Translations under genes and position numbers: made by a program | Source: Anaeromyxobacter paludicola | GTDB lineage: Bacteria; Myxococcota; Myxococcia; Myxococcales; Anaeromyxobacteraceae | NCBI RefSeq assembly: GCF_023169965.1 | Contig: NZ_AP025592.1 | Span: 3,844,001 to 3,908,000 of the forward strand | DNA: 64,000 nt | Direction: 5' to 3' | Shown: positions 1-64,000 of the stretch, piece by piece | How the letters are laid out: each line of letters starts with the position of its first letter | How positions within the stretch are numbered: position 1 is the stretch's first letter | Notes under the pieces: model-generated | Databases searched by the model: none | Seen by the model: only the letters and a program-made list of their open reading frames with translations | Told to the model about the DNA's origin: nothing

Positions 1-807
1 GGGGAGGGCCAGGGAGTGGTGGCGCCCGCCGCCACCGCGCTGCCCGAGGCGCCCGCGGCCAGGGTCGCCGCACCGGCCGCCGCTCCCGCGCCGCCCGCAG
101 CCGCCGCCGCGCCGCAGCCGCCGCCCCCGCCCGGCTCCCTCGAGGACCGCCGCGCTCGCCTCGAGCGCGTGAAGCGCCGGGTGGCCGACGCCGCGCGCAC
201 CCCGCGCCCGGTCCCGGCCGCGCCGGCCGAGCCGGGGCGCGCCGCCGAGAGCGCGCTCTCGCTCGTGCAGGAGCTCGAGGCCCAGCTCTCGCGCGCCCGC
301 GAGACCGAGGCCGCGCTCCGCGCCGACCTCGACGAGGCCCGCGGCGAGGTGGCGCGCGGCGCCGTCGAGCTGCGCGAGGCCGCCGGCCGGGGGGAGGAGC
401 TCACCCGCCAGCTGGAGGAGAAGCGGGCGGTCCTCTCCGAGCTGCTCGCCGAGATGAACGCGCTCGAGGCCGAGCGCGACGAGGCGGTGGAGCGGGCGCA
501 GGCCCTCGCCGCCATCGACGAGGAGCGGCAGTCGCTGCTCGACGCGCTCGGCACCCGGGTGGAGGAGCTGGAGAAGCGGGGCGAGGAGGCGCGCGCCGAG
601 CTGGAGCGGCTCTCCGACGACCTCGACCAGCGCGCCTCCGACGGCGCGCGGCTGCGCGCCGCGCTGGCCCAGGTCACGCGCGAGCGGGACGACCTCTCCC
701 GCGAGTCGGCGCAGATCCGCCGCGAGCGCGACGAGCTCGCCGAGACCAAGAAGGCGCTCGAGCAGGTGCACCAGGCGCTGGCCCAGGCCCGCTCGCGGCT
801 GGGCTGA
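1..807 (+). CDS. Coiled-coil protein, C-terminal part (5' end probably outside window)
   Basis: The reading frame is open from the first base to the stop at 805-807, so the gene probably begins upstream; the earliest in-window start is GTG at 16. The visible part starts with an Ala/Pro-rich linker (about residues 1-45 from the GTG), then a basic segment with heptad-like RRARLERVKRR, a second Ala/Pro linker, and from about residue 78 to the end an uninterrupted, highly charged Glu/Arg/Ala/Leu coiled coil. There is no catalytic motif and no membrane segment in this part. Such C-terminal coiled coils occur in myxobacterial response-regulator-like, motility and polarity proteins, but the domain that would decide function lies outside the window. 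Function not assigned. Confidence 0.7.
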   Translation, partial: GEGQGVVAPAATALPEAPAARVAAPAAAPAPPAAAAAPQPPPPPGSLEDRRARLERVKRRVADAARTPRPVPAAPAEPGRAAESALSLVQELEAQLSRARETEAALRADLDEARGEVARGAVELREAAGRGEELTRQLEEKRAVLSELLAEMNALEAERDEAVERAQALAAIDEERQSLLDALGTRVEELEKRGEEARAELERLSDDLDQRASDGARLRAALAQVTRERDDLSRESAQIRRERDELAETKKALEQVHQALAQARSRLG

Positions 808-827
808 GGGGCCGCGGCACCGCGGAT

Positions 828-868
828 CGCCCCTCCCCATCCCTGCCCGCCCGGCGGGGAGGGTGTGC
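828..868 (+). repeat. GC-rich palindromic repeat, type A, copy 1
   Basis: A 41-base element with a C-rich left arm, a central stem CCCTGCCCGCC / GGCGGGGAGGG and a TGTGC tail. Its reverse complement matches 8991-9032 with one indel and one substitution. It lies just after the stop of the coiled-coil gene and may also serve as a transcription terminator. Other type A copies are at 26115 and 30134. Confidence 0.75.
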
Positions 869-962
869 CGCGCGGCGCTTCGTTCCCCGCAGGGCCTGGC
901 GAGCCGCCGAACACTCATCCGCGGCGGGCTGGAGACGCTGCGCCCCGCGTGACCCGAGGCAT

Positions 963-1006
963 CCCCCCTCCCGCGGAGCGGGGGAGGGCGAGGGAGGGGG
1001 TGAGAC
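963..1006 (+). repeat. GC-rich palindromic repeat, type B, copy 1
   Basis: A stem CCCTCCCGC (GGA) GCGGGGGAGGG followed by CGAGGGAGGGGGT. Related copies are at 15710 and 30184. It sits 18 bases from the 3' end of sthA, between convergent genes, so a terminator role is plausible. Types A and B occur as a pair here (95 bases apart) and again inside the DUF58 gene (about 10 bases apart). Confidence 0.7.
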
Positions 1007-1024
1007 CCGCCAAGCCCGGCGGCG

Positions 1025-2479
1025 CTACCCCGCCTTCTCCACCGCCCGCGGCTTCGCCGCCGCGGTCCCCTCGGCGCTGGCGGGGCGCCAGCTCTTGATC
1101 TTGTCGAGCGCGTCGTAGGCCGCGTACTTGTAGGCCTCGCCGAGCGTCGGGTAGTTGAAGACGGCGTGGATGAAGTAGTGCAGGTCCCCGCCGAGCGCGA
1201 TGACGGCGGTGCCGAGGTGCACCAGCTCCGACGCGTTCGGGCCGATGCAGTGCACCCCGAGCAGCGCCTGGTCCGTCGGCGACGCGATGAGCTTCAGGAA
1301 CCCGACCGCCTCGCCGATGAGGTTGGCGCGGGCGTTGTCCACCAGCCGCGCGTGCCCGACGACGTAGGGGATCCCCTTCGCCTGGAGCGTCTCCTCGGTC
1401 TCGCCGACCGAGCTCACCTCGGGGATGGTGTAGATGCCGACCGGGAGCAGGTCGGTGAGCTTCTGCTTGTAGGAGTGGCCGGCGGCGTGGGTCATGGCGA
1501 CGCGCGCCTGCTCCATGGCGGTGGCCGCGAGCCCCGGGAACCCGACCACGTCGCCCGCCGCGTAGATGTGCGGGACGGTGGTCTGGTAGTTCTCGTTCAC
1601 CTTGAGCAGGCCGCGCTCGCTCGCCTGCAGCCCGGCCGCCTCGAGGTTCAGCGACTCCACGTTGCCGATGCGGCCCGAGGCGACGAGCACCTTCTCGCAG
1701 ACCAGCCGCGAGCCGTCGTCGAGGGTGATGAGCACGTCCCGGTCGCCCGGCTCGAGCTTCGTCGCCCGGCTCTCCTGGTGCAGCTCCACGCCCGCCATGG
1801 CGAGCAGGTCCTGCAGGGCGCGCGAGACCTCGGCGTCGAGGAAGGTGAGCAGCCGGCTCTTGCTGTCCACCAGCGTCACGTGGACGCCCAGGGCGGCGAA
1901 GATGGAGGCGTACTCGCACCCGGCCACGCCGCCGCCCAGGATGGCGAGCGAGCGCGGCACCGCGCTCATCATCAGGATCGAGTCGGAGTCGTAGATGCGC
2001 GCGTGGTCGAAGGCGACGTTCGACGGGTGGAAGGGGCGCGTGCCGGTGGCGACGAGGATGGTGTCGGCGGTGAGGGTCTGGGAGGAGCCGTCGGGGATGG
2101 TGACCTGCAGCCGGTGCGGATCGACGAAGCTGGCCGTCCCGCGGAAGGTCTCCACGCCGAAGTCGTTGAGGTGGTTCCGGATGCGCGAGTGCTCGCGGGC
2201 GGTGACGAGGCCCCGGCGGCCCATCAGCTCGGGGATGGTGACGGCCCCGGACACGTGCAGCTCGATGCCGTGCGCGTCGCGGCTGCGGGCCTGCTGGATG
2301 GCGAGGGCGGTCTCGCGCAGGGCCTTGGAGGGGATGGTGCCGGTGTTGGCGCAGGCGCCGCCGGGCACGGCCTCCTTCTCCACGAGCGCGACCTTCTTGC
2401 CGAAGAACGCGGCCTGGGTGGCGCCGCGCTCGCCTGCCGGGCCGCTGCCGATGACGACGACGTCGTAGTGGAGTGCCAT
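1025..2479 (-). CDS. sthA: Soluble pyridine nucleotide transhydrogenase
   Basis: An FAD flavoprotein of the pyridine nucleotide-disulfide oxidoreductase family that moves hydride between NADPH and NAD+ in the cytoplasm. The N-terminal FAD Rossmann motif is VVIGSGPAGE (residues 8-17). The site that is CXXXXC in the disulfide reductases reads GGACANTGTIPSKALRE: only the first Cys remains and Thr replaces the second, the hallmark of SthA/UdhA. A second Rossmann motif (LGGGVAGCEYASIF), YAAGDVVGFP and the C-terminal dimerisation domain with FNYPTLGEAY follow. Length 484 aa against about 466 in E. coli, the excess being an Ala/Lys-rich tail. The ATG at 2479 is preceded by GAGGAGAT at good spacing. 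It diverges from dapC and the two promoters overlap. Confidence 0.93.
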   Translation of the reverse strand: MALHYDVVVIGSGPAGERGATQAAFFGKKVALVEKEAVPGGACANTGTIPSKALRETALAIQQARSRDAHGIELHVSGAVTIPELMGRRGLVTAREHSRIRNHLNDFGVETFRGTASFVDPHRLQVTIPDGSSQTLTADTILVATGTRPFHPSNVAFDHARIYDSDSILMMSAVPRSLAILGGGVAGCEYASIFAALGVHVTLVDSKSRLLTFLDAEVSRALQDLLAMAGVELHQESRATKLEPGDRDVLITLDDGSRLVCEKVLVASGRIGNVESLNLEAAGLQASERGLLKVNENYQTTVPHIYAAGDVVGFPGLAATAMEQARVAMTHAAGHSYKQKLTDLLPVGIYTIPEVSSVGETEETLQAKGIPYVVGHARLVDNARANLIGEAVGFLKLIASPTDQALLGVHCIGPNASELVHLGTAVIALGGDLHYFIHAVFNYPTLGEAYKYAAYDALDKIKSWRPASAEGTAAAKPRAVEKAG

Positions 2480-2499
2480 TCGATCTCCTCGGTGACCCG

Positions 2500-2507
2500 C
2501 TTATAAT
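2500..2507. promoter_or_regulatory. Overlapping divergent -10 elements (sthA / dapC)
   Basis: A consensus TATAAT at 2502-2507 on the plus strand and TATAAG on the minus strand (2505 back to 2500) overlap around the palindrome TTATAA, in otherwise GC-rich DNA. On the plus strand the base pattern 17 bases upstream (TTCGAT, 2479-2484) is only a weak -35. The two promoters would compete for polymerase, so dapC and sthA expression may be mutually linked. Transcription starts are inferred. Confidence 0.55.
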
Positions 2508-2551
2508 GCCTTTTACCCCCGCCGACGACGAAGTTGGAGCCTCCGCCACCC

Positions 2552-3703
2552 GTGAAGAATCCCCCGAAGAACCCGGTCCTCGACGCCCTGGCCACGAACC
2601 TGATGGTCCAGACGGAAGAGAAGAAGCGCGCGCTCGCCCGGGCGGGCAAGCGGCTCTTCGACTTCGGCCTCGGCGACCCCCGCGAGCCGACCCCCCCCTT
2701 CATCCGCGAGGCGCTCCGCGCCGCGGTGCCGGAGAGCTCCCAGTACCCGAGCGCCGCCGGCACCCCGGCCCTGCGCGCGGCGGTGGCCGGCTACCTCGAT
2801 CGCCGCTTCGGCGTGAAGCTCGACCCGGACCGGCAGATCGTCCCGGCGACCGGCGCCAAGGAGACCATCTTCCACCTCCCGCTCGCCTTCGCGGCCCCCG
2901 GCGGGCGGCGCAAGGTGGTGCTGCCCGACCCCGGCTACCCCACCTACGAGGCCGGCGCGCGCTTCGCGGGGCTCGAGCCGGTGAAGCACCCGCTCACCGC
3001 GGCGCGGCGCTTCCTGCTCGAGCCGGAGGACGTGGGCGAGGAGGTGCTGCGCGACACCCTCTTCTTCTGGGTGAGCTACCCGCACAACCCGACCGGCGCG
3101 GTGGCGCCCCGCGACTACCTCGAGCGCGTGGCGCGGGCGGCGCTGCGGTACGGCTTCATCGTCCTCTCCGACGAGTGCTACGCCGACGTCTACTTCGGCG
3201 AGAAGCCGCTCTCGATGCTCGAGGTGCAGGTGGAGAACGTCCTCGCCATCCACTCCTGCTCGAAGCGGAGCGGCATGACCGGGTACCGCAGCGGCTTCGT
3301 CGCCGGCGACCCCGACCTGGTGGCCCTGCTCAAGCGGACCCGGCCGCACATCGGCGCCGCCTCGCCCGACTTCGTGAACGCGGCCGCCACCGCCGCCTGG
3401 GGCGACGACGCCCACCCGGCCGAGCGGCGCGAGATCTTCCGCCGTAAGCGCGACCTCTTCCTCTCCTTCTTCGCGCGCCACGGGCTCTCCTGCGAGGGCT
3501 CCGACGCCACCCTCTACCTCTGGGTGCGGGTCCCCCCGGGCCACGGCTCCGAGTCCTACGCGCTGCGCCTCCTCGAGGAGGGTATCGTGGTCTCCCCCGG
3601 CACCGCCTTCGGCGCCGGGGAGGGCTACGTGCGCGTCTCGCTGGTCCCCACGCTGTCCGAGTGCGACGAGGCCATCGCGGCCTGGTCCAAGGTGAAGCCA
3701 TGA
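2552..3703 (+). CDS. dapC: Aminotransferase, probable succinyldiaminopimelate transaminase
   Basis: A class I/II PLP aminotransferase. Because it is coupled to dapD and dapE, the likely reaction is transamination of N-succinyl-2-amino-6-ketopimelate in lysine and diaminopimelate synthesis. Visible fold-type I features are the substrate and cofactor segment ATGAKETIFHLPLAF, the Asn in YPHNPTGA, DECYADVYF, the PLP-lysine motif SCSKRSGMTGYRSGF and a C-terminal Arg in YVRVSL. I prefer GTG at 2552, with GGAG 11 bases upstream; TTG at 2534 would add six residues. It ends in an ATGA overlap with dapD. Other aminotransferase specificities (for example LL-DAP aminotransferase) cannot be excluded from sequence alone, but the partner genes argue for DapC. 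Confidence 0.85.
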   Translation: MKNPPKNPVLDALATNLMVQTEEKKRALARAGKRLFDFGLGDPREPTPPFIREALRAAVPESSQYPSAAGTPALRAAVAGYLDRRFGVKLDPDRQIVPATGAKETIFHLPLAFAAPGGRRKVVLPDPGYPTYEAGARFAGLEPVKHPLTAARRFLLEPEDVGEEVLRDTLFFWVSYPHNPTGAVAPRDYLERVARAALRYGFIVLSDECYADVYFGEKPLSMLEVQVENVLAIHSCSKRSGMTGYRSGFVAGDPDLVALLKRTRPHIGAASPDFVNAAATAAWGDDAHPAERREIFRRKRDLFLSFFARHGLSCEGSDATLYLWVRVPPGHGSESYALRLLEEGIVVSPGTAFGAGEGYVRVSLVPTLSECDEAIAAWSKVKP

Positions 3704-4518
3704 ACGACTGGAAGCAGCACGAGGAGCTCGTCACCGCCGCCTTCGCCGACCGGGCGAGGCTGCCGGCCGCGCGCGAGGCGGTGCTCGCGGTGGTGGAGGC
3801 GCTCGACAAGGGCGCCCTCCGCGTGGCCGAGAAGCGGGGCGGCGAGTGGCAGGTGAACGCCTGGATCATGCAGGCCATCAACCTCTACTTCGGCGTCGCC
3901 GGCATGGAGACGAAGGAGTACGGGCCGTTCGAGACCCGCGACAAGGTGCCGCTCAAGCACGGCCTCGAGGAGGCCGGCGTGCGGCTCGTCCCCGGCGGCA
4001 TCGTCCGCTACGGCTCGTACGTCGCGCCGGGCGCGGTGGTCCTCCCCGGCTTCGTGAACATCGGCGCCCGGGTCGGCACCGGCACCATGGTGGACACCTG
4101 GGCCACCGTCGGCTCCTGCGCGCAGGTGGGCGAGAACTGCCACCTCGCCGGCGGCGTCGGGATCGGCGGCGTGCTCGAGCCGCCCGGGGCCCGGCCCAAC
4201 ATCATCGAGGACGGCTGCTTCATCGGCAGCCGCTGCATCATCGTGGAGGGCACGCTGGTCGAGGAGGACTGCGTCCTCGGCGCCAACACCGTGATCACCG
4301 GCTCCACGCCCATCATCGACGTCACCGGCAAGGAGCCGGTGATCTACAAGAAGCGCGTCCCGGCCCGGTCGGTGGTGATCCCCGGCACCCGCGCCAAGGA
4401 GTACCCGGCGGGCACCTACCAGATCCCGTGCGCCCTCATCGTCGGCCGGCGCAGCGCGTCCACCGACAAGAAGGTCTCGCTCAACGACGCGCTGCGCGAG
4501 TTCGAGGTGCAGGTCTGA
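3700..4518 (+). CDS. dapD: Tetrahydrodipicolinate N-succinyltransferase
   Basis: Transfers succinyl from succinyl-CoA to tetrahydrodipicolinate, the committed step of the succinylase DAP pathway. At 272 aa it matches the E. coli enzyme (274). An alpha-helical N-terminal domain (about 1-100) with the substrate segment WQVNAWIMQAINLYF is followed by a left-handed beta-helix of hexapeptide repeats (about 105-235; for example GAVVLPGFVNIGARVGTGTM and IIEDGCFIGSRCIIVEG) and a short C-terminal domain. It starts at the ATG of an ATGA overlap with dapC (3700-3703), which indicates translational coupling. Confidence 0.95.
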   Translation: MNDWKQHEELVTAAFADRARLPAAREAVLAVVEALDKGALRVAEKRGGEWQVNAWIMQAINLYFGVAGMETKEYGPFETRDKVPLKHGLEEAGVRLVPGGIVRYGSYVAPGAVVLPGFVNIGARVGTGTMVDTWATVGSCAQVGENCHLAGGVGIGGVLEPPGARPNIIEDGCFIGSRCIIVEGTLVEEDCVLGANTVITGSTPIIDVTGKEPVIYKKRVPARSVVIPGTRAKEYPAGTYQIPCALIVGRRSASTDKKVSLNDALREFEVQV

Positions 4519-4546
4519 TGGCGGCGCGAGGCGGGCGGGGGGCGCC

Positions 4547-5626
4547 GTGACCCTGGCCGAGGCGCTCGCCGCCCGGACCGAGGCGCTGTGCGCCGTCCGC
4601 TCGCCCATCGGCGAGGAGCGGGCCCTCTGCGACGAGGTGGAGCGGCAGGTCCGCGGCCGCTTCGCCGAGGTGCGGCGGGTGAAGAACTCGCTCGTGGTCC
4701 TCGCCGACGGCGCCGCGCCCTCCGGCCGGCCGCTCGTGGCCCTCTGCGGCCACCTCGACACCGTGCCCATCCACGCCGAGGACGAGGGGCGCTTCCCTCG
4801 CCGCGAGGGCGGGCGGCTCTACGCGCCCGGCGCCTCCGACATGAAGGGCGGGGTGGCGGTGGCGCTGGAGCTCGCCGAGCGGCTCCCGGCCGCGGAGCGC
4901 TTCTGCGACCTCGCCCTCGTGCTCTACAGCCGCGAGGAGGGGCCGTTCGAGGAGAACGAGCTCGGCGACGTGCTGCGCGAGGTCCCGGAGGTCTCCCGCG
5001 CGGCGCTCGCCCTCTGCCTCGAGCCGACCGACAACGCGCTGCAGCTCGGCTGCGTCGGCTCGATGCACGCCACGCTCCGGTTCACCGGGCGCTCGGCCCA
5101 CTCGGCCCGGCCCTGGCAGGGCGAGAACGCGGTCCACAAGGCGGGCGAGCTGCTCCGGCTCCTGCACCGGCTCCCGTTCCACGCGGTCCACGACGGCGGC
5201 CTCGAGTACCGCGAGGTCATGAGCGTCACCCGCATCGAGGGCGGCCGGGCGCGCAACGTCGTGCCCGACCAGTGCACGGCGAACCTCAACTTCCGCTTCG
5301 CGCCGGGCCGCTCGCTCGACTCGGCCGCGGCCGAGGTCGAGGAGCTCGCGCGGCGCGTCGGCGCCGAGGCGACCATCACCGATCGATCCCCGTCCTGCCC
5401 CTCCTACGCGGATCACCCGCTGGTGCGGCGGCTGCGCGAGCGGAGCGGCGCCCGGCTCGAGGCGAAGCAGGCCTGGACCGACGTGGCCCGGCTCGCGCAG
5501 GCGGGCGTCCCGGCGGCGAACCTCGGCCCGGGCGCCACCGCCCAGGCGCACCAGGCGGGCGAGTGGCTCGACCTCGCCGAGCTCGAGCGGAGCTACCTCA
5601 TGCTGGAGCGGTTCCTGCGGCCCTGA
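4547..5626 (+). CDS. dapE: Succinyl-diaminopimelate desuccinylase
   Basis: An M20-family metallopeptidase that hydrolyses N-succinyl-LL-DAP, the third consecutive step encoded here. Metal and catalytic motifs are GHLDTVP (first zinc His/Asp, about residue 68), GASDMKGGVA (bridging Asp), the general base pair in YSREEGPFEE and CLEPTD. The final zinc His is in the C-terminal AQAHQAGEW. The lid/dimerisation domain covers about 165-280, with the catalytic His in GRSAHSARPW. It starts at GTG 4547, 28 bases after dapD. At 359 aa the length is normal. Succinyl rather than acetyl specificity is inferred from dapD next door. Confidence 0.92.
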   Translation: MTLAEALAARTEALCAVRSPIGEERALCDEVERQVRGRFAEVRRVKNSLVVLADGAAPSGRPLVALCGHLDTVPIHAEDEGRFPRREGGRLYAPGASDMKGGVAVALELAERLPAAERFCDLALVLYSREEGPFEENELGDVLREVPEVSRAALALCLEPTDNALQLGCVGSMHATLRFTGRSAHSARPWQGENAVHKAGELLRLLHRLPFHAVHDGGLEYREVMSVTRIEGGRARNVVPDQCTANLNFRFAPGRSLDSAAAEVEELARRVGAEATITDRSPSCPSYADHPLVRRLRERSGARLEAKQAWTDVARLAQAGVPAANLGPGATAQAHQAGEWLDLAELERSYLMLERFLRP

Positions 5627-5929
5627 CAAGGCCCGCGGGCCGGCGGAGTGGGGTCTCTCCGGGCCCGCGAGCGCAGCGGCCGCCGGACCCGTGCGGGCGG
5701 GCGGCCGTCCTCCGTTGCCGTGGAGGATCGCTGCCCGCACATGAGACGACGGCGGCGCCGCCGGGTGAAGCGGTCACGCAGGTTGCCGCCTCGTGAGGAT
5801 CTCCGGACCGGCTGACCCGGACGCAGAGGGCCCGGGATCCCCCGTGAGGACCCCGGGCCCGCCTGCGGGCCCGCGCGGGAGCGGGGTCGCCACGCCGCTC
5901 GAGCGCAGGCCACTCGCGTGCCGCCCCGG
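5627..5929. other. Convergent intergenic region between dapE and a lipoprotein gene
   Basis: Apart from the hairpin listed separately I see no gene, repeat copy or promoter signal here. Both flanking genes end in this region, so it needs only terminators. Confidence 0.6.
5828..5860. terminator. Probable bidirectional terminator hairpin
   Basis: GGGCCCGGGATCC (5828-5840) pairs with GGACCCCGGGCCC (5848-5860) with one mismatch, loop CCCGTGA. It lies between the convergent dapE and lipoprotein genes. There is no T-tract, as is common at very high GC. Confidence 0.6.
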
Positions 5930-7588
5930 CTAGAGCGCCGGCCAGCAGCGCACCATGAACGGCACCAGCGCGTAGTTGGTCGCGACGGTCGGCGTCGCGG
6001 CGGTGTTCGGGTCGCTGGCGGTGAGCACGAAGTAGTAGCTCACGATCGGGCTCGCCTTCCGGGAGCAGGCCGGGACCGTCCAGGTGAACGCGCCCGGCTG
6101 ACCCTCGACCGGCGCCGGCTCCGGCATCACCCAGCCGGGCGTGGGCAGCTCGTCGAGGTCGAGGTCGAACGGGTTGAAGGTGAGCTTCGCCACCCTGGCG
6201 TCGTAGCTCAGGTCGGCCGCGGAGGAGGTCGAGGGCGCGATGGGAGCGCCGGCGATCGAGAGGTGGACGAGGTCGCCCGGCTCGACGTCGTACGGCGTCG
6301 CGCCGGCCTCGACGATCTCGGGCCCGAAGCCGATCGGGTCCGGCAGGACGTTGAGCGCGAGCGCCGAGGTGGTCTCGCCCTCCTCGGCGGCGGTGGTGCC
6401 GCCGCGGCCGTCGGTGAGGAGCAGCCTCACCTCACAGGTGGCGGACGCGGGCGCCTCGGCCGGCGCCGTGACCACGGTCGAGAGCAGCGGGTACTCGCCC
6501 TTCGCGTTCCGCGACAGCATGCCGGCGGCGGGATCGAAGGTGGCGCCGCAGTCGCTCTTCCACGCGAACCGGAGGACGTCGCCGTCGAGGTCGTTCACGC
6601 TCGCCTCCACGACCGTCTCCTGGCCGGGCTCGATCTGGCCGCCCTGCGCCAGGCCGGCGCCGCCGATGGCGTACGGCGCGCGCAGGAAGTTCACGTCCGG
6701 CCAGTGGTTCAGGTCGGCGGTGAAGGAGACGCTCTTCTTGGCCGAGAGCGTGGAGAGGGTGACGCCCATGGTCAGGTGCGAGGTGGTGCTGGCGGTCCCG
6801 CCGGCGGAGCTCGCGTGCTGGTCCGTCACGGCGAGGGTGATGTTCACCGGGATGGCCTGATCGACGAGCTTCGCGGCCGTGCAGGCGGCGAGCTCGGGGA
6901 CGATGGCCTTGGGGAACCAGTACGCCAGCAGCTTGCCGCCCTGCGGGACCTTCCCGGAGTCGCGCTCGACGGCCTTGCCGGTCTCCGGATCGACGACGAA
7001 GAACTGGCCGCACACGTCGGCCGCCCACTGGAACGTCATCGGGTCGCCGTCCTCGTCGCGGACGTCGGCGTAGAGCACCAGCACCGAGTCGCCCACCACC
7101 TCGCTGCGCGGGACGAGCAGGTCCACGAGCTTGAGCACCACGTCGAGGTCGTTGTGCGACGCCGCGAGCCCCTTGATGAGCGGCGCGTGGTCGTCGAAGG
7201 TGATCGAGTCGTCCTGGTCCTGCTGCATCACCACGAAGGCGTCGTAGTCACCGAGCCGCGTGATCTCGAGGGCCACGCTGCCCCGGAAGTGCCGGCCGCT
7301 CTCGGCGGCCTCCGCGCTGAACGTGCAGGAGCCCACCGGGACCTTGCCGAAGATCGCCTCGTAGAGCTGGGTCCGGCCCTTGTACGCCGTGAGGCTGCTC
7401 TGGTAGTCGGGCCCGATCCCGCCCGTGCAGGCCACCGAGAAGGTCGCCGTCTCCGCGCCGAGGAGGAGCGCGTCCCCCTGCGCCAGCACCCGCACCGTCG
7501 CGCCGGCCTGCTGCGAGCTGCTCGCGCCGCACGCGGCCAGCGCCGCCGCCGCGAGCGCTCCGGCTGCCCACTTCACGAAAGACGTCAT
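5930..7588 (-). CDS. Large lipoprotein of unknown function
   Basis: 552 aa. The ATG at 7588 gives a clear lipoprotein signal: MTSFVKWAAG, a hydrophobic Ala/Leu stretch and the lipobox LAAC with Cys at about residue 21. The open frame continues 58 codons upstream, but that part is Arg/Pro-rich and would bury the signal, so I reject it. The mature protein is mostly beta, with repeated short segments containing DEDGDPMTFQW- and DLDGDVLRFAWKSDC-type sequences (about residues 155-165 and 335-350). These resemble Ig-like/PKD-like or cadherin-like strands with Asp-rich turns. Paired Cys in the segments suggest disulfides. No catalytic motif is recognised. Probably an outer-membrane-anchored surface or periplasmic protein. 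It forms a single-gene unit. Confidence 0.75.
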   Translation of the reverse strand: MTSFVKWAAGALAAAALAACGASSSQQAGATVRVLAQGDALLLGAETATFSVACTGGIGPDYQSSLTAYKGRTQLYEAIFGKVPVGSCTFSAEAAESGRHFRGSVALEITRLGDYDAFVVMQQDQDDSITFDDHAPLIKGLAASHNDLDVVLKLVDLLVPRSEVVGDSVLVLYADVRDEDGDPMTFQWAADVCGQFFVVDPETGKAVERDSGKVPQGGKLLAYWFPKAIVPELAACTAAKLVDQAIPVNITLAVTDQHASSAGGTASTTSHLTMGVTLSTLSAKKSVSFTADLNHWPDVNFLRAPYAIGGAGLAQGGQIEPGQETVVEASVNDLDGDVLRFAWKSDCGATFDPAAGMLSRNAKGEYPLLSTVVTAPAEAPASATCEVRLLLTDGRGGTTAAEEGETTSALALNVLPDPIGFGPEIVEAGATPYDVEPGDLVHLSIAGAPIAPSTSSAADLSYDARVAKLTFNPFDLDLDELPTPGWVMPEPAPVEGQPGAFTWTVPACSRKASPIVSYYFVLTASDPNTAATPTVATNYALVPFMVRCWPAL

Positions 7589-8053
7589 GTGCCGAACCCC
7601 CCTGGTTCGTTCGCGCCGCCCAGGTGGCGCGCGCGGCCCGGCGCGGCGGCCCGGTCTCGCGCCGGCTTGCGGGGGCGGGACCGTGCTGCGGGCGCTGGCG
7701 GGCGCGATGAGAGCGCCGGGCGCGCCGGTGCGTAAAGGTGCCGTGTGGGGGCGCGAGTGCACGCAGGGTCAACGCGGAGAGGGCGGGGGCCGCGGGGTTC
7801 GCGGCCGCTCGCGCGCCGCCTCGGTCGAAAGGGGCGGGGGGCGCTCGGCCGAAGCGCGCGAGTTGACTCACAGTCACCACCGGGTGTCCCGCGGGCGCGC
7901 GTCACCCTCGCCGGAGAGCCCCGCGTCCGGCCCGCGAGCGCGCCCCGGGCCGCCGGCGACGTTGGGGCCCCCCGGCGGCACTTCCCGCGATCCCGGGACG
8001 CTTCCCTTGAAGCCGGGCGGGCGGGCGTTAGATCAGCCGACCGGAGCCGACAC
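7589..8053. other. Intergenic region upstream of lipoprotein and dioxygenase remnant
   Basis: The two flanking genes diverge from this 465-base stretch. Frames crossing it are Arg/Ala/Pro-rich and have no recognisable protein. It must hold promoters for both sides. The least GC-rich parts are around 7733-7745 and 7860-7880 (a TTGACT at 7863-7868), but I cannot identify a convincing pair of hexamers. Confidence 0.4.
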
Positions 8054-8341
8054 GTGGACCGAGCCCCCGTCCTCTTCGTCTCGCACGGCGCCCCCACGGT
8101 GGCGCTCGCGCAGGACGGCTACGCGCTGGCGCTGCGGGAGGTCGGCCCGCGCTGGCCCGCCCCGGCCGCCGTCGCCGCGGCCCCGACCAGCGAGCGCTTC
8201 GCCCCGAGCTTCGTCGCGCTCGGCGCCGCCCCCCCGGGCGAGCGCGTCGCGACCGTCTACGAAGGGTTCCACTACCGCACGCTCGGGATGAGGAGCTTCG
8301 CCCTCCTCCCGGGCGGCGAGACGAAGGAGCAGAGACCATGA
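8054..8341 (+). pseudogene. Internally deleted extradiol dioxygenase (LigB/DODA type) remnant
   Basis: A 95-codon frame from GTG 8054. Residues 4-38 (APVLFVSHGAPTVAL, then a Pro/Ala segment) match the N-terminus of the class III extradiol dioxygenase family (YgiD/DODA, LigB fold). Residues 42-95 (FAPSFVALGAAPPGERV, then GFHYRTLGMRSFAL) match that family's extreme C-terminus. The roughly 160 central residues of a normal 250-270 aa enzyme, including the second metal-ligand motif (SAHW in the family), are absent. The two parts are joined in frame near 8165-8195, so this is an internal deletion rather than a frameshift. The frame still ends in an ATGA overlap with the YceI gene, so it may persist as a translated leader that couples the downstream start. 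It cannot be an active dioxygenase. Confidence 0.72.
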
Positions 8342-8946
8342 AGCGCTTCGCGTCGTTGCTGGCCGCACTCGCCTTCCCGGCGCTCGCCGGGGCCGCCACC
8401 TGGGAGATCGATCCGGCGCACTCGTCCACCTCGTTCTCGGTGAAGCACCTCGTCATCACCACCGTGCGCGGCGTGTTCGGGAAGACCACCGGCACCGTGG
8501 AGCTGGACGAGAAGAGCCCGGCCCGGTCCAAGGTGGAGGCCACGGTGGACGCGACCACCATCGACACCCGCGTGAAGCAGCGCGACGACGATCTCAAGTC
8601 GTCCAACTTCCTCGACGTGGAGAAGTTCCCGACCATCGCCTTCAAGTCCACCCAGGTCCGGGCGGCGGGGAAGGGCAAGCTCGAGGTGACGGGCGACCTC
8701 ACGCTGCACGGCGTCACGAAGCCGGTGACCTTCCACGTGACCGGGCCGAGCGGGACCGTGAAGGGCATGCAGGGCGAGCTGCGCCGGTCGGCCAGCGCGA
8801 CGGCCAGGATCAACCGGCACGACTTCGGGCTCAACTACAGCAAGGCCATCGAGGCCGGGCCGGTGGTGGGCGACACGGTGGACCTCCAGATCGACGCCGA
8901 GCTGGTCCAGAAGCCGCCCGCGGGCGCGGCCTCCAGCGAGAAGTAG
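8338..8946 (+). CDS. yceI: YceI-family periplasmic lipocalin-like protein
   Basis: 202 aa with a cleavable signal peptide (MKRFASLLAALAFPALAGA, cleavage before ATW). The mature part is a complete YceI domain: WEIDPAHSSTSFSVKHLVIT at its start, the family segment KSSNFLDVEKFPTIAFKS, and LTLHGVTKPVTFHV. YceI proteins form an extended beta-barrel that binds polyisoprenoid-type lipids. A short Ala/Pro/Ser tail follows the domain. AAGGAG lies 9 bases before the ATG, which overlaps the stop of the dioxygenase remnant (ATGA at 8338-8341). Confidence 0.92.
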   Translation: MKRFASLLAALAFPALAGAATWEIDPAHSSTSFSVKHLVITTVRGVFGKTTGTVELDEKSPARSKVEATVDATTIDTRVKQRDDDLKSSNFLDVEKFPTIAFKSTQVRAAGKGKLEVTGDLTLHGVTKPVTFHVTGPSGTVKGMQGELRRSASATARINRHDFGLNYSKAIEAGPVVGDTVDLQIDAELVQKPPAGAASSEK

Positions 8947-8990
8947 GGGCCGCTCGGCGCCGCAGCCCGTCCTCGCGGCGCTCACCTGCT

Positions 8991-9032
8991 GCACACCCTC
9001 CCCGCCCGGGCGGGGAGGGATGGGGAGGGGCG
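8991..9032 (-). repeat. GC-rich palindromic repeat, type A, copy 2 (inverted)
   Basis: GCACACCCTCCCCGCC, then GGGCGGGGAGGGATGGGGAGGGGCG. It is the reverse complement of 828-868 with one extra base and one substitution. It lies 45 bases after yceI and upstream of radC. Confidence 0.75.
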
Positions 9033-9166
9033 GCCAGCCGTGCCCCCGGCCCCGCTCCGAGTGCGTACCGCGGCCCGCGCGGACGCGCCGCGGCCCGCGC
9101 CTCGCGCCCTCCCCCGCGCCGGCGCGGAGTTCGCCCCGGGCACGCCCGTTGCTCCCTGCGCCGGGC

Positions 9167-9838
9167 ATGCTGCGCGACTCCGCTCCCTGCGAGCGCCCCC
9201 GCGAGCGGCTCCTGGCCGACGGCGCGCGGGCGCTCTCCGACGCCGACCTCCTGGCGCTCGTGCTCGGCTCCGGCACCGCCGGGCGCTCGGCGCGCGCCCT
9301 CGCCCTCGCGCTCGCCGAGGCGGTCCCGCTGGCGGAGCTGGCTTGGGCGCCGCCCGATCTCATCGCCGCCCACCCCGGCATCGGCCCGGCCCGCGCCGCC
9401 GCCGTGGCCGCCGCGTTCGAGCTGGGGCGCCGCGGGGCCTGGTCCCCGCCGCGCCGCGGCGAGCGCTGCCTCGATCCGGCGCGCGTGCACGAGCTGTTGC
9501 GCCACGCCGCCCACGCCGACCGCGAGAGCTTCTACGTCGTGCTGCTCGACGTCCGCGGCCGCCTCCTGCGGACGCTCCGCGTGGCCGAGGGCTCGCTGTC
9601 GCAGTGCCCGGTCTCGCCGCGGGACGCGCTCCGGCCCGCGGTGCGCGAGGGGGCCCACGGCGTGGTGTTCGTGCACAACCACCCCTCGGGCGATCCGGCC
9701 CCGAGCGCCGAGGACGCCGAGCTGACCGAGCGGCTCCGGGCGGCGGCCGAGCTCGTCGGCGTGCTGGCGCGCGACCACGTGATCGTCGCGGCGGGCGGCT
9801 ACTACTCCTTCGTCGAGGCGGGCCGGTGGCGTCGCTGA
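9167..9838 (+). CDS. radC: RadC-family JAB-domain protein (UPF0758)
   Basis: 223 aa from ATG 9167; the open frame upstream runs through the type A repeat and a Pro/Arg-rich stretch and is not convincing. The N-terminal UPF0758 helical part includes RERLLADGARALSDADLLAL and a helix-hairpin-helix-like AAHPGIGPARAAAVAAAFELGRR (about 62-84). The C-terminal JAB/MPN domain carries the metalloprotease motif VFVHNHPSGDPAPSAED (HxH...D, about residues 168-184). Despite the old name, a DNA-repair role is doubtful; many RadC proteins are linked to mobile DNA and phage. The next gene overlaps its 3' end by 13 bases. Confidence 0.88.
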   Translation: MLRDSAPCERPRERLLADGARALSDADLLALVLGSGTAGRSARALALALAEAVPLAELAWAPPDLIAAHPGIGPARAAAVAAAFELGRRGAWSPPRRGERCLDPARVHELLRHAAHADRESFYVVLLDVRGRLLRTLRVAEGSLSQCPVSPRDALRPAVREGAHGVVFVHNHPSGDPAPSAEDAELTERLRAAAELVGVLARDHVIVAAGGYYSFVEAGRWRR

Positions 9839-10074
9839 TCCTGCTCGCCGCGCTCGCGGCCGCGCGGGCCCGGCCGGTGTTCGTGGACCGGGTCGAGGAC
9901 GGGCGCGCCGTGGTCGTCGACGCCGGGCGCTCGCGGGCGCTCCCGCCGGGCGAGGCGCGGGGGGCGCGCGAGGGCGACTGCCTGTCGAACGGGCGCGTGG
10001 ATCGCGCCAGCACCGAGCGGGCGCGCCGGAGGTTGCGGCGACGGGCGGCGGAGATCCCCTGGCGGTCCGACTGA
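9826..10074 (+). CDS. Small DUF3006-like protein
   Basis: 82 aa from GTG 9826, overlapping the last 13 bases of radC. A short hydrophobic N-terminus (LILLAALAAARA) may be a signal or membrane anchor. Next comes FVDRVEDGRAVVVDAG, then ALPPGEARGAREGDC, which fits the small DUF3006 fold (VDRxEDGxAVV ... LPxGxREGDxL). An Arg-rich tail follows. Function unknown; in other bacteria DUF3006 proteins often neighbour metallo-beta-lactamase or competence-type genes, which are not seen here. The reading frame has normal third-position GC bias. Confidence 0.65.
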   Translation: MASLILLAALAAARARPVFVDRVEDGRAVVVDAGRSRALPPGEARGAREGDCLSNGRVDRASTERARRRLRRRAAEIPWRSD

Positions 10075-10392
10075 TTCCCGAGCGGGTCTCGCGCAGCGGT
10101 TGCGACCGGCGGAGCCGCGGACGCAATCACTTCATGCTCCGTCCGGAGCCCTCCTCGTCCGGAAGCGGGGCTGGGTCAGCAAAAAGAGGACCGCTCTCGG
10201 CCATCCGCAGCGGAACCTCCCCTGGAACGCGCGATGCTTCCAGCCAAGGTGGCACGCTCCGCCGGCCACGAGGGGGCCACCGGGGGGAAGCTCCCGCTGG
10301 GCTGGCGAGGAGGGGGGAGAGCGAGTCGCGGGACGCCGCTGGCCGCGCCGCGGCTCGCTCTCACGTGCCGGGTGGGACCGAGGAGGCGAGCG
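10075..10392. other. Intergenic region upstream of the universal stress gene
   Basis: No supported gene. The part around 10110-10190 is less GC-rich (CGCAATCACTTCATG, then GTCAGCAAAAAGAGG) and probably carries the promoter of the stress gene; no clear hexamers. The frame open through 10234-10392 into usp lacks family similarity and is treated as untranslated. Confidence 0.45.
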
Positions 10393-10851
10393 ATGACCTG
10401 GGCGACCATCTGCTGTGCGGTGGACTTCTCCGAGCCGTCGAAGGCGGCGTTCCGTGTGGCCTGCGAGCTCTCCGCGCGACTCGGCGCGAAGCTCACGCTC
10501 TTCCACGCCGACATGGTGCCGGGCTCGAGCTACCCCGAGACCGTCATCGCGATCACGCCGGAGATGCTGGCCGACCTCTCGAGCCAGGCCGACCGGTCGC
10601 TCACCGACTGGAAGGATCAGGCCGTGGCGCTCGGCGTGAAGGAGGTCGCGCTGGCGCGGTCGCCCGGCATGCCGGCCGGCGAGATCGCGCGCTTCGCCGA
10701 GGACGGCCACTTCGATCTCGTGGTGCTCGGCACCCACGGGCGGACCGGCCTGCGCCGGGTGCTGCTCGGCTCCGTGGCCGAGGAGGTGGTGCGCCGCTGC
10801 GCGGTGCCGGTCCTCACCGTCCCGCCCTCGTGGCGCGGCGAGAGCGACTGA
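10393..10851 (+). CDS. Universal stress protein (UspA family)
   Basis: 152 aa from ATG 10393, preceded by AGGAGG six bases upstream. A single Usp domain: an N-terminal strand with Asp in ICCAVDFSEPSKAAF, and the ATP-binding motif GTHGRTGLRRVLLGSVAE (G-2X-G-9X-G-S) near residue 115. This makes it an ATP-binding type rather than the UspA non-binding type. Usually induced by starvation or anaerobiosis. It stands alone; a hairpin follows before the convergent ssb. Confidence 0.9.
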   Translation: MTWATICCAVDFSEPSKAAFRVACELSARLGAKLTLFHADMVPGSSYPETVIAITPEMLADLSSQADRSLTDWKDQAVALGVKEVALARSPGMPAGEIARFAEDGHFDLVVLGTHGRTGLRRVLLGSVAEEVVRRCAVPVLTVPPSWRGESD

Positions 10852-10936
10852 GCCGCCCCGTGGCGCCCGCGGCCCGGCGCGGGCCGGCGTCCCTCGGCCC
10901 ACCTCCGAGCGCCGCCCGAAGCCGGGCCGTCTGAAG

Positions 10937-10978
10937 ACGAGAAGAGCGGCGGGGCCGGTGGGCCGCGCCGCTCCTCGT
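10937..10978. terminator. Terminator-like hairpin between usp and ssb
   Basis: ACGAGAAGAGCGGCG (10937-10951) pairs with CGCCGCTCCTCGT (10966-10978) with a small bulge and a GC-rich loop. It lies between convergent genes, so is probably used in both directions. Confidence 0.6.
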
Positions 10979-11003
10979 GAGCCGATCGCCTGGGGAGTGA
11001 TCC

Positions 11004-11471
11004 CTAGAACGGGATGTCGTCGCCGCCCGGCCCGGGGCCCATGTCGCCGCCGCCGCCCTGCGACTCGTCGTAGTGCGGCGCGCCCTCGTCGTGCTGCTGC
11101 TGCGGCCGGCCGCCGCCGCGGCCCGCGCCGCCGCCCGCGCCCTGGCCGCCGAGGAACCGGACGCCCTCGGCCACCACCTTCACCTTGTAGCGGTCCTGGC
11201 CGGACTGCTTGTCCTGCCACTTGTCGGTCTTGAGCCGGCCCTCGACGTAGACCTGGCGACCCTTGGAGAGGTACTCGCCGCACTGCTCGGCCTGCTTGCC
11301 CCACACCTCGACGTCGTGCCACTCCGTCTCCTCCTTGCGCTGGCCGGACGCCTTGTCGGTCCAGCTGCGGGAGGTGGCGATGCGGAGGGTGGCCACGGCC
11401 TGGCCGCCGGAGGTGTAGCGGACCTCGGGATCCTTGCCGAGGTTGCCGATGAGGATGACCTTGTTCACCAT
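11004..11471 (-). CDS. ssb: Single-stranded DNA-binding protein
   Basis: 155 aa. The ATG at 11471 starts [20 protein letters not shown], the classic N-terminus of the OB fold (about 1-110; includes [21 protein letters not shown]). A Gly/Gln-rich flexible linker (about 112-148) leads to the acidic tip GGDDIPF, which recruits replication and repair partners. Upstream GGAAGGA is a usable ribosome site. Its promoter must lie in the roughly 110 bases between it and the dacB stop codon. Confidence 0.96.
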
Positions 11472-11580
11472 GAGGAGAGTCCTTCCCTTTGGGGACGCCA
11501 CGCAGTTCCGTCGTGACGTTCTCGTGAGGAGCGGAACCTAGCACGGCGCGCTGACACGCGCTGCCCGGACCTCCGGCGGC

Positions 11581-13854
11581 TCACCTGCCGGCGGCCGGGG
11601 GGATGGGCACCGGCCGGGCGGCGTCGCCCGCCGGGAGCGGCGAGAGCGCGGGCGCCGCCTGGACCTTCCTCCGCTCGTCGAGGCGGGCCGAGAGGGCCAC
11701 GGCGCGGGCGGCCCGGGTCGGGTTCGGGTCGGCGAGGGCGCGGCGCAGCGCGGCCGGGAACGGGTGCTCCTCGTCGCCGTCGCGCGCGAGCCCTCGCGCC
11801 AGCGCCGCCAGCCCGGCGTCGGCGGCGGCCGGCTCGGCCGCGAGCAGGGCGAAGAGCAGCTCGTCCGGCGCGGTCCGGCCCACCTCGGCGAGCGCATCGG
11901 CGTAGGCCTCGGCGAGCGCGGGCGAGGCCGAGGTCTCGGGCGCGAGCGCCAGGAGCCGCTCCATCGGCTCCGCCTCCCCCTCGGCGGCGAGGTCGGCGAG
12001 CGAGCCCACGAGCGGCGCCGGCACCTCCGGGGTGGTGAGCGCCCGCAGGCGGGGGAAGCCCGCGCGGGCGTCCACGGCCGCCGCGTCGAGGAGCGCGCGG
12101 CGCCCGGAGCCGGAGGCGGTGTCCGACAGGAAGATGGCCTCGGCGGCGGCGAGCCGGAGCGCCGGATCGCGCTCGGCGGCGAACGCCGTGCGGAGCTCCG
12201 GCAGGTTGCGCGGATCGCCGGCGCGACCGAGCTCCTGGTAGCGGGCCACGCGCGCCCGGGCCTCGGGCTCGGACAGCTCCTCCGCCGCCGCGGGCGCCTC
12301 CGCCAGGGCCACCGCCGCGCCGAGCTCCGAGGGCCGGCCGGCGCCGGCGAGCGCCGCGCCGAGCGCGTCCACGCCCCGCACCACCGCGTGGGTGCGGCCG
12401 GGGAAGTCGTTCACGAAGATGGCGAAGGCGAGGTGCTCGTGCGCGGCGGTCTCCACGTAGCCGGAGAGGCTGCGGACGCCGTCGAGGGTGCCGGTCTTGG
12501 CGCGCAGGCGGCCGACCGCGTCGGTGCCCCACATCCGCCAGCGGATGGTGCCGTCCTTGCCGGCCACCGGGAGCGCGCCGACGTACTCGGCGGCGAGGGG
12601 GAAGCGGCGCCACATCGCGCCGAGCAGGGTGACGGTCTGGCGGGCGGTGAAGCGGTTGGCGTCGTTCAGGCCCGAGCCGTTGCGCATCTGGTACCCGCCG
12701 CGCGGGATGCCCGCCTCGGCGAGGAAGTCCTGGATGGCCTCGATCCCCTTGGGCCACGAGCCCGGAGCGCCCTTCACCTGCGCCCCCAGCGTCTTCACGA
12801 GCTGCTCGGCGATGAAGTTGTTCGAGTGCTTCTGGAGCGTGCGCACGATCTCGGCGAGCTCGTCGGACTGGGCGAGGTAGACGAGCCGCGCCGCCGGGGG
12901 CACGCGGCCGGCCCGCACCTGGCCCGTGACGCGGACGCCGCGGAGCTCCAGCATGCGCTTGAGGGTGTGGCCGAAGTAGAGGGTCGGGTCGCCGATCTTC
13001 CGGTAGAAGACCTGGTCGCCGCCGTTGAGCGGCAGGCGCCCGGTGACCGTGATCCGCTCGAGCCCGCCCTGCAGGCTCGAGGAGGGGACCACCCGGCGCC
13101 GGGCGCGCGCCCGCGCGGTGACGGTGCGGTTGTCGAGCGTGAAGAAGTCGCTCGCCGGCTCGAGCTCCACCCGGCCCCGCGCCTTCGGCTTCGGCCCGCC
13201 CGCCACGTGGATGGCGACGGCGTTGAAGTTGAGCGAGAGCGCGCCGGTGGGCGCGAGGTAGGCACGGTCCCCGTGCTCCTGGTCGTAGCCGGGCCCCTCG
13301 CGCTGCTCGTCGAACCAGGAGTCGTCGAGGACGAGGTCGCCCTTCACCGTGCGGATCCCGCGGTGGGCCAGCTCGCCGGCGATGGCGTAGAGCCGCTCGG
13401 TCACCATCGAGGGGTCGCCCTTGCCGCGGACGTAGAGGGCGCGCACCGTCTCGGCGGCGCCGGGCTCGGCGTAGAACTCGGTCTCGAAGCGGAACTCGGG
13501 GCCGAGCCGCGCCAGCGCCGCGGCCGCGGTGAAGAGCTTCACGTTCGACGCGGGGTTGAAGAGGTCGTCGGCGTTCCGCGCGAAGAGGAGCTGGCCCGAG
13601 TCGAGGGAGACGACCGCGACGCCGGTGCGGGTCCGGCGCAGCGCGCTCGTGCCGAGGATCCGCGTGAGCGCCTGGGCGAGCTGCGCGGCGCCCTCGCCCT
13701 GGAGCGCGGAGGCGGCCGCTGGCGCGGCGGCGGGCGGGCGGTCGGCCGGGGCGGCGGGAACGGCGGGAGCGGCCGGCGCGGCGGCCGAGGCGGGGAGGGC
13801 GAGGGCGAGGGCGAGGGCGGCGACCGCGGCGGGTCGGAGCGGGACGGTGGACAC
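11581..13854 (-). CDS. dacB: D-alanyl-D-alanine carboxypeptidase/endopeptidase (PBP4, S13) with long C-terminal extension
   Basis: 757 aa from GTG 13854, which gives a proper signal peptide (STVPLRPAAVAALALALALP). An Ala/Pro linker precedes the S13 penicillin-binding domain (about 55-510): SNVK is the serine motif S-x-x-K, SNN in LQKHSNNFIAEQLVK the second motif, and KTGT in RLRAKTGTLDG the third. E. coli DacB is about 477 aa. Here about 230 further residues follow, an Ala/Leu/Glu-rich helical region with HEAT-like pairs (for example DPALRLAAAEAIFL and DPNPTRAARAVALSARL). They may form a protein-interaction solenoid. Acts in the periplasm on peptidoglycan cross-links. Starts divergently from the Fur-controlled unit. 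Confidence 0.9.
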   Translation of the reverse strand: MSTVPLRPAAVAALALALALPASAAAPAAPAVPAAPADRPPAAAPAAASALQGEGAAQLAQALTRILGTSALRRTRTGVAVVSLDSGQLLFARNADDLFNPASNVKLFTAAAALARLGPEFRFETEFYAEPGAAETVRALYVRGKGDPSMVTERLYAIAGELAHRGIRTVKGDLVLDDSWFDEQREGPGYDQEHGDRAYLAPTGALSLNFNAVAIHVAGGPKPKARGRVELEPASDFFTLDNRTVTARARARRRVVPSSSLQGGLERITVTGRLPLNGGDQVFYRKIGDPTLYFGHTLKRMLELRGVRVTGQVRAGRVPPAARLVYLAQSDELAEIVRTLQKHSNNFIAEQLVKTLGAQVKGAPGSWPKGIEAIQDFLAEAGIPRGGYQMRNGSGLNDANRFTARQTVTLLGAMWRRFPLAAEYVGALPVAGKDGTIRWRMWGTDAVGRLRAKTGTLDGVRSLSGYVETAAHEHLAFAIFVNDFPGRTHAVVRGVDALGAALAGAGRPSELGAAVALAEAPAAAEELSEPEARARVARYQELGRAGDPRNLPELRTAFAAERDPALRLAAAEAIFLSDTASGSGRRALLDAAAVDARAGFPRLRALTTPEVPAPLVGSLADLAAEGEAEPMERLLALAPETSASPALAEAYADALAEVGRTAPDELLFALLAAEPAAADAGLAALARGLARDGDEEHPFPAALRRALADPNPTRAARAVALSARLDERRKVQAAPALSPLPAGDAARPVPIPPAAGR

Positions 13855-13965
13855 GATTCTCTTTCTCGCACGGCCGCAGGGCGGCAGGCAGGGCGGGCGG
13901 TGCGGGGGCGGCACCCCTGCAACCCTTCGACCCGCTGGGGTATTTCCAGCCGGTGCCGGGCCCGG

Positions 13966-13995
13966 TTGACAGGCCGCCCTTTAAGGGGATAGGTT
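13966..13995 (+). promoter_or_regulatory. Sigma-70-type promoter of the zinc-ribbon/porin unit
   Basis: A consensus -35 TTGACA (13966-13971) and a weak -10 TAGGTT (13990-13995), spacing 18. The Fur box begins 11 bases beyond the -10, where it would block initiation or early elongation. Confidence 0.5.
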
Positions 13996-14005
13996 GGCGC
14001 CACTT

Positions 14006-14032
14006 CGGTAATGAGAATGAGTCTCAATACCG
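14006..14032. promoter_or_regulatory. Fur box (iron-responsive operator)
   Basis: CGGTAATGAGA-ATGAG-TCTCAATACCG is an inverted repeat with 10 of 11 arm positions paired. Its core TGAGAATGAGTCTCA (14012-14026) fits the Fur 7-1-7 pattern TGAxAATxATTxTCA, and 14 of 19 bases match the classical 19-bp Fur box (14007-14025). It is strikingly AT-rich for this genome and lies directly after a TTGACA promoter. Expected effect: repression of the zinc-ribbon and porin genes when iron is plentiful. Confidence 0.75.
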
Positions 14033-14049
14033 AAAATTGGAGCGCGCCC

Positions 14050-14229
14050 ATGCCGACCCTGCAGCCCGACCGCGCCGTCAGCCCCAAGCTCCGCCGCCCC
14101 TGCGCCGACCACGGCGACCTCCGGTGTGGCTGCGGCAGCCTGCTCGCCCGCGTGGTGGGGGAGACGGTCGAGCTGAAGTGCCGGCGCTGCAAGCAGACCT
14201 GGCGCATCCCCATCCAGCCGGCGCACTAG
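14050..14229 (+). CDS. Small Com-like zinc-ribbon protein
   Basis: 59 aa from ATG 14050. An ATG at 14011 is in frame but lies inside the Fur box, so the shorter start is favoured. The body holds four Cys in the order CGC...CRRC (LRCGCGSLLARV, then VELKCRRCKQTWRIP), as in the Mu Com-type zinc-ribbon family (Com regulates mom translation in phage Mu by binding mRNA). Here the gene is not in a prophage: it sits behind a Fur box and 57 bases before a porin gene. An RNA-binding regulatory role is inference from the family; a simple structural zinc finger is equally possible. Confidence 0.7.
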   Translation: MPTLQPDRAVSPKLRRPCADHGDLRCGCGSLLARVVGETVELKCRRCKQTWRIPIQPAH

Positions 14230-14286
14230 CCTTCCCCCAAGGCCAGCGGTCGCGAACCCCGAGCCCGACCCCTCCCGACCGTCCCC

Positions 14287-15669
14287 ATGCCGACCCGCCC
14301 TCCGCGCCTCCTCGGCGCCGCCCTCCTCCTCGCCTCGCTCCTCGCCCCCCTCGCCGCCCTCGCCGAGCCCTCGCCCGTCGGCGAGCGGCCCGCGCTCGGC
14401 CAGGGCGCGCCCGCTCCGGCCGCCGGCGAGCCCTCCCCCTGGACCGCGAGCTTCCAGAGCACCTACGTCCTGCAGCGGAAGGCCGGCTTCCAGGCCGCCT
14501 ACACCGGGCCGAACAGCCTCGTGACCGCGCCGGAGACCGGCTACACGCTCACCGCCACGCTCTTCCTCGGCGTGCGCCCGTGGCCGGGGGCCGAGCTCTT
14601 CGTGAACCCGGAGGTGATCCAGAGCCAGGACCTGTCGCACCTCGCCGGCCTCGGCGGGCTCTCGAACGGCGAGAACCAGAAGTCGGGCGGCCCGCTGCCG
14701 ACGCTCTACCGGGCGCGGGCGTTCCTGCGCCAGAGCTTCGCGCTCGGCGGCGCCGAGTCGCGCGTGGACGCCGGGCCGAACCAGGTCGCGGGGACCGTGG
14801 CGAGCCGGCGGCTCGTCCTCACCGCCGGCAACTTCGCCGTGGCCGACGTCTTCGACCAGAACGCGCTCGCGCACGATCCCCGCACCCAGTTCCTCAACTG
14901 GTCGCTCATGGGCTACGGCGCCTCGGACTACGCCGCCGACGTGCGCGGCTACACGGTGGGGCTCGCGCTCGAGTGGTACTGGGACGCCTGGGCCGTCCGC
15001 GCCGGGCGCTTCGCGCAGCCGGAGGAGTCGAACGGGCTGCCGCTCGACCTCGACCTCTGGCGCCACTACGGCGACGTGCTGGAGGTGGAGCACGCGCACG
15101 AGCTGTTCGGCCAGCCGGGGAAGGTGCGCGTCACCGGCTTCCACAACCGGGCGCGCATGGGCGCCTTCCGGGACGCGCTCGCCTACGCCGCGGCGCACGG
15201 CGGGCCGCCCTCGGTCGCCGACGTGCGGCGGGAGCAGTCGAAGTACGCGCTCGGGATCGGCCTCGAGCAGGGGCTCCTCGAGGACGTCGCCGCCTTCGCC
15301 CGCTACAGCCTCAACGACGGCCGCACCGAGACCTACGCCTTCGCCGAGATCGAGCGGTCCTTCACGGCGGGCGTGGTGGTGAAGGGGCGCCCCTGGCGGC
15401 GCGAGGGCGACACCCTCGGCGTGGCGGTCGCCGTGAACGGCCTCTCCGACGACCACCGCGACTACCTCGCCGCGGGCGGCACCGGCTTCCTCATCGGCGA
15501 CGGGCGGCTCAACGCCCGGACCGAGCAGATCGTCGAGGCCTACTACAGCCTGCGCGCCTTCCCGGGGCTCTGGTTCACGGCGGACGCCCAGCACATCGCC
15601 AACCCGGCCTACAACGCCGACCGCGGGCCGGTGAACATCGTGGGGTGCCGGGTGCACGTGGAGTACTAG
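14287..15669 (+). CDS. OprB-type carbohydrate-selective porin family protein
   Basis: 460 aa. Signal peptide MPTRPPRLLGAALLLASLLA, then a short Pro/Ala linker and an outer-membrane beta-barrel. Family-typical features include WTASFQSTYVLQRKAGFQAA, VFDQNALAHDPRTQFLNW near the middle, YTVGLALEWYWDAWAVRAG, and a C-terminal strand ending VGCRVHVEY with a terminal aromatic residue, as required for BAM insertion. OprB proteins normally admit sugars, but control by a Fur box suggests uptake of an iron- or metal-related compound here. Probably co-transcribed with the zinc ribbon. A type B repeat follows the gene. Confidence 0.85.
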   Translation: MPTRPPRLLGAALLLASLLAPLAALAEPSPVGERPALGQGAPAPAAGEPSPWTASFQSTYVLQRKAGFQAAYTGPNSLVTAPETGYTLTATLFLGVRPWPGAELFVNPEVIQSQDLSHLAGLGGLSNGENQKSGGPLPTLYRARAFLRQSFALGGAESRVDAGPNQVAGTVASRRLVLTAGNFAVADVFDQNALAHDPRTQFLNWSLMGYGASDYAADVRGYTVGLALEWYWDAWAVRAGRFAQPEESNGLPLDLDLWRHYGDVLEVEHAHELFGQPGKVRVTGFHNRARMGAFRDALAYAAAHGGPPSVADVRREQSKYALGIGLEQGLLEDVAAFARYSLNDGRTETYAFAEIERSFTAGVVVKGRPWRREGDTLGVAVAVNGLSDDHRDYLAAGGTGFLIGDGRLNARTEQIVEAYYSLRAFPGLWFTADAQHIANPAYNADRGPVNIVGCRVHVEY

Positions 15670-15709
15670 GCGCGGAGGCACGCTTCGGCTGCCGACCGCG
15701 AGCCCCTCT

Positions 15710-15750
15710 TCCCCTCTCCCGCGAAGCGGGGGAGGGACAGGGAGGGGGTC
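15710..15750 (+). repeat. GC-rich palindromic repeat, type B, copy 2
   Basis: CTCTCCCGCGAAGCGGGGGAGGG followed by ACAGGGAGGGGGT. The 23-base core is identical to that at 30184-30224. It fills the gap between the porin and the convergent methyltransferase and reaches into the methyltransferase stop codon, so may serve as a terminator in both directions. Confidence 0.75.
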
Positions 15751-17488
15751 ACCGCCCCGCCCGCGCCAGCGCCTCCCGGATCGCGGCGGCGTGCGCGAGC
15801 CGCGCCTCGACGCGCGCCCGCAGGGCTCTCCGGGCCTCGGCGACCGCGCGGGGCCCGAGGCCGAGGGCGCGGCCGGCGAGGGCGTCGAGCTCGCGCTGCG
15901 CGGGGCGGTCGAGCATGGCGGCGAGGTCGGTCGTGACCGGGTCCCCGGCCAGCGCCTCGAAGCAGCGCGCCACCTCGGCGGCGAGCGGCGCGAGCGCCTC
16001 CGGCCGCGGGAACGGCGCGCGCGCGAGCACCCCCTGGTCCACGTCGGCGATCGCCTGCGCTCCGGTGAGCTGGCGGGCCGCCTCGTCCACCGCGAGCCGG
16101 ATGGGCGTGGCGCCGAGCAGCGCGGCGATCAGCGCCGGCTCCGCCGCCCGCGGGAAGACGGCGAGCCACTTCTTGTCCTCGCACCAGCCCTCGCGGTTGA
16201 GGAAGGCGAAGGCGCGGGCGCCCACCTTCGCCGGGTAGAGCACCGGCGCGGGGGGACGGCCCGGCGAGAGGCCCCACCAGGGCGCGCGGCCGCGGCAGGT
16301 GGCCCGGTCGGCCACGCCGAGGGCCTCGCCGCGGGCGAGGTAGGCGCGGGCGAGCGGTCCCGGCTCGCCGGCGGGACGGAAGAGGACGCGGACGGGCGCG
16401 GCGCGGGCGGGGGCGGTGGCCTCCTTGAGGCTGGCGAGGAGCGGCGGCGCGTCGGCCGGATCGAGCGAGACCTCGCCGGCGAGCGGGCTCCGGTAGCGGC
16501 CGGCGCCGAGCGGCTCGAGGTGGAAGAAGGCGTTGCAGCCCGACTTGAGCCCGAAGCGGACCTGGGCGACGTCGCCGACGGTCACCGCGCCCCGGGGCGC
16601 CGGCCGCGGCGGGCGGCGCAGCGTGAGGCGGCGGGTGGAGAGGCCGCGGAGCGCGTCGCGGAGCGCGCCGTCCTCGAGCGCGCCGAGCGCCACCGCGGCC
16701 TCCGCGGACGGCCCGGCCTCGGCCCCCTCCACCCAGACCGCGAGCGCGGTGTCCACCGAGGCGGCGAAGCTGCCGGACGCGCGCGAGCGGAGCGTGAGGG
16801 CGAAGCCGCCGCGGGCGCGGGCCTCGGCCGCGAGCGGCGCGGCGGAGCGGGCGCTCGAGAGGGCGCGGGGCCAGACCAGCGCCGCGACCGGCGCGTGCCG
16901 GAGCGCCACCAGCGCGAAGTGGGCCGACAGGTCGGCCTGCCGCGAGAGCCCGGTCCTCGCCCCGGCGCGCGCCTTCTCCGCGGGAGAGAGCGACTCGTGC
17001 CGCAGGAAGGGCGGGTTCATGAGGACCAGGTCGGCGGCGGGCCAGGGCACGGCGAGGGCGTCGGCGCAGCGGATGGAGGGCGGGTCCTCGTGGCCCTCCA
17101 GCCGGCGTCGGCACGCCTCCGCCGCCTCCGGCGCGATCTCGATGCCGTGCAGCCGGAGCCTCGCGCCCGCCGCGCCGGCGAGCCTGGCGGCGGCGGCGAG
17201 GAGCGCGCCGGCGCCGCAGGCCGGGTCGAGCACCGCGAGGCCGTCGAGCGCCGCGGCGAGGGGGGCCGAGGCGGGCGCGAGGCCGAGCAGCGCGGCGAGC
17301 CCGTCCGCGGGCGGCGGCCCGCCGCGCCGGGCCGCGGCGTGGGCCAGCCCGAGCGCGGCCAGGAGCCGGGCCTCGGCGGGTGGCGTGAAGACCGCGCCGC
17401 GCGCGCCGGCGAGCGCCCGCTCCACGGCCGCGTCGAGGCCGGCGTCGTCGTCCGTCTGGGAAGGGCGCTCGGCCGCGGTCCGGCTCAC
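15749..17488 (-). CDS. Orphan N6-adenine DNA methyltransferase (TaqI-like)
   Basis: 579 aa from GTG 17488. The SAM-binding motif I is LDPACGAGALLAAAA (about 90-104) and the catalytic motif IV is LMNPPFLRHESLSP (about 155-168). This order, with a long target-recognition region after the catalytic motif, is the gamma class seen in TaqI-type and type IIG enzymes. The C-terminal half (about 310-580) fits a TaqI-like specificity domain (RFGLKSGCNAFFHLEPLG; EDKKWLAVFPR). No nuclease motif is visible in it and no restriction gene is adjacent, so it looks like a solitary methyltransferase. It is translationally coupled (GTGA) to an SPW membrane protein. Recognition sequence unknown. Confidence 0.82.
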   Translation of the reverse strand: MSRTAAERPSQTDDDAGLDAAVERALAGARGAVFTPPAEARLLAALGLAHAAARRGGPPPADGLAALLGLAPASAPLAAALDGLAVLDPACGAGALLAAAARLAGAAGARLRLHGIEIAPEAAEACRRRLEGHEDPPSIRCADALAVPWPAADLVLMNPPFLRHESLSPAEKARAGARTGLSRQADLSAHFALVALRHAPVAALVWPRALSSARSAAPLAAEARARGGFALTLRSRASGSFAASVDTALAVWVEGAEAGPSAEAAVALGALEDGALRDALRGLSTRRLTLRRPPRPAPRGAVTVGDVAQVRFGLKSGCNAFFHLEPLGAGRYRSPLAGEVSLDPADAPPLLASLKEATAPARAAPVRVLFRPAGEPGPLARAYLARGEALGVADRATCRGRAPWWGLSPGRPPAPVLYPAKVGARAFAFLNREGWCEDKKWLAVFPRAAEPALIAALLGATPIRLAVDEAARQLTGAQAIADVDQGVLARAPFPRPEALAPLAAEVARCFEALAGDPVTTDLAAMLDRPAQRELDALAGRALGLGPRAVAEARRALRARVEARLAHAAAIREALARAGR

Positions 17489-17829
17489 GCCGGCATTCTA
17501 GCCTGCACCCGCCCGCCTCCGCGCAGCGCCGAGAGCGAGACGCTCGGCACCGGCGCGAGCAGGAGGAGCAGCCCGCCGGCGCAGAGCTCGACGAGGCCGA
17601 CGACCGGCTGCTGCCAGCCGAGGAGCCGCGGCGCCAGGAGGAGCCAGGCGCCCGGCGCGGCGAGCCCGAAGCGGGCCGCCGGCCACTCGAGCGCGGCGAG
17701 CGTGGCGACGCAGACGAACAGCCCGAGCGCCACCTCGTGGAGCACCGGGCCGAGCGCGTCGTAGCCGAGGGCCAGCGGCGCCAGGATGAGCGCCAGCCCG
17801 ACTCCGAAGGTGGCCCAGCGTGCCCCCAT
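17485..17829 (-). CDS. SPW-repeat-like integral membrane protein
   Basis: 114 aa from ATG 17829 (an in-frame ATG at 17856 would add nine polar residues). Four hydrophobic helices in two related halves: ATFGVGLALILAPLALGY / VALGLFVCVATLAALEW and LAAPGAWLLLAPRLLGW / VVGLVELCAGGLLLLLAPVP. Each half has a P-x-x-L-G motif after the first helix, as in SPW-repeat (PF03779) proteins. Function unknown. Its stop overlaps the GTG start of the methyltransferase (17485-17488), so the two are made together, although no functional link is known. Confidence 0.65.
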   Translation of the reverse strand: MGARWATFGVGLALILAPLALGYDALGPVLHEVALGLFVCVATLAALEWPAARFGLAAPGAWLLLAPRLLGWQQPVVGLVELCAGGLLLLLAPVPSVSLSALRGGGRVQARMPA

Positions 17830-17982
17830 GTCCGGAAGGTATTTCCGGACCGCCACCCGTCAAGGCGCGAAGGGTCCGGGCGTCCGAGCAGGCCCACCTG
17901 GGACGGAGCGGCTTCGGGCCGCCGGGCCAAAACTGGCTTTGCCGCGCCGGCCGGTTATGGTCGAGCGCCCCCACCGGGACCG

Positions 17983-18276
17983 ATGACCAAGCCTCCCCGA
18001 CGCTCGCACATGACCTACGCCGACGAACGGATGGCCGCCGAGACCGGCCGCGCCCTCCTCATGCTCTACCGCGCCGGGATGCAGGTGCGGCTCGCGCCGG
18101 ACGCGCTCCGCGGCAAGGCCCAGGTGCGCATCGCCCCCGGACCTTCCGCCAAGAAGCGCGGCGGCGCGGTCCCTGGGGCGGTGATGGGCACCGGCGACTC
18201 CCCGCTGCAGGCGCTCTACCAGGCGGTGGAGCGGCTCAACGAGAAGGCCGGTGCGATCGTCGTCGAGTTGGACTAG
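17983..18276 (+). CDS. Hypothetical protein, 97 aa
   Basis: From ATG 17983 (an alternative ATG at 18010 gives MTYADERMAAETG). Soluble; about 30 residues of amphipathic helix (ERMAAETGRALLMLYRAGMQ), then strands (VRLAPDA, AQVRIAPG), a basic Gly loop and a C-terminal helix (SPLQALYQAVERLNEKAG) ending in AIVVELD. I do not recognise the family. Codon bias is typical of the neighbours, so it is probably real. Flanked by a hairpin (18320-18338) shared with the convergent next gene. Confidence 0.6.
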   Translation: MTKPPRRSHMTYADERMAAETGRALLMLYRAGMQVRLAPDALRGKAQVRIAPGPSAKKRGGAVPGAVMGTGDSPLQALYQAVERLNEKAGAIVVELD

Positions 18277-18319
18277 GCGCCGCGACGAAGGGGAGGGGTC
18301 CCAGCGCAGCGGGCGAGGT

Positions 18320-18338
18320 CGGAGCCCGGACGGCTCCG
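18320..18338. terminator. Terminator-like hairpin
   Basis: CGGAGCC (18320-18326), loop CGGAC, GGCTCCG (18332-18338): a perfect 7-bp stem between two convergent genes. Confidence 0.5.
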
Positions 18339-18342
18339 CCGC

Positions 18343-18621
18343 TCACGCAAACAGCCCGTCCAGCTTCTCCTCGATGTTCTGCGTCACCTGCTTCTTCATC
18401 GGGAAGATCATCGGGAAGTCGAGCTTCACCGTGACCTCGCCGTCCTTCACGGTGTAGGCGCCCTTCACGCCCATCTTGTCCACCGAGCCGGACTTTCCGG
18501 CGGGATCGGTCTGGTACTTCATGGCGAGCTTGTCGGCCATGCGGTTCATGACCTGGTGGACCTTCTCGTAGATCTCGTCGGCGTTCTTGCCGGGGTAGCT
18601 GCGCTTGATCTCGTGGGCCAT
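18343..18621 (-). CDS. Polyhydroxyalkanoic-acid-system-like protein (PHA_gran_rgn)
   Basis: 92 aa with AAGGAGGA five bases before the ATG at 18621. Order of features: HEIKRSYPGKNADEIYEKVH, a helix, MGVKGAYTVKDGEVTVKLDF (strands), then a helix KKQVTQNIEEKLDGLFA. This is the layout of the small PF09650 family named for an association with polyhydroxyalkanoate granules. No PHA synthase or phasin gene lies nearby, so the storage-granule role is unproven. Confidence 0.68.
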   Translation of the reverse strand: MAHEIKRSYPGKNADEIYEKVHQVMNRMADKLAMKYQTDPAGKSGSVDKMGVKGAYTVKDGEVTVKLDFPMIFPMKKQVTQNIEEKLDGLFA

Positions 18622-18659
18622 GGGGCTCCTCCTTGGAGCGCCGGGGACGTGCCCGGCGG

Positions 18660-19370
18660 TCAGACGTAGACGGTGGGATCGGGCACGCCGGCGGCCTCGA
18701 AGCCCTTGCGCCGGAGCGTGCAGGCGTCGCAGCGGCCGCAGGCCTTGCCGCGGACCGGATCGTAGCAGGAGAGGGTGAGCGCGTAGGGCACGCCGAGCGA
18801 CGTCCCGAGCTTCACGATCTCCGCCTTGCCGAGCTTCTGCAGGGGGGCGTGGATCCGGAGCTTCGCCCCCTCCACGCCCGCCTTGGTGGCGAGGCCGGCC
18901 AGCTTCTCGAAGGCCCGGATGAACTCGGGCCGGCAGTCGGGGTAGCCGGAGTAGTCGATGGCGTTCACGCCCACGTACACGTCCTGCGCGCCGAGGGTCT
19001 CGGCGTGGGCGAGGGCGAGGGCCAGCATCACCGTGTTGCGGGCCGGCACGTAGGTGATGGGGATCTCCTTCGCCATCTCCTGCTCGCGCCGCCCCTTCGG
19101 CACCCGGAGCTTCCCGTCGGTGAGCGCCGAGCCGCCGAAGGCGGACAGGTCCACCTTCACCACCTTGTGGTCGGCGGCGCCGAGCGCGGCGGCGAGCCGG
19201 CGGGCCCGCCGCAGCTCCTCCTTGTGGCGCTGGCCGTAGTCCACCGAGAGCGCGTGCGGCTCGAAGCCGTCGCGCACCGCGACCGCGAGGCAGGTGGTCG
19301 AGTCCAGGCCGCCCGACAGCAGCACCACCGCGCGGGGCTTCCGCTCCTCCCGAACCTTGCGCCGGCTCAC
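18660..19370 (-). CDS. queC: 7-cyano-7-deazaguanine (preQ0) synthase
   Basis: 236 aa. An ATP-dependent ligase that converts 7-carboxy-7-deazaguanine plus ammonia to preQ0 in queuosine synthesis. PP-loop motif [15 protein letters not shown] (residues 17-31); [21 protein letters not shown]; and the C-terminal zinc site [20 protein letters not shown] with four Cys. It starts at a GTG that overlaps the stop of the upstream S41 protease (19367-19370). The other queuosine genes are not in the window. Confidence 0.95.
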
Positions 19371-22300
19371 TGCGCCTTGCCCTGCGCGACCTCGGCGCCG
19401 GAGCGCCGGTGGATGACGAGGCTGCGCCGCGACTGGAAGTCCTCGTCCTCGCGGGCGAAGACGGTCACGACGTTGTTGCCCGGCTTGAGCGGCACGTCCA
19501 CCGAGAAGTCCACGCTCGTCTGGGCGCCGTTCTCGGGGGCGACCTTGAAGAAGATCTTCTGCTCGTTGACGAAGACGAACACGTCGCGGAGCCGGGTCCC
19601 CTTCACGCCGGCCGGGGCCGGCGGCACGCTCGCCGTGCCGGTGAGCTTGAAGTGGTCGCCGCTCGCCACCGGCGCGCCCTGGGCCGGGTCCGGCGAGAGC
19701 GTGATCCGGGGCGGCTCGCGCTGCCAGATCTCGGCCGCGGAGAGGGCGGGCGCCTTGCCGTGCTGCGGCGCGGCGAGGTCGGCGGCCGAGACGAAGGCGG
19801 CGCGGTCCTTCTGCCAGTCCACCTTGTAGAAGCAGCCCTCGGCGGCCTTGCCGGTGCCGGGCACCGCGCCCGGCGGGCAGCCGTAGGCGGCGACGGCGGT
19901 GAGCGCGGTGCCGCGCGGCGCGAGCGCCAGCGGCGCGGTGTCGCCCCGCGCGCCCGACCGGAGCACGGCGTCCTTGTTCACCGGGACCACCGCCTTCACG
20001 GCGACGTGCGCCGGGGCCTTGTCGGCGAGCGGCAGGGAGAGCTTCTCCGAGGTCACCTCGTCGAGCTTCTCGTCCACCACCGTGACCCGGAGCGGCACCT
20101 CCTGCCCCTTGAGCCCCTTCTTCACCTGGAGCTGGAAGGTGGCCGGGCGGCTCTCGCCGGGCGGCACCGCGCCGACGACCGCGCGCCCCTTCTGGATGAA
20201 GGTCTCGCCGTCGCCCAGGTTCTTGAGGATCACGTAGGTCTTGTCGCCCGACGGCCCCTTGCCCTCGTTCCGCACGTCCACGCGCAGCTCGATCTGCTCG
20301 CCGCGCTCGACGAGCCCGTCGCCGTTGCCGGACGGATCGAGCACCTGCGAGCTGAAGGCGAAGAGCGGCTTCGGCCCCTCGACCACGTCGAGCTGGGTCA
20401 CGAGGTCGGAGGGCGCGCGGCCCCCCTCCTCCTGGAAGTGGAAGGTGACGTCGTCGCGGCGGCTGTCCATGCCCTTCGGCAGCTTCACCGGCACGGTCCA
20501 GCTCCGCTTCTGCCCCGGCTTCACGAGGCCGAACACGAACTCGCGCCGGTCGAGCAGCGGGTTCTTGTCCACCAGCGTCCAGGCGCGGAGCCGGCGCAGC
20601 GGGCCGTCGCCCTTGTTCTCCACCGTCACCGTCCAGGGGACGCTGTCACCCGCCGCCTGCTGCTGCGCCGGGGCGGGGGTCACGGTCACGACCGGGCGCG
20701 GCGCGCCCTGGGCCGGGCCGCTCGACCAGTCCACGCCGAGCGCCTCGAGCCGGGCCTGGAGCCGCCGGTCCTCCTCGTTGCGCCGCTCGGCCACGAAGCC
20801 CTTGGCGGCCTCGAGCAGGCGCGGCCGGTCGCCGAAGGGGGCGCGGGCGAGCAGGTCCTTCGCGAACCGGATCTGGTAGTCCTCCACCAGCTGGTCCGGG
20901 TTCTGCTCGGCCTCGTCGTCCTCCTGCTGCTCCGGCGTCATCTCGGCGAGCTCGGCGTGCGCCGCGGCGGCGCGGGCCTCCTTCTCCTCCTTCTTCATCG
21001 CCTTCGCGACCAGGTCCTCCTTCTCGTCGAGCAGGTAGCGCAGCTCGAGCGCCGCCTTCTCGGTGCGCGCCTTCCGCTCCGCGGCGCGCTTCTCGCGCTC
21101 CGCCTCGGAGAGGGTGGCGTCGGCCAGGTTGGAGATGTGCCGCTCGAGGTCCACCTCGCCCATCATCCGGGGCGGGGCGAAGTAGTTGACGGCGTCCTTG
21201 AGGGCGCGGCCCGGGAGCAGCAGCACGTCGGGGGTGACGCCGGTCTCCTGGATCGAGACGTCGCCCGGCGTGAGGTACTGCGCGATGGTGAGCTTGAGGG
21301 CGAGCTCGTCGTCGGGGCGGATGGGATCCTGCAGATCGGGGTAGAGCACCTGCACCGAGCCCTTGCCGAAGGTCTGGCGGCCGATGACCAGGGCCCGGTT
21401 GTTGTTCTTGAGCGCGCCGGCGACGATCTCGCTCGCCGAGGCGGAGCTGTTGTTGACGATGACCACGAGCGGCAGCCCGGTCATGTCGTCGGGCTCGGCG
21501 GTGGCCTCGTGCGTCTGGTTGACGCGGCCGCGGTCGCCGCCGCCCACCTGCTTCACGATGACGCCCTCCGAGAGGAAGAGGTCGGAGACGCGGATCGCCT
21601 GGTCGAGCAGGCCGCCCGGATTGCCGCGCAGGTCGAGCACGAGCCCCTTGAGGTTGCCGCCGGCCTGGGCCTTCTCCTGGGCGATGGCCGCCTGGAGGTC
21701 GCGGGTGGTGTTGGCGGAGAACTGCGACACCTTGACGTAGCCGACGCCGTGCTCGAGGAGCTTCGCCTGCGGCACCGTCTCGTAGTTGATGATCTCGCGG
21801 GTGAGGACGAGCTTCTTCGGCTCGGCCGCCGCCGGGCGCTGGGTGGTGATGGTCACCCGGGTGCCCGGCTTGCCGCGCAGCCGGTCCACCGCGTCGTTCA
21901 GGTCCATGTTGACGGTGGACTGCTCCTCGATCCGGGTGATGACGTCCTTGGGCTTCACGCCGGCCTTCTGCGCCGGGGTGCCCTTCAGCACCTTCATCAC
22001 GGTGAGGTTGCCGTCGCGCATCCCGATGACGAAGCCGAGCCCGCCGAACTCGCCCTTGGTCTGGAGCTTCATCTCCTTGAACATCTTCGGGTCGAGCAGC
22101 ATCGAGTGCGGGTCGAGCGTGGAGAGCATGCCGTTGGTGGCGGCGTACTCGATCTCGCGCAGGTTCTTGTGGGCGACGAGGTTCTTCTCGATGAAGGCCA
22201 TCACGTCGCCGAGCACGACGCGCACCTTCCAGACCGAGTCGACCTGGGTGATGTCGAAGGCCTTGCGCGCGCTGCCGACGGTCACGTCGAGCCGGCCCGA

Positions 22301-22639
22301 CTGCGCGTCGCCCTCGACCATCACCTCGGCGACCGTCTTCTCGACCTGGTCGAGCGCCGCGACCACCATCGCCTTGGGATCGACGCGCTTCGGATCGACG
22401 TAGTTCTCCTTCACCGCGATGAGGACGCGGGAGAAGACCGGGAGCTTCGAGAGCGGGTACGGGGGCTCGTCGGCCTCGGACCGGCCCGCGGCCTCCGCGC
22501 CCGCGGCGGCGAGCCCCGGCCGGAAGCCCAGCTCGTCGGCGTGGGCCTTCGCCTCCCAGGAGACGAAGCGGTAGGTGACGCCGAAGGCGAGGGCGAGCGT
22601 CGCCGCGAGCGACGCGACCAGGCGGAGGGGACGGATCAT
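19367..22639 (-). CDS. ctp: S41 carboxyl-terminal processing protease with long beta-rich C-terminal extension
   Basis: 1090 aa from ATG 22639; an N-terminal hydrophobic signal-anchor ([17 protein letters not shown]). About residues 60-180 are a helical N-terminal domain, about 190-260 a PDZ domain ([35 protein letters not shown]), and about 270-490 the S41 catalytic core with [15 protein letters not shown], Ser at about 400 in [15 protein letters not shown] and Lys at about 425 in [12 protein letters not shown]. Normal CtpA proteins are 400-550 aa. Here an acidic/basic helical stretch (about 500-620) and about 470 residues with at least two CARDB-like beta domains ([32 protein letters not shown]) and a final strand-rich domain follow. 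Predicted periplasmic, cutting C-termini of envelope proteins. Coupled to queC by GTGA. Confidence 0.88.
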
Positions 22640-22785
22640 GTCAGGGGGTCCGAGCGCGAATGGGTACTGGATGGGAAAGCGAGCAACCCTGCGAGCATAG
22701 GTTTGGGCCGGGGGGCGCGCAAGCTGCATCGGACCGGCCGGCTTCTGGATGGCACAACAGCCCTGCCCCGGGTACATTCCGCGCG
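22640..22785. promoter_or_regulatory. Divergent promoter region, S41 protease / glutamate-cysteine ligase
   Basis: 146 bases between two divergent starts. It must carry both promoters; the least GC-rich segments are 22655-22705 and 22745-22785. No hexamer pair is strong enough to place. Confidence 0.4.
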
Positions 22786-24150
22786 ATGTCACTCGACCGG
22801 CGCTCCGAAGCCCCCCTGCCCATTCGCGGAATGGGCGATCTCGTCGGCTGGTTCCGCGATCGGGAGCGGCCCCCCTCCGAGTGGAAGGTGGGGCTCGAGC
22901 ACGAGAAGGTCGGGCTCCTCGCGGGGACGCGGGACCCCATCCCCTACGCCGGCTCGCGCGGCATCGCCGCGGTGCTGCGGTCCTTCGGCCGCTGGGGCTA
23001 CCAGCCCTTCGAGGAGGAGGGGAACGTCATCGCCGCGCAGCGCGACGGGCTCACCGTCTCGATCGAGCCGGGCGGCCAGCTCGAGCTCTCCGGCCGGCCC
23101 TTCCAGGACGTCCACGTGGTGGCGGCGGAGCTCGACCGGCACCTCGAGAAGTGCCGCGAGATCGGCGCGGAGCTCGGCCTCGAGTTCCTGGCGGTCGGCT
23201 ACCGGCCCTGGGGCGTGCCCGCGACGGCCGAGTGGTGCCCCAAGATCCGCTACCGGGTGATGCGGCCGTTCCTCGAGGCGCGCGGCGCGCTCGCGGCCGA
23301 CATGATGTCCATGACCGGCTCCACCCAGGCCTCCTTCGACTTCGGCTCCGAGCGCGACATGGCCGAGAAGCTCCGGGCGGCGCTCGCGGTGCAGCCGGCG
23401 GTGGTGGCGCTCTACGCCAACGCGCCCGTGGTCGGCGGCCGGGAGAGCGGCTGGAAGAGCTTCCGGGCGCAGGTCTGGGAGCACGTGGACCCGTCGCGCC
23501 AGGGGCTCCTCCCCTTCGCGTTCGAGCCCGGCTTCGAGGCCGACGCCTACCGGCGCTACGTCGAGTGGGCGCTCGACGTCCCCATGATCTTCCTGCGGCG
23601 CGACGGCGCCTACCGGGAGACCGGGGGCAGGACCTTCCGCGCCTTCCTGGCCGAGGGGCTGGACGGCGAGCGGGCGACCCTCGCCGACTGGGAGGACCAC
23701 CTCACCACCGTCTTCACCGACGTGCGGGTGAAGGGGGTGGTGGAGGTGCGCGGCGCCGACGCCTGCGACGCCCCGATGACCAAGGCCCTGGCCGCCTTCT
23801 GGAAGGGGCTGCTCTACGACGCCTCCTCGCGGGCCGCCGCGTGGGACCTCGTCTGCGGGCTCTCGCTCGAGGAGCGGCGCGCGCTCGGCGCCGCGGCCGG
23901 GCGGGAGGGGCTCGCGGCGCGGCTCCCCGACGGCCGGACGCTCGGCGAGGTCGCGGCGGCGCTCATCGGCCTCGCCGCCAACGGGCTCTGCCGGCAGAAG
24001 TGCTGCGGCCAGCGCGGCGAGGACGAGCGGGTCTGGCTCGAGCCGCTCGCGGCCCGCGCCGAGTCGGGCCGCTCGCCGGCCGACGACGCGCTCGAGGCGT
24101 GGCGCCGGGGCGGCGACGCGGCGCTGGCGGCCCGGCTCAGGATCGCCTGA
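22786..24150 (+). CDS. gshA: Glutamate-cysteine ligase, GCS2 (plant-type) family
   Basis: 454 aa from ATG 22786. ATP-dependent ligation of glutamate and cysteine, first step of glutathione (or ergothioneine-like thiol) synthesis. GCS2 features: VGLEHEKVGLL (acidic metal ligand in xExE), VSIEPGGQLELSGRPF (the conserved substrate/metal segment), MMSMTGSTQASFDFGSE, and VRGADACDAP. The length is that of the proteobacterial/plant-type enzyme, not E. coli GshA (518 aa, different family). An in-frame start further up (22660) lies in the divergent promoter region and is rejected. No gshB is adjacent. Its last 14 bases overlap the end of convergent batD. Confidence 0.9.
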   Translation: MSLDRRSEAPLPIRGMGDLVGWFRDRERPPSEWKVGLEHEKVGLLAGTRDPIPYAGSRGIAAVLRSFGRWGYQPFEEEGNVIAAQRDGLTVSIEPGGQLELSGRPFQDVHVVAAELDRHLEKCREIGAELGLEFLAVGYRPWGVPATAEWCPKIRYRVMRPFLEARGALAADMMSMTGSTQASFDFGSERDMAEKLRAALAVQPAVVALYANAPVVGGRESGWKSFRAQVWEHVDPSRQGLLPFAFEPGFEADAYRRYVEWALDVPMIFLRRDGAYRETGGRTFRAFLAEGLDGERATLADWEDHLTTVFTDVRVKGVVEVRGADACDAPMTKALAAFWKGLLYDASSRAAAWDLVCGLSLEERRALGAAAGREGLAARLPDGRTLGEVAAALIGLAANGLCRQKCCGQRGEDERVWLEPLAARAESGRSPADDALEAWRRGGDAALAARLRIA

Positions 24151-25939
24151 GCCAGGGGGCGCGGTCGAGGAGCGCCAGCGCCTCCTCGGCCCGGCGCCGC
24201 ACCGCCTCGGCCGGCGCGCCGCCGCCGAAGCGGGCGCTGTCGGCGAGGTCGAGGGCGGCGGTGAGCGCGGCGATCGCCTCCGGCGGCGCCTCCTCGCGGG
24301 CGAGGCGGGCCGCGAGCGCCTCGCGCGTGAGGCCGGACACGCCCTCTCCCAGCCGGTCGGCGAGGTAGCCGAGGAGCGCCCGCGCCACCTGGCCCGCGGC
24401 GAGCGCCGGGTCGCCCTCGTTGGCCCGCGCCGCGTCCAGCCTCCGGCGGGCGAGGTCGCCGGCCCCAGCGGCCGTCCGCCGCCGCGCCGCCTCGCGATCC
24501 CGCCGCCGCCGGCGGAGCGCGCGCGCCGCGAGCAGCGCGAGGCCGATCAGGGCCGCGGCGCCCGCGCCCAGGGCGGCGAGCCGGCCGGCCCGGCCGCCGC
24601 GGGGAGCCGGGCCGGAGGCGGACGGCCGCGGCGCCTCCGGCAGCGCGCCGCCCGGGGAGGTCCCCGGGAGCACCTCCAGCCGCTGCGCCGGGATCCGGGC
24701 CTCCTCGTACCGGCCGGTACGCGGATCGAAGTAGGGCCAGGAGAGGGCCGGCAGCAGGAGCGGGCCCGGGCGCTCGGCCACGAGCACCGTCTCCGCGACG
24801 CGCCGGCCCGCGAGCTGGTCGCCCTCGTTCGCCTGCTGGTCGGCGGTGGTGGGCGCGAAGGCCTGCGTCCCGGGGACGGGCGGGAGGCGGGGCAGCGCCC
24901 AGCCGGTCAGGTTGCCGCGGCCGCTCGCGACGAGCCGCACCGTGAACGGCTGGCCGGCCTTCACCTGCCGCTCGGGCAGCTCCTCCTCGAGCCGCAGCTC
25001 GCCCACGTTGGCCGGGTCGAGGCCGGGCGGGGCGCCGGGCGGGAGCGGCCGCACCTCCACCGCGACGGGCTCGCTCCGGCGGTGGAGCCGGCGCGTCTCC
25101 GGGAAGAGGCCGTACGGGTCGCCCCCGCCCACCTGCACCGTCACGTCGGCCTCCACGGGGTCGAAGGTGAGCCGGCCGGGGCGCGTCGCGAAGAGCGCCA
25201 CCTTGCGCAGGAGGTAGAAGCGGTAGGCGACGCCGTCCACGTAGCGGAGCTGGTAGTCGAGCCGCTGCGGCGTCTCGAGGTCCTCGGCCCAGAACCCCTC
25301 CAGCCTGGGGGCGCGGTAGCCCTCGTACCGGAGCACGGCGGCGGGGGAGACGAGGTAGACCGTGGCGGTGACCTGCTCGCCGGGGAAGGCCTGCCGCTTG
25401 TCGAGCGAGACCCGGAGGGCCGGGCCGCGCTCCGCGCCGCGCACGTCGGCGGGTGAGGCGGCCGGCGGGGCCGCGCCCGGGGGGCGCACCGTGAGCTGCA
25501 AGGGGAGCGTCTCGTAGGGCTTGCCCTCCACCGTGCAGCGGGCGGGCGGGACGGTGATCCGCCCGGCGTGGAGCGGCCGGAGCGCGACGGTCCAGGTGTG
25601 CTGCTGCTGCAGCACGAGCCCGCCGCCGCCGAGCGACACCGACGTCTGCGCCGCCTGGGAGCGCGAGGCGATCGCGAGGTCCTCGCCCTTCTCGCCGGGG
25701 AGGGCGAGGTCCTTGGGGGCGCTGCCGCTCCGGAGCGTCACCGTGAGCTGAACGGTGTCGCCGAGGGCCACCTCGCCCCGGTCGAGCTCGGCGGTGAAGC
25801 TCACCGGGACCGCGGCGCGGGCGACGGGCGGGGCGGCGAGCGCGACGAGGGCGAGGGCCGCCAGGGCCGGCGCGGCGAGCCGGGGCCGCGCGCGGGCCGG
25901 CGCGCGGCGCGGGACCGGGCTACCAGTCCTGGGCGGCAT
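24137..25939 (-). CDS. batD: BatD-like aerotolerance protein
   Basis: 600 aa. An Arg-rich N-terminus, then a signal segment (LAAPALAALALVALAAPPVARA). The periplasmic part (about 45-420) holds tandem beta domains of the BatD/oxygen-tolerance family, beginning VSFTAELDRGEVALGDTVQL and including LRVSLDKRQAFPGEQVTATV. A transmembrane helix at about 435-455 (LAALGAGAAALIGLALLAARAL) is followed by a basic stop and a helical cytoplasmic tail. Last gene of the Bat operon, overlapping batC by 20 bases. Bat proteins are linked to oxidative-stress and envelope-stress survival in several bacteria; the molecular function is unknown. Confidence 0.85.
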   Translation of the reverse strand: MPPRTGSPVPRRAPARARPRLAAPALAALALVALAAPPVARAAVPVSFTAELDRGEVALGDTVQLTVTLRSGSAPKDLALPGEKGEDLAIASRSQAAQTSVSLGGGGLVLQQQHTWTVALRPLHAGRITVPPARCTVEGKPYETLPLQLTVRPPGAAPPAASPADVRGAERGPALRVSLDKRQAFPGEQVTATVYLVSPAAVLRYEGYRAPRLEGFWAEDLETPQRLDYQLRYVDGVAYRFYLLRKVALFATRPGRLTFDPVEADVTVQVGGGDPYGLFPETRRLHRRSEPVAVEVRPLPPGAPPGLDPANVGELRLEEELPERQVKAGQPFTVRLVASGRGNLTGWALPRLPPVPGTQAFAPTTADQQANEGDQLAGRRVAETVLVAERPGPLLLPALSWPYFDPRTGRYEEARIPAQRLEVLPGTSPGGALPEAPRPSASGPAPRGGRAGRLAALGAGAAALIGLALLAARALRRRRRDREAARRRTAAGAGDLARRRLDAARANEGDPALAAGQVARALLGYLADRLGEGVSGLTREALAARLAREEAPPEAIAALTAALDLADSARFGGGAPAEAVRRRAEEALALLDRAPWLRRS

Positions 25940-26825
25940 CGCCGCGGCTCCTCTCCTGTCCTTCGCGGGCGGGCCACATGGGGAGGTTCTTCTCGCGCGA
26001 GCGGAGGGCGTCGAGCAAGCGGAAGGCCTCGTCGCGGCGCTCGCCGGAGGCGCCCGGGCCGGCGCGGCCGGGCCGAGGGGCGCCCTGGGCGTCGGGCCGC
26101 GGGGAGCGCGTGGCCGCCCCTCCCCCGCCCTCCCCGCCCGGCGGGGAGGGGGTGGCCCCGGGATGCGGCGAGGGAGGGGACGCGGGGGGCTGGGAAGAGG
26201 GCTGACGGGAGGGCGAGGGAGGGGACGTAGGGGGCTGCGAGGCGGACCCGGGGGAGGGCGAGGGAGGGGACGCGGGGGGCTGCGAGGAGGACCCGGCGGA
26301 TGGCGCGGAGGCGGCGCGCGGGCCCGCCCGCGCGGCGTCGCCGGACGGCTGCGGCGCGCCCGCGCCCTTCCGCTCGTCCGGGCGCTTCGCGCTCCCGCCC
26401 GCGCCGCCCTCCTGCTTGCGCCGCAGGAGCACCTCGAGGTTGTGGCGGGCCGCCACGTCTCCCGGGTCCTCGGCGAGCGCGCGGGTGAGCTCCCGGATGG
26501 CGCCGTCGTCGTCCCCCGCGGCGGCGAGCGCGCCCGCGAGGTCGTAGCGGGCGCGGCCGGGCCGCTCGCCCTTCGGGCTCGTGAGCGCCTTCGCGAAGGC
26601 GTCGCGGGCCTCGCCGTAGCGGCCGAGCCGGTAGAGCGCGAGCCCGCGGTCGAGGTCGAGCCCGGCGCGGGGGCCGAGCCGCCGCTCGGCGTCGTCGTAG
26701 CGCCGCAGCGCCTCGGCCGGCTCGCCGGCCTCGAGCCGGGCGTTCCCGGCCTCGACGCCCGGGTCGGGCCGCGTGAGCGGCGAGAGGCCCGCGGCGAGGA
26801 GCAGGAGGGCGGCGGCGCGGGTCAC
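25920..26825 (-). CDS. batC: BatC-like TPR protein with Pro/Ser repeat and in-frame palindromic repeat
   Basis: 301 aa from GTG 26825 (GTGA overlap with batB). Signal-like TRAAALLLLAAGLSPLTRP, then TPR repeats at about 24-135 (GNARLEAGEPAEALRRYDDA; DRGLALYRLGRYGEARDAF; ELTRALAEDPGDVAARHNLE). Then a disordered region: Lys/Gly-rich 136-175, three 15-residue copies of SSQPPASPPSPSPGS-type sequence (about 180-223), and SPPGGEGGGG encoded by a type A palindromic repeat (about 224-237). The C-terminal EAFRLLDALRSREKNLPMW is typical of BatC and ends in W. The low-complexity expansion is specific to the linker, so it is probably tolerated without loss of function. Confidence 0.85.
   Translation of the reverse strand: MTRAAALLLLAAGLSPLTRPDPGVEAGNARLEAGEPAEALRRYDDAERRLGPRAGLDLDRGLALYRLGRYGEARDAFAKALTSPKGERPGRARYDLAGALAAAGDDDGAIRELTRALAEDPGDVAARHNLEVLLRRKQEGGAGGSAKRPDERKGAGAPQPSGDAARAGPRAASAPSAGSSSQPPASPPSPSPGSASQPPTSPPSPSRQPSSQPPASPPSPHPGATPSPPGGEGGGGAATRSPRPDAQGAPRPGRAGPGASGERRDEAFRLLDALRSREKNLPMWPAREGQERSRGDAAQDW
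26115..26156 (+). repeat. GC-rich palindromic repeat, type A, copy 3, inside batC
   Basis: CGCCCCTCCCCC-GCCCTCCCCGCCCGGCGGGGAGGG-GGTGGC, close to 828-868. It lies on the coding stretch of batC and is read in frame from the other strand as Pro/Gly/Glu-rich protein (about residues 224-237). Confidence 0.7.
26157..26290. repeat. Three tandem 45-base repeats in batC
   Basis: A 45-base unit (GGGCGAGGGAGGGGACG, then CGGGGGGCTG, GAGG and CCCGG parts) is repeated three times, with a few substitutions. In the protein the repeated Gln falls at residues 182, 197 and 212, an exact 15-residue period. The motif GGGCGAGGGAGGGG also forms the tail of the type B palindromic repeat at 963, so the array may have grown from such an element. 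Confidence 0.75.
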
Positions 26826-27883
26826 GGGCCCTCCTCTCGCCGGGGCCGGACGTCGGGGACGAGGAGCGCGCCGAGCAGGCAGAGGAAGGCCGCGCCGGCG
26901 AACCAGCCGCCCTGCTCCTCCCAGCTCACCGCCACCCGGCTCTCGAGCTCGGCCTTCTCGAGCCGCTCCACCGCCGCGGCCACCGCCGGCAGCCCCACGC
27001 CGGCGTCGCTCGCGCGCAGGTAGGCGCCGCCGCCGCTCTCGGCCACCTCGCGCAGCGCCGCCTCGCCGAGCCGCGACAGGACCAGCTCGCCGCGGCCGTC
27101 CCGCTGGTACCCGTCGAGCGCGCCGCCCTTGCCACGCAGCGGGATGGGCTCGCCCGAGGTCCCCCCGATGCCGACCGCGAACACCCGGGCCCCGGCGTCG
27201 GCGAGCGCCCGCGCGGCGGCCGCCGCGCCCGGCTCGTGGTCCTCGCCGTCGGAGAGCAGCACCACCACGCGCCCGCGCGGCCCCCGCTCGCCGGCGGCGA
27301 GCACCTCGCCGGCGGCGGAGAGCGCGGCCTCGAGCGAGGTGCCCTGGTCGGGCATGGCCTCCGGGCTCGCGGCGCGCAGGAAGAGCCGGGCGGCGGCGGT
27401 GTCGGTGGTGAGCGGGCACTGCACGAAGGCGGAGCGCGCGAAGGTGACGATGCCGAACCGGTTGCCCGCCAGCCGGTCGAGGAGCGCCTCCACCTCGAGC
27501 CGGGCCAGGCCGAACCGGTCGGGCGCCACGTCGCGGGCGCGCATCGACCGGGAGGCGTCGAGCGCGAAGACCACGTCCACGCCGTACCGCTTCGCCCCCT
27601 CCACCCGCTGCCCGCGCTGCGGCCGCGAGAGGGCCACCGCGAGGAGCGCGAGCGCGGCGACGGCGAGCCCGGCGCGGAGCGCGGGACGGGCCGCGCCCGC
27701 CCCGGGGGCGACGCGCGCGGCGAGCCCGCCGGCGGTCCGCGCCAGGAGCGCCCGGCGCCGCCGGAGGGAGAAGGCCGCGAGCGCCGCCAGCGCCGCCACG
27801 ACCAGCAGGAGCCAGAGCCAGCGCGGCTCGGCGAGGCGGGCGGGGGCGCCGAGGAGGCGCAGCTCGAGCGGGGCGCCGGTCAC
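26822..27883 (-). CDS. batB: BatB-like von Willebrand factor A membrane protein
   Basis: 353 aa from GTG 27883. Two N-terminal transmembrane helices (LWLLLVVAALAALAAF, about 24-40; ALRAGLAVAALALLAVAL, about 70-87), a VWA domain from about 105 to 305 with the MIDAS motif VVFALDASRSMRARDV (DxSxS) and the later SDGEDHEPG, and a C-terminal helix (WFAGAAFLCLLGALLVP). The VWA domain is predicted to face the periplasm and bind partners through a metal ion. Overlaps both batA and batC with GTGA. Confidence 0.88.
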   Translation of the reverse strand: MTGAPLELRLLGAPARLAEPRWLWLLLVVAALAALAAFSLRRRRALLARTAGGLAARVAPGAGAARPALRAGLAVAALALLAVALSRPQRGQRVEGAKRYGVDVVFALDASRSMRARDVAPDRFGLARLEVEALLDRLAGNRFGIVTFARSAFVQCPLTTDTAAARLFLRAASPEAMPDQGTSLEAALSAAGEVLAAGERGPRGRVVVLLSDGEDHEPGAAAAARALADAGARVFAVGIGGTSGEPIPLRGKGGALDGYQRDGRGELVLSRLGEAALREVAESGGGAYLRASDAGVGLPAVAAAVERLEKAELESRVAVSWEEQGGWFAGAAFLCLLGALLVPDVRPRREEGP

Positions 27884-28884
27884 GGGAAGGGGCGCAGCCG
27901 GGTGGCGCCGAGGAGGAGCGCGGCGGCGGTGAGCCAGAAGGCGGGCTGGAGGAGGGCCGGCGCGAGCTCCCGCCACTCGGGCGGGGCGGTGAGGCCGGAG
28001 AGGCGCGAGCGCTCGAGCCGGTCGAGCACCGCGTCGAGCCCCTGCGCGAGCGAGGCCCGGTCGGTGGCGTTGGCGTAGCTGCCGCCGGTGGTCCGCGCGA
28101 TCTCCTGCAGGAGCTCCGGGTTCACCGGGATCTCCACGTCCCGGTAGATGGGGCGGCCGAAGACGTCGGTGTCCACCGGGTAGGGCACCACCCCGCCGCG
28201 GCCGACGAGGATGGGGAAGACCGGGACGCCCATCTCCTTCGCGATGCGCGCCGCCTCGAGCGGGGAGACCTGGCCCGCGTTGTTGTCGCCGTCGGTGAGG
28301 AGGATCACCACCCGGCTCTTCGCGTCCGACTCTCGCAGCCGGTTGAGCGCGGTCGCGACGGCGTTGCCGATGGCGGTGCCGTCCTCGATGACGCCGAAGC
28401 GGAGCTGGTCCACCAGGCGGGAGAGGATGCCGTGGTCGAGCGTGAGCGGGCACTGCGTGTACGCCTCGCCGGCGAAGACCACGAGCCCCATGCGGTCGTT
28501 GGGCCGGCGGGCGATGAAGTCCTTCAGCACCTGCTTCGCGACGTGGAGCCGGTTCTCCGGGCGGAAGTCCACCGCCTTCATCGAGGTGGAGAGGTCGAAG
28601 GCGATGACCACGTCGATCCCCTCGACGCTCGCCTCCCCGGGGCGGGTGTCGGGGACGCGCGGCCGCGCCAGGGCCACCGCGGTGAGCCCGAGGGCGCAGA
28701 GGAGGAGCGCCCGGGGCAGCCCGGCGAGGCGCGCCCACGGCCCGGGGCTCGCCCGCAGCGCGGCGGCGCCGGGGAGCCTCAGCCGGGCGGCGCGGCGGCG
28801 GGAGCGCCAGAGGGCGAGCGCGGCGAGCGGGACCGCGGCGAGGAGCGCGAGCGCCCCGGGGTGCGCGAGGGCGAGGCCGGTCAC
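27880..28884 (-). CDS. batA: BatA-like von Willebrand factor A membrane protein
   Basis: 334 aa from GTG 28884. N-terminal helices (ALALLAAVPLAALALW; LLLCALGLTAVALARP), a VWA domain with MIDAS VVIAFDLSTSMKAVDF (about 93-108), Thr in VVFAGEAYTQCPLTLD, and LLTDGDNNAG. A C-terminal membrane helix (LLQPAFWLTAAALLLGA) follows. Closely parallel to batB, with which it probably forms a heteromeric complex. GTGA overlaps on both sides. Confidence 0.9.
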   Translation of the reverse strand: MTGLALAHPGALALLAAVPLAALALWRSRRRAARLRLPGAAALRASPGPWARLAGLPRALLLCALGLTAVALARPRVPDTRPGEASVEGIDVVIAFDLSTSMKAVDFRPENRLHVAKQVLKDFIARRPNDRMGLVVFAGEAYTQCPLTLDHGILSRLVDQLRFGVIEDGTAIGNAVATALNRLRESDAKSRVVILLTDGDNNAGQVSPLEAARIAKEMGVPVFPILVGRGGVVPYPVDTDVFGRPIYRDVEIPVNPELLQEIARTTGGSYANATDRASLAQGLDAVLDRLERSRLSGLTAPPEWRELAPALLQPAFWLTAAALLLGATRLRPFP

Positions 28885-29795
28885 CGCGGCGCCTCCCCCG
28901 GCGGCACCCAGGCCGCGCGCGTGGCGGCGAGGAGCGCGCGCCCGAAGGCGAGCGCCCGGTCGCGCTCCGCGGCGCCGGGCGCGGCGCGGGCGAACTTGAC
29001 GAGGTCGGCGTCGGCGGCGAAGCGCGCCAGGGCGGCGAGGTCGAGCCCGGGCACGGGGCGCGCGCGCAGCGCCTCGAGGAGCTCGGCGCTGGTGAGGTCG
29101 AGCGCCGGGAGGCCGGAGAGCGCGCCCAGGTAGCGGCGCACCGCGGTGGAGAGCCGGTCGAAGAGCCCGGCGTCGAGCGGGGCGGCGGCGAGGGCCTCGA
29201 GCGCCCGGGCGAAGGCGGCGTCCGGCGGCTCGGGCGGGGCCGCCGGCGCCGAGGCGGCGCGCCGGCGCCTCCAGGCCCGGAGCGCCGCGCGGCCGCCCAG
29301 GAAGGCGAGCGCGGCCGCGAGCGCGACCCCCGCCGCCCACCCGACGAGCCGCCAGGAGCGCACCCGCACCTCCACCGGCCCGGAGACGTCCTCGAGCGGG
29401 AGGTCCCGGGGCGGCGTCTCCGGGTCGGTGACGAGCACGGTCTTCACGGCGAGCCCGGGGACCTTCACCTTCCGCTCGCCGAGGGCGCCGCCGCCCTGGA
29501 GCGCGAGGTCGGGGATCCGGTGCTCGCCGAGCGCGTAGACCGCGAGCGTGAGCGTGCAGCGCGAGACCGCCGCGTCGGGGCCGTCGGGCTCGGTGCGGCA
29601 GGTGGCGCTCCGGGCCGCGAACGGCGCGAGGTCGGGCAGCGGCGCGAGGACGTACCCCTCCGACGGCTGGTGGCGCAGCGAGAGCTCGTACCGGAACGTC
29701 TCGCCGAGCCTCACCTCGGTCTTGTCGGCCTCGGCCCGCGCGGCCGGCTCCGCGTCGGCGGCGGCGAGCAGGAGGAGCAGCGCGGCCCCCGTCAC
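28881..29795 (-). CDS. BatD/DUF4381-like membrane protein
   Basis: 304 aa from GTG 29795. A short signal (GAALLLLLAAADAEPAARA), a periplasmic beta domain (about 22-145; DKTEVRLGETFRYELSLRH), a single transmembrane helix (LVGWAAGVALAAALAFLG, about 152-170) with a basic stop, and a cytoplasmic helical domain (about 195-295; FDRLSTAVRRYLGALSG; DLTSAELLEALRARP). The domain order matches the small BatD-like/DUF4381 proteins found between DUF58 and BatA genes. Together with the 600 aa batD at the operon end, this operon has two BatD-type members. Confidence 0.72.
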   Translation of the reverse strand: MTGAALLLLLAAADAEPAARAEADKTEVRLGETFRYELSLRHQPSEGYVLAPLPDLAPFAARSATCRTEPDGPDAAVSRCTLTLAVYALGEHRIPDLALQGGGALGERKVKVPGLAVKTVLVTDPETPPRDLPLEDVSGPVEVRVRSWRLVGWAAGVALAAALAFLGGRAALRAWRRRRAASAPAAPPEPPDAAFARALEALAAAPLDAGLFDRLSTAVRRYLGALSGLPALDLTSAELLEALRARPVPGLDLAALARFAADADLVKFARAAPGAAERDRALAFGRALLAATRAAWVPPGEAPR

Positions 29796-30796
29796 CCGAG
29801 CCTCCGGGCGCGCGCCGCGAAGAAGGCGAGGAGCGGCTTCACGTGGTCGGCGTCGTCGGCCCGGACCCGGACCGGCTCGAGCTCGAGGCCGGCGAAGAGC
29901 CGGTGGAGGCGCGCCCGGCGGGCCGCCGCCCGCCCGGCCCAGGCGGCGCGCACGCGCGGGTCGGCGAGGTCGGCGTGGAAGGCCTCGCCGGTCTCGGGGT
30001 CCTCGAGGAGCGCCAGCCCGAGCGGGGGGAGCGCCTCCTCGAGCGCGTCGACGAGCTCCACCGGGACCACGTCGTGGCGCCGCGCCACGATGCGCAGGGC
30101 GCGGGCGAAGGGCGGCTCGAGGTCCTCCGGGCCGCCCCTCCCCAGCCCTCCCCGCACAGGCGGGGAGGGAGCGCCTCGGTGCTCTCCCTCTCCCGCGAAG
30201 CGGGGGAGGGTCGGGGAGGGGGCGCCCCCCTCCTGCTGGAAGTCGGAGAGCAGGAACACCACCGCCCGCCGGCGCAGCACGCGGTGCACGTACTCGAGCG
30301 CCGCGCCGAGGTCGGTGCCGCGCCCGGCCGGCTCGAGCTTCAGGATCTCGGAGACGAGCCGCAGCGCGTGCTTGCGCCCCTTGCGCGGCGGCACGAACCG
30401 CTCCACCCGGTCGGTGAAGAGCACGAGCCCCACCCGGTCGCCGTTGGCGACGGCGCTGAACGAGACCAGCCCCGCGAGCTCGGCCGCCACCTCCGCCTTG
30501 CTCCGCCGGCGGGAGCCGAACTCGGACGAGCCGGAGAGGTCGCAGAGCAGCACCACCGTGAGCTCGCGCTCCTCGGTGAAGCGCTTCACGAACAGCTCCC
30601 CCATCCGCGCCGAGACCTTCCAGTCGATGCTGCGCACCTCGTCCCCGGGCGCGTACGCGCGCACCTCGTCGAAGGCCATGCCGCGGCCGCGGAAGACGGA
30701 GTGGTACTGGCCGGAGAGCGTGCCCTCCACGGCGCGCCGGGTGGCGATCTCGATGCGCCGGACCCGCCGGATCAGCTCTCGCGGCTCGAGGCGCAT
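29792..30796 (-). CDS. DUF58 (VWA-like) protein carrying an in-frame palindromic repeat pair
   Basis: 334 aa. DUF58 signature GQYHSVFRGRGMAFDEVRAY (about 29-48) and YAPGDEVRSIDWKVSARMGE, followed by a VWA-like core (VVLLCDLSGSSEFG with DLSGS at 86-90; GRGTDLGAALEYV). Residues about 190-222, between FLLSDFQQEG and DLEPPFARALR, are not family sequence: they translate the type B and type A palindromic repeats at 30184-30224 and 30134-30174. Removal of this insert would leave a normal DUF58 protein of about 300 aa. The insertion falls in the loop after the strand FLLSDF, which explains why it can be tolerated. Coupled to the next gene by GTGA and follows moxR by 9 bases. Confidence 0.9.
   Translation of the reverse strand: MRLEPRELIRRVRRIEIATRRAVEGTLSGQYHSVFRGRGMAFDEVRAYAPGDEVRSIDWKVSARMGELFVKRFTEERELTVVLLCDLSGSSEFGSRRRSKAEVAAELAGLVSFSAVANGDRVGLVLFTDRVERFVPPRKGRKHALRLVSEILKLEPAGRGTDLGAALEYVHRVLRRRAVVFLLSDFQQEGGAPSPTLPRFAGEGEHRGAPSPPVRGGLGRGGPEDLEPPFARALRIVARRHDVVPVELVDALEEALPPLGLALLEDPETGEAFHADLADPRVRAAWAGRAAARRARLHRLFAGLELEPVRVRADDADHVKPLLAFFAARARRLG
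30134..30174 (+). repeat. GC-rich palindromic repeat, type A, copy 4, inside DUF58 gene
   Basis: CGCCCCTCCCCA-GCCCTCCCCGC-ACAG-GCGGGGAGGG-AGCGC. Same architecture and orientation as 828-868. Read on the minus strand as APSPPVRGGLGRGG in the DUF58 protein. Confidence 0.75.
30184..30224 (+). repeat. GC-rich palindromic repeat, type B, copy 3, inside DUF58 gene
   Basis: CTCTCCCGCGAAGCGGGGGAGGG followed by TCGGGGAGGGGGCG. The 23-base core is identical to that at 15710-15750. Read on the minus strand as APSPTLPRFAGEGE. Confidence 0.78.
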
Positions 30797-30805
30797 CGGC
30801 GGGCC

Positions 30806-31795
30806 TCAGGGCACCTCGACGCGGTCGAGCACCTTCGAGATCACCTTCTCGGGCGTGAGCTCCTCCGCCTCCGCCTCGTAGGTGAGCGCGATCCGGTGCC
30901 GCAGCACGTCGTAGGCCACCGCCTTCACGTCCTCGGGGGTGACGAAGGGGCGGTGGCGCAGGAAGGCGTGGGCCTTCGCCCCGAGCGCGAGGAAGAGGGT
31001 GGCGCGGGGCGAGGCGCCGTACTCCACGCGCCCCTCGAGCTCGGGCAGGCCGTGGCCGCGCGGGTCGCGGGTCGCGAAGACCAGGTCCACCACGTACGCC
31101 TTCACCCGGTCGTCCATGTAGATGGCGTGGATCACCTCGCGCGCCTGGGCGATCTCGGCGAGGCCGGCGACCGCGGTCGCGCGCGGCGGGTCCTTCACGC
31201 CCATCCGGTCGAGGATGGTCCGCTCCTCCTCGCGCGTCGGGTAGCCCACCTTCACCTTCAGCATGAAGCGGTCCACCTGCGCCTCGGGCAGGGGGTAGGT
31301 CCCCTCCTGCTCGATCGGGTTCTGGGTGGCCATGACGATGAACGGCTCGGGGAGCCGGAAGGTCTCCTCGCCGATGGTCACCTGCCGCTCCTGCATCGCC
31401 TCGAGGAGCGCGGACTGCACCTTGGCCGGGGCGCGGTTCACCTCGTCGGCGAGGACCACGTTCGCGAAGACCGGCCCCTTGCGGACGCCGAAGGTGCGGG
31501 AGGCCGGGTCCCAGATCTGCGTCCCGACGAGGTCGGCCGGGAGCAGGTCGGGGGTGAACTGGATCCGCTGGAAGCTGCACTCCAGGGTGTCGGCGATGGT
31601 CTTCACCGCCAGCGTCTTGGCGAGCCCGGGCACGCCCTCGAGCAGCACGTGCCCGCCGGTGAGGAGGCCGATGAGGGCGCGCTCCACGAGGTAGCGCTGC
31701 CCCACGATGACCCGGGACGTCTCCCCGGCGATCAGCTCCACGAACGCCGACTGGCGCTGTACCCGCTCTCCGATGGCCCGGATCTCTTCGTGCAC
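30806..31795 (-). CDS. moxR: MoxR-family AAA ATPase
   Basis: 329 aa from GTG 31795. Walker A LEGVPGLAKTLAVK (about 53-66), Walker B VVLADEVNRAPAKVQ, sensor VMATQNPIEQEGTYPLPEAQVDRF, and a C-terminal lid domain (VEYGASPRATLFLALGAKA; HRPFVTPEDVKAV). MoxR ATPases act as chaperones for VWA-domain proteins, which fits its place as first gene of the DUF58-Bat operon. The intergenic space to DUF58 is 9 bases. Its promoter must lie in the 31796-31874 gap. Confidence 0.95.
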   Translation of the reverse strand: MHEEIRAIGERVQRQSAFVELIAGETSRVIVGQRYLVERALIGLLTGGHVLLEGVPGLAKTLAVKTIADTLECSFQRIQFTPDLLPADLVGTQIWDPASRTFGVRKGPVFANVVLADEVNRAPAKVQSALLEAMQERQVTIGEETFRLPEPFIVMATQNPIEQEGTYPLPEAQVDRFMLKVKVGYPTREEERTILDRMGVKDPPRATAVAGLAEIAQAREVIHAIYMDDRVKAYVVDLVFATRDPRGHGLPELEGRVEYGASPRATLFLALGAKAHAFLRHRPFVTPEDVKAVAYDVLRHRIALTYEAEAEELTPEKVISKVLDRVEVP

Positions 31796-31874
31796 GCTCG
31801 CCGCCTGGTGAAGGACGGCGGGATTGTAGCTCCGGCGCGGCGCCCGATCATGGCCGTCGCGCGGGTCTCGCCGC

Positions 31875-32315
31875 CTAGACCCGGTGGCAGCTCAGGCAGA
31901 GCCGGCTGCCGTTCATGGGGAGGGCGGTGTGGTACGGCTGCTCCGACATGCCGTCGTGGCAGGTGACGCAGGTGACCTTGCCGTCCTGGAGCACCAGCGC
32001 CGGGTGGAGCCGCCGCGGGGGCTCGAACCTGTCGCTGAAGGCGGCGCGGTCGGTGTAGCTCACCTCGATCGGGTGGACGTTCTCGCCCCGGTGGCCGGCG
32101 GCGTTCCGGTAGATCCGCTTCCCCTCCACGCTCCCGTCGTGGCAGGTGAGGCAGCTGCGGCTGCTCGCCTCGAGCCGGTTGACCCGCCCGAGCACGCAGA
32201 CGGCGCCGTCCCCGACGTCCGACTCCGACCAGTCGGCCGAGCTGACCGGTCCGGAGGCGAGGAGCACCGCGGCTGCTGCGGCAGCGGAGGCGAGGGCGGG
32301 GAGTCGGCGCGTCAT
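31875..32315 (-). CDS. Trihaem periplasmic c-type cytochrome
   Basis: 146 aa from ATG 32315 with AAGGGGC before it. Signal peptide (TRRLPALASAAAAAAVLLAS), then three haem-binding motifs CLTCH, CVTCH and CLSCH, the last almost at the C-terminus. Extra His in ENVHPIEVSYTD and RLHPALVLQDG can be distal haem ligands. This resembles the doubled-CXXCH family of metal-respiring bacteria. Not closely similar to the trihaem protein at 56832. A single-gene unit downstream of moxR on the other side of its own hairpin-rich leader. Confidence 0.85.
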   Translation of the reverse strand: MTRRLPALASAAAAAAVLLASGPVSSADWSESDVGDGAVCVLGRVNRLEASSRSCLTCHDGSVEGKRIYRNAAGHRGENVHPIEVSYTDRAAFSDRFEPPRRLHPALVLQDGKVTCVTCHDGMSEQPYHTALPMNGSRLCLSCHRV

Positions 32316-32530
32316 GCCCCTTCGCAAAGCGAACGGCGCGCCAATGGGCAGGAGTTGCCCAACGGCCCGTCACGCAAGGAAAACCTTGCCGCGCCCGCGC
32401 GAAGGTGGCGGGTGCGCGAGGGACCACCCACGCCCCCCGTGCTGGGGACGTTTCGATCCAGGCGCGCGGAAAGCGAACGCTTTTTCGCAAAGGGGTCGCG
32501 CCGCACCTCAGGCGCGCGCCGCACCCACGG
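32316..32530. promoter_or_regulatory. Hairpin-rich leader of the trihaem cytochrome gene
   Basis: 215 bases between the trihaem gene and the ZIP gene (both on the minus strand). It contains TGGGCA-GGAGT-TGCCCA (32345-32361), GCAAGG-AAAA-CCTTGC (32374-32389) and AAAGCG-AA-CGCTTT (32472-32486), all perfect stems. The first two lie within 75 bases of the cytochrome start and may be regulator sites or mRNA structures; the last is nearer the ZIP end and may help terminate it. Confidence 0.4.
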
Positions 32531-33400
32531 TCACTCGTGATGGAGGTGGCGCAGCGCCCACATCAGCGCCACGCCGGCGGCGAGCGCGAGGGCCAGCTTG
32601 ACCCTGGGTCCGCCGCGCCGGTGCAGGTCGGGGAGGATGTCGGACAGCGAGAGGTGCAGGAAGGTCCCGCAGCTCGCCGCGAGCGCCAGCGGCGTGAACG
32701 CCTGCAGCCCGAAGAGATCGCGGGCCGCGACGTAGAGCACCGCGCCCGCCGGCACCATGAGCGCGAAGGCGGCGTTCATCGCGAGGGCGCGCCGCCGCGA
32801 CCAGCCCTCGGCGCGCAGGATGGCCGAGAGCGAGAAGCTCGACGGGATCTTGTGGGCCAGGATGGCCACGAACACCATGAGCCCGAGCGCCGCCCGCTCG
32901 TTGGCGGCGCCGAGCGCGAAGCCGTCGATGAGGGTGTGGAGCGAGAGCCCGACGAAGGCGGCGAGCCCCATGGTGTGGACGTCGCAGCCGGCGCCGCCCG
33001 GCCGCGGGTGCTCGTGGGAGTGGACGTGGGCGTGCGCGTGCGGGTGGGCGGCGCCCACGAGGCCGGTGTCGGCGGGCAGCCCGATCTCCTCCCCGGCGCC
33101 GGACGGCTCGAGCGCGGCCGCCGCGCCGCCCGGGTCGCAGACGTGCACGAGCACCCAGCGCTCCAGGGCGAAGAGGCAGAGGAACCCGACGGCCACGAAC
33201 GGCAGGGCGCGGAGGATCCCGACCCCCTCCACCGCCTCCGGGAGCATGTGGAAGAAGGCCGCGCCCAGCATCACCCCCGCCGAGAAGGCGAGGAGCGGGT
33301 CGGAGCGGCGCACGCCGCCGAGCAGCGGCAGCACGCCGCCGGCGAGCGAGCCGGCGAGGATGGCGCCGGCGTAGAGGGCGAGGGTCCCGAGCTCGGTCAC
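32531..33400 (-). CDS. ZIP-family divalent metal transporter
   Basis: 289 aa from GTG 33400. About eight hydrophobic helices. The metal-binding helices show FFHMLPEAVE (helix 2), GLSLHTLIDGFALGA (helix 4) and LAHKIPSSFSL (helix 5), the conserved His/Asp/Glu pattern of the ZIP pore. Between helices 3 and 4 there is a His-rich cytoplasmic loop, HPHAHAHVHSHEHP (about 120-133), typical of zinc sensing or buffering. Predicted inner-membrane import of zinc or another divalent ion. It is coupled by GTGA to the upstream dus gene. Confidence 0.9.
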   Translation of the reverse strand: MTELGTLALYAGAILAGSLAGGVLPLLGGVRRSDPLLAFSAGVMLGAAFFHMLPEAVEGVGILRALPFVAVGFLCLFALERWVLVHVCDPGGAAAALEPSGAGEEIGLPADTGLVGAAHPHAHAHVHSHEHPRPGGAGCDVHTMGLAAFVGLSLHTLIDGFALGAANERAALGLMVFVAILAHKIPSSFSLSAILRAEGWSRRRALAMNAAFALMVPAGAVLYVAARDLFGLQAFTPLALAASCGTFLHLSLSDILPDLHRRGGPRVKLALALAAGVALMWALRHLHHE

Positions 33401-34446
33401 GGCTCGTCCACCGGGGTCGGGGCGATCGACGGGTCGAGCTCGAAGGCGGGGCTGCCGGGCGGGAAGTGGCGCTCGACGAGCGCCTCCACGCCGGCGAGCG
33501 TGTTCACCGACACCGCGTCGCGCCGGAAGGCCACGCCGCCGCGCCGCCCGCGCGTGTACCAGAGGAGGTGCCGGCGCAGCTCGCGCACGGCGTGGTCCTC
33601 GGCGACCTCCGGCCGCTCCCGCGGGCGCTGCGCGCGGCGGTGGTCGATCTGCATCCGCACGTGGCGCAGGATGGTGGAGACCCACTCGTCGCGGGTGAGC
33701 GGCGGCGCCGCCCGGCCCTCCTCGGCGCAGCGCAGCTCGCGGAAGATCCAGGGGTTGCCGCAGGCGCCGCGCGCCACGAGCACGAAGTCCACGCCGGTCT
33801 CGCGCTTCATGCGGAGCGCGTCCTGCGCGGTGAAGACGTCGCCCGAGCCGAGCACCGGGATGCCGACGGCCCGCTTCACCGCCGCGAGCCTCGTCCAGTC
33901 GGCGCGGCCGGAGTAGCCCTGCGCCCGGGTGCGCCCGTGCAGCGCGACCGCCGCCGCGCCGCCCGCCTCGGCCGCGCGGGCGACGTCCACGCAGTTCACC
34001 TCGTTCGCGTCCCAGCCGGCGCGGATCTTCACCGAGACCGGCACGCCGCCGGTGGCGGCGGCGACGGCGCGCACCGCCGCCTCGACGCGGGCGGGGTCGC
34101 GGGCCATGGCGGCGCCGGCGCCGGTGCCGCACACCTTCTTCACCGGGCAGGCCATGTTGATGTCCACGAGGTCGGCGCCCCGCTTGACCGCCTCGGCGCC
34201 GGCTCGCGCCAGCACCTCCGGCTCGGAGGCGAAGATCTGCACCGCGAAGGGGACCTCGGAGGGGTCGCGATCGAGGTAGCTCTCCGTCTGGAGGCTCCCG
34301 TGCAGGAGCCCGTGAGCGCTCACCATCTCGGTGTAGGCGAACGCCGCACCCATCTCGCGGCAGAGGAGCCGGAAGGGGCGGTCGGAGACGCCGGCGAGCG
34401 GCGCCAGGAAGAAGCTGCCGGAGAACTGGTGCGGTCCGATGTGCAT
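33397..34446 (-). CDS. dusB: tRNA-dihydrouridine synthase (DusB-like)
   Basis: 349 aa from ATG 34446 (MHIGPHQFSGSFFLAPLAGV). FMN TIM barrel with APLAGVSDRPFRLLCREMGA, the catalytic Cys in DINMACPVKKV, the phosphate-binding segments VSVKIRAGWD and ALHGRTRAQGYSG, and GSGDVFTAQDAL. The C-terminal helical domain binds tRNA. Reduces specific uridines in tRNA using NADPH. Subfamily (DusB versus DusA/C) is assigned from the MACPVKK pattern and length. Partner of the ZIP gene by GTGA overlap; shares the promoter region with the divergent mltD-like gene. Confidence 0.92.
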   Translation of the reverse strand: MHIGPHQFSGSFFLAPLAGVSDRPFRLLCREMGAAFAYTEMVSAHGLLHGSLQTESYLDRDPSEVPFAVQIFASEPEVLARAGAEAVKRGADLVDINMACPVKKVCGTGAGAAMARDPARVEAAVRAVAAATGGVPVSVKIRAGWDANEVNCVDVARAAEAGGAAAVALHGRTRAQGYSGRADWTRLAAVKRAVGIPVLGSGDVFTAQDALRMKRETGVDFVLVARGACGNPWIFRELRCAEEGRAAPPLTRDEWVSTILRHVRMQIDHRRAQRPRERPEVAEDHAVRELRRHLLWYTRGRRGGVAFRRDAVSVNTLAGVEALVERHFPPGSPAFELDPSIAPTPVDEP

Positions 34447-34647
34447 GGGGCGGTGCGCGGCTGATGTAGCACGGCCGCCCCGCCGCCGGCACGTGATCCG
34501 GCGCCCGTCCCACGAGCCACCACACGAGCGCCTGACCCGCGCGCGGGGGCTCCAGAGCGGCAATTGCCCTCACGGGCCTTTGCCGGATACCATCCCGCAC
34601 CTGAAATCAGGCAGCGGTCCGCCGCTGGCCCCCACTGCAAGCGGGTG

Positions 34648-36618
34648 ATGATGCCGACGAGAATCCTCCTCGCGCCGATGGCGCTTTTCCTGGCGCTCCC
34701 CGCGCTGGCCCGCGAGCCCCTGGCCGCGGCGCCGCAGGGGCTGGCCCGCGCCGTCAAGCAGGAGATCGTCCCGGCGGCCCAGCCCAGGCCGCTCGAGGTC
34801 GCGCTGCCCGAGCTGCAGCCGGTCACCGACGAGGAGGACGCCGACGCCGAGGCGGGGGACGCCGCGGTGCCCGAGGTGGAGCGCCAGGCGATCGAGGCGC
34901 AGTCCAAGGAGATGAGCGAGCTGCAGGAGGCGGAGGCCAGGGCCCACCTCATGGAGGAGCCGCCCCCCGCGTCCGACGAGGCGGCCCGCGCCGGCGCGCG
35001 GCTCGGGCTGGAGTCGCCCCTTCGCCGCAGGCTGGAGGACGCCGGCGAGCGGCAGGAGGGCGCCACCTACGAGGCGCTCGGCCGCATCCCGGGCCTGCCG
35101 CAGATCGACCACGACCTGAAGCGGCTCCAGGCCGAGTACGACATCCCGATCGAGGTGAACGAGGCGGTCCTCTCGTACATCCGGTTCTTCCAGCAGCCGC
35201 TCCCGCGCAGCCACTTCGTGCGCTGGCTGGGCCGGGCCGAGAAGTACGTGCCGCGCTTCCGCGCCATCCTCCGCGAGGAGGGGCTGCCGGAGGACACGGT
35301 CTACCTCTCGATGATCGAGAGCGGCTTCGCCAACATGGCCTACAGCCGCGCCCGCGCCTCCGGCACCTGGCAGTTCATCGCCGAGACCGGGCGGCGCTTC
35401 GGGCTGAGGCAGGACTTCTGGGTGGACGAGCGGCGCGACCCCGAGAAGGCGGCGCGCGCCGGCGCGCGGTACCTGAAGGAGCTCTACCGCCAGACCGGCG
35501 ACTGGAAGCTCGCGTGGGCCGGCTACAACGCCGGGGTCGGGAAGATCTACCAGGCCCAGCGCAAGGGGCAGAACGACTTCTGGACCATGACCCGCGGCCG
35601 CGTCCTCAAGGCCGAGACCAAGGGCTACGTCCCGAAGCTCATGGCGGCGGCCATCATCTCGAAGCACCCCGAGTCGTTCGGCTTCTCCGAGAAGGAGATC
35701 CAGGCCGAGCGGTGGGCCGACTACGAGCTCGTCCAGGTCCCGGCGGCGACCCCGATGTCGGCGGTGGCCCGGGCGGCCGAGGTGGAGGAGAAGGACCTCT
35801 TCGACCTCAACCCCGAGCTGCGCCGCTCCTGCACGCCGCCGCGCTCGTACCAGGTGAAGGTGCCGTCGGGGAAGGCCGAGGCGTTCGCGCGCAACTGGCC
35901 GGCGGTCTCGGCCGAGGCCGGCCAGATGGTCGCCCACCACAAGGTGCAGAAGGGTGAGAGCATGGCCTACCTCGCGCGGGCCTACGGCGTGCCGGCCGCC
36001 ACGCTCGCGCGCATGAACGGGCTCCCGGCCAAGGGCCGTCCGAAGGCGGGCACCGAGCTGGTGGTGCCGCTCGAGGCGCTCGCCCGCGGCGAGGCCGCCG
36101 CCGTCCCCGCCGACCCGCCCGGCCCGCGCATGGTGAAGGTCGTGAAGTGGGTGAAGACCCGCCACGGCCGCAAGAAGGTGGTGAAGCTCGTGGCCCGCGA
36201 CGACGACGTCGAGCTGGCCGCGGCGCCGGCGGCGAAGGACAGGAAGGGCGCCGGCGCCAGGAGCGCCACGGTGAAGCTGGCGCGCGCCGAGGCGGCCTCC
36301 ACCGAGAAGCCGGAGCGGAGCGAGAAGCCCGGGAAGGCCGAGAAGGCCGCCGCCGCCGAGCGGCCCGAGGTGGCGCGCCGGGCGGACCGCGCCGATCCCG
36401 CCCGCGTGAAGGCCACGGTCCGGGTGAAGACCGGCGACTCGCTCTCCAGCATCGCCGCCCGGTACGGCGTGGGGCTCTCGGAGCTCTGCCGCTGGAACGG
36501 CATCAAGAGCCCGCGCAAGTACAAGCTCCACGCCGGCGGCCAGCTCGTGGTCTTCCGCAAGCCCGAGCGCTCCGCCGACGCGAGCAGCGGGGCGCGGCCG
36601 GTGCTGGCGCGAGACTGA
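34648..36618 (+). CDS. mltD: MltD-like membrane-bound lytic murein transglycosylase
   Basis: 656 aa. I take ATG 34648 (ATG at 34651 is equally possible), giving a signal peptide PTRILLAPMALFLALPALA. An acidic linker (about 40-120) precedes the SLT domain (about 170-320): the catalytic Glu lies in VYLSMIESGFANMAYS, with GTWQFIAETGRRFGL and AWAGYNAGVGKI after it. A middle region (about 340-440) and two LysM peptidoglycan-binding modules (HHKVQKGESMAYLARAYGV at about 430; VRVKTGDSLSSIAARYGVG near 590) flank a Lys/Glu/Ala-rich linker. Cleaves the glycan strand to 1,6-anhydromuropeptides in the periplasm. Normal MltD is about 450 aa; the length here comes from the linkers. Confidence 0.9.
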   Translation: MMPTRILLAPMALFLALPALAREPLAAAPQGLARAVKQEIVPAAQPRPLEVALPELQPVTDEEDADAEAGDAAVPEVERQAIEAQSKEMSELQEAEARAHLMEEPPPASDEAARAGARLGLESPLRRRLEDAGERQEGATYEALGRIPGLPQIDHDLKRLQAEYDIPIEVNEAVLSYIRFFQQPLPRSHFVRWLGRAEKYVPRFRAILREEGLPEDTVYLSMIESGFANMAYSRARASGTWQFIAETGRRFGLRQDFWVDERRDPEKAARAGARYLKELYRQTGDWKLAWAGYNAGVGKIYQAQRKGQNDFWTMTRGRVLKAETKGYVPKLMAAAIISKHPESFGFSEKEIQAERWADYELVQVPAATPMSAVARAAEVEEKDLFDLNPELRRSCTPPRSYQVKVPSGKAEAFARNWPAVSAEAGQMVAHHKVQKGESMAYLARAYGVPAATLARMNGLPAKGRPKAGTELVVPLEALARGEAAAVPADPPGPRMVKVVKWVKTRHGRKKVVKLVARDDDVELAAAPAAKDRKGAGARSATVKLARAEAASTEKPERSEKPGKAEKAAAAERPEVARRADRADPARVKATVRVKTGDSLSSIAARYGVGLSELCRWNGIKSPRKYKLHAGGQLVVFRKPERSADASSGARPVLARD

Positions 36619-36831
36619 GCGCCCTCCGGGGACCCCCTCGAAGGCGCCGCGGCGCCCGCTCGCGAGCGAGCGGAGGAGAGGGACCGAGCGGCCAGGCGGC
36701 CGCCGCGTGAGCACCCGGGGCGCCGCCAGCTCCGACGGGTCCCATCGTCGCAGCGTCCGGGCGGGTGAATAGCTTGAGGCCGCGCGCCGTCTGGCGTGTG
36801 AGCAGCTCGAACCCCATTCCAGGAGCACCCG

Positions 36832-37110
36832 ATGAAGCGCCTCTTCGCAGCAGCCCTCGTCGCCTCCCTGGCCCTCGGCGCCGCCGCCGCGCGCGCCGAC
36901 GACGCCAGCCTCTTCGCCTCGAAGTGCGCCGCCTGCCACGGCAAGGACGGCAAGGGCGGGTCGATGGCCAAGAGCCCCATCGCCGGCATGGCCGAGGCCG
37001 ACGCCCACAAGGCGATCGCCGACGGCAAGGGCAAGATGCCCGCCTACAAGGGCAAGCTCTCCGACGCCGAGATCAGCGGGCTCGCGAAGTACGTGCACGG
37101 CTTGAAGTAA
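36832..37110 (+). CDS. Small monohaem cytochrome c (class I)
   Basis: 92 aa with AGGAG seven bases before the ATG. Signal peptide (KRLFAAALVASLALGAAAARA), haem motif KCAACHGKDGKGG, and a Met axial ligand in GKMPAYKGKLSD near the C-terminus, a classic c5/c551-like electron carrier of about 70 mature residues. Likely shuttles electrons in the periplasm. Its partner enzyme is not evident from the neighbours. Confidence 0.92.
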   Translation: MKRLFAAALVASLALGAAAARADDASLFASKCAACHGKDGKGGSMAKSPIAGMAEADAHKAIADGKGKMPAYKGKLSDAEISGLAKYVHGLK

Positions 37111-37270
37111 CCGCCGCCCCCGCGACCCCGAGGGCCGCCGGCTCCCACGAGGGTGGGGCCGCGCGGCCCTCGCCGCGTCCGGGGCGCGGCGCGCCGCTCC
37201 CCGCCGCAGGAGGCGCCGAGCCCGTCCCGCGTCCCCGGGCGTGCTACGCTCGCCGCCGGGAGGGAGCGAC

Positions 37271-37693
37271 ATGGCGTGGTGGGGCTGGATCCTCTTGGGG
37301 CTGGGGCTGCTCGCGGCGGAGCTCGCCACGCCGGGCGGCCTCTTCGCCCTCTTCTTCGGGCTCGGGGCGCTGGTGGTGGGGTGCCTCGTCGCGCTCGGCG
37401 CCGGCGGCTCGCCGGAGCTCCAGTGGGTCCTCTTCAGCACCCTCTCCCTCGCCGCCCTGGCGCTCCTGCGCCGGCGCCTCAAGGCCCGCCTCGCGGGGCG
37501 GCCGCCGGTGGACTCGCTCGTGGGCGAGCTGGCGGTGCCGCTCGAGGACCTGCCGTCGCACGGCGCCGGCAAGGCCGAGCTGCGCGGCTCCGCCTGGACC
37601 GCCCGCAACGTCGCCGAGGTCGCCGTGGCGCGCGGCCAGCGCTGCCAGGTGGTGGGCGTCGAGGGGCTCATGCTGTTCATTCGGCCCGAGTAG
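37271..37693 (+). CDS. NfeD-like membrane protein (short form)
   Basis: 140 aa from ATG 37271 with GGGAGG upstream. Two or three N-terminal transmembrane helices (WWGWILLGLGLLAAELATPG; LFALFFGLGALVVGCLVAL; VLFSTLSLAALALL) and a small OB-fold-like C-terminal domain (about 85-140; GELAVPLEDLPSHG; QRCQVVGVEGLMLFI). NfeD short forms are encoded next to SPFH/paraslipin genes and work with them in membrane quality control. The SPFH gene starts 19 bases downstream. Confidence 0.88.
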   Translation: MAWWGWILLGLGLLAAELATPGGLFALFFGLGALVVGCLVALGAGGSPELQWVLFSTLSLAALALLRRRLKARLAGRPPVDSLVGELAVPLEDLPSHGAGKAELRGSAWTARNVAEVAVARGQRCQVVGVEGLMLFIRPE

Positions 37694-37712
37694 GGCCCGG
37701 GAGGTCGCGATC

Positions 37713-38714
37713 GTGAGCGCCGTGTTCCTGATGGTGGTCCTGCTCGCCGTGTTCGCGGTGTACGTCGTCGCCAAGACCGCGGTGGTGGTCCCGCAGCAGA
37801 GCGCCTACGTGGTGGAGCGGCTCGGCCGGTTCTCCGGCGTGCTCGAGGCCGGCTTCCACGTGCTCATGCCCTTCTTCGACGCGGTCCGCTACCGGCACAC
37901 GCTGAAGGAGCAGTCCTTCGAGATCCCGGAGCAGATCTGCATCACCCGGGACAACGTGCAGGTGGCGGTGGACGGGATCCTCTACCTCAAGGTGATGGAC
38001 CCGCAGCGCGCCAGCTACGGCATCTCCGACTACCTGTTCGCCATCAGCCAGCTCGCGCAGACGGCGCTCCGGAGCGAGATCGGGAAGATCGACCTCGACC
38101 GCACCTTCGAGGAGCGCACCCACGTGAACACGCAGGTGGTCTCCGAGCTCGACAAGGCGACCGGCCCCTGGGGCATCAAGGTGCTGCGCTACGAGATCAA
38201 GAACATCACGCCGCCCAAGGACGTGCTCGCCGCCATGGAGAAGCAGATGCGGGCGGAGCGCGAGAAGCGGGCCGTGATCCTCACCTCGGAGGGCGAGCGC
38301 GACGCCGCCGTCAACTCCGCCGAGGGGCGCAAGCAGCAGGTGATCAAGGAGTCGGAGGCGAAGCGGCAGCAGCAGATCAACGAGGCCGAGGGCCAGGCGC
38401 TCGCCATCCTCGAGGTCGCGAAGGCGACCGCCGAGGGGATCGCCCGCGTCGGCGCGGCGCTCGCGGGGCAGGGCGGGATGGAGGCGGTGCAGCTCCGGGT
38501 CGCCGAGCAGTACGTGAAGGAGTTCGGCAACCTCGCCCGCAGCTCCACCACCGTGGTGCTGCCGGCCACGCTCTCCGACGTGGGCTCGATGATCGCCCTC
38601 GCCATGAACCTCTTCAAGGACGGCCAGCGGCCGCCGCCGGCCGGGGCGCGGGTCAACCAGGCGCTGCCGACGACCCCGGTGCCGCCCAGGCCCGCGCGGC
38701 CGCCGGGGACGTAG
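37713..38714 (+). CDS. SPFH/band-7 paraslipin (QmcA-like)
   Basis: 333 aa from GTG 37713 with GGGAGG upstream. One N-terminal membrane helix (SAVFLMVVLLAVFAVYVV), then the SPFH domain (about 25-190; VVPQQSAYVVERLGRFSGVL; QICITRDNVQVAVDGILYLK; YEIKNITPPKDVLAAMEKQM), a coiled coil (AEREKRAVILTSEGERDAAV and following) and a hydrophobic Ala/Leu stretch (TTVVLPATLSDVGSMIALAM). Forms large membrane-associated oligomers. Pairs with the NfeD gene before it, as in the E. coli QmcA-YbbK arrangement. Confidence 0.92.
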   Translation: MSAVFLMVVLLAVFAVYVVAKTAVVVPQQSAYVVERLGRFSGVLEAGFHVLMPFFDAVRYRHTLKEQSFEIPEQICITRDNVQVAVDGILYLKVMDPQRASYGISDYLFAISQLAQTALRSEIGKIDLDRTFEERTHVNTQVVSELDKATGPWGIKVLRYEIKNITPPKDVLAAMEKQMRAEREKRAVILTSEGERDAAVNSAEGRKQQVIKESEAKRQQQINEAEGQALAILEVAKATAEGIARVGAALAGQGGMEAVQLRVAEQYVKEFGNLARSSTTVVLPATLSDVGSMIALAMNLFKDGQRPPPAGARVNQALPTTPVPPRPARPPGT

Positions 38715-39202
38715 GGGCGGGGAACGGCCCGGCACCCCGCAGCGCTCGGGCCCGCCGCTCACGGGGACGCGGGGCGCGTCGGGAGGGGCATGCCCAGCGC
38801 GCGGGACCGTCGCGAGGCGGAAAAGCCCAGAGCCCCGTCAAGCGAAGACGGGGTCCGGTTTGGGTGCATCGGTGACAACGCGCCGTAAGCACGGGGGGCA
38901 CACGCTGCGCGGAGCTCCTGGCCCGAGCCGTCCGCGGGGACGGCTCCTGGCCGGCCCCTCCTCGCGGGCGCGGCCTCCTTTCGCGCGCCCCTGCCCAGTG
39001 CGTTCGGACACGTCCGGCGAGGCGGCGGCGCCGCCGCCGAGCTCGACGGGATCGGTCGCGCGTGCCCCCTCCGCTCGCGTCAGGGCCCGAAGAAGCTCAG
39101 GGGTGCAACGCGAGCGCCGTTCTGGCCTAGCGGCGGTACGAGGGGCCGCTGTCGCCCGGATCCGTTTTGCGGAGTGAAGCTCGTCGAGTGACTGGCATTC
39201 GG
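38715..39202. other. 488-base gap after the SPFH gene
   Basis: It lies between convergent units. It holds a strong hairpin (38925-38946) and a stretch of lower GC at 38845-38880. Open frames across it (for example 38860-39177 on the plus strand) are Arg/Pro/Ala-rich without family similarity. I see no RNA gene. Confidence 0.45.
38925..38946. terminator. Strong hairpin, possible terminator
   Basis: GAGCCGTCC (38925-38933), GCGG tetraloop, GGACGGCTC (38938-38946): a perfect 9-bp stem in the gap between the SPFH gene and the convergent permease gene. No T-tract. Confidence 0.5.
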
Positions 39203-40489
39203 CTACGAGAGCGCCCGCGCCGGCTCGGCCCGGGCCGCCGCCCGCGCCGGGGCGAGCGCGCCGCCCATGGCGGAGAGGAGCGCCACCGCCGGGCCGAGGA
39301 GCACGAGCCACCAGGGGAAGGCGAAGAAGGTCTCGGGCCGGAAGGGGAACTCGGGGAGCAGCCGCGCGAACAGGTGGTCCGCCCCGAGCGACGCCGCCCA
39401 GGCGATGAGGAGCCCGGCGAGGCCGCCGCCGAGGCCGACGATGCCGGCCTCGGCGATCACCAGCGCGGCGAGGTCGCCCGGCGTCGCCCCGACCGCCCGC
39501 AGGATGGCGAGCTCGCGGGCGCGGCCGCGGACGGTGGCGAAGAGCGACTGGGCCACGGCCAGCGCCGCGAGCGCGCACATGAGCAGCGCGAGGAGCGCGA
39601 GCGCCCCGGTGGTCACCGCCACCACCGTGCCCACCCGCTCGGCCACGCTCCGCTCCCCCTCGTCCACCGCGAAGCCCATGTGGCGCACCGCCGCGGCGAC
39701 CGGCGGGACGTCCTCCGGCCGCTGCGTGAAGAGGGTCACCGCGCTGTAGCCCTGGTCCTGCTTGCCGTAGTCGCGGTGGAGCCGCTTCACCGTCTCGAGC
39801 GGCAGGGCGAGCTGGTACACCGGGACGCGGTCGGAGAGCCCCGCGAGCAGGAGGCGCGCGTCGTAGACCCGGTCCTCGGTCTTGAGCGGCACGATGGAGA
39901 AGCCCACCTGCACCGGCAGCTGCAGCCCGATGAGCGCGAGCCCGGGCGGCAGCCGCCGCAGGTTCCAGGCCGGGGCGATGGTCTTGTCGTAGATCTCGAG
40001 GAGCCGCTTCGACGCCACCACGTCGATGGGGCCGGCCTCGCCCTGGTCCTGGAACGACTGCCCCGGGCCGAGGTCCCGCTTCACGAGCCCGGGATCGACC
40101 CCCACCGCCGGGAGCTGCGCCACGAACCCGGGCGGCCAGTTGAGGGGCACGCCCTCGGGCCCGCGCGAGGCCGCGATGGGGACCCGGCAGTTGAGCTTCG
40201 GGTGGGCCTCCGCCACCCCCGCGAGCGCCGCCAGCCGGAGCACCGCCTCGTCGTCGAGCCTGCCGCCGCCGAGCACCGCGCCCAGCGAGACGTTGGCCGG
40301 CACCACCTCCACCGCGCGCGCCTCGCTCGGGAACATCCGCTGCGCCGCGCGCCCGACCCCGAGCCCCAGCGCCACGAAGAAGACCAGCGCCGCCGCGCCG
40401 GCGCAGGCCGCCGCGCCGTCGAGCAGCGCGCCGCGCACGTCGGCGCGCAGGTCGAGCCGCGCCAGCCGGACCAGCCGTCCCAGGGTCAC
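39203..40489 (-). CDS. FtsX/MacB-type ABC transporter permease
   Basis: 428 aa from GTG 40489. An N-terminal helix (LLDGAAACAGAAALVFFVALGLGV), a periplasmic domain (about 55-265) of the MacB-periplasmic-core type, and three C-terminal helices (TTGALALLALLMCALAALAVA; ALVIAEAGIVGLGGGLAGLLIAW; FFAFPWWLVLLGPAVALLSAM) with the cytoplasmic coupling segment RELAILRAVGATPGDLAAL. Works with the ATPase encoded by the preceding, GTGA-overlapping gene. Substrate unknown; the lipoprotein at the head of the operon suggests an envelope or lipoprotein-related role. Confidence 0.88.
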   Translation of the reverse strand: MTLGRLVRLARLDLRADVRGALLDGAAACAGAAALVFFVALGLGVGRAAQRMFPSEARAVEVVPANVSLGAVLGGGRLDDEAVLRLAALAGVAEAHPKLNCRVPIAASRGPEGVPLNWPPGFVAQLPAVGVDPGLVKRDLGPGQSFQDQGEAGPIDVVASKRLLEIYDKTIAPAWNLRRLPPGLALIGLQLPVQVGFSIVPLKTEDRVYDARLLLAGLSDRVPVYQLALPLETVKRLHRDYGKQDQGYSAVTLFTQRPEDVPPVAAAVRHMGFAVDEGERSVAERVGTVVAVTTGALALLALLMCALAALAVAQSLFATVRGRARELAILRAVGATPGDLAALVIAEAGIVGLGGGLAGLLIAWAASLGADHLFARLLPEFPFRPETFFAFPWWLVLLGPAVALLSAMGGALAPARAAARAEPARALS

Positions 40490-41163
40490 GTCTGCAGCCT
40501 CCCGTGGTCGAGCCGGAGCACGCGGCCGCAGGCCGACGAGACCCGCTCCTCGTGCGTCGCCACCAGCACCGCCAGCCCGGCCTGGGCCAGCGCGACGAAG
40601 ATCTCGATGATCTCCTGCCCGGTCCGGAGGTCGAGGTTGCCCGTCGGCTCGTCGGCGAGGAGCACCCGCGGGCGGGCGAACAGGGCGCGGGCGATCGCCA
40701 CCCGCTGCCGCTCGCCGCCGGAGAGCTCCCCGGGGCGCCGGTGCGCCTTCTCGGCGAGCCCCACCCGCGAGAGCGCCTCGCGGGCCGCCTCGCGCGGGCT
40801 CGCGGGCGCGTCGGGGCGCGGCCCGCCCTGGCCGAAGAAGGCCGGCAAGAGCACGTTCTCGAGCGCGGTCATGGCCGGCAGGAGGTTGAAGGACTGGAAG
40901 ACGAACCCGATCGCCTCGTTGCGCAGCCGCGCGCGGCGCGCCTCCGAGAGGCCGCGCAGGCTCTCACCCGCCACGAGCGCCTCGCCCTCGAAGTCGGCGT
41001 CGAGCGCGCCCGCCACGTAGAGCAGGGTGGACTTGCCCGAGCCCGAGGGGCCGACCACCGCCGTCATCTCGCCCGGGTGGACCGCGAGGTCCACGCCGTC
41101 GAGCACGGTCACCCGGGCCGCGCCGTCCTGGAAGGCCTTGCGGATGCCGCGCAGCTGGATCAC
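40486..41163 (-). CDS. ABC transporter ATP-binding protein (LolD/MacB type)
   Basis: 225 aa from GTG 41163. Walker A VGPSGSGKSTLLYV (about 37-50), Q-loop FVFQSFNLLPAMTALEN, signature ELSGGERQRVAIARALF, Walker B VLLADEPTGNLD and the H-loop His in LVATHEERV. The LPAMTALENVLLPAF segment is typical of the LolD/MacB/FtsE group, which drives mechanotransmission rather than classical transport. Coupled by GTGA to the lipoprotein upstream and the permease downstream. Confidence 0.93.
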   Translation of the reverse strand: MIQLRGIRKAFQDGAARVTVLDGVDLAVHPGEMTAVVGPSGSGKSTLLYVAGALDADFEGEALVAGESLRGLSEARRARLRNEAIGFVFQSFNLLPAMTALENVLLPAFFGQGGPRPDAPASPREAAREALSRVGLAEKAHRRPGELSGGERQRVAIARALFARPRVLLADEPTGNLDLRTGQEIIEIFVALAQAGLAVLVATHEERVSSACGRVLRLDHGRLQT

Positions 41164-42908
41164 GGCTTCCCCGGTCCCGGCGAGGACGCCGGCTCGGCGG
41201 CCTGCGGCGGCTCGCCCTCGATGGCGAGGTCGAGGAGGGCGGCCTTCTCGCGGACTTCGAGCCGCACCGCGATCGACTTCAAATGGGACGCCGGCTCGAC
41301 GAACCGCTCGGCGAGCGACCGCATCACGAAGCCGTCGGGGCCGGTGCCGTACGCCTCGGGCGGGAGCGCCCGCGCGCTCCGCACCAGGTTGCCCGGGTCG
41401 AGCACCAGCGCGCCCGGGCCGTCGCGGAGCAGGTCGCGCGCGCCGGGGCTCGGGGCCGCGTAGCCGGCGCCCTGGCCCTCGACGCGGGCGAGGAGGGCCT
41501 CGAAGCGGCCGGGCCCGCCGGCGGCGAGGAGCCGGTCGCCGCGCAGGGCCACCGTGAGCGCGTCGCCGCCCCAGGGGAGGCGGACCGCGCCGGGCGGGAG
41601 CGGGCGGGCCGGGGGCTGTGGCGGGCTCGGGGCCGCCGCCTTCGCCGCCACGGCCTTGGCCGCCGCGGCCCCGCGGGCGGGGCGCCCCTTGGCGCGCGCG
41701 GGCGCCGCCGGGGGCGGGCTCCCGAAGCCGAGGGCGCGGGCGAGCTCGGGCAGCCGCGCCACCAGCGGCTCCAGCCGCGAGGGCTCCTTCACCCGCGCCG
41801 CGAAGGTGAGGTGCAGGAGCCGGAAGGGGTCGGAGAGGACGTACTCCCAGCCGCGCGCCGAGAGGTGCGCCACGTCGAAGCTCGGCGCGAGCGAGAGCGA
41901 CACCGCCGCGCCGGGCGCGAGCTGGTCCCAGAGCTGCGAGGAGAGGTCCACCCTGGCCACCGCGAGCCGCTCGCGCGCCGCCGCCGGCAGGGCGTACCCG
42001 ACGCGCCGCCCGAGCGCGGAGGGGTCGCCGCCGAAGCGGGCCGCGAGGAGGGCGTCCTCCGGGAGCAGGGCGAGCTCGGCCGCGCCGGCGCGCCGGTCCA
42101 CCCCCGCCACCTCGCGCCAGACCACCGCCCGCTCCGGCGAGAGCGGCAGCACCGCGCGCAGCGCGAGGAGGCGGTCGCTGGCGCGCGCCCCCACGAGCAG
42201 GCCGTCGCGCAGGAGCGCCACCGGCTTCACCGCCGCCGAGGCGGGCGGCGCCCAGAAGAGCGCGGCCTGATCCCGGCCCGCCGCGTCGCGGGCCTCCGCG
42301 AACGGGGCCGAGGCGGCGAGCGACTCCGCCTGCGCGATCCCGGCCGCGCCGCGGACGGCGTCCTCGCTGCTCGGGCCGGTCGCGAGCAGCGCGTAGCGCG
42401 AGGCGTAGGCGAAGGCGAGCACCGGCGGGCCGCCCGGGTCCTTCCGGAGCGCCTCCACCGTGACCGCGCCGGAGGTGGCGCGGCCGCGTGCGGTGGCGCC
42501 GGTCCGGTCGCGGGCGAGCCGCGTCAGGGTGTCCTCGAACCGCCGCTCGTCGGCGATGGGCATCACCAGCACGAGCGGCTGCCCGGGGCCGGCGGCGAGG
42601 GCGGCGCCGCGGGCCGGGTCGAAGCCGGCCGCCTCGAGCCCGCGCCGGTCGAGCGGATCGAACCCGAGCTGGGACCGGAGCCCGTCCACCGTCTCCATGA
42701 GCGACCCGGCCGCGGGGTAGGAGCGGGCGGCGCGGGCCAGGGCGGCGAGCTGCTCGGCGCCGCGCCCCAGCTCCGGCAGGACCACCGCGAAGGGCGCGCT
42801 CGCCGGGAGCCAGCGCTCGGGGGGCGCGCCCTGCTCGCGCGGAGCGCCGCAGCGCGCGCAGCCGGACAGGGCGAGGAGCGTCGCCGTGAGGGTGGCGATT
42901 GCGCGCAT
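41160..42908 (-). CDS. Lipoprotein of unknown function in an ABC operon
   Basis: 582 aa from ATG 42908. Lipobox LLALSGC with Cys at 17. The mature part has an N-terminal region (about 25-340) with repeated segments of the type LPASAPFAVVLPELGRGAEQL and AYASRYALLATGPSSEDAVRG, suggesting two related alpha/beta halves, as in DUF3352-type proteins. An Ala/Lys/Pro linker (about 400-440) precedes a smaller C-terminal domain. No enzyme motif. First gene of the lipoprotein-ATPase-permease operon, so it is probably the periplasmic partner or cargo of that ABC system. Confidence 0.72.
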   Translation of the reverse strand: MRAIATLTATLLALSGCARCGAPREQGAPPERWLPASAPFAVVLPELGRGAEQLAALARAARSYPAAGSLMETVDGLRSQLGFDPLDRRGLEAAGFDPARGAALAAGPGQPLVLVMPIADERRFEDTLTRLARDRTGATARGRATSGAVTVEALRKDPGGPPVLAFAYASRYALLATGPSSEDAVRGAAGIAQAESLAASAPFAEARDAAGRDQAALFWAPPASAAVKPVALLRDGLLVGARASDRLLALRAVLPLSPERAVVWREVAGVDRRAGAAELALLPEDALLAARFGGDPSALGRRVGYALPAAARERLAVARVDLSSQLWDQLAPGAAVSLSLAPSFDVAHLSARGWEYVLSDPFRLLHLTFAARVKEPSRLEPLVARLPELARALGFGSPPPAAPARAKGRPARGAAAAKAVAAKAAAPSPPQPPARPLPPGAVRLPWGGDALTVALRGDRLLAAGGPGRFEALLARVEGQGAGYAAPSPGARDLLRDGPGALVLDPGNLVRSARALPPEAYGTGPDGFVMRSLAERFVEPASHLKSIAVRLEVREKAALLDLAIEGEPPQAAEPASSPGPGKP

Positions 42909-42942
42909 GGTGCGGTTCTATCATGCTAGAAAACCGCCGCTC

Positions 42943-43557
42943 ATGATCTTCAACCTGGAGGACGACGCGCCCCTCGCGCTCGACCACTTCCCCGACTGGA
43001 ATCACCGGTTCGGGGAGGCGGCGCAGGGGCTGGAGCTCGAGATCGGGTCGGGGCACGGCGGGTACGCGCTCGGCTTCGCCAAGGCCCGCCCCGGGCGCGC
43101 CCTCGTCGCCGTCGAGCAGCGGAAGAAGTTCGCCGAGGAGCTCCGGCAGAAGCTCGAGGTCCGCGGCCACGCGAACGTCCTCGCGCTCCAGGGCGACGCC
43201 CGGCTGCTCGCCCCGCGCCTCTTCCGCGCCGGCACCCTCGCCGCGGTCCACGTCCACTTCCCCGACCCCTGGTGGAAGCGGCGCCACCACCGGCGCCGGC
43301 TGGTGGACGACGCGATGTCCGGGCTGATCCTCCGGCTGCTGCGCCCGGGCGGCCTCCTCGACTTCCGCACCGACGTGGAGCGCTACGCCCGGGACGCCAT
43401 CGTGCGGCTCGAGGAGGTCGGGTTCGAGAACCTGTGCGGCGAGGGCGCCTTCGCCCCCCACGATCCCGCCGAGATCCCCTCCACCCGCGAGAAGCGGTAC
43501 CTCGCCACCGGCCAGCCGGTGTGGCGGCTGCGGCTCGCCCGGCCCTGTGTTATCTAA
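42943..43557 (+). CDS. trmB: tRNA (guanine-N7-)-methyltransferase
   Basis: 204 aa from ATG 42943. SAM-dependent methylation of G46 in the tRNA variable loop. SAM motif ELEIGSGHGGYALGFA (about 30-45), VAVEQRKKFAEEL, LQGDARLLAPRLF and the TrmB signature HVHFPDPWWKRRHHRRRLV. An in-frame ATG at 42886 lies within the divergent lipoprotein gene. The divergent start gap is only 34 bases (TATCATGCTAGAAA, 42919-42932, may be the -10 region), so the promoter overlaps the neighbour and the transcript is nearly leaderless. Confidence 0.94.
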   Translation: MIFNLEDDAPLALDHFPDWNHRFGEAAQGLELEIGSGHGGYALGFAKARPGRALVAVEQRKKFAEELRQKLEVRGHANVLALQGDARLLAPRLFRAGTLAAVHVHFPDPWWKRRHHRRRLVDDAMSGLILRLLRPGGLLDFRTDVERYARDAIVRLEEVGFENLCGEGAFAPHDPAEIPSTREKRYLATGQPVWRLRLARPCVI

Positions 43558-43581
43558 GCCCGTCCTCCCCTGGAAAACGCC

Positions 43582-46257
<2,676 letters not shown>

Positions 46258-46294
46258 CGCGAGTCAAGCCCCGGGCCGGTCCGGGGCCCTCGCG
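46258..46294 (+). terminator. Hairpin downstream of alaS
   Basis: Outer arms GCGAG (46259-46263) and CTCGC (46289-46293), inner arms GCCCCGG (46268-46274) and CCGGGGC (46281-46287). It begins immediately after the alaS stop codon and precedes the next gene by about 45 bases. Confidence 0.6.
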
Positions 46295-46338
46295 CGCCGA
46301 TTGACCCGCGCGCGGGAGCGGCCCTACCATTCGCTGCG

Positions 46339-46722
46339 GTGGACACGCCCTCGCAGCGCACCCGCGCACGCCGCTACGCCGGCCCGGTCGTCGAGCTCGA
46401 ACGGGCCCGCGACGATCGCCGCCTGCGCGACTGCCACGCGCGGCTGCGCGAGGTGGTCGAGGTGAACCGGAAGGCGCTCGGCGGCCTCTTCCAGTCGGGG
46501 CTCATCTACACGCGCCACGGGGCGCGGCTCGGCCGCGACCTGCTCCTCGCCCAGCAGCACCTCATCAAGGTCCGCGAGCTCCTGGCCCGCCTCGGCGAGC
46601 TGGGAGAGCGGCCGGAGGAGGGCGGCGAGGGGGCGCTCCTGTACCGGCAGGTGCAGGTGCTGCTCGCGCGCACCGCCGAGCTGACCGCGCGCTCCGACGG
46701 GGTGCTCGCGCGCGAGCGGTGA
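46339..46722 (+). CDS. Hypothetical protein, 127 aa, helical
   Basis: From GTG 46339. Entirely helical and charged (ELERARDDRRLRDCHARLRE; EVVEVNRKALGGLFQSGLIY; LGRDLLLAQQHLIKVRELLA; YRQVQVLLARTAELTARSDG), with an Arg-rich N-terminus. Single Cys, no signal, no catalytic motif. The four-helix pattern could be a bundle or coiled-coil scaffold. I do not recognise the family. It lies between alaS and a histidine kinase, 10 bases before the latter, so may belong to the kinase operon. Confidence 0.65.
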   Translation: MDTPSQRTRARRYAGPVVELERARDDRRLRDCHARLREVVEVNRKALGGLFQSGLIYTRHGARLGRDLLLAQQHLIKVRELLARLGELGERPEEGGEGALLYRQVQVLLARTAELTARSDGVLARER

Positions 46723-46732
46723 ACCTGTCTTG

Positions 46733-48547
46733 ATGCGGCCCGCCATGCGCGCCGACCCGACGCTCCCGCCACGCCCCAACCTGCGCGAGTCCGCGGCGTG
46801 GGCGGTGCTGCTCGCCGGCCTGCTCGCCACCGGCGTCGCGGTGCGCGTCGTGACCGCCTCGATCGAGGCCGAGCAGCGCGCCCGGTTCTCCGAGCTGGCG
46901 GCGGTGCTGGAGGGCGACGTCCGCGCCCGGCTCGAGGCCTACCTCGCCCTCCTGCGCGGCACCCGCGGCCTGTTCGCCGAGGGGCACGAGCCGACCCCGG
47001 CGGAGGGGGCGGCGCTGGTGCGCAGCCTCGAGCTCGAGAGCCACTACCCCGGCATCCAGGGCGTCGGGTTCTCGAAGCTGCTCCGGCCCGACGAGCTGGC
47101 GGCGCACGTCGCGCGGGAGCGCGCCGTCGGCCGCGCCGGCTACCGCGTCTGGCCGACCGACCCGCGGCCGGTCTACACGAGCGTGGTCTGGCTCGAGCCG
47201 CTCGACTGGCGCAACCAGCGCGCCATCGGCTACGACATGTTCTCGGAGGCGCGGCGGCGGGCGGCGATGGAGCGGGCCCGCGACACCGGCCTGCCCTCGG
47301 CCACGGGGAAGGTCGTGCTGGTGCAGGAGGCGGGGACGGAGCGCCAGCCGGGGGTCCTGGTCTACCTGCCGGTCTACCGCGGCCAGCCCAGGACCGTCGC
47401 CGAGCGGCGGGAGCGGCTCGTCGGCTGGGTGTACGCGCCGTTCCGGGCCGACGACCTCCTGCGGGCCATCCTCGGGGCGGGCGGCGCGCCCCGGCTCGAC
47501 CTCGAGGTCTACGACGGCGAGCGGGTGGAGCCCGGGGCGGTGCTCTTCGACCAGGACCCGAGACCCATCGCGGAGGGCGCCGGCGGGATGACGCGCGTCA
47601 CCCGCCTCGAGGTGGCCGGGCGGATCTGGACCGTCCTCTTCGCGGCGCCCGGCGGGGTGGGGCCCCGCTCCACCCAGCGGCTCCCGGCGGCGGTGGCGAT
47701 GGCCGGCCTCGCCTTCTCGCTGCTCGGGTTCGGGGTGGTGCGCGCGCAGGTCCGCGGGCGGGCCGCCGCCGAGGAGGCCGGGCGGCGGCAGGCGGAGCTC
47801 GCGGCGGAGAACGCGCAGCTGCTGGCGCAGGCGCAGGAGGCGGTGCAGGCGCGCAACGAGTTCATCTCCCTCGCCTCGCACGAGCTCAAGACGCCGCTCA
47901 CGGCGCTCCGGCTCCAGGCCCACGCGCTGGCGCGCAACGCGAGCGGCCTCGCGCCCGAGGTCCTGCAGGCCCGCACCGAGGCCATCCGGCGCAGCACCGA
48001 CCGAATGGCGCGGCTGGTGGAGACGCTGCTCGACATCTCGCGCATCGCCGCCGGCGGGCTCTCCCTCGAGCCGCAGGACGCCGACCTCGCGCAGGTGGTG
48101 CAGGACGTGGCCGAGCGCTTCGCCGACGAGGCGCAGCGGTCGGGGTGCCAGCTCGTGGTGATCGCGCCCCCGGCGCTCGTCGGCCGCTGGGACCCGCTCC
48201 GGCTCGACCACGTGGTCACGAACCTCATCGGCAACGCGGTCAAGTACGGGCCGGGGCAGCCGGTCGAGGTGATCCTGGAGGAGGTGGCGGACCGGGCCCG
48301 CCTCACCGTGCGCGACCGCGGCATCGGCATCGCCCCCGCCGACCAGCAGCGCATCTTCGAGCGCTTCGAGCGGGCGGTCTCCGGGAGCTCCTTCGGCGGC
48401 TTCGGGCTGGGGCTCTGGATCGTGCGCCAGACGGTGGAGGCGCACGGCGGCACCATCGCCGTGGAGAGCGAGCCCGGCGAGGGCGCCACCTTCACCGTCG
48501 AGCTGCCCCGCTCCGGCCCCCCGGCGCCGGCGCCGCGCCCCGCTTAG
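46733..48547 (+). CDS. CHASE-domain sensor histidine kinase
   Basis: 604 aa from ATG 46733. Membrane helix 1 (AAWAVLLAGLLATGVAVRVV, about 21-40), a periplasmic CHASE domain (about 65-290; HYPGIQGVGFSKLL, RAIGYDMFSEARRRAAMERA), membrane helix 2 (VAMAGLAFSLLGFGVV, about 320-335), a short coiled coil and a HisKA domain with the phosphorylatable His at about 383 in SLASHELKTPLTALR. HATPase: N-box NLIGNAVKYGPG (about 497), DRGIGIAPAD (about 528) and GGFGLGLWIV (about 557). No response regulator is adjacent, so it is an orphan kinase. It lies 9 bases before lhr. The CHASE ligand is unknown. Confidence 0.92.
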   Translation: MRPAMRADPTLPPRPNLRESAAWAVLLAGLLATGVAVRVVTASIEAEQRARFSELAAVLEGDVRARLEAYLALLRGTRGLFAEGHEPTPAEGAALVRSLELESHYPGIQGVGFSKLLRPDELAAHVARERAVGRAGYRVWPTDPRPVYTSVVWLEPLDWRNQRAIGYDMFSEARRRAAMERARDTGLPSATGKVVLVQEAGTERQPGVLVYLPVYRGQPRTVAERRERLVGWVYAPFRADDLLRAILGAGGAPRLDLEVYDGERVEPGAVLFDQDPRPIAEGAGGMTRVTRLEVAGRIWTVLFAAPGGVGPRSTQRLPAAVAMAGLAFSLLGFGVVRAQVRGRAAAEEAGRRQAELAAENAQLLAQAQEAVQARNEFISLASHELKTPLTALRLQAHALARNASGLAPEVLQARTEAIRRSTDRMARLVETLLDISRIAAGGLSLEPQDADLAQVVQDVAERFADEAQRSGCQLVVIAPPALVGRWDPLRLDHVVTNLIGNAVKYGPGQPVEVILEEVADRARLTVRDRGIGIAPADQQRIFERFERAVSGSSFGGFGLGLWIVRQTVEAHGGTIAVESEPGEGATFTVELPRSGPPAPAPRPA

Positions 48548-48556
48548 ACCTCCGGG

Positions 48557-51500
48557 ATGGCCTCGGGCGACGCCCCATCGCTCTTCCACCCCGCCGTCGC
48601 GGAGTGGTTCGCGCGCTCGTTCCCCGCGCCGACGCGGGCGCAGTCCCTCTCCTGGCCCCCCATCCGCCGCGGCGAGAGCACGCTGCTCCTCGCGCCGACC
48701 GGCAGCGGCAAGACCCTCGCGGCCTTCCTCTCCTGCCTCGACCGGCTGATGTTCTCCCCCGAGCCGCCGAAGCGCGAGCGGCTCAAGGTGCTCTACGTGT
48801 CGCCGCTCAAGGCGCTGGCCGTGGACGTGGAGCGGAACCTGCGCGCCCCGCTGGCCGGCATCGCCCGGGTGGCGGCCGCGCGCGGCGATCCGCACCGGAT
48901 CCCCGAGGTCGGGGTCCGCACCGGGGACACGCCGGCCCGGGAGCGGGCCAGGTTCCGGCGCGCCCCCTCCGACGTCCTCATCACCACGCCGGAGTCGCTC
49001 TACCTCCTGCTCACCTCGCAGGCCCGCGAGGCGCTCCGGACGGTGGAGCTCGTCATCGTGGACGAGATCCACGCGCTCGTGCCGGGCAAGCGCGGCGCCC
49101 ACCTCGCCCTCTCGCTCGAGCGGCTCGAGGCGCTCTGCGGCCGGCGGCTGCAGCGGGTGGGGCTCTCGGCGACGCAGCGGCCGCTCGAGGAGGTGGCCCG
49201 CTTCCTCGGCGGGGCCGAGGCGCCGGGGGAGGGGGGCGCCCCGCCGCGCTGGCGGCCGGTCACGGTGGTGGACGCCGGGTCGCGCAAGCCGCTCGAGCTC
49301 ACGGTCGAGGTGCCGGTCGAGGACATGGCGCGGCTCGGCGCGCCGCTCGACCTCCCCGGCGGCTCGGCCGCGGCCGGGCCGGCGCGGGCCTCGATCTGGA
49401 CCGCCATCCACCCGCGGCTGCTCGCGCTCGTGCGCGCCCACCGGACCACGCTCGTCTTCGTGAACAGCCGGCGCGTGGCCGAGCGGCTCGCCGCGGCCCT
49501 GAACGAGCTCGCCGGCGAGGTCCTGGTCCACGCCCACCACGGCTCGATCGCGCGGCCGCAGCGGGTCCAGATCGAGAGCGAGCTCAAGGCGGGGCGGGTG
49601 CGCGGGCTCGTCGCCACCTCCTCGCTCGAGCTCGGCATCGACATGGGGTCGGTGGACCTGGTGGTCCAGATCGAGGCGCCGCCGTCGGTGGCGAGCGGGC
49701 TGCAGCGGATCGGCCGCGCCGGCCACCAGGTGGACGCGCCGAGCGTCGGGGTGGTCTTCCCCAAGTACCGGGCCGACCTCGTGGCCTGCGCGGCGGTGGT
49801 GGCGGCGATGCGCGAGGGGGCGGTGGAGGCCATCCGGTTCCCGCGCAACCCGCTCGACGTGCTCGCGCAGCAGATCGTGGCGATGGTCTCGTTCGAGGAC
49901 CAGCCGGTGGAGGCGCTCTTCGCCACCGTCCGCCGCGCCGCCGGCTTCGCCGAGCTCCCCCGGAGCGTCTTCGACGGCGTGCTCGACATGCTCTCGGGCC
50001 GCTACCCCTCGGAGCAGTTCTCCGAGCTCCGGCCGCGGCTCACCTGGGACCGGGCCGCCGGCGCGCTGCGGGCGCGCGAGGGGGCGCGGCGCATCGCGGT
50101 CGCGAACGGCGGCACCATCCCCGACCGCGGGCTCTACGGCGTGTTCCTGGCCGGCGGAGAGAAGGGGCAGGCCCGGATCGGCGAGCTCGACGAGGAGATG
50201 GTCTTCGAGTCGCGGGAGGGCGAGACCTTCGTCCTCGGCGCCTCCACCTGGCGCATCGAGGAGATCACGCACGACCGGGTGCTCGTCTCGCCCGCGCCCG
50301 GCGAGCCGGGGAAGATGCCCTTCTGGCACGGCGACGCCGCGGGGCGGCCGCTCGAGCTGGGGCGGCGCATCGGCCGCCTCACCCGCGAGCTGCGCGCCCT
50401 GCCGCGCGCCGCGGCGCTGGAGCGGCTCGGCCGCGAGCACGCCCTCGACCCGCGGGCCGCCGAGAACCTGCTCCGCTTCCTCGACGACCAGGCGGCGGCG
50501 GTGGGCGCGGTGCCGGACGACCGGACGGTGGTGGTGGAGCGGTTCCGCGACGAGCTCGGCGACTGGCGCGTGTGCGTCCTCACGCCCTTCGGCGGGCGGG
50601 TGCTCGCGCCCTGGGCCCTGGCGGCGTCGGCGCGCGCCCGCTCCATCCTCGGGGTGGAGGCGGAGACGCTCTGGACCGACGACGGCTTCGCGGTGCGGCT
50701 CCCCGATCTCGAGGCGGCCCCGGACCCGGCCTTCCTCCTGCCGGAGCCGGAGGAGGTGCAGGACCTCGTCTCGCGCGAGCTCGGCGGCACCGCCCTCTTC
50801 GCCGGCCGCTTCCGCGAGGTGGCGGCGCGGGCGCTGCTCCTGCCCCGGCGCCGCCCCGGCGGCCGCACCCCGCTCTGGCAGCAGCGCAAGCGCGCCGGCG
50901 ACCTGCTCGCGGTGGCCGCCGGCTACCCGGCCTTCCCCATGCTGCTCGAGACCTGGCGCGAGTGCCTGCAGGACCTCTTCGACCTCCCGGCGCTGGCGGA
51001 GCTGCTCGGCCAGGTGCGGTCGCGGCAGGTGCGCGTCGTCACCGCCGACCCGGCCGCGCCGTCGCCGTTCGCCGCCTCGGTCCTGTTCGGCTTCATGGCG
51101 AGCTTCATCTACGACGGCGACGCCCCGCTCGCCGAGCGCCGGGCCCAGGCCCTCGCCATCGACCAGGCCCAGCTCCGGGAGCTGCTGGGCGAGGCGGAAC
51201 TGCGCGAGCTCCTCGACGAGGCCGCGCTGGCGCAGGTGGAGGCGCGGCTGCAGCTCCTCGAGCCGGAGCTGCGGGCGAGGAGCGCCGACGGGGTGGCCGA
51301 CCTGCTGCTCCGGCTCGGCGACCTCTCGCGCGCCGAGCTCGAGCGGCGCTGCGCCAGCCCCGCGGTGGCGGCCGAGGTGGAGCGGCTGGTGCGCGAGGGG
51401 CGCGCCCTGCCGGTGCGGGTGGCGGGCGAGGCGCGCTACATCGCGGTGGAGGACGCGGCCCGCTACCGCGACGCGCTCGGGACGCCGCTCCCGCCCCTCG

Positions 51501-53083
51501 TGCCGGCGCCGTTCCTGGAGCCGGCGCCGGACGCGCTGGGCGAGCTCTGCGCCCGCTTCGCGCGCCGCCACGCGCCGTTCGCGTCGAGCGCGCTCGCGGC
51601 CCGCTTCGGCCTCGGCGTGGCGGTGGCCGAGGCGGCGCTGGAGCGGCTCGCCGCGAAGGGGCGGGTGCTCGAGGGCGCCTTCCGGCCGCACGGGGCCGGG
51701 CGCGAGTGGTGCGACCCGGAGGTGCTGCGGGCGGTGCGGCGCCGCTCCCTCTCCCGGCTGCGGGCCGAGATCGAGCCGGCCGAGCCGGCGGCTCTCTCCC
51801 GCGCGCTCCTCTCCTGGCAGGGGGTGCTGCGCCCCGCGCGCGCCGGCCCGGACGCGATCCTCGACGCGGTGGAGAAGCTGCAGGGCGCGCCGCTCCCGGC
51901 GTCGCTCCTCGAGACCGAGCTCCTGCCGGCGCGCGTCGAGGGGTACCGGCGCGGCGACCTCGACGCGCTCGCGGCCGCGGGCGAGGTGCGCTGGGTGGGC
52001 GTCGAGCCCATCGGCGAGCGCGACGGCCGGGTGGCGCTCTACCTCGCGGACGCGCTGCCGCGGCTCCTGCCGCCCCTGCGCGCCGACGCCGCCGCGCCGC
52101 CCGCCGGGCGCGAGGCGGCCATCCTCGCCGCGCTCGCCCTGCGCGGGGCGTCCTTCTTCCCGGAGCTGCACGCGGCGGCGGGCGGCGGCTACGAGGGGCA
52201 GACGGTGGACGCGCTCTGGGGGCTCGTCTGGCGCGGGCTCGTGACCAACGACGGCTTCGGGCCGCTGCGCGCCTACGCGGAGCAGGGGGCGGTGCGGCGC
52301 GAGCGGGCCCGGCTCGAGGCGCGCGCTCCCTTCCGCTCCCGACGGGCGGCGCCGCCCGCGGCGGGCGGGCGCTGGACGCTGATCGAGCCGCGGCGGCCGG
52401 GCGCGACCGGACCGGGCCCGACCGCCTGGAGCGCCGGGATGGCCCAGCAGCTCCTCCTCCGCTACGGCCTCGTCACCCGCGAGGTGGCGCAGCTCGAGGG
52501 GCTGCCCGGCGGCTTCGGCGCCGTCTACGAGGTGCTGCGGCGGCTCGAGGAGGCGGGCCGGATCCGGCGCGGCTACTTCGTCGCCGGGGTGGGCGCCATG
52601 CAGTTCGCGCAGCCGGGCGCGCTCGACCTGCTCCGCTCGCTCCGGCAGCCGGGGGAGGAGCCGGAGGTGGTGACGCTCTCCGCCGCCGACCCGGCGAGCC
52701 CGTGGGGCGGGCTCCTCGCCTGGCCGGAGAGCGCGTCGGGCCGCCGGCCGGCGCGGGCGGCCGGGGCGAGGGTGGTGCTGGTGGACGGGGCGCTCGCCGC
52801 CTGGGTGGCGCGCGGCGGCCGGCAGCTCCTCGCCTTCCTGCCCGAGCTCGAGCCCGACCGCTCGCGGGTGGGCGCCGCGGTGGCGTCCACGCTGGCGGCG
52901 GCGGCGCGGGCGGCGCTGGCCCGCCGCGAGGCCACGCTCCTCGCCGAGATCGACGGCCGGCCCGCGGGGGAGCACCCGCTCGCGGCCTGGCTCGTGGCCG
53001 CCGGCTTCCAGCCCTCTCCGGCCGGGCTGCAGTTCACCTGGCGGAGCCCGGCGGCGCGGGCGCCCTCCGCGCCGGTGCACTGA
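48557..53083 (+). CDS. lhr: Large ATP-dependent helicase Lhr
   Basis: 1508 aa, like the long form in E. coli (1538). SF2 helicase core: Q-like motif FPAPTRAQSLSWPPIRRGES, Walker A LLLAPTGSGKTLAAF (about 43-57), DEIH in VIVDEIHALVPGKRG, SATQRPLEEV, VFVNSRRVAER, HHGSIARPQR, and LQRIGRAGHQVDAP (motif VI). Next come the winged-helix and beta-barrel Lhr-core domains (to about 870), and a long C-terminal domain (about 870-1508) with further winged-helix-like parts, as in the full-length Lhr class. A 3'-5' DNA/RNA helicase, implicated in repair. Starts 9 bases after the kinase gene. Confidence 0.93.
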   Translation: MASGDAPSLFHPAVAEWFARSFPAPTRAQSLSWPPIRRGESTLLLAPTGSGKTLAAFLSCLDRLMFSPEPPKRERLKVLYVSPLKALAVDVERNLRAPLAGIARVAAARGDPHRIPEVGVRTGDTPARERARFRRAPSDVLITTPESLYLLLTSQAREALRTVELVIVDEIHALVPGKRGAHLALSLERLEALCGRRLQRVGLSATQRPLEEVARFLGGAEAPGEGGAPPRWRPVTVVDAGSRKPLELTVEVPVEDMARLGAPLDLPGGSAAAGPARASIWTAIHPRLLALVRAHRTTLVFVNSRRVAERLAAALNELAGEVLVHAHHGSIARPQRVQIESELKAGRVRGLVATSSLELGIDMGSVDLVVQIEAPPSVASGLQRIGRAGHQVDAPSVGVVFPKYRADLVACAAVVAAMREGAVEAIRFPRNPLDVLAQQIVAMVSFEDQPVEALFATVRRAAGFAELPRSVFDGVLDMLSGRYPSEQFSELRPRLTWDRAAGALRAREGARRIAVANGGTIPDRGLYGVFLAGGEKGQARIGELDEEMVFESREGETFVLGASTWRIEEITHDRVLVSPAPGEPGKMPFWHGDAAGRPLELGRRIGRLTRELRALPRAAALERLGREHALDPRAAENLLRFLDDQAAAVGAVPDDRTVVVERFRDELGDWRVCVLTPFGGRVLAPWALAASARARSILGVEAETLWTDDGFAVRLPDLEAAPDPAFLLPEPEEVQDLVSRELGGTALFAGRFREVAARALLLPRRRPGGRTPLWQQRKRAGDLLAVAAGYPAFPMLLETWRECLQDLFDLPALAELLGQVRSRQVRVVTADPAAPSPFAASVLFGFMASFIYDGDAPLAERRAQALAIDQAQLRELLGEAELRELLDEAALAQVEARLQLLEPELRARSADGVADLLLRLGDLSRAELERRCASPAVAAEVERLVREGRALPVRVAGEARYIAVEDAARYRDALGTPLPPLVPAPFLEPAPDALGELCARFARRHAPFASSALAARFGLGVAVAEAALERLAAKGRVLEGAFRPHGAGREWCDPEVLRAVRRRSLSRLRAEIEPAEPAALSRALLSWQGVLRPARAGPDAILDAVEKLQGAPLPASLLETELLPARVEGYRRGDLDALAAAGEVRWVGVEPIGERDGRVALYLADALPRLLPPLRADAAAPPAGREAAILAALALRGASFFPELHAAAGGGYEGQTVDALWGLVWRGLVTNDGFGPLRAYAEQGAVRRERARLEARAPFRSRRAAPPAAGGRWTLIEPRRPGATGPGPTAWSAGMAQQLLLRYGLVTREVAQLEGLPGGFGAVYEVLRRLEEAGRIRRGYFVAGVGAMQFAQPGALDLLRSLRQPGEEPEVVTLSAADPASPWGGLLAWPESASGRRPARAAGARVVLVDGALAAWVARGGRQLLAFLPELEPDRSRVGAAVASTLAAAARAALARREATLLAEIDGRPAGEHPLAAWLVAAGFQPSPAGLQFTWRSPAARAPSAPVH

Positions 53084-53085
53084 CG

Positions 53086-53139
53086 CCGAGGGCGGCCGAG
53101 AGACGAGGAGGGCGGCCGCGTCGCCGCGACCGCCCTCGG
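53086..53139. terminator. Bidirectional terminator between lhr and ftsZ
   Basis: CCGAGGGCGG (53086-53095) pairs perfectly with CCGCCCTCGG (53130-53139). A second GAGGGCGG (53108-53115) offers an alternative, shorter stem with the same right arm. It lies between the convergent lhr and ftsZ genes. Confidence 0.65.
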
Positions 53140-53164
53140 GATGCTGCCGGGCCGCGAGGCCGCG

Positions 53165-54433
53165 CTACTCGGCGACGCCCTGCCCGCCGCGGCGCAGGAA
53201 CGCCGGGATGTCCCACTGGTCGTCGCTCGCGGCCGGGGCCGCCTCGCGGGCGGGGGCGCGCGGGGCGGCGGCGGGGCGCGGCTGGGCGCGGCCGGCGCCG
53301 ACCGGGACCGCCTCGCGCACCACCTCGCGCACCAGCACCGGCTCGGGGGCCGGGGCGGGCTGCAGCGCGGCCGGCTTCACCTCCTCGGTGAGCCGGAGCG
53401 GGAGCGGCTGCACCCGGGCCTTCTGCACCGGGAGGGTCCGCTCGGCGAGGTGCCAGCGCTCGGCGCGCGGCGCCTCCTTCTGCGCGAAGCCGGTGGCGAT
53501 GACGGTGATCTTCACCTCGTCGCCGAGCCGCTCGTCCACCACCGCGCCGAAGATGATGTTGGCGTCGGGGTCGGCGGCGGACTGGACCAGGCTCACCGCC
53601 TCGTTCATCTCGTGGAGGCCGAGCGACGCGCCGCCGGTGATGTTGACGAGGAGGCCGGTGGCGCCGTCCACGGTGATGTCCTCGAGGAGCGGCGACGAGA
53701 TGGCGGCCTGCATCGCCTCCATGGCCCGGTGCTCGCCGCGGGCGCGGCCGGTGCCCATGAGCGCCATGCCCTGCTGGCTCATGATGGTCCGCACGTCGGC
53801 GAAGTCCACGTTCACGAGGCCGTGCACGGTGATGAGGTCGCTGATGCCCTGCACCGCGTTGAGCAGCACCTCGTCGGCGCGCTTGAAGGCGTCGGCGAGC
53901 GCCATGGTCTGGTCGCAGACCGAGAGCAGCCGCTGGTTGGGGATGAGGATGAGCGTGTCCACCGCCTGCTTCAGCGCCTCGATGCCCGCCTCGGCCTGCT
54001 TGCGCCGCTTGTTCCCCTCGAAGAGGAAGGGCTTCGTCACCACGCCCACCGTGAGGGCGCCCGACTCCTTCGCCACCTGCGCCACCACCGGGGCGGCGCC
54101 GGTGCCGGTGCCGCCGCCCATGCCGGCGGTCACGAACACCATGTCGGCGCCGGCGAGCGCCTCGGCGATCTCGCCGCGGGCCTCCTCGGCGGCGTCGCGG
54201 CCGCGCTCGGGGTTCGCGCCGGCGCCGAGGCCGCGCGACCCGCTGCGCCCGATCTGGAGCTTCACCTGCGCCCGGTTCGCCGCCAGCGCCTGCACGTCGG
54301 TGTTGGCGGCGATGAACTCCACGCCGTCCATGCCGCCGGCGACCATGGTGTTGATGGCGTTCCCGCCGCCACCCCCCACGCCGATGACCTTGATCCGAGC
54401 CCCTTCCACGTCCGTCCGCTTGAAGTCTTCCAT
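53165..54433 (-). CDS. ftsZ: Cell division protein FtsZ
   Basis: 422 aa from ATG 54433 (an upstream GTG at 54442 would add three residues). The tubulin-like GTPase core has [33 protein letters not shown] (tubulin signature, about 104-118) and [21 protein letters not shown] Pro/Ala linker (about 320-400) leads to the conserved C-terminal peptide [13 protein letters not shown], which binds FtsA and other partners. Forms the cytokinetic ring. Last gene of the ftsQ-ftsA-ftsZ group, 30 bases after ftsA. Confidence 0.98.
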
Positions 54434-54463
54434 TCCCGTCACCCTGTCCCTTTTCCCGAACCC

Positions 54464-55693
54464 CTAGAAGATCTCTCCGAGCCAGTCCTTCATCCGGCTC
54501 TTCACCTTGCGGTAGACGTTCTCCTCGCGAATCTTGAAGTACGGGCTCCCCTCCTGCTGCTCCTTCCCGTACAGCACGAGCCCCACCGCGGTCGCGAACT
54601 GCGGGCTCTTCACCACGTCCACGAGCCCGCCGATGCCCCGCGGCATCCCGCGGCGCACCGGCATCCCGAGCACCTCCTCGGCCATCTCCTGCATCCCGTC
54701 GAGCAGCGTGGAGCCGCCGGTGATCACCACCCCGGAGGCCATGGTCTCCTCGAGCCCGCACTTCTGGATCTCGTGCTGGACCAGCATGAAGATCTCCTCC
54801 ACGCGGGGCTCGATGATCTCGGCCAGGATCTGGCGCGAGAGGACGCGCGGGTTGCCGCCGCCGACGCTCGGCACCTCGATGGTCTCGGCCGGGTCCACCA
54901 TCTTGGCGACCGCGCAGCCCTTGGCCTTCTTGATGCGCTCCGCCTCGTGGCTGGGCGTGCGCAGGCCGACCGCGATGTCGTTGGTGAGGTGGTTGCCGCC
55001 GAGCGAGAGCACCGCGGTGTGGGCGATGGCGCCGTTCGCGAAGATGGCGATGTCGGTGGTCCCGCCGCCGATGTCCACCAGGCAGACCCCGAGCTCCTTC
55101 TCGTCCTCCGAGAGCACCGCCAGCGACGAGGCGAGCGGCTGGAGCACGATGTCGGAGACGTTGAGGCCGGTGCGCTGGGCGCACTTGATGATGTTCTGCG
55201 CCGAGGAGACCGCGCCGGTGACGATGAGCGCCTTGGCCTCGAGGCGCACGCCGCTCATGCCCACCGGCTCCTTGATGCCGTCCTGGTCGTCCACCACGAA
55301 CTCCTGCGGGAGGACGTGGATCACCTCGCGGTCGAGCGGGATGGCGACGGCCTTGGCCTGGTCGATGACGCGATCGACGTCGGCCTGCCGGACCTCCTTG
55401 TCCTTGATGGCCACCACCCCGTGGGAGGGGAAGGCCTTGATGTGGCCGCCCGCGATGCCCGTGTAGACGGTGCTGATCTCGCAGCCGCCCATGTGCTCGG
55501 CCTCCTCGATCGCGCGCTTGATCGAGGCGACGGTGGCGTCGATGTTGACCACCACCCCCTTGCGCAGCCCCTTCGACGGGTGCGAGCCGATGCCGATGAT
55601 GTCGATGCCCTCGTCGGTGACCTCGCCGACGATGGCGCAGATCTTGGTCGTGCCGATGTCGAGACCGACCAGGATCTCTCCCTTCCTCGCCAT
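54464..55693 (-). CDS. ftsA: Cell division protein FtsA
   Basis: 409 aa from ATG 55693 with CAGGAGGTG at ideal distance. Actin-like ATPase: phosphate loop 1 VGLDIGTTKICAIVGEV, 1C-domain sequence GIDIIGIGSHPSKGLRKGVV, phosphate 2 CLVDIGGGTTDIAIFANG and adenosine motif VVITGGSTLLDGM. The C-terminal amphipathic helix is VYRKVKSRMKDWLGEIF, which anchors FtsZ filaments to the membrane. Confidence 0.97.
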   Translation of the reverse strand: MARKGEILVGLDIGTTKICAIVGEVTDEGIDIIGIGSHPSKGLRKGVVVNIDATVASIKRAIEEAEHMGGCEISTVYTGIAGGHIKAFPSHGVVAIKDKEVRQADVDRVIDQAKAVAIPLDREVIHVLPQEFVVDDQDGIKEPVGMSGVRLEAKALIVTGAVSSAQNIIKCAQRTGLNVSDIVLQPLASSLAVLSEDEKELGVCLVDIGGGTTDIAIFANGAIAHTAVLSLGGNHLTNDIAVGLRTPSHEAERIKKAKGCAVAKMVDPAETIEVPSVGGGNPRVLSRQILAEIIEPRVEEIFMLVQHEIQKCGLEETMASGVVITGGSTLLDGMQEMAEEVLGMPVRRGMPRGIGGLVDVVKSPQFATAVGLVLYGKEQQEGSPYFKIREENVYRKVKSRMKDWLGEIF

Positions 55694-55736
55694 GTAACAC
55701 CTCCTGTGGACGGGCCGCGCAGTCGCGCGCACGTCC

Positions 55737-56603
55737 CTAGGGCCCTCTCGGACCCGTTTTGCTCAACGCTTCCTTCGCCCCTGCGAGCCGGATGGTCACC
55801 CACGACGGGTGGGCCCGGTTGTCGAGGTGCAGCACCTGCGGCTTGCTGCCCGTGGCGGCGAGCGCCCCGAGCACCTTCTGCAGGCGCGACAGCTTCTGCG
55901 GGAGGTCGCCCGTGCCGAGGCGGACCTCCGTGCCCTCGGCGCCGACGTAGAGCGTGACGCCCTGGTCGGCCTCGAGGTGGATCTCCGAGATGGGCGCGCC
56001 CTCGGCCAGGCCGGCGGCGGCGTAGGTCCGGGCCAGCGCCAGCGCGCCCTGGAGCTGCGGGCGCACCTCGGCCGGCCGCTGCACGAAGTCCTCGCGCGCG
56101 ATGCCGGTCACGATGGGCAGGTCGAGCCCGTCGCCCGGCGCGGCGCGCTTGAAGACGTCGCCCTCGCTCGAGACGAGGTAGAGCCCGGAGAGCTCGATGA
56201 GCGCGGCCGGCTGGTGCTCCTCGATCCGGACCTCGACGGCGGCGGGGACGCGGCGGTGCGCCTCGGCGCGCTTCACCCAGGGCACGCGGGCGAGGGCGCG
56301 CTCGAGCTGCCCGAGGTCGGCGCGCAGGAGGTTGTCGCCGCGGCGGACCGTCGCCGCCTCGGCGAGGTCCTGCTCGGAGGCGCGCTGCTGGCCGGCGAAG
56401 CGGACCTCGCGGATGCGGAGCGGCTGGCCGGCGGTGAGGAAGCGGTAGGCGCCCCGGGCGGCGCCGGCGGTGGCCGCGCAGGCGCCGAGGGCGGCGAGGC
56501 CGATCCCGGCGCGCCGCAGGCGCAGCTTCCACGAGACGGACTCCGCCGCCGCGTCTCGCCGCTTGCGGTTGCCACCCCGCGCCACACGCCAGTCCACGCC
56601 CAC
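55737..56603 (-). CDS. ftsQ: Cell division protein FtsQ
   Basis: 288 aa from GTG 56603. A basic N-terminal cytoplasmic part, one membrane helix (AGIGLAALGACAATAGAA), a POTRA domain (about 62-130; IREVRFAGQQRASEQDLAEA; VPWVKRAEAHRRVPAAVEVR) and the beta domain (about 135-265). Bitopic divisome protein linking FtsB/L. It lies 43 bases before ftsA. On the other side, instead of ddl and mur genes, an opposite-strand cytochrome module begins. Confidence 0.9.
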   Translation of the reverse strand: MGVDWRVARGGNRKRRDAAAESVSWKLRLRRAGIGLAALGACAATAGAARGAYRFLTAGQPLRIREVRFAGQQRASEQDLAEAATVRRGDNLLRADLGQLERALARVPWVKRAEAHRRVPAAVEVRIEEHQPAALIELSGLYLVSSEGDVFKRAAPGDGLDLPIVTGIAREDFVQRPAEVRPQLQGALALARTYAAAGLAEGAPISEIHLEADQGVTLYVGAEGTEVRLGTGDLPQKLSRLQKVLGALAATGSKPQVLHLDNRAHPSWVTIRLAGAKEALSKTGPRGP

Positions 56604-56831
56604 ACCGCCACTCTCGCCAGTCGCCTCGCACCGGTCCCAGGAACCCGGCGCCGCTTCCGGCCGCTATCGCCCGTCTCGCAGCATGCCCGACCGATCCGAT
56701 TTGGCAAGTATTTATCGGACGCGGGGAATGGTCCGGTCAGATGATCGGCGTCAAGGAATAACCCGTCGAGGTAACGTTCAATGTGAGTGGGTGCCCGACA
56801 CCCCACGAACACCGGACAGAGAACGATCGAA
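56604..56831. promoter_or_regulatory. Divergent control region, ftsQ / cytochrome module
   Basis: 228 bases. The part 56690-56790 is unusually AT-rich for this genome (TTGGCAAGTATTTATC, then GGCGTCAAGGAATAACCCG and GGTAACGTTCAATGTGAG). TTGGCA at 56701 and GAATAA at 56756 are possible parts of promoters, but no pair has good spacing. The region probably controls both the ftsQAZ group and the trihaem gene. Confidence 0.45.
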
Positions 56832-57164
56832 ATGACGAAGAGACTCACCCTGGCCGCCGCCCTCCTCCTGCCAGCGCTGGCATTCGCGAGACCCGGGGGA
56901 CGGCTGGCGCCGCTGCCGCGCGAGGTCGCCGTGAGCACCCACGCGCCGTTCGAGACCGGGGAGTGCGGGACCTGCCACGAGCGCGAGAACGCGAACAACC
57001 CGGGTGGCCTCGTCAAGCCGCTCAACGCGCTCTGCTACGATTGCCACGACGAGTTCAAGCAGAAGGGGGGCGCTCCCAAGGCCCACCCGGTCGCGAAGAC
57101 CACCTGCACCACCTGCCACTCGCCTCACAACTCGAAGAAGAAGAAGCTGCGCCTGGATCGATGA
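56832..57164 (+). CDS. Small trihaem c-type cytochrome
   Basis: 110 aa from ATG 56832. Signal peptide (TKRLTLAAALLLPALAFA). Three haem motifs, CGTCH, CYDCH and CTTCH, in the order G-E-C-x2-CH ... NPGG-L ... LCYDCHDEF ... HPVAK ... CTTCHSPHNSKKKKL. This order matches the first three haem sites of the decahaem protein just downstream (GDCSICH ... NPGAL ... LCFQCHEEF ... HPPAV ... CTNCHNAHNATEKKLL), so the small protein looks like one duplicated module. Predicted periplasmic electron carrier. First gene of the module inserted between ddl and ftsQ. Confidence 0.9.
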   Translation: MTKRLTLAAALLLPALAFARPGGRLAPLPREVAVSTHAPFETGECGTCHERENANNPGGLVKPLNALCYDCHDEFKQKGGAPKAHPVAKTTCTTCHSPHNSKKKKLRLDR

Positions 57165-57171
57165 TGGGGGG

Positions 57172-57199
57172 GGACGGCGCCGGGCGGGGCGCCGTGTCC
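57172..57199 (+). terminator. Hairpin after the trihaem gene
   Basis: GGACGGCGCC (57172-57181), loop GGGCGG, GGCGCC-GT-GTCC (57188-57199): a stem with a two-base bulge, 7 bases after the stop codon. It probably ends or attenuates the trihaem transcript. Confidence 0.5.
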
Positions 57200-57228
57200 G
57201 GACGGTAACGGGACGCCAGTTGGGCGAG

Positions 57229-57262
57229 ATCAAGGATCCGCCTGGCCGATCCGTCCTTTGAT
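57229..57262 (+). promoter_or_regulatory. mRNA stem-loop in the decahaem leader
   Basis: ATCAAGGATC (57229-57238) and GATCCGTCCTTTGAT (57248-57262) form a long imperfect hairpin; two alternative pairings (GGATC/GATCC or AAGG/CCTT) are possible. It lies midway between the trihaem stop and the decahaem start. Confidence 0.45.
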
Positions 57263-57296
57263 GAGCCGCTCGCCTGAGCAACCCTTGCGGGGGAAA

Positions 57297-57313
57297 TCTC
57301 CGAAAACCGGAGA
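57297..57313 (+). promoter_or_regulatory. Stem-loop that hides the decahaem ribosome-binding site
   Basis: TCTCCG-AAAAC-CGGAGA is a perfect 6-bp stem with an AAAAC loop, whose right arm contains the GGAG four bases before the ATG at 57317. Translation would require this helix to open, so decahaem synthesis may be controlled at initiation. A second ATG at 57329 has its own GGAG (57319-57322). Confidence 0.55.
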
Positions 57314-57316
57314 CCC

Positions 57317-58423
57317 ATGGAGTCCTCGATGCGTTCTCGCCACCGTGCCGTCCAACTCGCACTCGTCTCGCTGCTCCTGCCCACGCTGGCGCTCGCCGCG
57401 CCGGCCCCGGCCAAGAAGGGAGCGCCGGCGCCCAGCACCGGCACCCTGCGCACCGCCTTCGTCGGCAAGGGCGGGCCGCTGCCCCACGGCGTGAAGGTCG
57501 GGTGGTCGCACGCCGCCTACGAGAACGGCGACTGCTCCATCTGCCACGTCAACAAGGACGTGAAGAACCCGGGCGCCCTCAAGGCCTCGGTGAACGACCT
57601 CTGCTTCCAGTGCCACGAGGAGTTCAACGCCGTCATGAACCGGCAGGTGAAGCACCCGCCGGCGGTCGAGCGCTGCACCAACTGCCACAACGCGCACAAC
57701 GCGACCGAGAAGAAGCTCCTCAACGCCGACGTCTACACGCTCTGCAACGGCTGCCACACCAAGATCAAGGCGACCGCCGAGAACGCCAAGGTGAAGCACG
57801 GCGCGCTCACCTCGGGCGGCAAGTGCGTCTCCTGCCACAACCCGCACGCCGCCAACGTGGAGAAGCTGCTCGTCCAGCTGCCCTTCGACCTGTGCGTGAA
57901 CTGCCACAGCCAGGAGGGCCTGAAGGACGACAAGGGCGTGACCCTCACCAACTTCTCCAAGCTGCTCGCCGCCAACAAGGTCTGGCACGCGCCGGTCGCC
58001 AACAAGGACTGCTCGGCCTGCCACATGACCCACGGCTCGCCCAACTTCCGCCTGCTGGTCGAGGACTACCCGGCGAAGTTCTACGCGCCCTACGACCCGA
58101 AGAACTACGCGCTCTGCTTCACCTGCCACAACGACAAGGTGGCGGCGACGGCCGAGACCACCACGCTCACCAACTTCCGCGACGGCTCGCGGAACCTGCA
58201 CTTCCTGCACGTCAACAAGACCGAGCGCGGCCGCACCTGCCGCGCGTGCCACGAGGTCCACGCCTCGCCGTTCGACCACCAGATCCGCGAGAAGACGCCG
58301 TTCGGCTCCTCGGGCTGGGGCCTGAACGTCGGCTGGCAGAAGACGGCGACGGGCGGCCAGTGCGCCAAGACCTGCCACGACACCAAGCCGTACTCCAACA
58401 AGACGGTCGCAACCAAGAAGTAG
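57317..58423 (+). CDS. Decahaem c-type cytochrome (nine CXXCH plus one CXXXCH)
   Basis: 368 aa from ATG 57317 (ATG 57329 also possible). Signal peptide SRHRAVQLALVSLLLPTLALA. Nine CXXCH motifs with Cys at 73, 96, 120, 143, 170, 193, 232, 267 and 308, plus CAKTCH at 349-354, a CX3CH variant. Tandem doubled-CXXCH units (CTNCHNAHNATEKKLL...LCNGCH; CVSCHNPHAANVEKLL...LCVNCH) alternate. About 340 mature residues for ten haems is typical of periplasmic or outer-membrane multihaem carriers of metal reducers. Its third position GC is like that of the neighbours. Followed 13 bases later by a thioredoxin-fold gene. Confidence 0.92.
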   Translation: MESSMRSRHRAVQLALVSLLLPTLALAAPAPAKKGAPAPSTGTLRTAFVGKGGPLPHGVKVGWSHAAYENGDCSICHVNKDVKNPGALKASVNDLCFQCHEEFNAVMNRQVKHPPAVERCTNCHNAHNATEKKLLNADVYTLCNGCHTKIKATAENAKVKHGALTSGGKCVSCHNPHAANVEKLLVQLPFDLCVNCHSQEGLKDDKGVTLTNFSKLLAANKVWHAPVANKDCSACHMTHGSPNFRLLVEDYPAKFYAPYDPKNYALCFTCHNDKVAATAETTTLTNFRDGSRNLHFLHVNKTERGRTCRACHEVHASPFDHQIREKTPFGSSGWGLNVGWQKTATGGQCAKTCHDTKPYSNKTVATKK

Positions 58424-58436
58424 CGAGGTCCTCCGC

Positions 58437-59264
58437 GTGAACATCCGTCGTCTCCCTGTCCTGATGCTGCTGGTCGCCGGGGGGGCGACGGCACCGGAGG
58501 TCGCCCGGGCCCGGGTGGACCTGGGCGGTACCGTCGAGAACGCAGAGCTGCCCACCCTGGACGGCGGGCGAGCGCCCCTTCTCGCGAAGAAGGCGCTCGC
58601 CAACGTCCTCGTCTTCTTCCGCCCCGACCAGGAGCACTCGGTCTCGACGCTGCGCCAGCTCGTGGACTGCGAGAAGCGGTTCGAGAGCAAGCCGGTGCAC
58701 TGGGTGGCGGTGGTCTCCGACACCTACCCGCCGGACGAGGTCCGCGCGGTGGTGAAGGACGCCGGGGTCAAGATGCCGGTGGTCCGGGACGTCGGCGACG
58801 CCCTCTACGGCAAGCTGGGGATCCGCCTCCACCCGGTGGTGGGGATCGTGGACGCCAAGCAGAAGCTGGTGGCCTACGAGCCCTTCCACAAGATCGACTA
58901 CTGCGCGCTCGTGACCGCCCGGATCCAGTTCGTCCTCGGCGAGATCGACGCCCAGCAGCTCCAGGCCGTGCTCGCGCCGCCGCGCGCGACGCAGGGGGGC
59001 GACGACCAGGTCGCCCGGCGCCACGTCAAGATGGGCGAGATGATGCTCAAGTCGGGCAACACCGCCAGCGCCGAGGAGAACGCGCGCAAGGCGCTCGAGA
59101 AGGACCCGGCGCTGGCGAGCGCGCACGCGCTGCTCGGCGGGGCGCTCGCCGGGCAGGGCAAGTGCGCCGAGGCGGCCAAGGCGTTCGACGAGGCGCTCAA
59201 GCTCGAACCGCAGAACGCGGCCGCCACGGCCGGGAAGCAGAGGTGCGCCGCGGGGGCCAGGTAG
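58437..59264 (+). CDS. Exported thioredoxin-fold plus TPR protein, paralogue 1
   Basis: 275 aa from GTG 58437. Signal-like NIRRLPVLMLLVAGGATAP. Residues about 28-180 form a thioredoxin/AhpC-like fold: NVLVFFRPDQEHSVSTLRQL takes the place of the usual WCxxC segment, and GDALYGKLGIRLHPVVGIVD contains the cis-Pro-like loop. No CXXC is present. Residues about 190-265 are TPR-like (AEENARKALEKDPALASAHA; CAEAAKAFDEALKLEPQNAA). Cys at 78, 156, 243 and 270 are all conserved in the next gene. Probably a periplasmic, non-redox or Cys-disulfide-stabilised protein that scaffolds or matures the neighbouring cytochromes; role inferred. Confidence 0.78.
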   Translation: MNIRRLPVLMLLVAGGATAPEVARARVDLGGTVENAELPTLDGGRAPLLAKKALANVLVFFRPDQEHSVSTLRQLVDCEKRFESKPVHWVAVVSDTYPPDEVRAVVKDAGVKMPVVRDVGDALYGKLGIRLHPVVGIVDAKQKLVAYEPFHKIDYCALVTARIQFVLGEIDAQQLQAVLAPPRATQGGDDQVARRHVKMGEMMLKSGNTASAEENARKALEKDPALASAHALLGGALAGQGKCAEAAKAFDEALKLEPQNAAATAGKQRCAAGAR

Positions 59265-59285
59265 CCCTCGCCGGCGGCAGGATAC

Positions 59286-59320
59286 CGGGCGCGGTCGCGA
59301 AGGCCGCGCCCGTTTTCTTT
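59286..59320 (+). terminator. Rho-independent terminator
   Basis: CGGGCGCGG (59286-59294) pairs with CCGCGCCCG (59304-59312), directly followed by TTTTCTTT (59313-59320). The best classical terminator in the window, after paralogue 1, so the second paralogue must have its own promoter or rely on read-through. Confidence 0.85.
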
Positions 59321-59370
59321 GCGTGACGTCCCCGGCGCGGGAGTTCGTCGTTGCTCCCGGCCGGGGGGAT

Positions 59371-59385
59371 GCCCGAGAATCGGGC
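59371..59385. promoter_or_regulatory. Short inverted repeat before paralogue 2
   Basis: GCCCGA-GAA-TCGGGC, a perfect 6-bp dyad 22 bases before the ATG of paralogue 2. Could be an operator or an mRNA hairpin. The ribosome site AGGGAGGG follows it. Confidence 0.4.
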
Positions 59386-59407
59386 CAGAGAGGGAGGGAA
59401 CGAATCC

Positions 59408-60250
59408 ATGGCACTGCTGACTCTTCGCGACGTGCGCCGCGCCTTCATGCTGTCCGGGCTGGTGGTGGCCGCCCTGGGCTGGCCGTTCTCCAGCAGCGCC
59501 ATCGCCGAGACCGGCCACGTGATCGACGAGGTGCTGCCGAAGCTCGACGGCAGCGGCCGGGCCCCGGTGGCCAAGAAGGGCGAGGTGAGCCTCGTCTTCT
59601 TCTTCCGCCCGGACCAGGAGCACTCGAAGGAGGCGCTGCGCCAGCTGGCGCGCTGCGAGAAGGACCTCGCCGGCCGGAAGCTCCACTGGGCCGCGGTGGT
59701 CTCCGACGCCTACCCGGCCGCCGAGGTCGCGCCGATGGTCGCCGAGTCCGGCGCGGAGATGCCGGTGCTGGTGGACGAGGGCGGGAAGCTCTACGGCAAG
59801 CTCAACCTCCGCATGACCCCCGAGCTCGCCATCGCCGACAAGGCCGGCAAGGTCACCGCCTACCAGCCCTTCTCCAAGCTCGACTACTGCGCCCTCGTCG
59901 AGGCCCGCGTCCGGTTCGCGCTCGGCGAGATCGACCAGGCCGGCCTCGACAAGGTGGTCGCGCCGGCCAAGGCCACCATGCCCGGCGGCAGCGACAACGA
60001 GGCGAAGCGGCACGTCAACTACGGCAAGCTGATGCTCGGCTCGAAGTCCTGGGACAAGGCCATCGACCACGGCCGCAAGGCGGTCGAGAAGGACCCGAAG
60101 CTCGTCGCCGGCTACCTGCTGCTCGGCGACGGCCTGGCCGGGAAGGGCGACTGCGCCGAGGCGGCCAAGGTCTACGACCAGGCGCTCGCGCTCGACCCCA
60201 AGAGCGAGGCCGCCGCGAAGGGCAAGGCGGGCTGCGGGGCCGCGAAGTAG
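59408..60250 (+). CDS. Exported thioredoxin-fold plus TPR protein, paralogue 2
   Basis: 280 aa from ATG 59408 with AGGGAGGG upstream. Hydrophobic N-terminal segment (FMLSGLVVAALGWPFSSSAIA) as signal. Same architecture as paralogue 1: SLVFFFRPDQEHSKEALRQL replaces the CXXC site, and GGKLYGKLNLRMTPELAIAD follows; the TPR part (ridges KAIDHGRKAVEKDPKLVAGY; CAEAAKVYDQALALDPKSEA) ends the protein. Cys at 83, 161, 249 and 276 align with 78, 156, 243 and 270 of paralogue 1, with near-identical spacing (78, 88, 27). The shared motif FRPDQEHS is probably functional. Separated from paralogue 1 by a true terminator. Confidence 0.78.
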   Translation: MALLTLRDVRRAFMLSGLVVAALGWPFSSSAIAETGHVIDEVLPKLDGSGRAPVAKKGEVSLVFFFRPDQEHSKEALRQLARCEKDLAGRKLHWAAVVSDAYPAAEVAPMVAESGAEMPVLVDEGGKLYGKLNLRMTPELAIADKAGKVTAYQPFSKLDYCALVEARVRFALGEIDQAGLDKVVAPAKATMPGGSDNEAKRHVNYGKLMLGSKSWDKAIDHGRKAVEKDPKLVAGYLLLGDGLAGKGDCAEAAKVYDQALALDPKSEAAAKGKAGCGAAK

Positions 60251-60270
60251 CGCGGTCCGTGCGTCACCGG

Positions 60271-60296
60271 GGGCGGCCGGCGCGCGCTGGCCGCCC
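60271..60296. terminator. Bidirectional terminator hairpin
   Basis: GGGCGGCC (60271-60278), 10-base loop, GGCCGCCC (60289-60296): a perfect 8-bp stem between the convergent paralogue 2 and the 102 aa gene. Confidence 0.6.
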
Positions 60297-60304
60297 GCCG
60301 CCGC

Positions 60305-60613
60305 TCACGGCGCCGCGCCGGGGTCCGGCCCGGGCTGCAGCACCTGCGCCGGGCTCTCCATGTCGGCGAGCGCGTAGACGTCGTAGCGGGCGTAGTTGTA
60401 GACCGGCGCCAGCGCCAGGAGCCGCTCCAGCTCCTCGTTCGAGTCCACGTCGTAGATCCAGGCGCCGCCGTGCTTCCCGACCACGTGGTAGCGCTTGTCG
60501 AGCTTGCCCTGCGCCAGGATCCCCTTGGCGTAGTCGGGCATGCGCAGCACGGCCTGCACCAGCGCCGGGCTGAGGCGCGGCACGTCGAGCTCCCACATCA
60601 CCAGGAATTTCAC
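60305..60613 (-). CDS. Muconolactone-isomerase-like small protein
   Basis: 102 aa from GTG 60613. Starts VKFLVMWELDVPRLSPALVQ, then KRYHVVGKHGGAWIYDVDSNEELERLL and YNYARYDVYAL, the ferredoxin-like dimeric alpha/beta-barrel fold of the muconolactone isomerase / YCII group. In other bacteria this fold is used in catabolism and in many uncharacterised proteins; the aromatic-degradation role is not supported by the neighbours. It follows ddl on the same strand after 107 bases, and its ribosome site (AGGAGG) sits in a hairpin (60621-60646). Confidence 0.65.
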   Translation of the reverse strand: MKFLVMWELDVPRLSPALVQAVLRMPDYAKGILAQGKLDKRYHVVGKHGGAWIYDVDSNEELERLLALAPVYNYARYDVYALADMESPAQVLQPGPDPGAAP

Positions 60614-60615
60614 GC

Positions 60616-60646
60616 GTCCCTCCTCGCCGCACCCCGGCGGCGAGGA
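60616..60646 (-). promoter_or_regulatory. Stem-loop overlapping a ribosome-binding site; possible ddl terminator
   Basis: On the minus strand TCCTCGCCGC, loop CGGGGT, GCGGCGAGGA: a perfect 10-bp stem (60646 back to 60621). Its right arm contains the start of AGGAGGG, the ribosome site of the GTG at 60613. It may both end the mur-ddl transcript and keep the 102 aa gene poorly translated. Confidence 0.55.
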
Positions 60647-60720
60647 GACGTGTAAGCCGGGCGGCCCGGGCCGGCGCGCCGCAGGCGGGGGCGCGCCTCC
60701 CGGGGGAGCCCGGCCCGGCG

Positions 60721-61647
60721 TCAGGCCTTGAGCGCGGCCCCGTCCAGGAGCCGCTCGCAGAGCTCGCCGAAGTTGATGCCCAGGCCGGCGGCGATCTTGG
60801 GGACGAGCGAGGTGGCCGTCATCCCCGGGAGCGTGTTGGCCTCGAGGATGTACGGCGTGCCGTCGGCGGTCACGATGAAGTCGATGCGGGTGACCCCGCT
60901 GCAGCCGAGCGCGGCGTGGGCCTTCTCGGCCGCCTCGAGCACGCGGGTGAGGTGCAGCGGGTGGAGGCGGGCCGGGTAGTAGTAGTCGGTCGCGCCCGGC
61001 GTGTACTTGGCGGTGTAGTCGTAGAACTCGCGGGTGGGGACGATCTCGATGGCGCCGAGCGCCTTGCCGTCGAGCACCGCCACGTCCACCTCGGTGCCCT
61101 TCACGTACCGCTCCACGATGAGGTCGCCCTTGTAGCCGGCGGCGTCGCGGCAGGCGTCGCGCAGCGCGGCCGCGTCCTTCACGATGTGCACGCCGACGCT
61201 GGAGCCCTCGCCGGCCGGCTTCACCACCGCCGGGAGCCCGAAGGGCAGGTCGCCCACGCCGATGTGCTCGGCCTGGCCGCGCTGGAACACGCGGTACTCC
61301 GCCACCGGCAGGCCGTGCTCGCGGAAGAGGAGCTTCGAGAAGACCTTGTCCATGCCGAGCGCCGAGGCCAGCACGCCCGAGCCGGTGTAGGGGATGCCCA
61401 TCGACTCGAGGAGCCCCTGGATGCTGCCGTCCTCGCCCCAGCGGCCGTGGAGCGCCACGAAGGCCACGTCCACCTTCCGCTCGCGCAGGGCGCGCGCCAC
61501 CTCGAGGTCCACGTCGATGAGGTCCACGTCGTAGCCGCGGGCGCGGAGCGCCTCGGCGCAGCCCTGGCCGGTGCGCAGCGACACCTCGCGCTCGGCCGAG
61601 CGCCCGCCGTGCAGCACCGCCACCTTCTTCCCAGTCCACGTCCCCAT
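60721..61647 (-). CDS. ddl: D-alanine--D-alanine ligase
   Basis: 308 aa. ATP-grasp ligase that makes D-Ala-D-Ala for the peptidoglycan precursor. VLHGGRSAEREVSLRTG (about 11-27), ALHGRWGEDGSIQGLLESMG, KPAGEGSSVGV, DFIVTADGTPYILEANTLPG (metal-binding Glu/Asn). Length equals DdlB. It starts 1 base after murB ends. Downstream the usual ftsQ is missing because of the inserted module. Confidence 0.96.
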   Translation of the reverse strand: MGTWTGKKVAVLHGGRSAEREVSLRTGQGCAEALRARGYDVDLIDVDLEVARALRERKVDVAFVALHGRWGEDGSIQGLLESMGIPYTGSGVLASALGMDKVFSKLLFREHGLPVAEYRVFQRGQAEHIGVGDLPFGLPAVVKPAGEGSSVGVHIVKDAAALRDACRDAAGYKGDLIVERYVKGTEVDVAVLDGKALGAIEIVPTREFYDYTAKYTPGATDYYYPARLHPLHLTRVLEAAEKAHAALGCSGVTRIDFIVTADGTPYILEANTLPGMTATSLVPKIAAGLGINFGELCERLLDGAALKA

Positions 61648-61648
61648 C

Positions 61649-62569
61649 TCAGATCTCCTTCAGCCCGTCCGGAAAGTCGCCCACGAGCCGTACCTCCGGC
61701 TCGAGGGTGATGTCAAAGCGCTCCCGCACCCGGGTCCGGGCGAGCCGGACGAGCTCGAGCACGTCCGCGGCCCGCGCGCCGCCCAGGTTGACCACGAAGT
61801 TGGCGTGGACGTCGGACCAGGCGGCGCCGCCCTCGCGGTGCCCCTTCAGCCCGACCGCCTCGATGAGCCGCCCGGCGTGGTCGCCCGGGGGGTTGCGGAA
61901 GGTGGAGCCGAAGGTGGGCTGGCTGAGCGGCTGGGTGCGGCGGCGGTGGTCCTTGTCGGCCTGCATGGCGGCGGCGCTCGCCGCCACGTCCCCCTCGCGC
62001 AGCAGGACCTCGACCCGCGTCACCACCCCGCCGGGCGGCAGCCGGCAGGTGCGGTAGGCGAACCCGAGCGCGGAGGCCTCGAGCCACCCGGCGCCGTCGG
62101 CGGTCGCCACCTCCACCCGCGTCACCACGTCCTTCATCTCGCCGAGCCGCGTGCCGGCGTTCATGGCCACCGCGCCGCCGAGGGTGCCGGGGATGCCGGC
62201 GATGAACTCGCAGCCGACGAGCCCCAGCGCCTGCGCGCGGGCGGGCAGCCGGGCGCTCGGCGCGCCGGCCGGGAGCACCAGGCGGGCGCCGTCGCCGGAC
62301 TCGCCGCCGAGGTCTCCCGGCAGCTTCACCACCACCCCGCGCACGCCCGCGTCGGCGACGAGCAGGTTGGCGCCGCCGCCGAGCGCCAGGAGCGGCACCC
62401 CGAGGTCGCGGCAGGCGCGGAGCAGCTCGGCGAGGTCGTCGGGGTCGGCGGGGCGCACCAGCAGGTCGGCCGGGCCGCCCACCCGGATCGAGGTGCGCGG
62501 CGCGAGCGGCGCGTCGCGGATCACCTCGCCGCGCAGCCGCGACGCGAGCTCGTCCCGCCACAGGGCCAA
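61649..62569 (-). CDS. murB: UDP-N-acetylenolpyruvoylglucosamine reductase
   Basis: 306 aa from TTG 62569, five bases after the murC stop; no ATG or GTG gives a full N-terminus. FAD-dependent reduction of the enolpyruvyl group to form UDP-MurNAc. FAD domain: TSIRVGGPADLLVRP, LLALGGGANLLVADAG, GCEFIAGIPGTLGGAVAMN (the type II pattern). The catalytic Ser is in TFGSTFRNPPGDHAGRLIE, and the substrate-binding Glu near the end in ITLEPEVRLVGDF. Second in the mur-ddl run. Confidence 0.94.
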   Translation of the reverse strand: MALWRDELASRLRGEVIRDAPLAPRTSIRVGGPADLLVRPADPDDLAELLRACRDLGVPLLALGGGANLLVADAGVRGVVVKLPGDLGGESGDGARLVLPAGAPSARLPARAQALGLVGCEFIAGIPGTLGGAVAMNAGTRLGEMKDVVTRVEVATADGAGWLEASALGFAYRTCRLPPGGVVTRVEVLLREGDVAASAAAMQADKDHRRRTQPLSQPTFGSTFRNPPGDHAGRLIEAVGLKGHREGGAAWSDVHANFVVNLGGARAADVLELVRLARTRVRERFDITLEPEVRLVGDFPDGLKEI

Positions 62570-62574
62570 GGTCG

Positions 62575-63954
62575 TCAGCCCTCCAGGAGCTTCAGGATCT
62601 CCGGGCCGGCGGCGGTGACGTCGCCCGCGCCCAGCGTGATGACGAGGTCGCCGGGCCGGACCTTGGCCCGCGCCGCCTCGGCCAGCCTGGCCCGCTCCGG
62701 CACGAAGGTCACGTCCTTGTGGCCGTAGGCGCGGATGGCCTCGGCGAGGTGCTCGCCCGAGACCCCGGGCAAGGGCTCCTCGCCGGCGGCGTAGATCTCG
62801 GAGAGCACGAGCACGTCGGCGTCGTTGAAGGCGGTCACGAACTCGTCGAGGAGGTCGCGGGTGCGGGTGTAGCGGTGCGGCTGGAACACGCAGACCACGC
62901 GCCGGCCGAACGACTCGCGCGCGCCCTTGAGCGTGGCCTTCACCTCGGCGGGGTGGTGGCCGTAGTCGTCCACCACCGTGACCCCGCCCGCCTCCCCGCG
63001 CACCGTGAACCGGCGCTGCACGCCGTTGAAGTTCGCGAGGGCGGCGCGGGTCACCTCGGTGGGGATGCCCATCTCGTCGGCGAGGGCGATCACGGCGAGC
63101 GCGTTGAGCGCGTTGTGGCGCCCCACCATGCCCACCTGGAACCGGCCGAGCGGCTCGCCGCGCCGGAAGGCGTCGAACGACACCGCCGGCCCCTCGAGGG
63201 CGATGTCGGCGAGCCGGTAGTCGGCCACCGGCGCCTCGCCGTAGGTGACGAAGCGCTTCTCCACGTCGGGGATGAGCGACTGCACCGTCGGGTGGTCCAC
63301 GCAGAGGATGGCGAGCCCGTAGAAGGGCACCCGGTTCACGAAGTCCACGAACCCCTGCCGGAGCGCCGCCGGGGTCTTCCAGTGGTCGAGGTGCTCCGGG
63401 TCCACGTTGGTGACCACCGCCAGCGTCGGCGAGATGCGCAGGAACGAGCCGTCCGACTCGTCCGCCTCGACCACCATGTAGTCGCCCTTGCCGAGCTTGG
63501 CGTTCGAGCCGAAGGCGTTGACCTTGCCGCCCACCACCGCGGTCGGGTCGAGGCCGGCGTGGGCGAGCAGGTGCGCCGCCATCGAGGTGGTGGTGGTCTT
63601 GCCGTGCGAGCCGGCGATGGCGATGCCGTGCTTGAGCCGCATCAGCTCGGCCAGCATCTCGGCGCGGGGGATGACCGGGATCTTCCGCGCGCGGGCCTCG
63701 ACCACCTCGGGGTTCTGGCGGCGCACCGCCGACGAGGTGACCACCACGTCGGCGTCGGCGACGTTGGCGGCGGCGTGGCCGATCTGGATCCGCCCGCCGA
63801 GCCCGGCGAGGCGGCGGGTGGTCTCCGACTCCTTGAGGTCGGAGCCGGACACGGGGTAGCCGAGGTTGAGCAGCACCTCGGCGATGCCGCTCATGCCGAT
63901 GCCGCCGATGCCGACGAAGTGGATCTTGGCGGAGCGCGAACGGAACAGGATCAT
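62575..63954 (-). CDS. murC: UDP-N-acetylmuramate--L-alanine ligase
   Basis: 459 aa from ATG 63954. Mur-ligase order: N-terminal UDP-binding Rossmann ([20 protein letters not shown]), P-loop [19 protein letters not shown] (GSHGKT at 115-120), [47 protein letters not shown] and a C-terminal domain with [14 protein letters not shown] and FQPHRYTRT. Adds L-Ala to UDP-MurNAc in the cytoplasm. Its ATG overlaps a TGA of an upstream reading frame (ATGA, 63951-63954). Confidence 0.97.
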
Positions 63955-64000
63955 GGGCGGGCGCTTCCTTCTTGGCCGGGCTCCGGCTCGGGCGGGCGGA
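63951..64000 (-). CDS. Partial C-terminus of an upstream gene (murG expected)
   Basis: The last 16 codons at most of a minus-strand frame enter from the window edge and end at TGA 63953-63951, overlapping the murC ATG (ATGA). The visible peptide is Pro/Glu-rich ([15 protein letters not shown]). It is too short to identify. By position in the division and cell-wall cluster murG would be expected here; that is inference only. Confidence 0.35.

Follow-up and report, generated by a model that had tools for sequence, protein, structure and literature searches.

A chromosomal, Fur-controlled protein resembling phage Com probably activates iron-uptake genes through a conserved RNA hairpin, in a feed-forward circuit for iron starvation, as judged from comparisons of sequences. 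The window, the 64-kb stretch of DNA that was analysed (3844001–3908000 of a genome assembled as a single 4.59-Mb contig), carried one such unit, with these features:

13966–13995, + strand: promoter-like TTGACA-18-TAGGTT, read directly; the spacing recurs in relatives by eye
14004–14034, + strand: Fur-type palindrome with a 19-bp core at 14010–14028, from a consensus scan and like boxes at other ribbon loci
14050–14229, + strand: Com-like zinc ribbon of 59 aa (RCGCG..LLAR..VELKCRRCK), from the family alignment and profiles
14241–14265, + strand: conserved RNA hairpin, covariance model, 48.7 bits
14241–14243/14263–14265, 14248–14250/14256–14258 and 14251–14255, + strand: hairpin stems P1 and P2 and its loop (CGCGA), respectively
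14287–15669, + strand: OprB-family porin of 460 aa, Pfam PF04966, E 6.4e-40

The TTGACA hexamer, Fur-type palindrome, 59-aa zinc ribbon and OprB porin of the original prediction were thus all present, and the porin was confirmed by a score of 138.1 bits against PF04966 (cut-off 22.9). The 3′ end of the hairpin was 21 nt from the porin ATG. The unit was divergent from a gene (11581–13914) for a PBP4/DacB-type carboxypeptidase, which had a long C-terminal extension beyond its Pfam domain.

The window ribbon alone matched Com-type PHROGs weakly (E 0.078). Among 50 family members, 39 were matched by the gpCom PHROG (phrog_13819, best E 3.6e-5) and three by the Pfam Com model PF10122 (best E 0.0041), and hhalign aligned the ribbon family with Mu Com at E 3e-6, so the match to Com-type PHROGs was weak for this copy by itself and clear for the family, and the ribbon is probably Com-like, as had been proposed. 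All 50 members had four invariant cysteines in the order CxC...CxxC; the first knuckle was CxC and not the CxxC of the CxxC...CxxC zinc ribbon criterion of Com. A fold search with an AlphaFold model of the ribbon (pLDDT 72) gave no match with E ≤ 0.001, and a PDB sequence search gave nothing convincing. The family alignment was used to scan for ribbon loci, and 69 were named in records of Myxococcus, Corallococcus, Sorangium, Anaeromyxobacter, Syntrophobacter, Binatia, Nitrospirota and Elusimicrobia; this set was biased to close members because the peptide VELKCRRC or [DE][LV]RCGCG[SNC]L was required. The ribbon profile matched 59 of 195 Myxococcota genomes. Ribbons were rare in the group around genome G195 (7/345 genomes).

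The promoter was upheld in part: TTGACA was at 13966–13971 with TAGGTT 18 nt further on (13990–13995), and TTGAC with a TA-rich −10, 17–18 nt apart, was seen by eye ahead of several relatives' ribbons, but a strict sigma-70 scan called no promoter. The palindrome predicted at 14006–14032 (27 bp) extended to 14004–14034, with 26 of 31 positions equal to the reverse complement. Its core had two mismatches to AATGAGAATNATTCTCATT and was the only match with three or fewer mismatches in the 64 kb (none expected by shuffling); the box covered the start region of the ribbon gene. When a consensus of our own choice, built from the family boxes, was searched for in the 220 nt upstream of ribbons, at least 12 of 18 positions matched at 47 of the 69 loci and in 31 of 1829 control segments taken from the same loci. 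The uniqueness of the box in the window and the like boxes elsewhere suggest that the ribbon gene, and with it the unit, is Fur-controlled, as had been proposed. At three loci (L031, L032 and L033, in G005, G009 and G006, respectively) an ATG was within the Fur-type box, and a near-leaderless ribbon start is possible there. In the available part of a 2022 paper, the Fur regulon of Myxococcus was termed unidentified (PMC9738627).

Whether the ribbon and OprB form a conserved pair had also been raised, and such a pair was not borne out. Among 24 family genomes, ribbons were found in nine and OprB homologues in seven; the two genes were adjacent in only two (G000, the genome of the window, and G012, both of one genus), were on different contigs in G010, and six ribbon genomes had no OprB match. 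A link between Fur and OprB is not new, because the accessible text of a 2004 study reported a Fur-box OprB porin beside feoAB in Geobacter (PMC545781). Neighbouring genes were scored by tblastn with queries taken from the ribbon loci themselves, and at least one queried gene (iron-uptake and others) was found at 63 of the 69 loci. Downstream on the same strand were genes for a coiled-coil porin-like protein (26 loci), a TonB-dependent receptor (23), a PBP2-type binding protein (19), ApbE (16), FeoB (3) and OprB (1); upstream were Fur (12), FTR1 permease (7) and FeoB (5). Judged from this gene order, the conserved grouping is ribbon, hairpin and some iron-uptake gene. Pfam backed the labels FeoA, FeoB, FUR, ExbB, ExbD, ApbE, FTR1, TonB receptor and PBP2; the coiled-coil protein had no significant porin match in Pfam, and its label was given by inference.

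A recurrent Fur-linked operon was headed by the coiled-coil porin-like protein (L163:2096–4230, L103, L107, L108 and L151–L153), followed by a secreted protein of ~185 aa and a membrane protein of ~170–190 aa without a Pfam match, and then ApbE. It looks like an undescribed flavin-dependent system for iron uptake or reduction. At L111:2567–4516, the gene immediately upstream of the ribbon encoded a fusion of an FTR1 iron permease with cytochrome c domains.

By comparing the DNA 3′ of the ribbon in family genomes, a shared element, AGCGGTCGNGAACCCNGAGCC, was found. At least 15 of its 19 positions matched within 260 nt 3′ of the ribbon at 22 of 69 loci and in 4 of 1769 control segments; the pattern was derived from four family genomes, three of which are among both the 22 and the 69. 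Aligned copies formed a hairpin with stems GGC/GCC and GGY/RCC; in an Elusimicrobia copy P2 was AAC/GUU. Among 28 copies, standard pairs filled 99.4% of the pair cells, 12 were double-change cells, and the covariation score was 0.253 against 0.146 in shuffles (0/500 as high). In 58 copies (52 distinct), whose alignment was fitted to the hairpin model, there were 27 double-change cells and the score was 0.233 against 0.136. The pairs C10-G36 and G12-C34 were invariant in this alignment. The internal mismatch between these two pairs (columns 11 and 35) was CxA in 22 copies, AxC in 19, AxA in 16 and AxG in one, and never CxC; this reciprocal A/C exchange is possibly a non-canonical pair read by the protein.

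Single hairpin copies were no more stable than shuffled sequence, so the hairpin is supported by its covariation and placement and not by folding energy. A simple pattern search of the window's own genome was uninformative (one exact site; 82 sites with three or fewer mismatches against 54 in a reversed control), so a covariance model was needed. Rfam gave no match at gathering thresholds for the window and nine loci, and at relaxed E one weak chance miRNA match on the other strand. If our reading holds, the hairpin would represent an RNA family that is new and has no entry in Rfam 15.

The hairpin was closely linked to the ribbon. Model R1 (E ≤ 0.1) matched 63 of 195 Myxococcota genomes, and a hairpin on the same strand was located 12–295 nt 3′ of 53 of the 59 Myxococcota ribbons. 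Hairpins of at least 34 bits were detected in 50 of the 59 ribbon genomes and in none of the 136 ribbon-less ones (Fisher 1e-37); since the training copies of models R1 and R2 adjoined ribbons, those of R1 partly in the counted genomes, the cis rate follows to some extent from the training, and the ribbon-less count is unaffected. Among the 69 named loci, 51 had a cis copy in the selected set of hairpins, five more had a weak one, and 13 had none by the model. The model found no hairpin in ribbon genomes G300, G074 and G193. In the 345 genomes around G195, ribbons were found in seven and hairpins in six, of which three coincided beside the ribbon. At E ≤ 0.05 the hairpin was found in three of the seven ribbon genomes, and a fourth (G262) had one by eye. 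A second sample of this group overlapped the first and thus gave no independent test.

There were seven hairpin matches in ribbon-less Myxococcota genomes, all below 34 bits and with no Fur box noticed. Six of these were rejected as lying inside called coding sequence (the one in G041 may precede a start codon, by eye), and the seventh (G045), 9 nt before a called start, appeared by eye to be within the reading frame. Three weak matches in ribbon-less genomes of the G195 group were also set aside: of the places that could be located, those in L229 and L230 were in coding sequence, that in L231 was outside called genes, and no leader was convincing. A 28.3-bit match in ribbon-less G004 was 5′ of a gene and had no Fur box.

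The hairpin loop resembled the target of phage Com. As described in the available sections of a study of Com (PMC6483171), GAG(N)2CC repeats are selected by the H. sputorum protein, which binds the loop form CC(N)2–3GAG; the hairpin has a closing C-G pair and precedes the start of mom, and the GA dinucleotide is protected. The likeness was noticed after our hairpin model was built. Loop and closing pair read YC(N)2–3GAR in 43 of the 58 copies, against 1.7 expected after shuffling of the loop letters; the exact CC(N)2–3GAG was present in 26 and UC(N)2–3GAA, the form in the window, in 17. In the Mu record AF083977, com is followed by the hairpin GC[CUGCGA]GC (site GCCTGCGAGC) and then mom; this site scored 3.7 bits against the hairpin model, sharing the loop alone. 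The covarying hairpin, its linkage to the ribbon and the Com-like loop make control at the RNA level, which the original prediction had raised for the porin, likely.

A terminator-like stem starting in the 3′ strand of the hairpin was found in 11 of 58 copies, against 29 of 1160 in shuffles, and nine of the 11 looked convincing. In all nine, RNAfold favoured the terminator, in which P1 is broken, and the lower terminator stem was lost when P1 was forced. The two structures are thus predicted to be mutually exclusive, and read-through should be possible when a protein holds the hairpin. No terminator was detected in GC-rich genomes, including that of the window. As a general platform, base pairing between hairpin and start region was rejected (44 loci, mean z 0.19, two below −1.64); in the window this pairing was moderately stronger than in shuffles (z −1.9, p 0.06), which is too weak to claim.

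These terminators bear on the sign of the regulation. The ribbon could bind the hairpin as a repressor, so that excess ribbon would shut off iron-uptake genes in a negative feedback. The cis copies within the ribbon's own mRNA would suit such autogenous control, but at the nine terminator copies binding to the hairpin should favour read-through, and phage Com is an activator in the text available to us (PMC6483171); we consider a repressor unlikely.

Even less probable is that the hairpin is a riboswitch for iron, heme, flavin or the like, in which case the ribbon would be one more Fur-controlled gene with an unrelated function. Varied expression platforms (a terminator in nine copies and none elsewhere) and the iron theme common to the downstream genes would agree with it. 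Yet hairpins of at least 34 bits were missing from all 136 ribbon-less Myxococcota genomes; moreover, ~25 nt is small, Rfam gave no match, and the loop matches the Com site as far as this is given in the part of the source at hand.

Hairpin copies also occurred in trans. In G010, whose ribbon is on a different contig, a hairpin (L034) was found 37 nt before an OprB gene, and a Fur box was not found in this leader. At L200 (G005) and L234 (G009), a Fur-type box (14/18 and 13/18, respectively) was followed after 6 nt by the hairpin and then by genes for an outer-membrane-like protein, FeoA, FeoA and FeoB, and the ribbon was a separate Fur-box gene elsewhere in both genomes. Two further copies belonged to neither training set: on a Binatia chromosome (L216), a box (16/18) and hairpin preceded a porin-like gene, the hairpin at 3496335 being ~2.5 Mb from the ribbon at 952562, and in Sorangium (L217) a box (14/18) and hairpin were followed ~0.5 kb further by a gene for a chorismate-binding enzyme. 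At L146, a second hairpin, with a terminator, was located before ExbB-ExbD. Since the element is 3′ of the ribbon and able to double as a terminator, it might instead mark the 3′ end or a processing site of the ribbon mRNA, or be an sRNA site, in either case unrelated to the ribbon protein. This is highly improbable, given that the trans copies are in the 5′ leaders of iron genes other than the ribbon's own, in many cases right behind a Fur box.

The genome of the window had an intact second hairpin at C1:3321402–3321438 (L194, G000:C1:3318500–3323500). The gene after it was outer-membrane-like, homologous to the L200 gene (54% over 80 aa), and its frame appeared broken after ~106 codons.

In the favoured activation circuit, Fur would leave its box when iron drops, and the ribbon would be made. 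The ribbon would then bind the hairpin in its own operon mRNA and in other mRNAs and switch on the genes downstream. At the nine copies overlapping terminators this may occur by antitermination; at copies without one, as in the window, the ribbon would probably help translation, as Com does for mom. The window porin would thus be controlled twice, by Fur at the level of the promoter and by the ribbon at that of the RNA, and, more speculatively, the zinc site might serve as a second metal input. A wider reading is more tentative, and we hold it to be possible rather than probable: the Fur-controlled Com-like protein would be an RNA antiterminator or translation activator that works both in cis and in trans on a widespread regulon of porins, TonB receptors, FeoAB and siderophore genes, with the zinc site as second metal input, and phage Com would be one member of a larger family of RNA switches found mainly in cells. 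To our knowledge, Com has so far been treated as a phage curiosity with a single target. If the activation reading holds, the chromosomes of Myxococcota and several other lineages would encode Com-like iron regulators whose RNA target is defined, and an RNA layer would be added beneath Fur in bacteria such as Myxococcus.

Several known systems share parts of this arrangement. In BglG/LicT antiterminators, as here, the regulator gene adjoins a hairpin whose formation in the RNA prevents that of a terminator; in contrast to them, our loci have no sugar system, and the CAT RNA-binding domain was not among the Pfam matches of the 50 ribbon members. HemP/HmuP are small Fur-linked proteins encoded before heme receptor genes, and thus resemble the ribbon in being ahead of an outer-membrane receptor gene, but the ribbon is a zinc ribbon and showed no HemP match in the Pfam search. 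In the open-access literature, to which our search was confined, no paper on a chromosomal Com-like iron regulator or on this hairpin was found. The Fur-regulon porins of delta-proteobacteria (Rodionov 2004, PMC545781) share the Fur box, OprB or another porin and feoAB; the available portion of that paper mentions neither ribbon nor RNA element. The closest likeness in layout is to Com/mom of phage Mu, with a small four-Cys ribbon, com directly before its target gene and, going by the accessible part of the source, a hairpin with a CC(N)2–3GAG loop between the two. Unlike com, the genes described here are chromosomal, apparently Fur-controlled and linked to iron genes, and their products have a CxC first knuckle; their hairpin has a two-tier bulged stem, occurs also in trans and overlaps a terminator in nine copies.

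Follow-up and report, generated by a model that had tools for sequence, protein, structure and literature searches.

Directly downstream of a multihaem cytochrome gene of Anaeromyxobacter paludicola stand two genes whose products, A and B, join a thioredoxin-like domain to a TPR part and carry FFRPDQEHS in place of a redox-active CXXC. The locus raises the question of what a thioredoxin-fold protein without its thiols does for a cytochrome. Protein factors that are specific to one multihaem cytochrome are poorly known, as is the working of MtrA-like decahaem cytochromes where no MtrB porin is found. The locus was analysed in a window of 64,000 nucleotides (contig NZ_AP025592.1), and homologues of the proteins (the Trx-TPR family) were searched for in 60 relatives, in the order and in the phylum, 195 genomes of the phylum in all. 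The family is apparently undescribed: Pfam and NCBIfam models do not cover it, and no paper on it was found in a literature search that covered few subscription journals. What appears to be new is how the domains are combined, that the thiols are lost and that the family is tied exclusively to one decahaem cytochrome; the domains themselves and the themes they belong to are already known.

The cytochrome block and its surroundings

Both open reading frames proposed in the first-pass annotation are real. They follow two cytochrome genes in a block with these features (coordinates in the window):

55737..56603, minus strand: ftsQ (dcw cluster), left flank of the insertion site
56787..57164, plus strand: trihaem c-type cytochrome, 3 CXXCH, signal-peptide-like N-terminus (Pfam Paired_CXXCH_1, 1.6e-19; synteny)
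57317..58423, plus strand: decahaem cytochrome, MtrA/DmsE-like, 9 CXXCH and a last motif CX3CH (CAKTCH)
58437..59264, plus strand: Trx-TPR protein A, 275 aa, GTG start; export signal, ResA-like domain without CXXC, TPR
58614..58640, plus strand: FFRPDQEHS of A, residues 60-68, replacing CXXC (sequence, alignment)
58668..58670, plus strand: Cys78 of A, covariation partner of Cys156
58902..58904, plus strand: Cys156 of A (covariation, Cys count)
59163..59165, plus strand: Cys243 of A, TPR pair
59244..59246, plus strand: Cys270 of A, TPR pair
59286..59312, plus strand: intrinsic-terminator-like hairpin between A and B, 11 bp stem, T-rich tail
59408..60250, plus strand: Trx-TPR protein B, 280 aa, architecture as in A, 49% identical to A
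59600..59626, plus strand: FFRPDQEHS of B, residues 65-73 (sequence, alignment)
59654..59656, plus strand: Cys83 of B (conservation, covariation)
59888..59890, plus strand: Cys161 of B (conservation, covariation)
60152..60154, plus strand: Cys249 of B, in 43/43 homologues
60233..60235, plus strand: Cys276 of B, in 43/43 homologues
60721..61647, minus strand: ddl (dcw cluster), right flank of the insertion site

The names ftsQ and ddl are presumptive and follow the usual dcw gene order. Between 55737 and 61647 the block lies in reverse orientation and splits the division and cell-wall (dcw) cluster between ddl and ftsQ. The same arrangement, with the block running opposite to the dcw genes, is found in most members of one family, where the site is inherited; unrelated genes occupy it in G008 and G013, ddl and ftsQ are adjacent in G006, G011, G015, G018 and G030, and the block is found at other sites in G015, G030 and distant genomes. 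The trihaem gene, which is the upstream gene of the cluster, is missing next to the decahaem gene in some relatives. A small ORF (~102-122 aa; 60264-60632, minus strand) lies between gene B and ddl; no ORF is called at the corresponding position of the sister species.

The hairpin between A and B (fold z = -3.6) had been read as a true terminator that would allow separate regulation of the second copy. The sister species has it too, at the corresponding spot (L006 6282-6306) and with another stem sequence. It was observed in no other genus: tandem copies elsewhere are spaced -1 to 190 nt apart and have no comparable terminator hairpin, so separate regulation of the second copy would at most be peculiar to this genus. 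A promoter scan gave nothing above chance, its consensus being sigma-70 only and uninformative here, and no match was found in plasmids.

The decahaem cytochrome shares ten haem motifs and paired CXXCH with the MtrA/DmsE family but differs from it in its last motif, CX3CH, which is present in the decahaem proteins aligned, in scores far below the NCBIfam DmsE and GSU2203 cut-offs (87.1 bits vs a cut-off of 192.2 for DmsE-family TIGR03508), and in the company it keeps, since the MtrB_PioB porin (PF11854) was found in 0 of 16 genomes. The only relative of solved structure found was 6r2q_A (55 bits), the MtrA of the MtrCAB complex; the AlphaFold model of the decahaem protein (pLDDT 29) is unusable. 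An unclassified long gene, barrel-like by inspection, stands beside the block in one genome only, G030, where L049 8088-15038 holds this 557-aa gene without a Pfam match, a 14-CXXCH protein (CX4CH/CXXCH), a 10-CXXCH protein, the decahaem and a Trx-TPR gene, possibly a new porin-cytochrome cluster.

A ResA-like domain without its thiol pair

Proteins A and B each have one N-terminal hydrophobic segment and no second one, which by inspection forms an export signal (MNIRRLPVLMLLVAGGATA... and ...FMLSGLVVAALGWPFSSSAIAET...). Pfam recognizes TPR in the C-terminal part and gives only sub-threshold AhpC-TSA/Redoxin matches in the first part, and no NCBIfam family scores above its cut-off for either protein. 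A profile of the first domain matches the thioredoxin-family structure 3kcm (9.5e-9) and ResA (3.8e-7 and weaker) in the PDB. In the AlphaFold model of B (pLDDT 75, above 90 in the TPR part), residues 36-174 resemble ResA with Z about 14 over 131-132 residues (VIA-align) and residues 194-280 align with TPR structures. FFRPDQEHS is identical in A and B in pairwise alignment and does replace CXXC in both, as the first-pass annotation had it: its QEHS aligns with the CXXC of related ResA structures. In 37 of 37 homologous sequences the former first Cys position is Q, H or N and the second is Ser, so that the redox-active CXXC is absent throughout, and R67, S73, F65, D123, Y129, P138 and C249 (B numbering) are invariant. 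Across the family the motif reads F-x-R-x-x-[Q/H/N]-[E/D]-x-S, with the R and S of the degenerate site unchanging; the first domain is ResA-like, with its site conserved and its thiol pair gone. Outside the window's genus the literal string FRPDQEHS, for which a search of other genomes had been proposed, was not seen; a single-protein pattern scan of public genomes returned only the sister species and one TPR-only match. The genome itself also encodes a 183-aa relative with the Trx domain only, in which FLRPGDEGS replaces CXXC and TPR is lacking (L003 1459-2007). The last copies of L038, L039, L045, L047 and L056, which are second or sole copies in several genera, have a shortened TPR with ~40 residues missing.

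Both proteins contain exactly four Cys, at 78, 156, 243 and 270 in A and at 83, 161, 249 and 276 in B, and the columns match in the alignment. That these four positions are conserved holds for A and B and, family-wide, for the TPR pair, since C249 and C276 are present in 43 of 43 homologues; it does not hold for the Trx-domain pair, C83 and C161, of which 26 of the 43 homologues have both, 13 neither and 4 a mixed state. C161 is nevertheless the column most associated with C83 (0.35, vs 0.20 for the next column), and the tree requires about five separate changes to or from the state without either, at least three of which are forced by well-supported branches. Joint gain and loss of the first pair, together with the universal conservation of the second, supports the two disulfides that had been predicted, which would link 83 to 161 and 249 to 276 in B, and 78 to 156 and 243 to 270 in A.

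ResA and CcmG (DsbE), which are TlpA-like thiol-disulfide oxidoreductases serving cytochrome c maturation, share with A and B the fold (residues 36-174), profile similarity, export and a genomic tie to c-type cytochromes, whereas A and B have [QHN][ED]xS for CXXC, Cys at other positions, a C-terminal TPR, a tie to one decahaem and tandem copies. CnoX (YbbN) resembles them in its N-terminal thioredoxin fold without CXXC, C-terminal TPR and cysteines outside the motif; however, CnoX acts in the cytoplasm together with DnaK and GroEL, while A and B are cytochrome-linked and predicted to be exported, and at least one Cys is present in the SXXC or CXXC motif of CnoX, while the Trx-TPR family has no motif Cys. 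CnoX is absent among the structure matches listed for the B model, and the N-terminal hydrophobic export-type segment and the cytochrome partner argue for a periplasmic location of A and B. Like NrfG and SirG, the two are exported TPR proteins encoded beside a multihaem cytochrome gene; unlike CcmI, NrfG and SirG, they have no transmembrane helix after the signal and an added pseudo-ResA domain. The CcmH_CycH TPR model (PF23914) gives 18.6 and 11.7 bits, far below its cut-off of 42. No companion haem lyase was recognized beside the block, and several cytochrome-c assembly proteins are encoded elsewhere in the genome.

Linkage to the decahaem cytochrome

The Trx-TPR family (Trx-domain threshold E <= 1e-12) occurs in 19 of the 195 genomes, in three classes, and the neighbouring decahaem (threshold E <= 1e-60) in 24, which include all 19. 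A decahaem gene lies directly upstream of a Trx-TPR gene in every one of the 19, which bears out strongly the association with multihaem cytochromes suggested from the window. In the five other genomes the decahaem was found without any Trx-TPR gene, so the dependence is one-sided. One to three Trx-TPR copies follow the cytochrome. A recent duplication as the origin of the twin arrangement was considered and rejected: in several genera first and second copies fall in separate old paralogue clades on the tree. Homologues away from cytochromes, which might have spoken against the association, are only extra paralogues (L052-L055, L058, L059, L078, L079) in genomes that also carry a linked copy, and six of these eight lack C83/C161. 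The same pair is missing from some linked copies (first copies of L042, L043 and L044; L049; L081).

In G003, G016 and G019 the decahaem is kept at the ddl-ftsQ site, which is split between two contigs in G016, without an adjacent trihaem gene and without Trx-TPR; in G099, where the contig is only 4 kb, and G100 the decahaem is elsewhere and also alone. All ten haem motifs are retained in these five partnerless proteins. That the decahaem-only lineages hold an unrelated cytochrome was considered and rejected: their proteins group inside their own genus (98-99% support), carry its one-residue insertion and have the same ddl-ftsQ site.

Decahaem evolution is faster without the partner. The five partnerless proteins have the five longest root-to-tip distances of the cytochrome tree (1.69-2.20 vs 1.18-1.61), an acceleration based on two or three independent losses, with a biased amino-acid composition in the G003 clade. 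The dN/dS of the G003-clade decahaem against G021 is 0.64, compared with 0.32-0.36 for linked cytochromes at equal dS, and within that clade it is 0.07-0.28, so the protein is still under purifying constraint. Flanking dcw genes are not accelerated in the one lineage checked: FtsQ, FtsZ, MurB and MurG of the G003 lineage are closer to those of G022 than are those of the next genus, with Ddl about equal, whereas the decahaem shows the reverse (56% vs 73-75% to G022). Because G009 and G015, which have Trx-TPR without an adjacent trihaem gene, show normal decahaem branch lengths, the acceleration points to the Trx-TPR partner rather than to the trihaem cytochrome.

Decahaem positions 163, 175, 180, 188, 189, 191, 284 and 314 are conserved in linked proteins and changed in both unlinked lineages, with p = 0.003 for such parallel changes at a 94% threshold, 0.09 at full conservation, and one linked control that also overlaps with G100. 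These positions are suggestive only, as a lead to a candidate contact surface. The changes at 163-191, 284 and 314 are located in L063, L064, L065 and L083. A first statistic for clustering of the changes in the C-terminal part of the decahaem was not significant, and the length of its C-terminal tail, aligned by eye, was discarded as a signature of the partner since it does not separate linked from unlinked proteins.

Possible roles of A and B

The architecture, the loss of CXXC, the covariation of the cysteines, the strict linkage and the faster evolution of the decahaem without its partner, each shown computationally, are best explained if A and B are dedicated binding partners of the upstream decahaem, in its apo or mature form, that act as adaptor or escort and have no thiol catalysis; we give this reading an even chance of being right. 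Also in its favour is the recurrence of the TPR module, both cysteines included, in a kinase fusion inside a decahaem cluster (see below). A and B would be exported to the periplasm, where the ResA-derived domain, its CXXC changed to Q-E-H-S, would carry out no thiol-disulfide chemistry at that site and might retain the substrate groove (the invariant Arg and Ser, and the cis-Pro region) for docking. A second binding surface would come from the TPR, braced by a disulfide between Cys249 and Cys276, and a Cys83-Cys161 disulfide would lock the Trx domain in most copies. One to three divergent copies may thus hold on to the decahaem polypeptide or escort it, so that it stays in place, with no part in catalysing haem attachment. 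The family clearly exemplifies a thioredoxin fold from cytochrome maturation whose active cysteines were lost and whose genomic bond to a cytochrome was kept; it provides a defined pair of proteins in which the cysteines are marked, genomes that naturally differ in having or lacking the partner, and residues of the cytochrome that are candidates for contact.

A maturation, haem-handling or structural role had been suggested for the pair. The data are compatible with maturation or structure, but a strictly required maturation factor is disfavoured by the five intact decahaem proteins without Trx-TPR and by the lack of a recognized haem lyase gene in the cluster, and obligatory maturation of the CX3CH haem was rejected, the site being kept in genomes that lack the family. 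A dedicated apocytochrome chaperone, which would bind the unfolded decahaem and deliver it, perhaps on account of the CX3CH site, to the general cytochrome c synthetase, is the alternative that we take most seriously, though we think it rather unlikely. In its favour, the ResA/CcmG fold is one of cytochrome c maturation, CcmI and NrfG are TPR proteins that bind the C-termini of apocytochromes (PMC3884852), dedicated chaperones such as SirG are encoded beside their cytochrome (PMC6976685), and the CX3CH site is found in the decahaem proteins aligned. However, the last CX3CH is kept in the genomes where no Trx-TPR was found (three aligned, and G099/G100), no haem lyase gene was recognized in the clusters, unlike in nrf and sir, and ResB and cytochrome-c-assembly genes lie elsewhere in 9 of 9 genomes tested. 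The adaptor or escort role is ranked higher because ten-haem cytochromes stay intact without Trx-TPR and no companion haem lyase was recognized.

Cys83 lies within the helix after the former active site in the AlphaFold model, which would suit a reactive, non-canonical Cys83-Cys161 disulfide, as in a CnoX-like chaperedoxin or a sensor, rather than a structural brace. Such a redox switch is improbable, because the two cysteines act as a unit, gained or lost jointly as in a structural disulfide, and some linked copies do without them while the TPR pair is invariant. That the genes are mere passengers, linked as an inherited block with no functional dependence, would fit the single inherited ddl-ftsQ site in one family, but other families and classes keep the linkage at unrelated sites (L045, L049, L077, L080, L081) and decahaem divergence depends on the presence of the partner; we consider this very improbable indeed.

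Somewhat less improbable than a passenger origin, yet still to be doubted strongly, is a sensing role, in which the Trx/TPR module would read the presence or state of the decahaem and regulate respiration. Its direct form would be a kinase fusion in G155, where the cluster runs decahaem, Trx-TPR, a 704-aa Ser/Thr kinase and a second decahaem. The kinase gene (L080 10072-12183) encodes a Ser/Thr kinase, a hydrophobic segment and a C-terminal family TPR, which scores 75.7 bits against the family TPR profile, within the range of true members (other TPR proteins compared reach at most 48.8 in a single domain), and has both TPR cysteines. The fusion was seen in one genome, and no signalling gene was noted beside linked copies elsewhere, which argues against sensing. 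In a broader proposal, unlikely but less so than sensing or a redox switch, the Trx-TPR proteins would be non-haem subunits of a new MtrA-like conduit, pseudo-oxidoreductase docking scaffolds whose TPR was wired in one lineage to a transmembrane Ser/Thr kinase that reads the state of the decahaem. The fusion itself suggests a TPR module that can be moved between proteins to read something adjacent to the decahaem.
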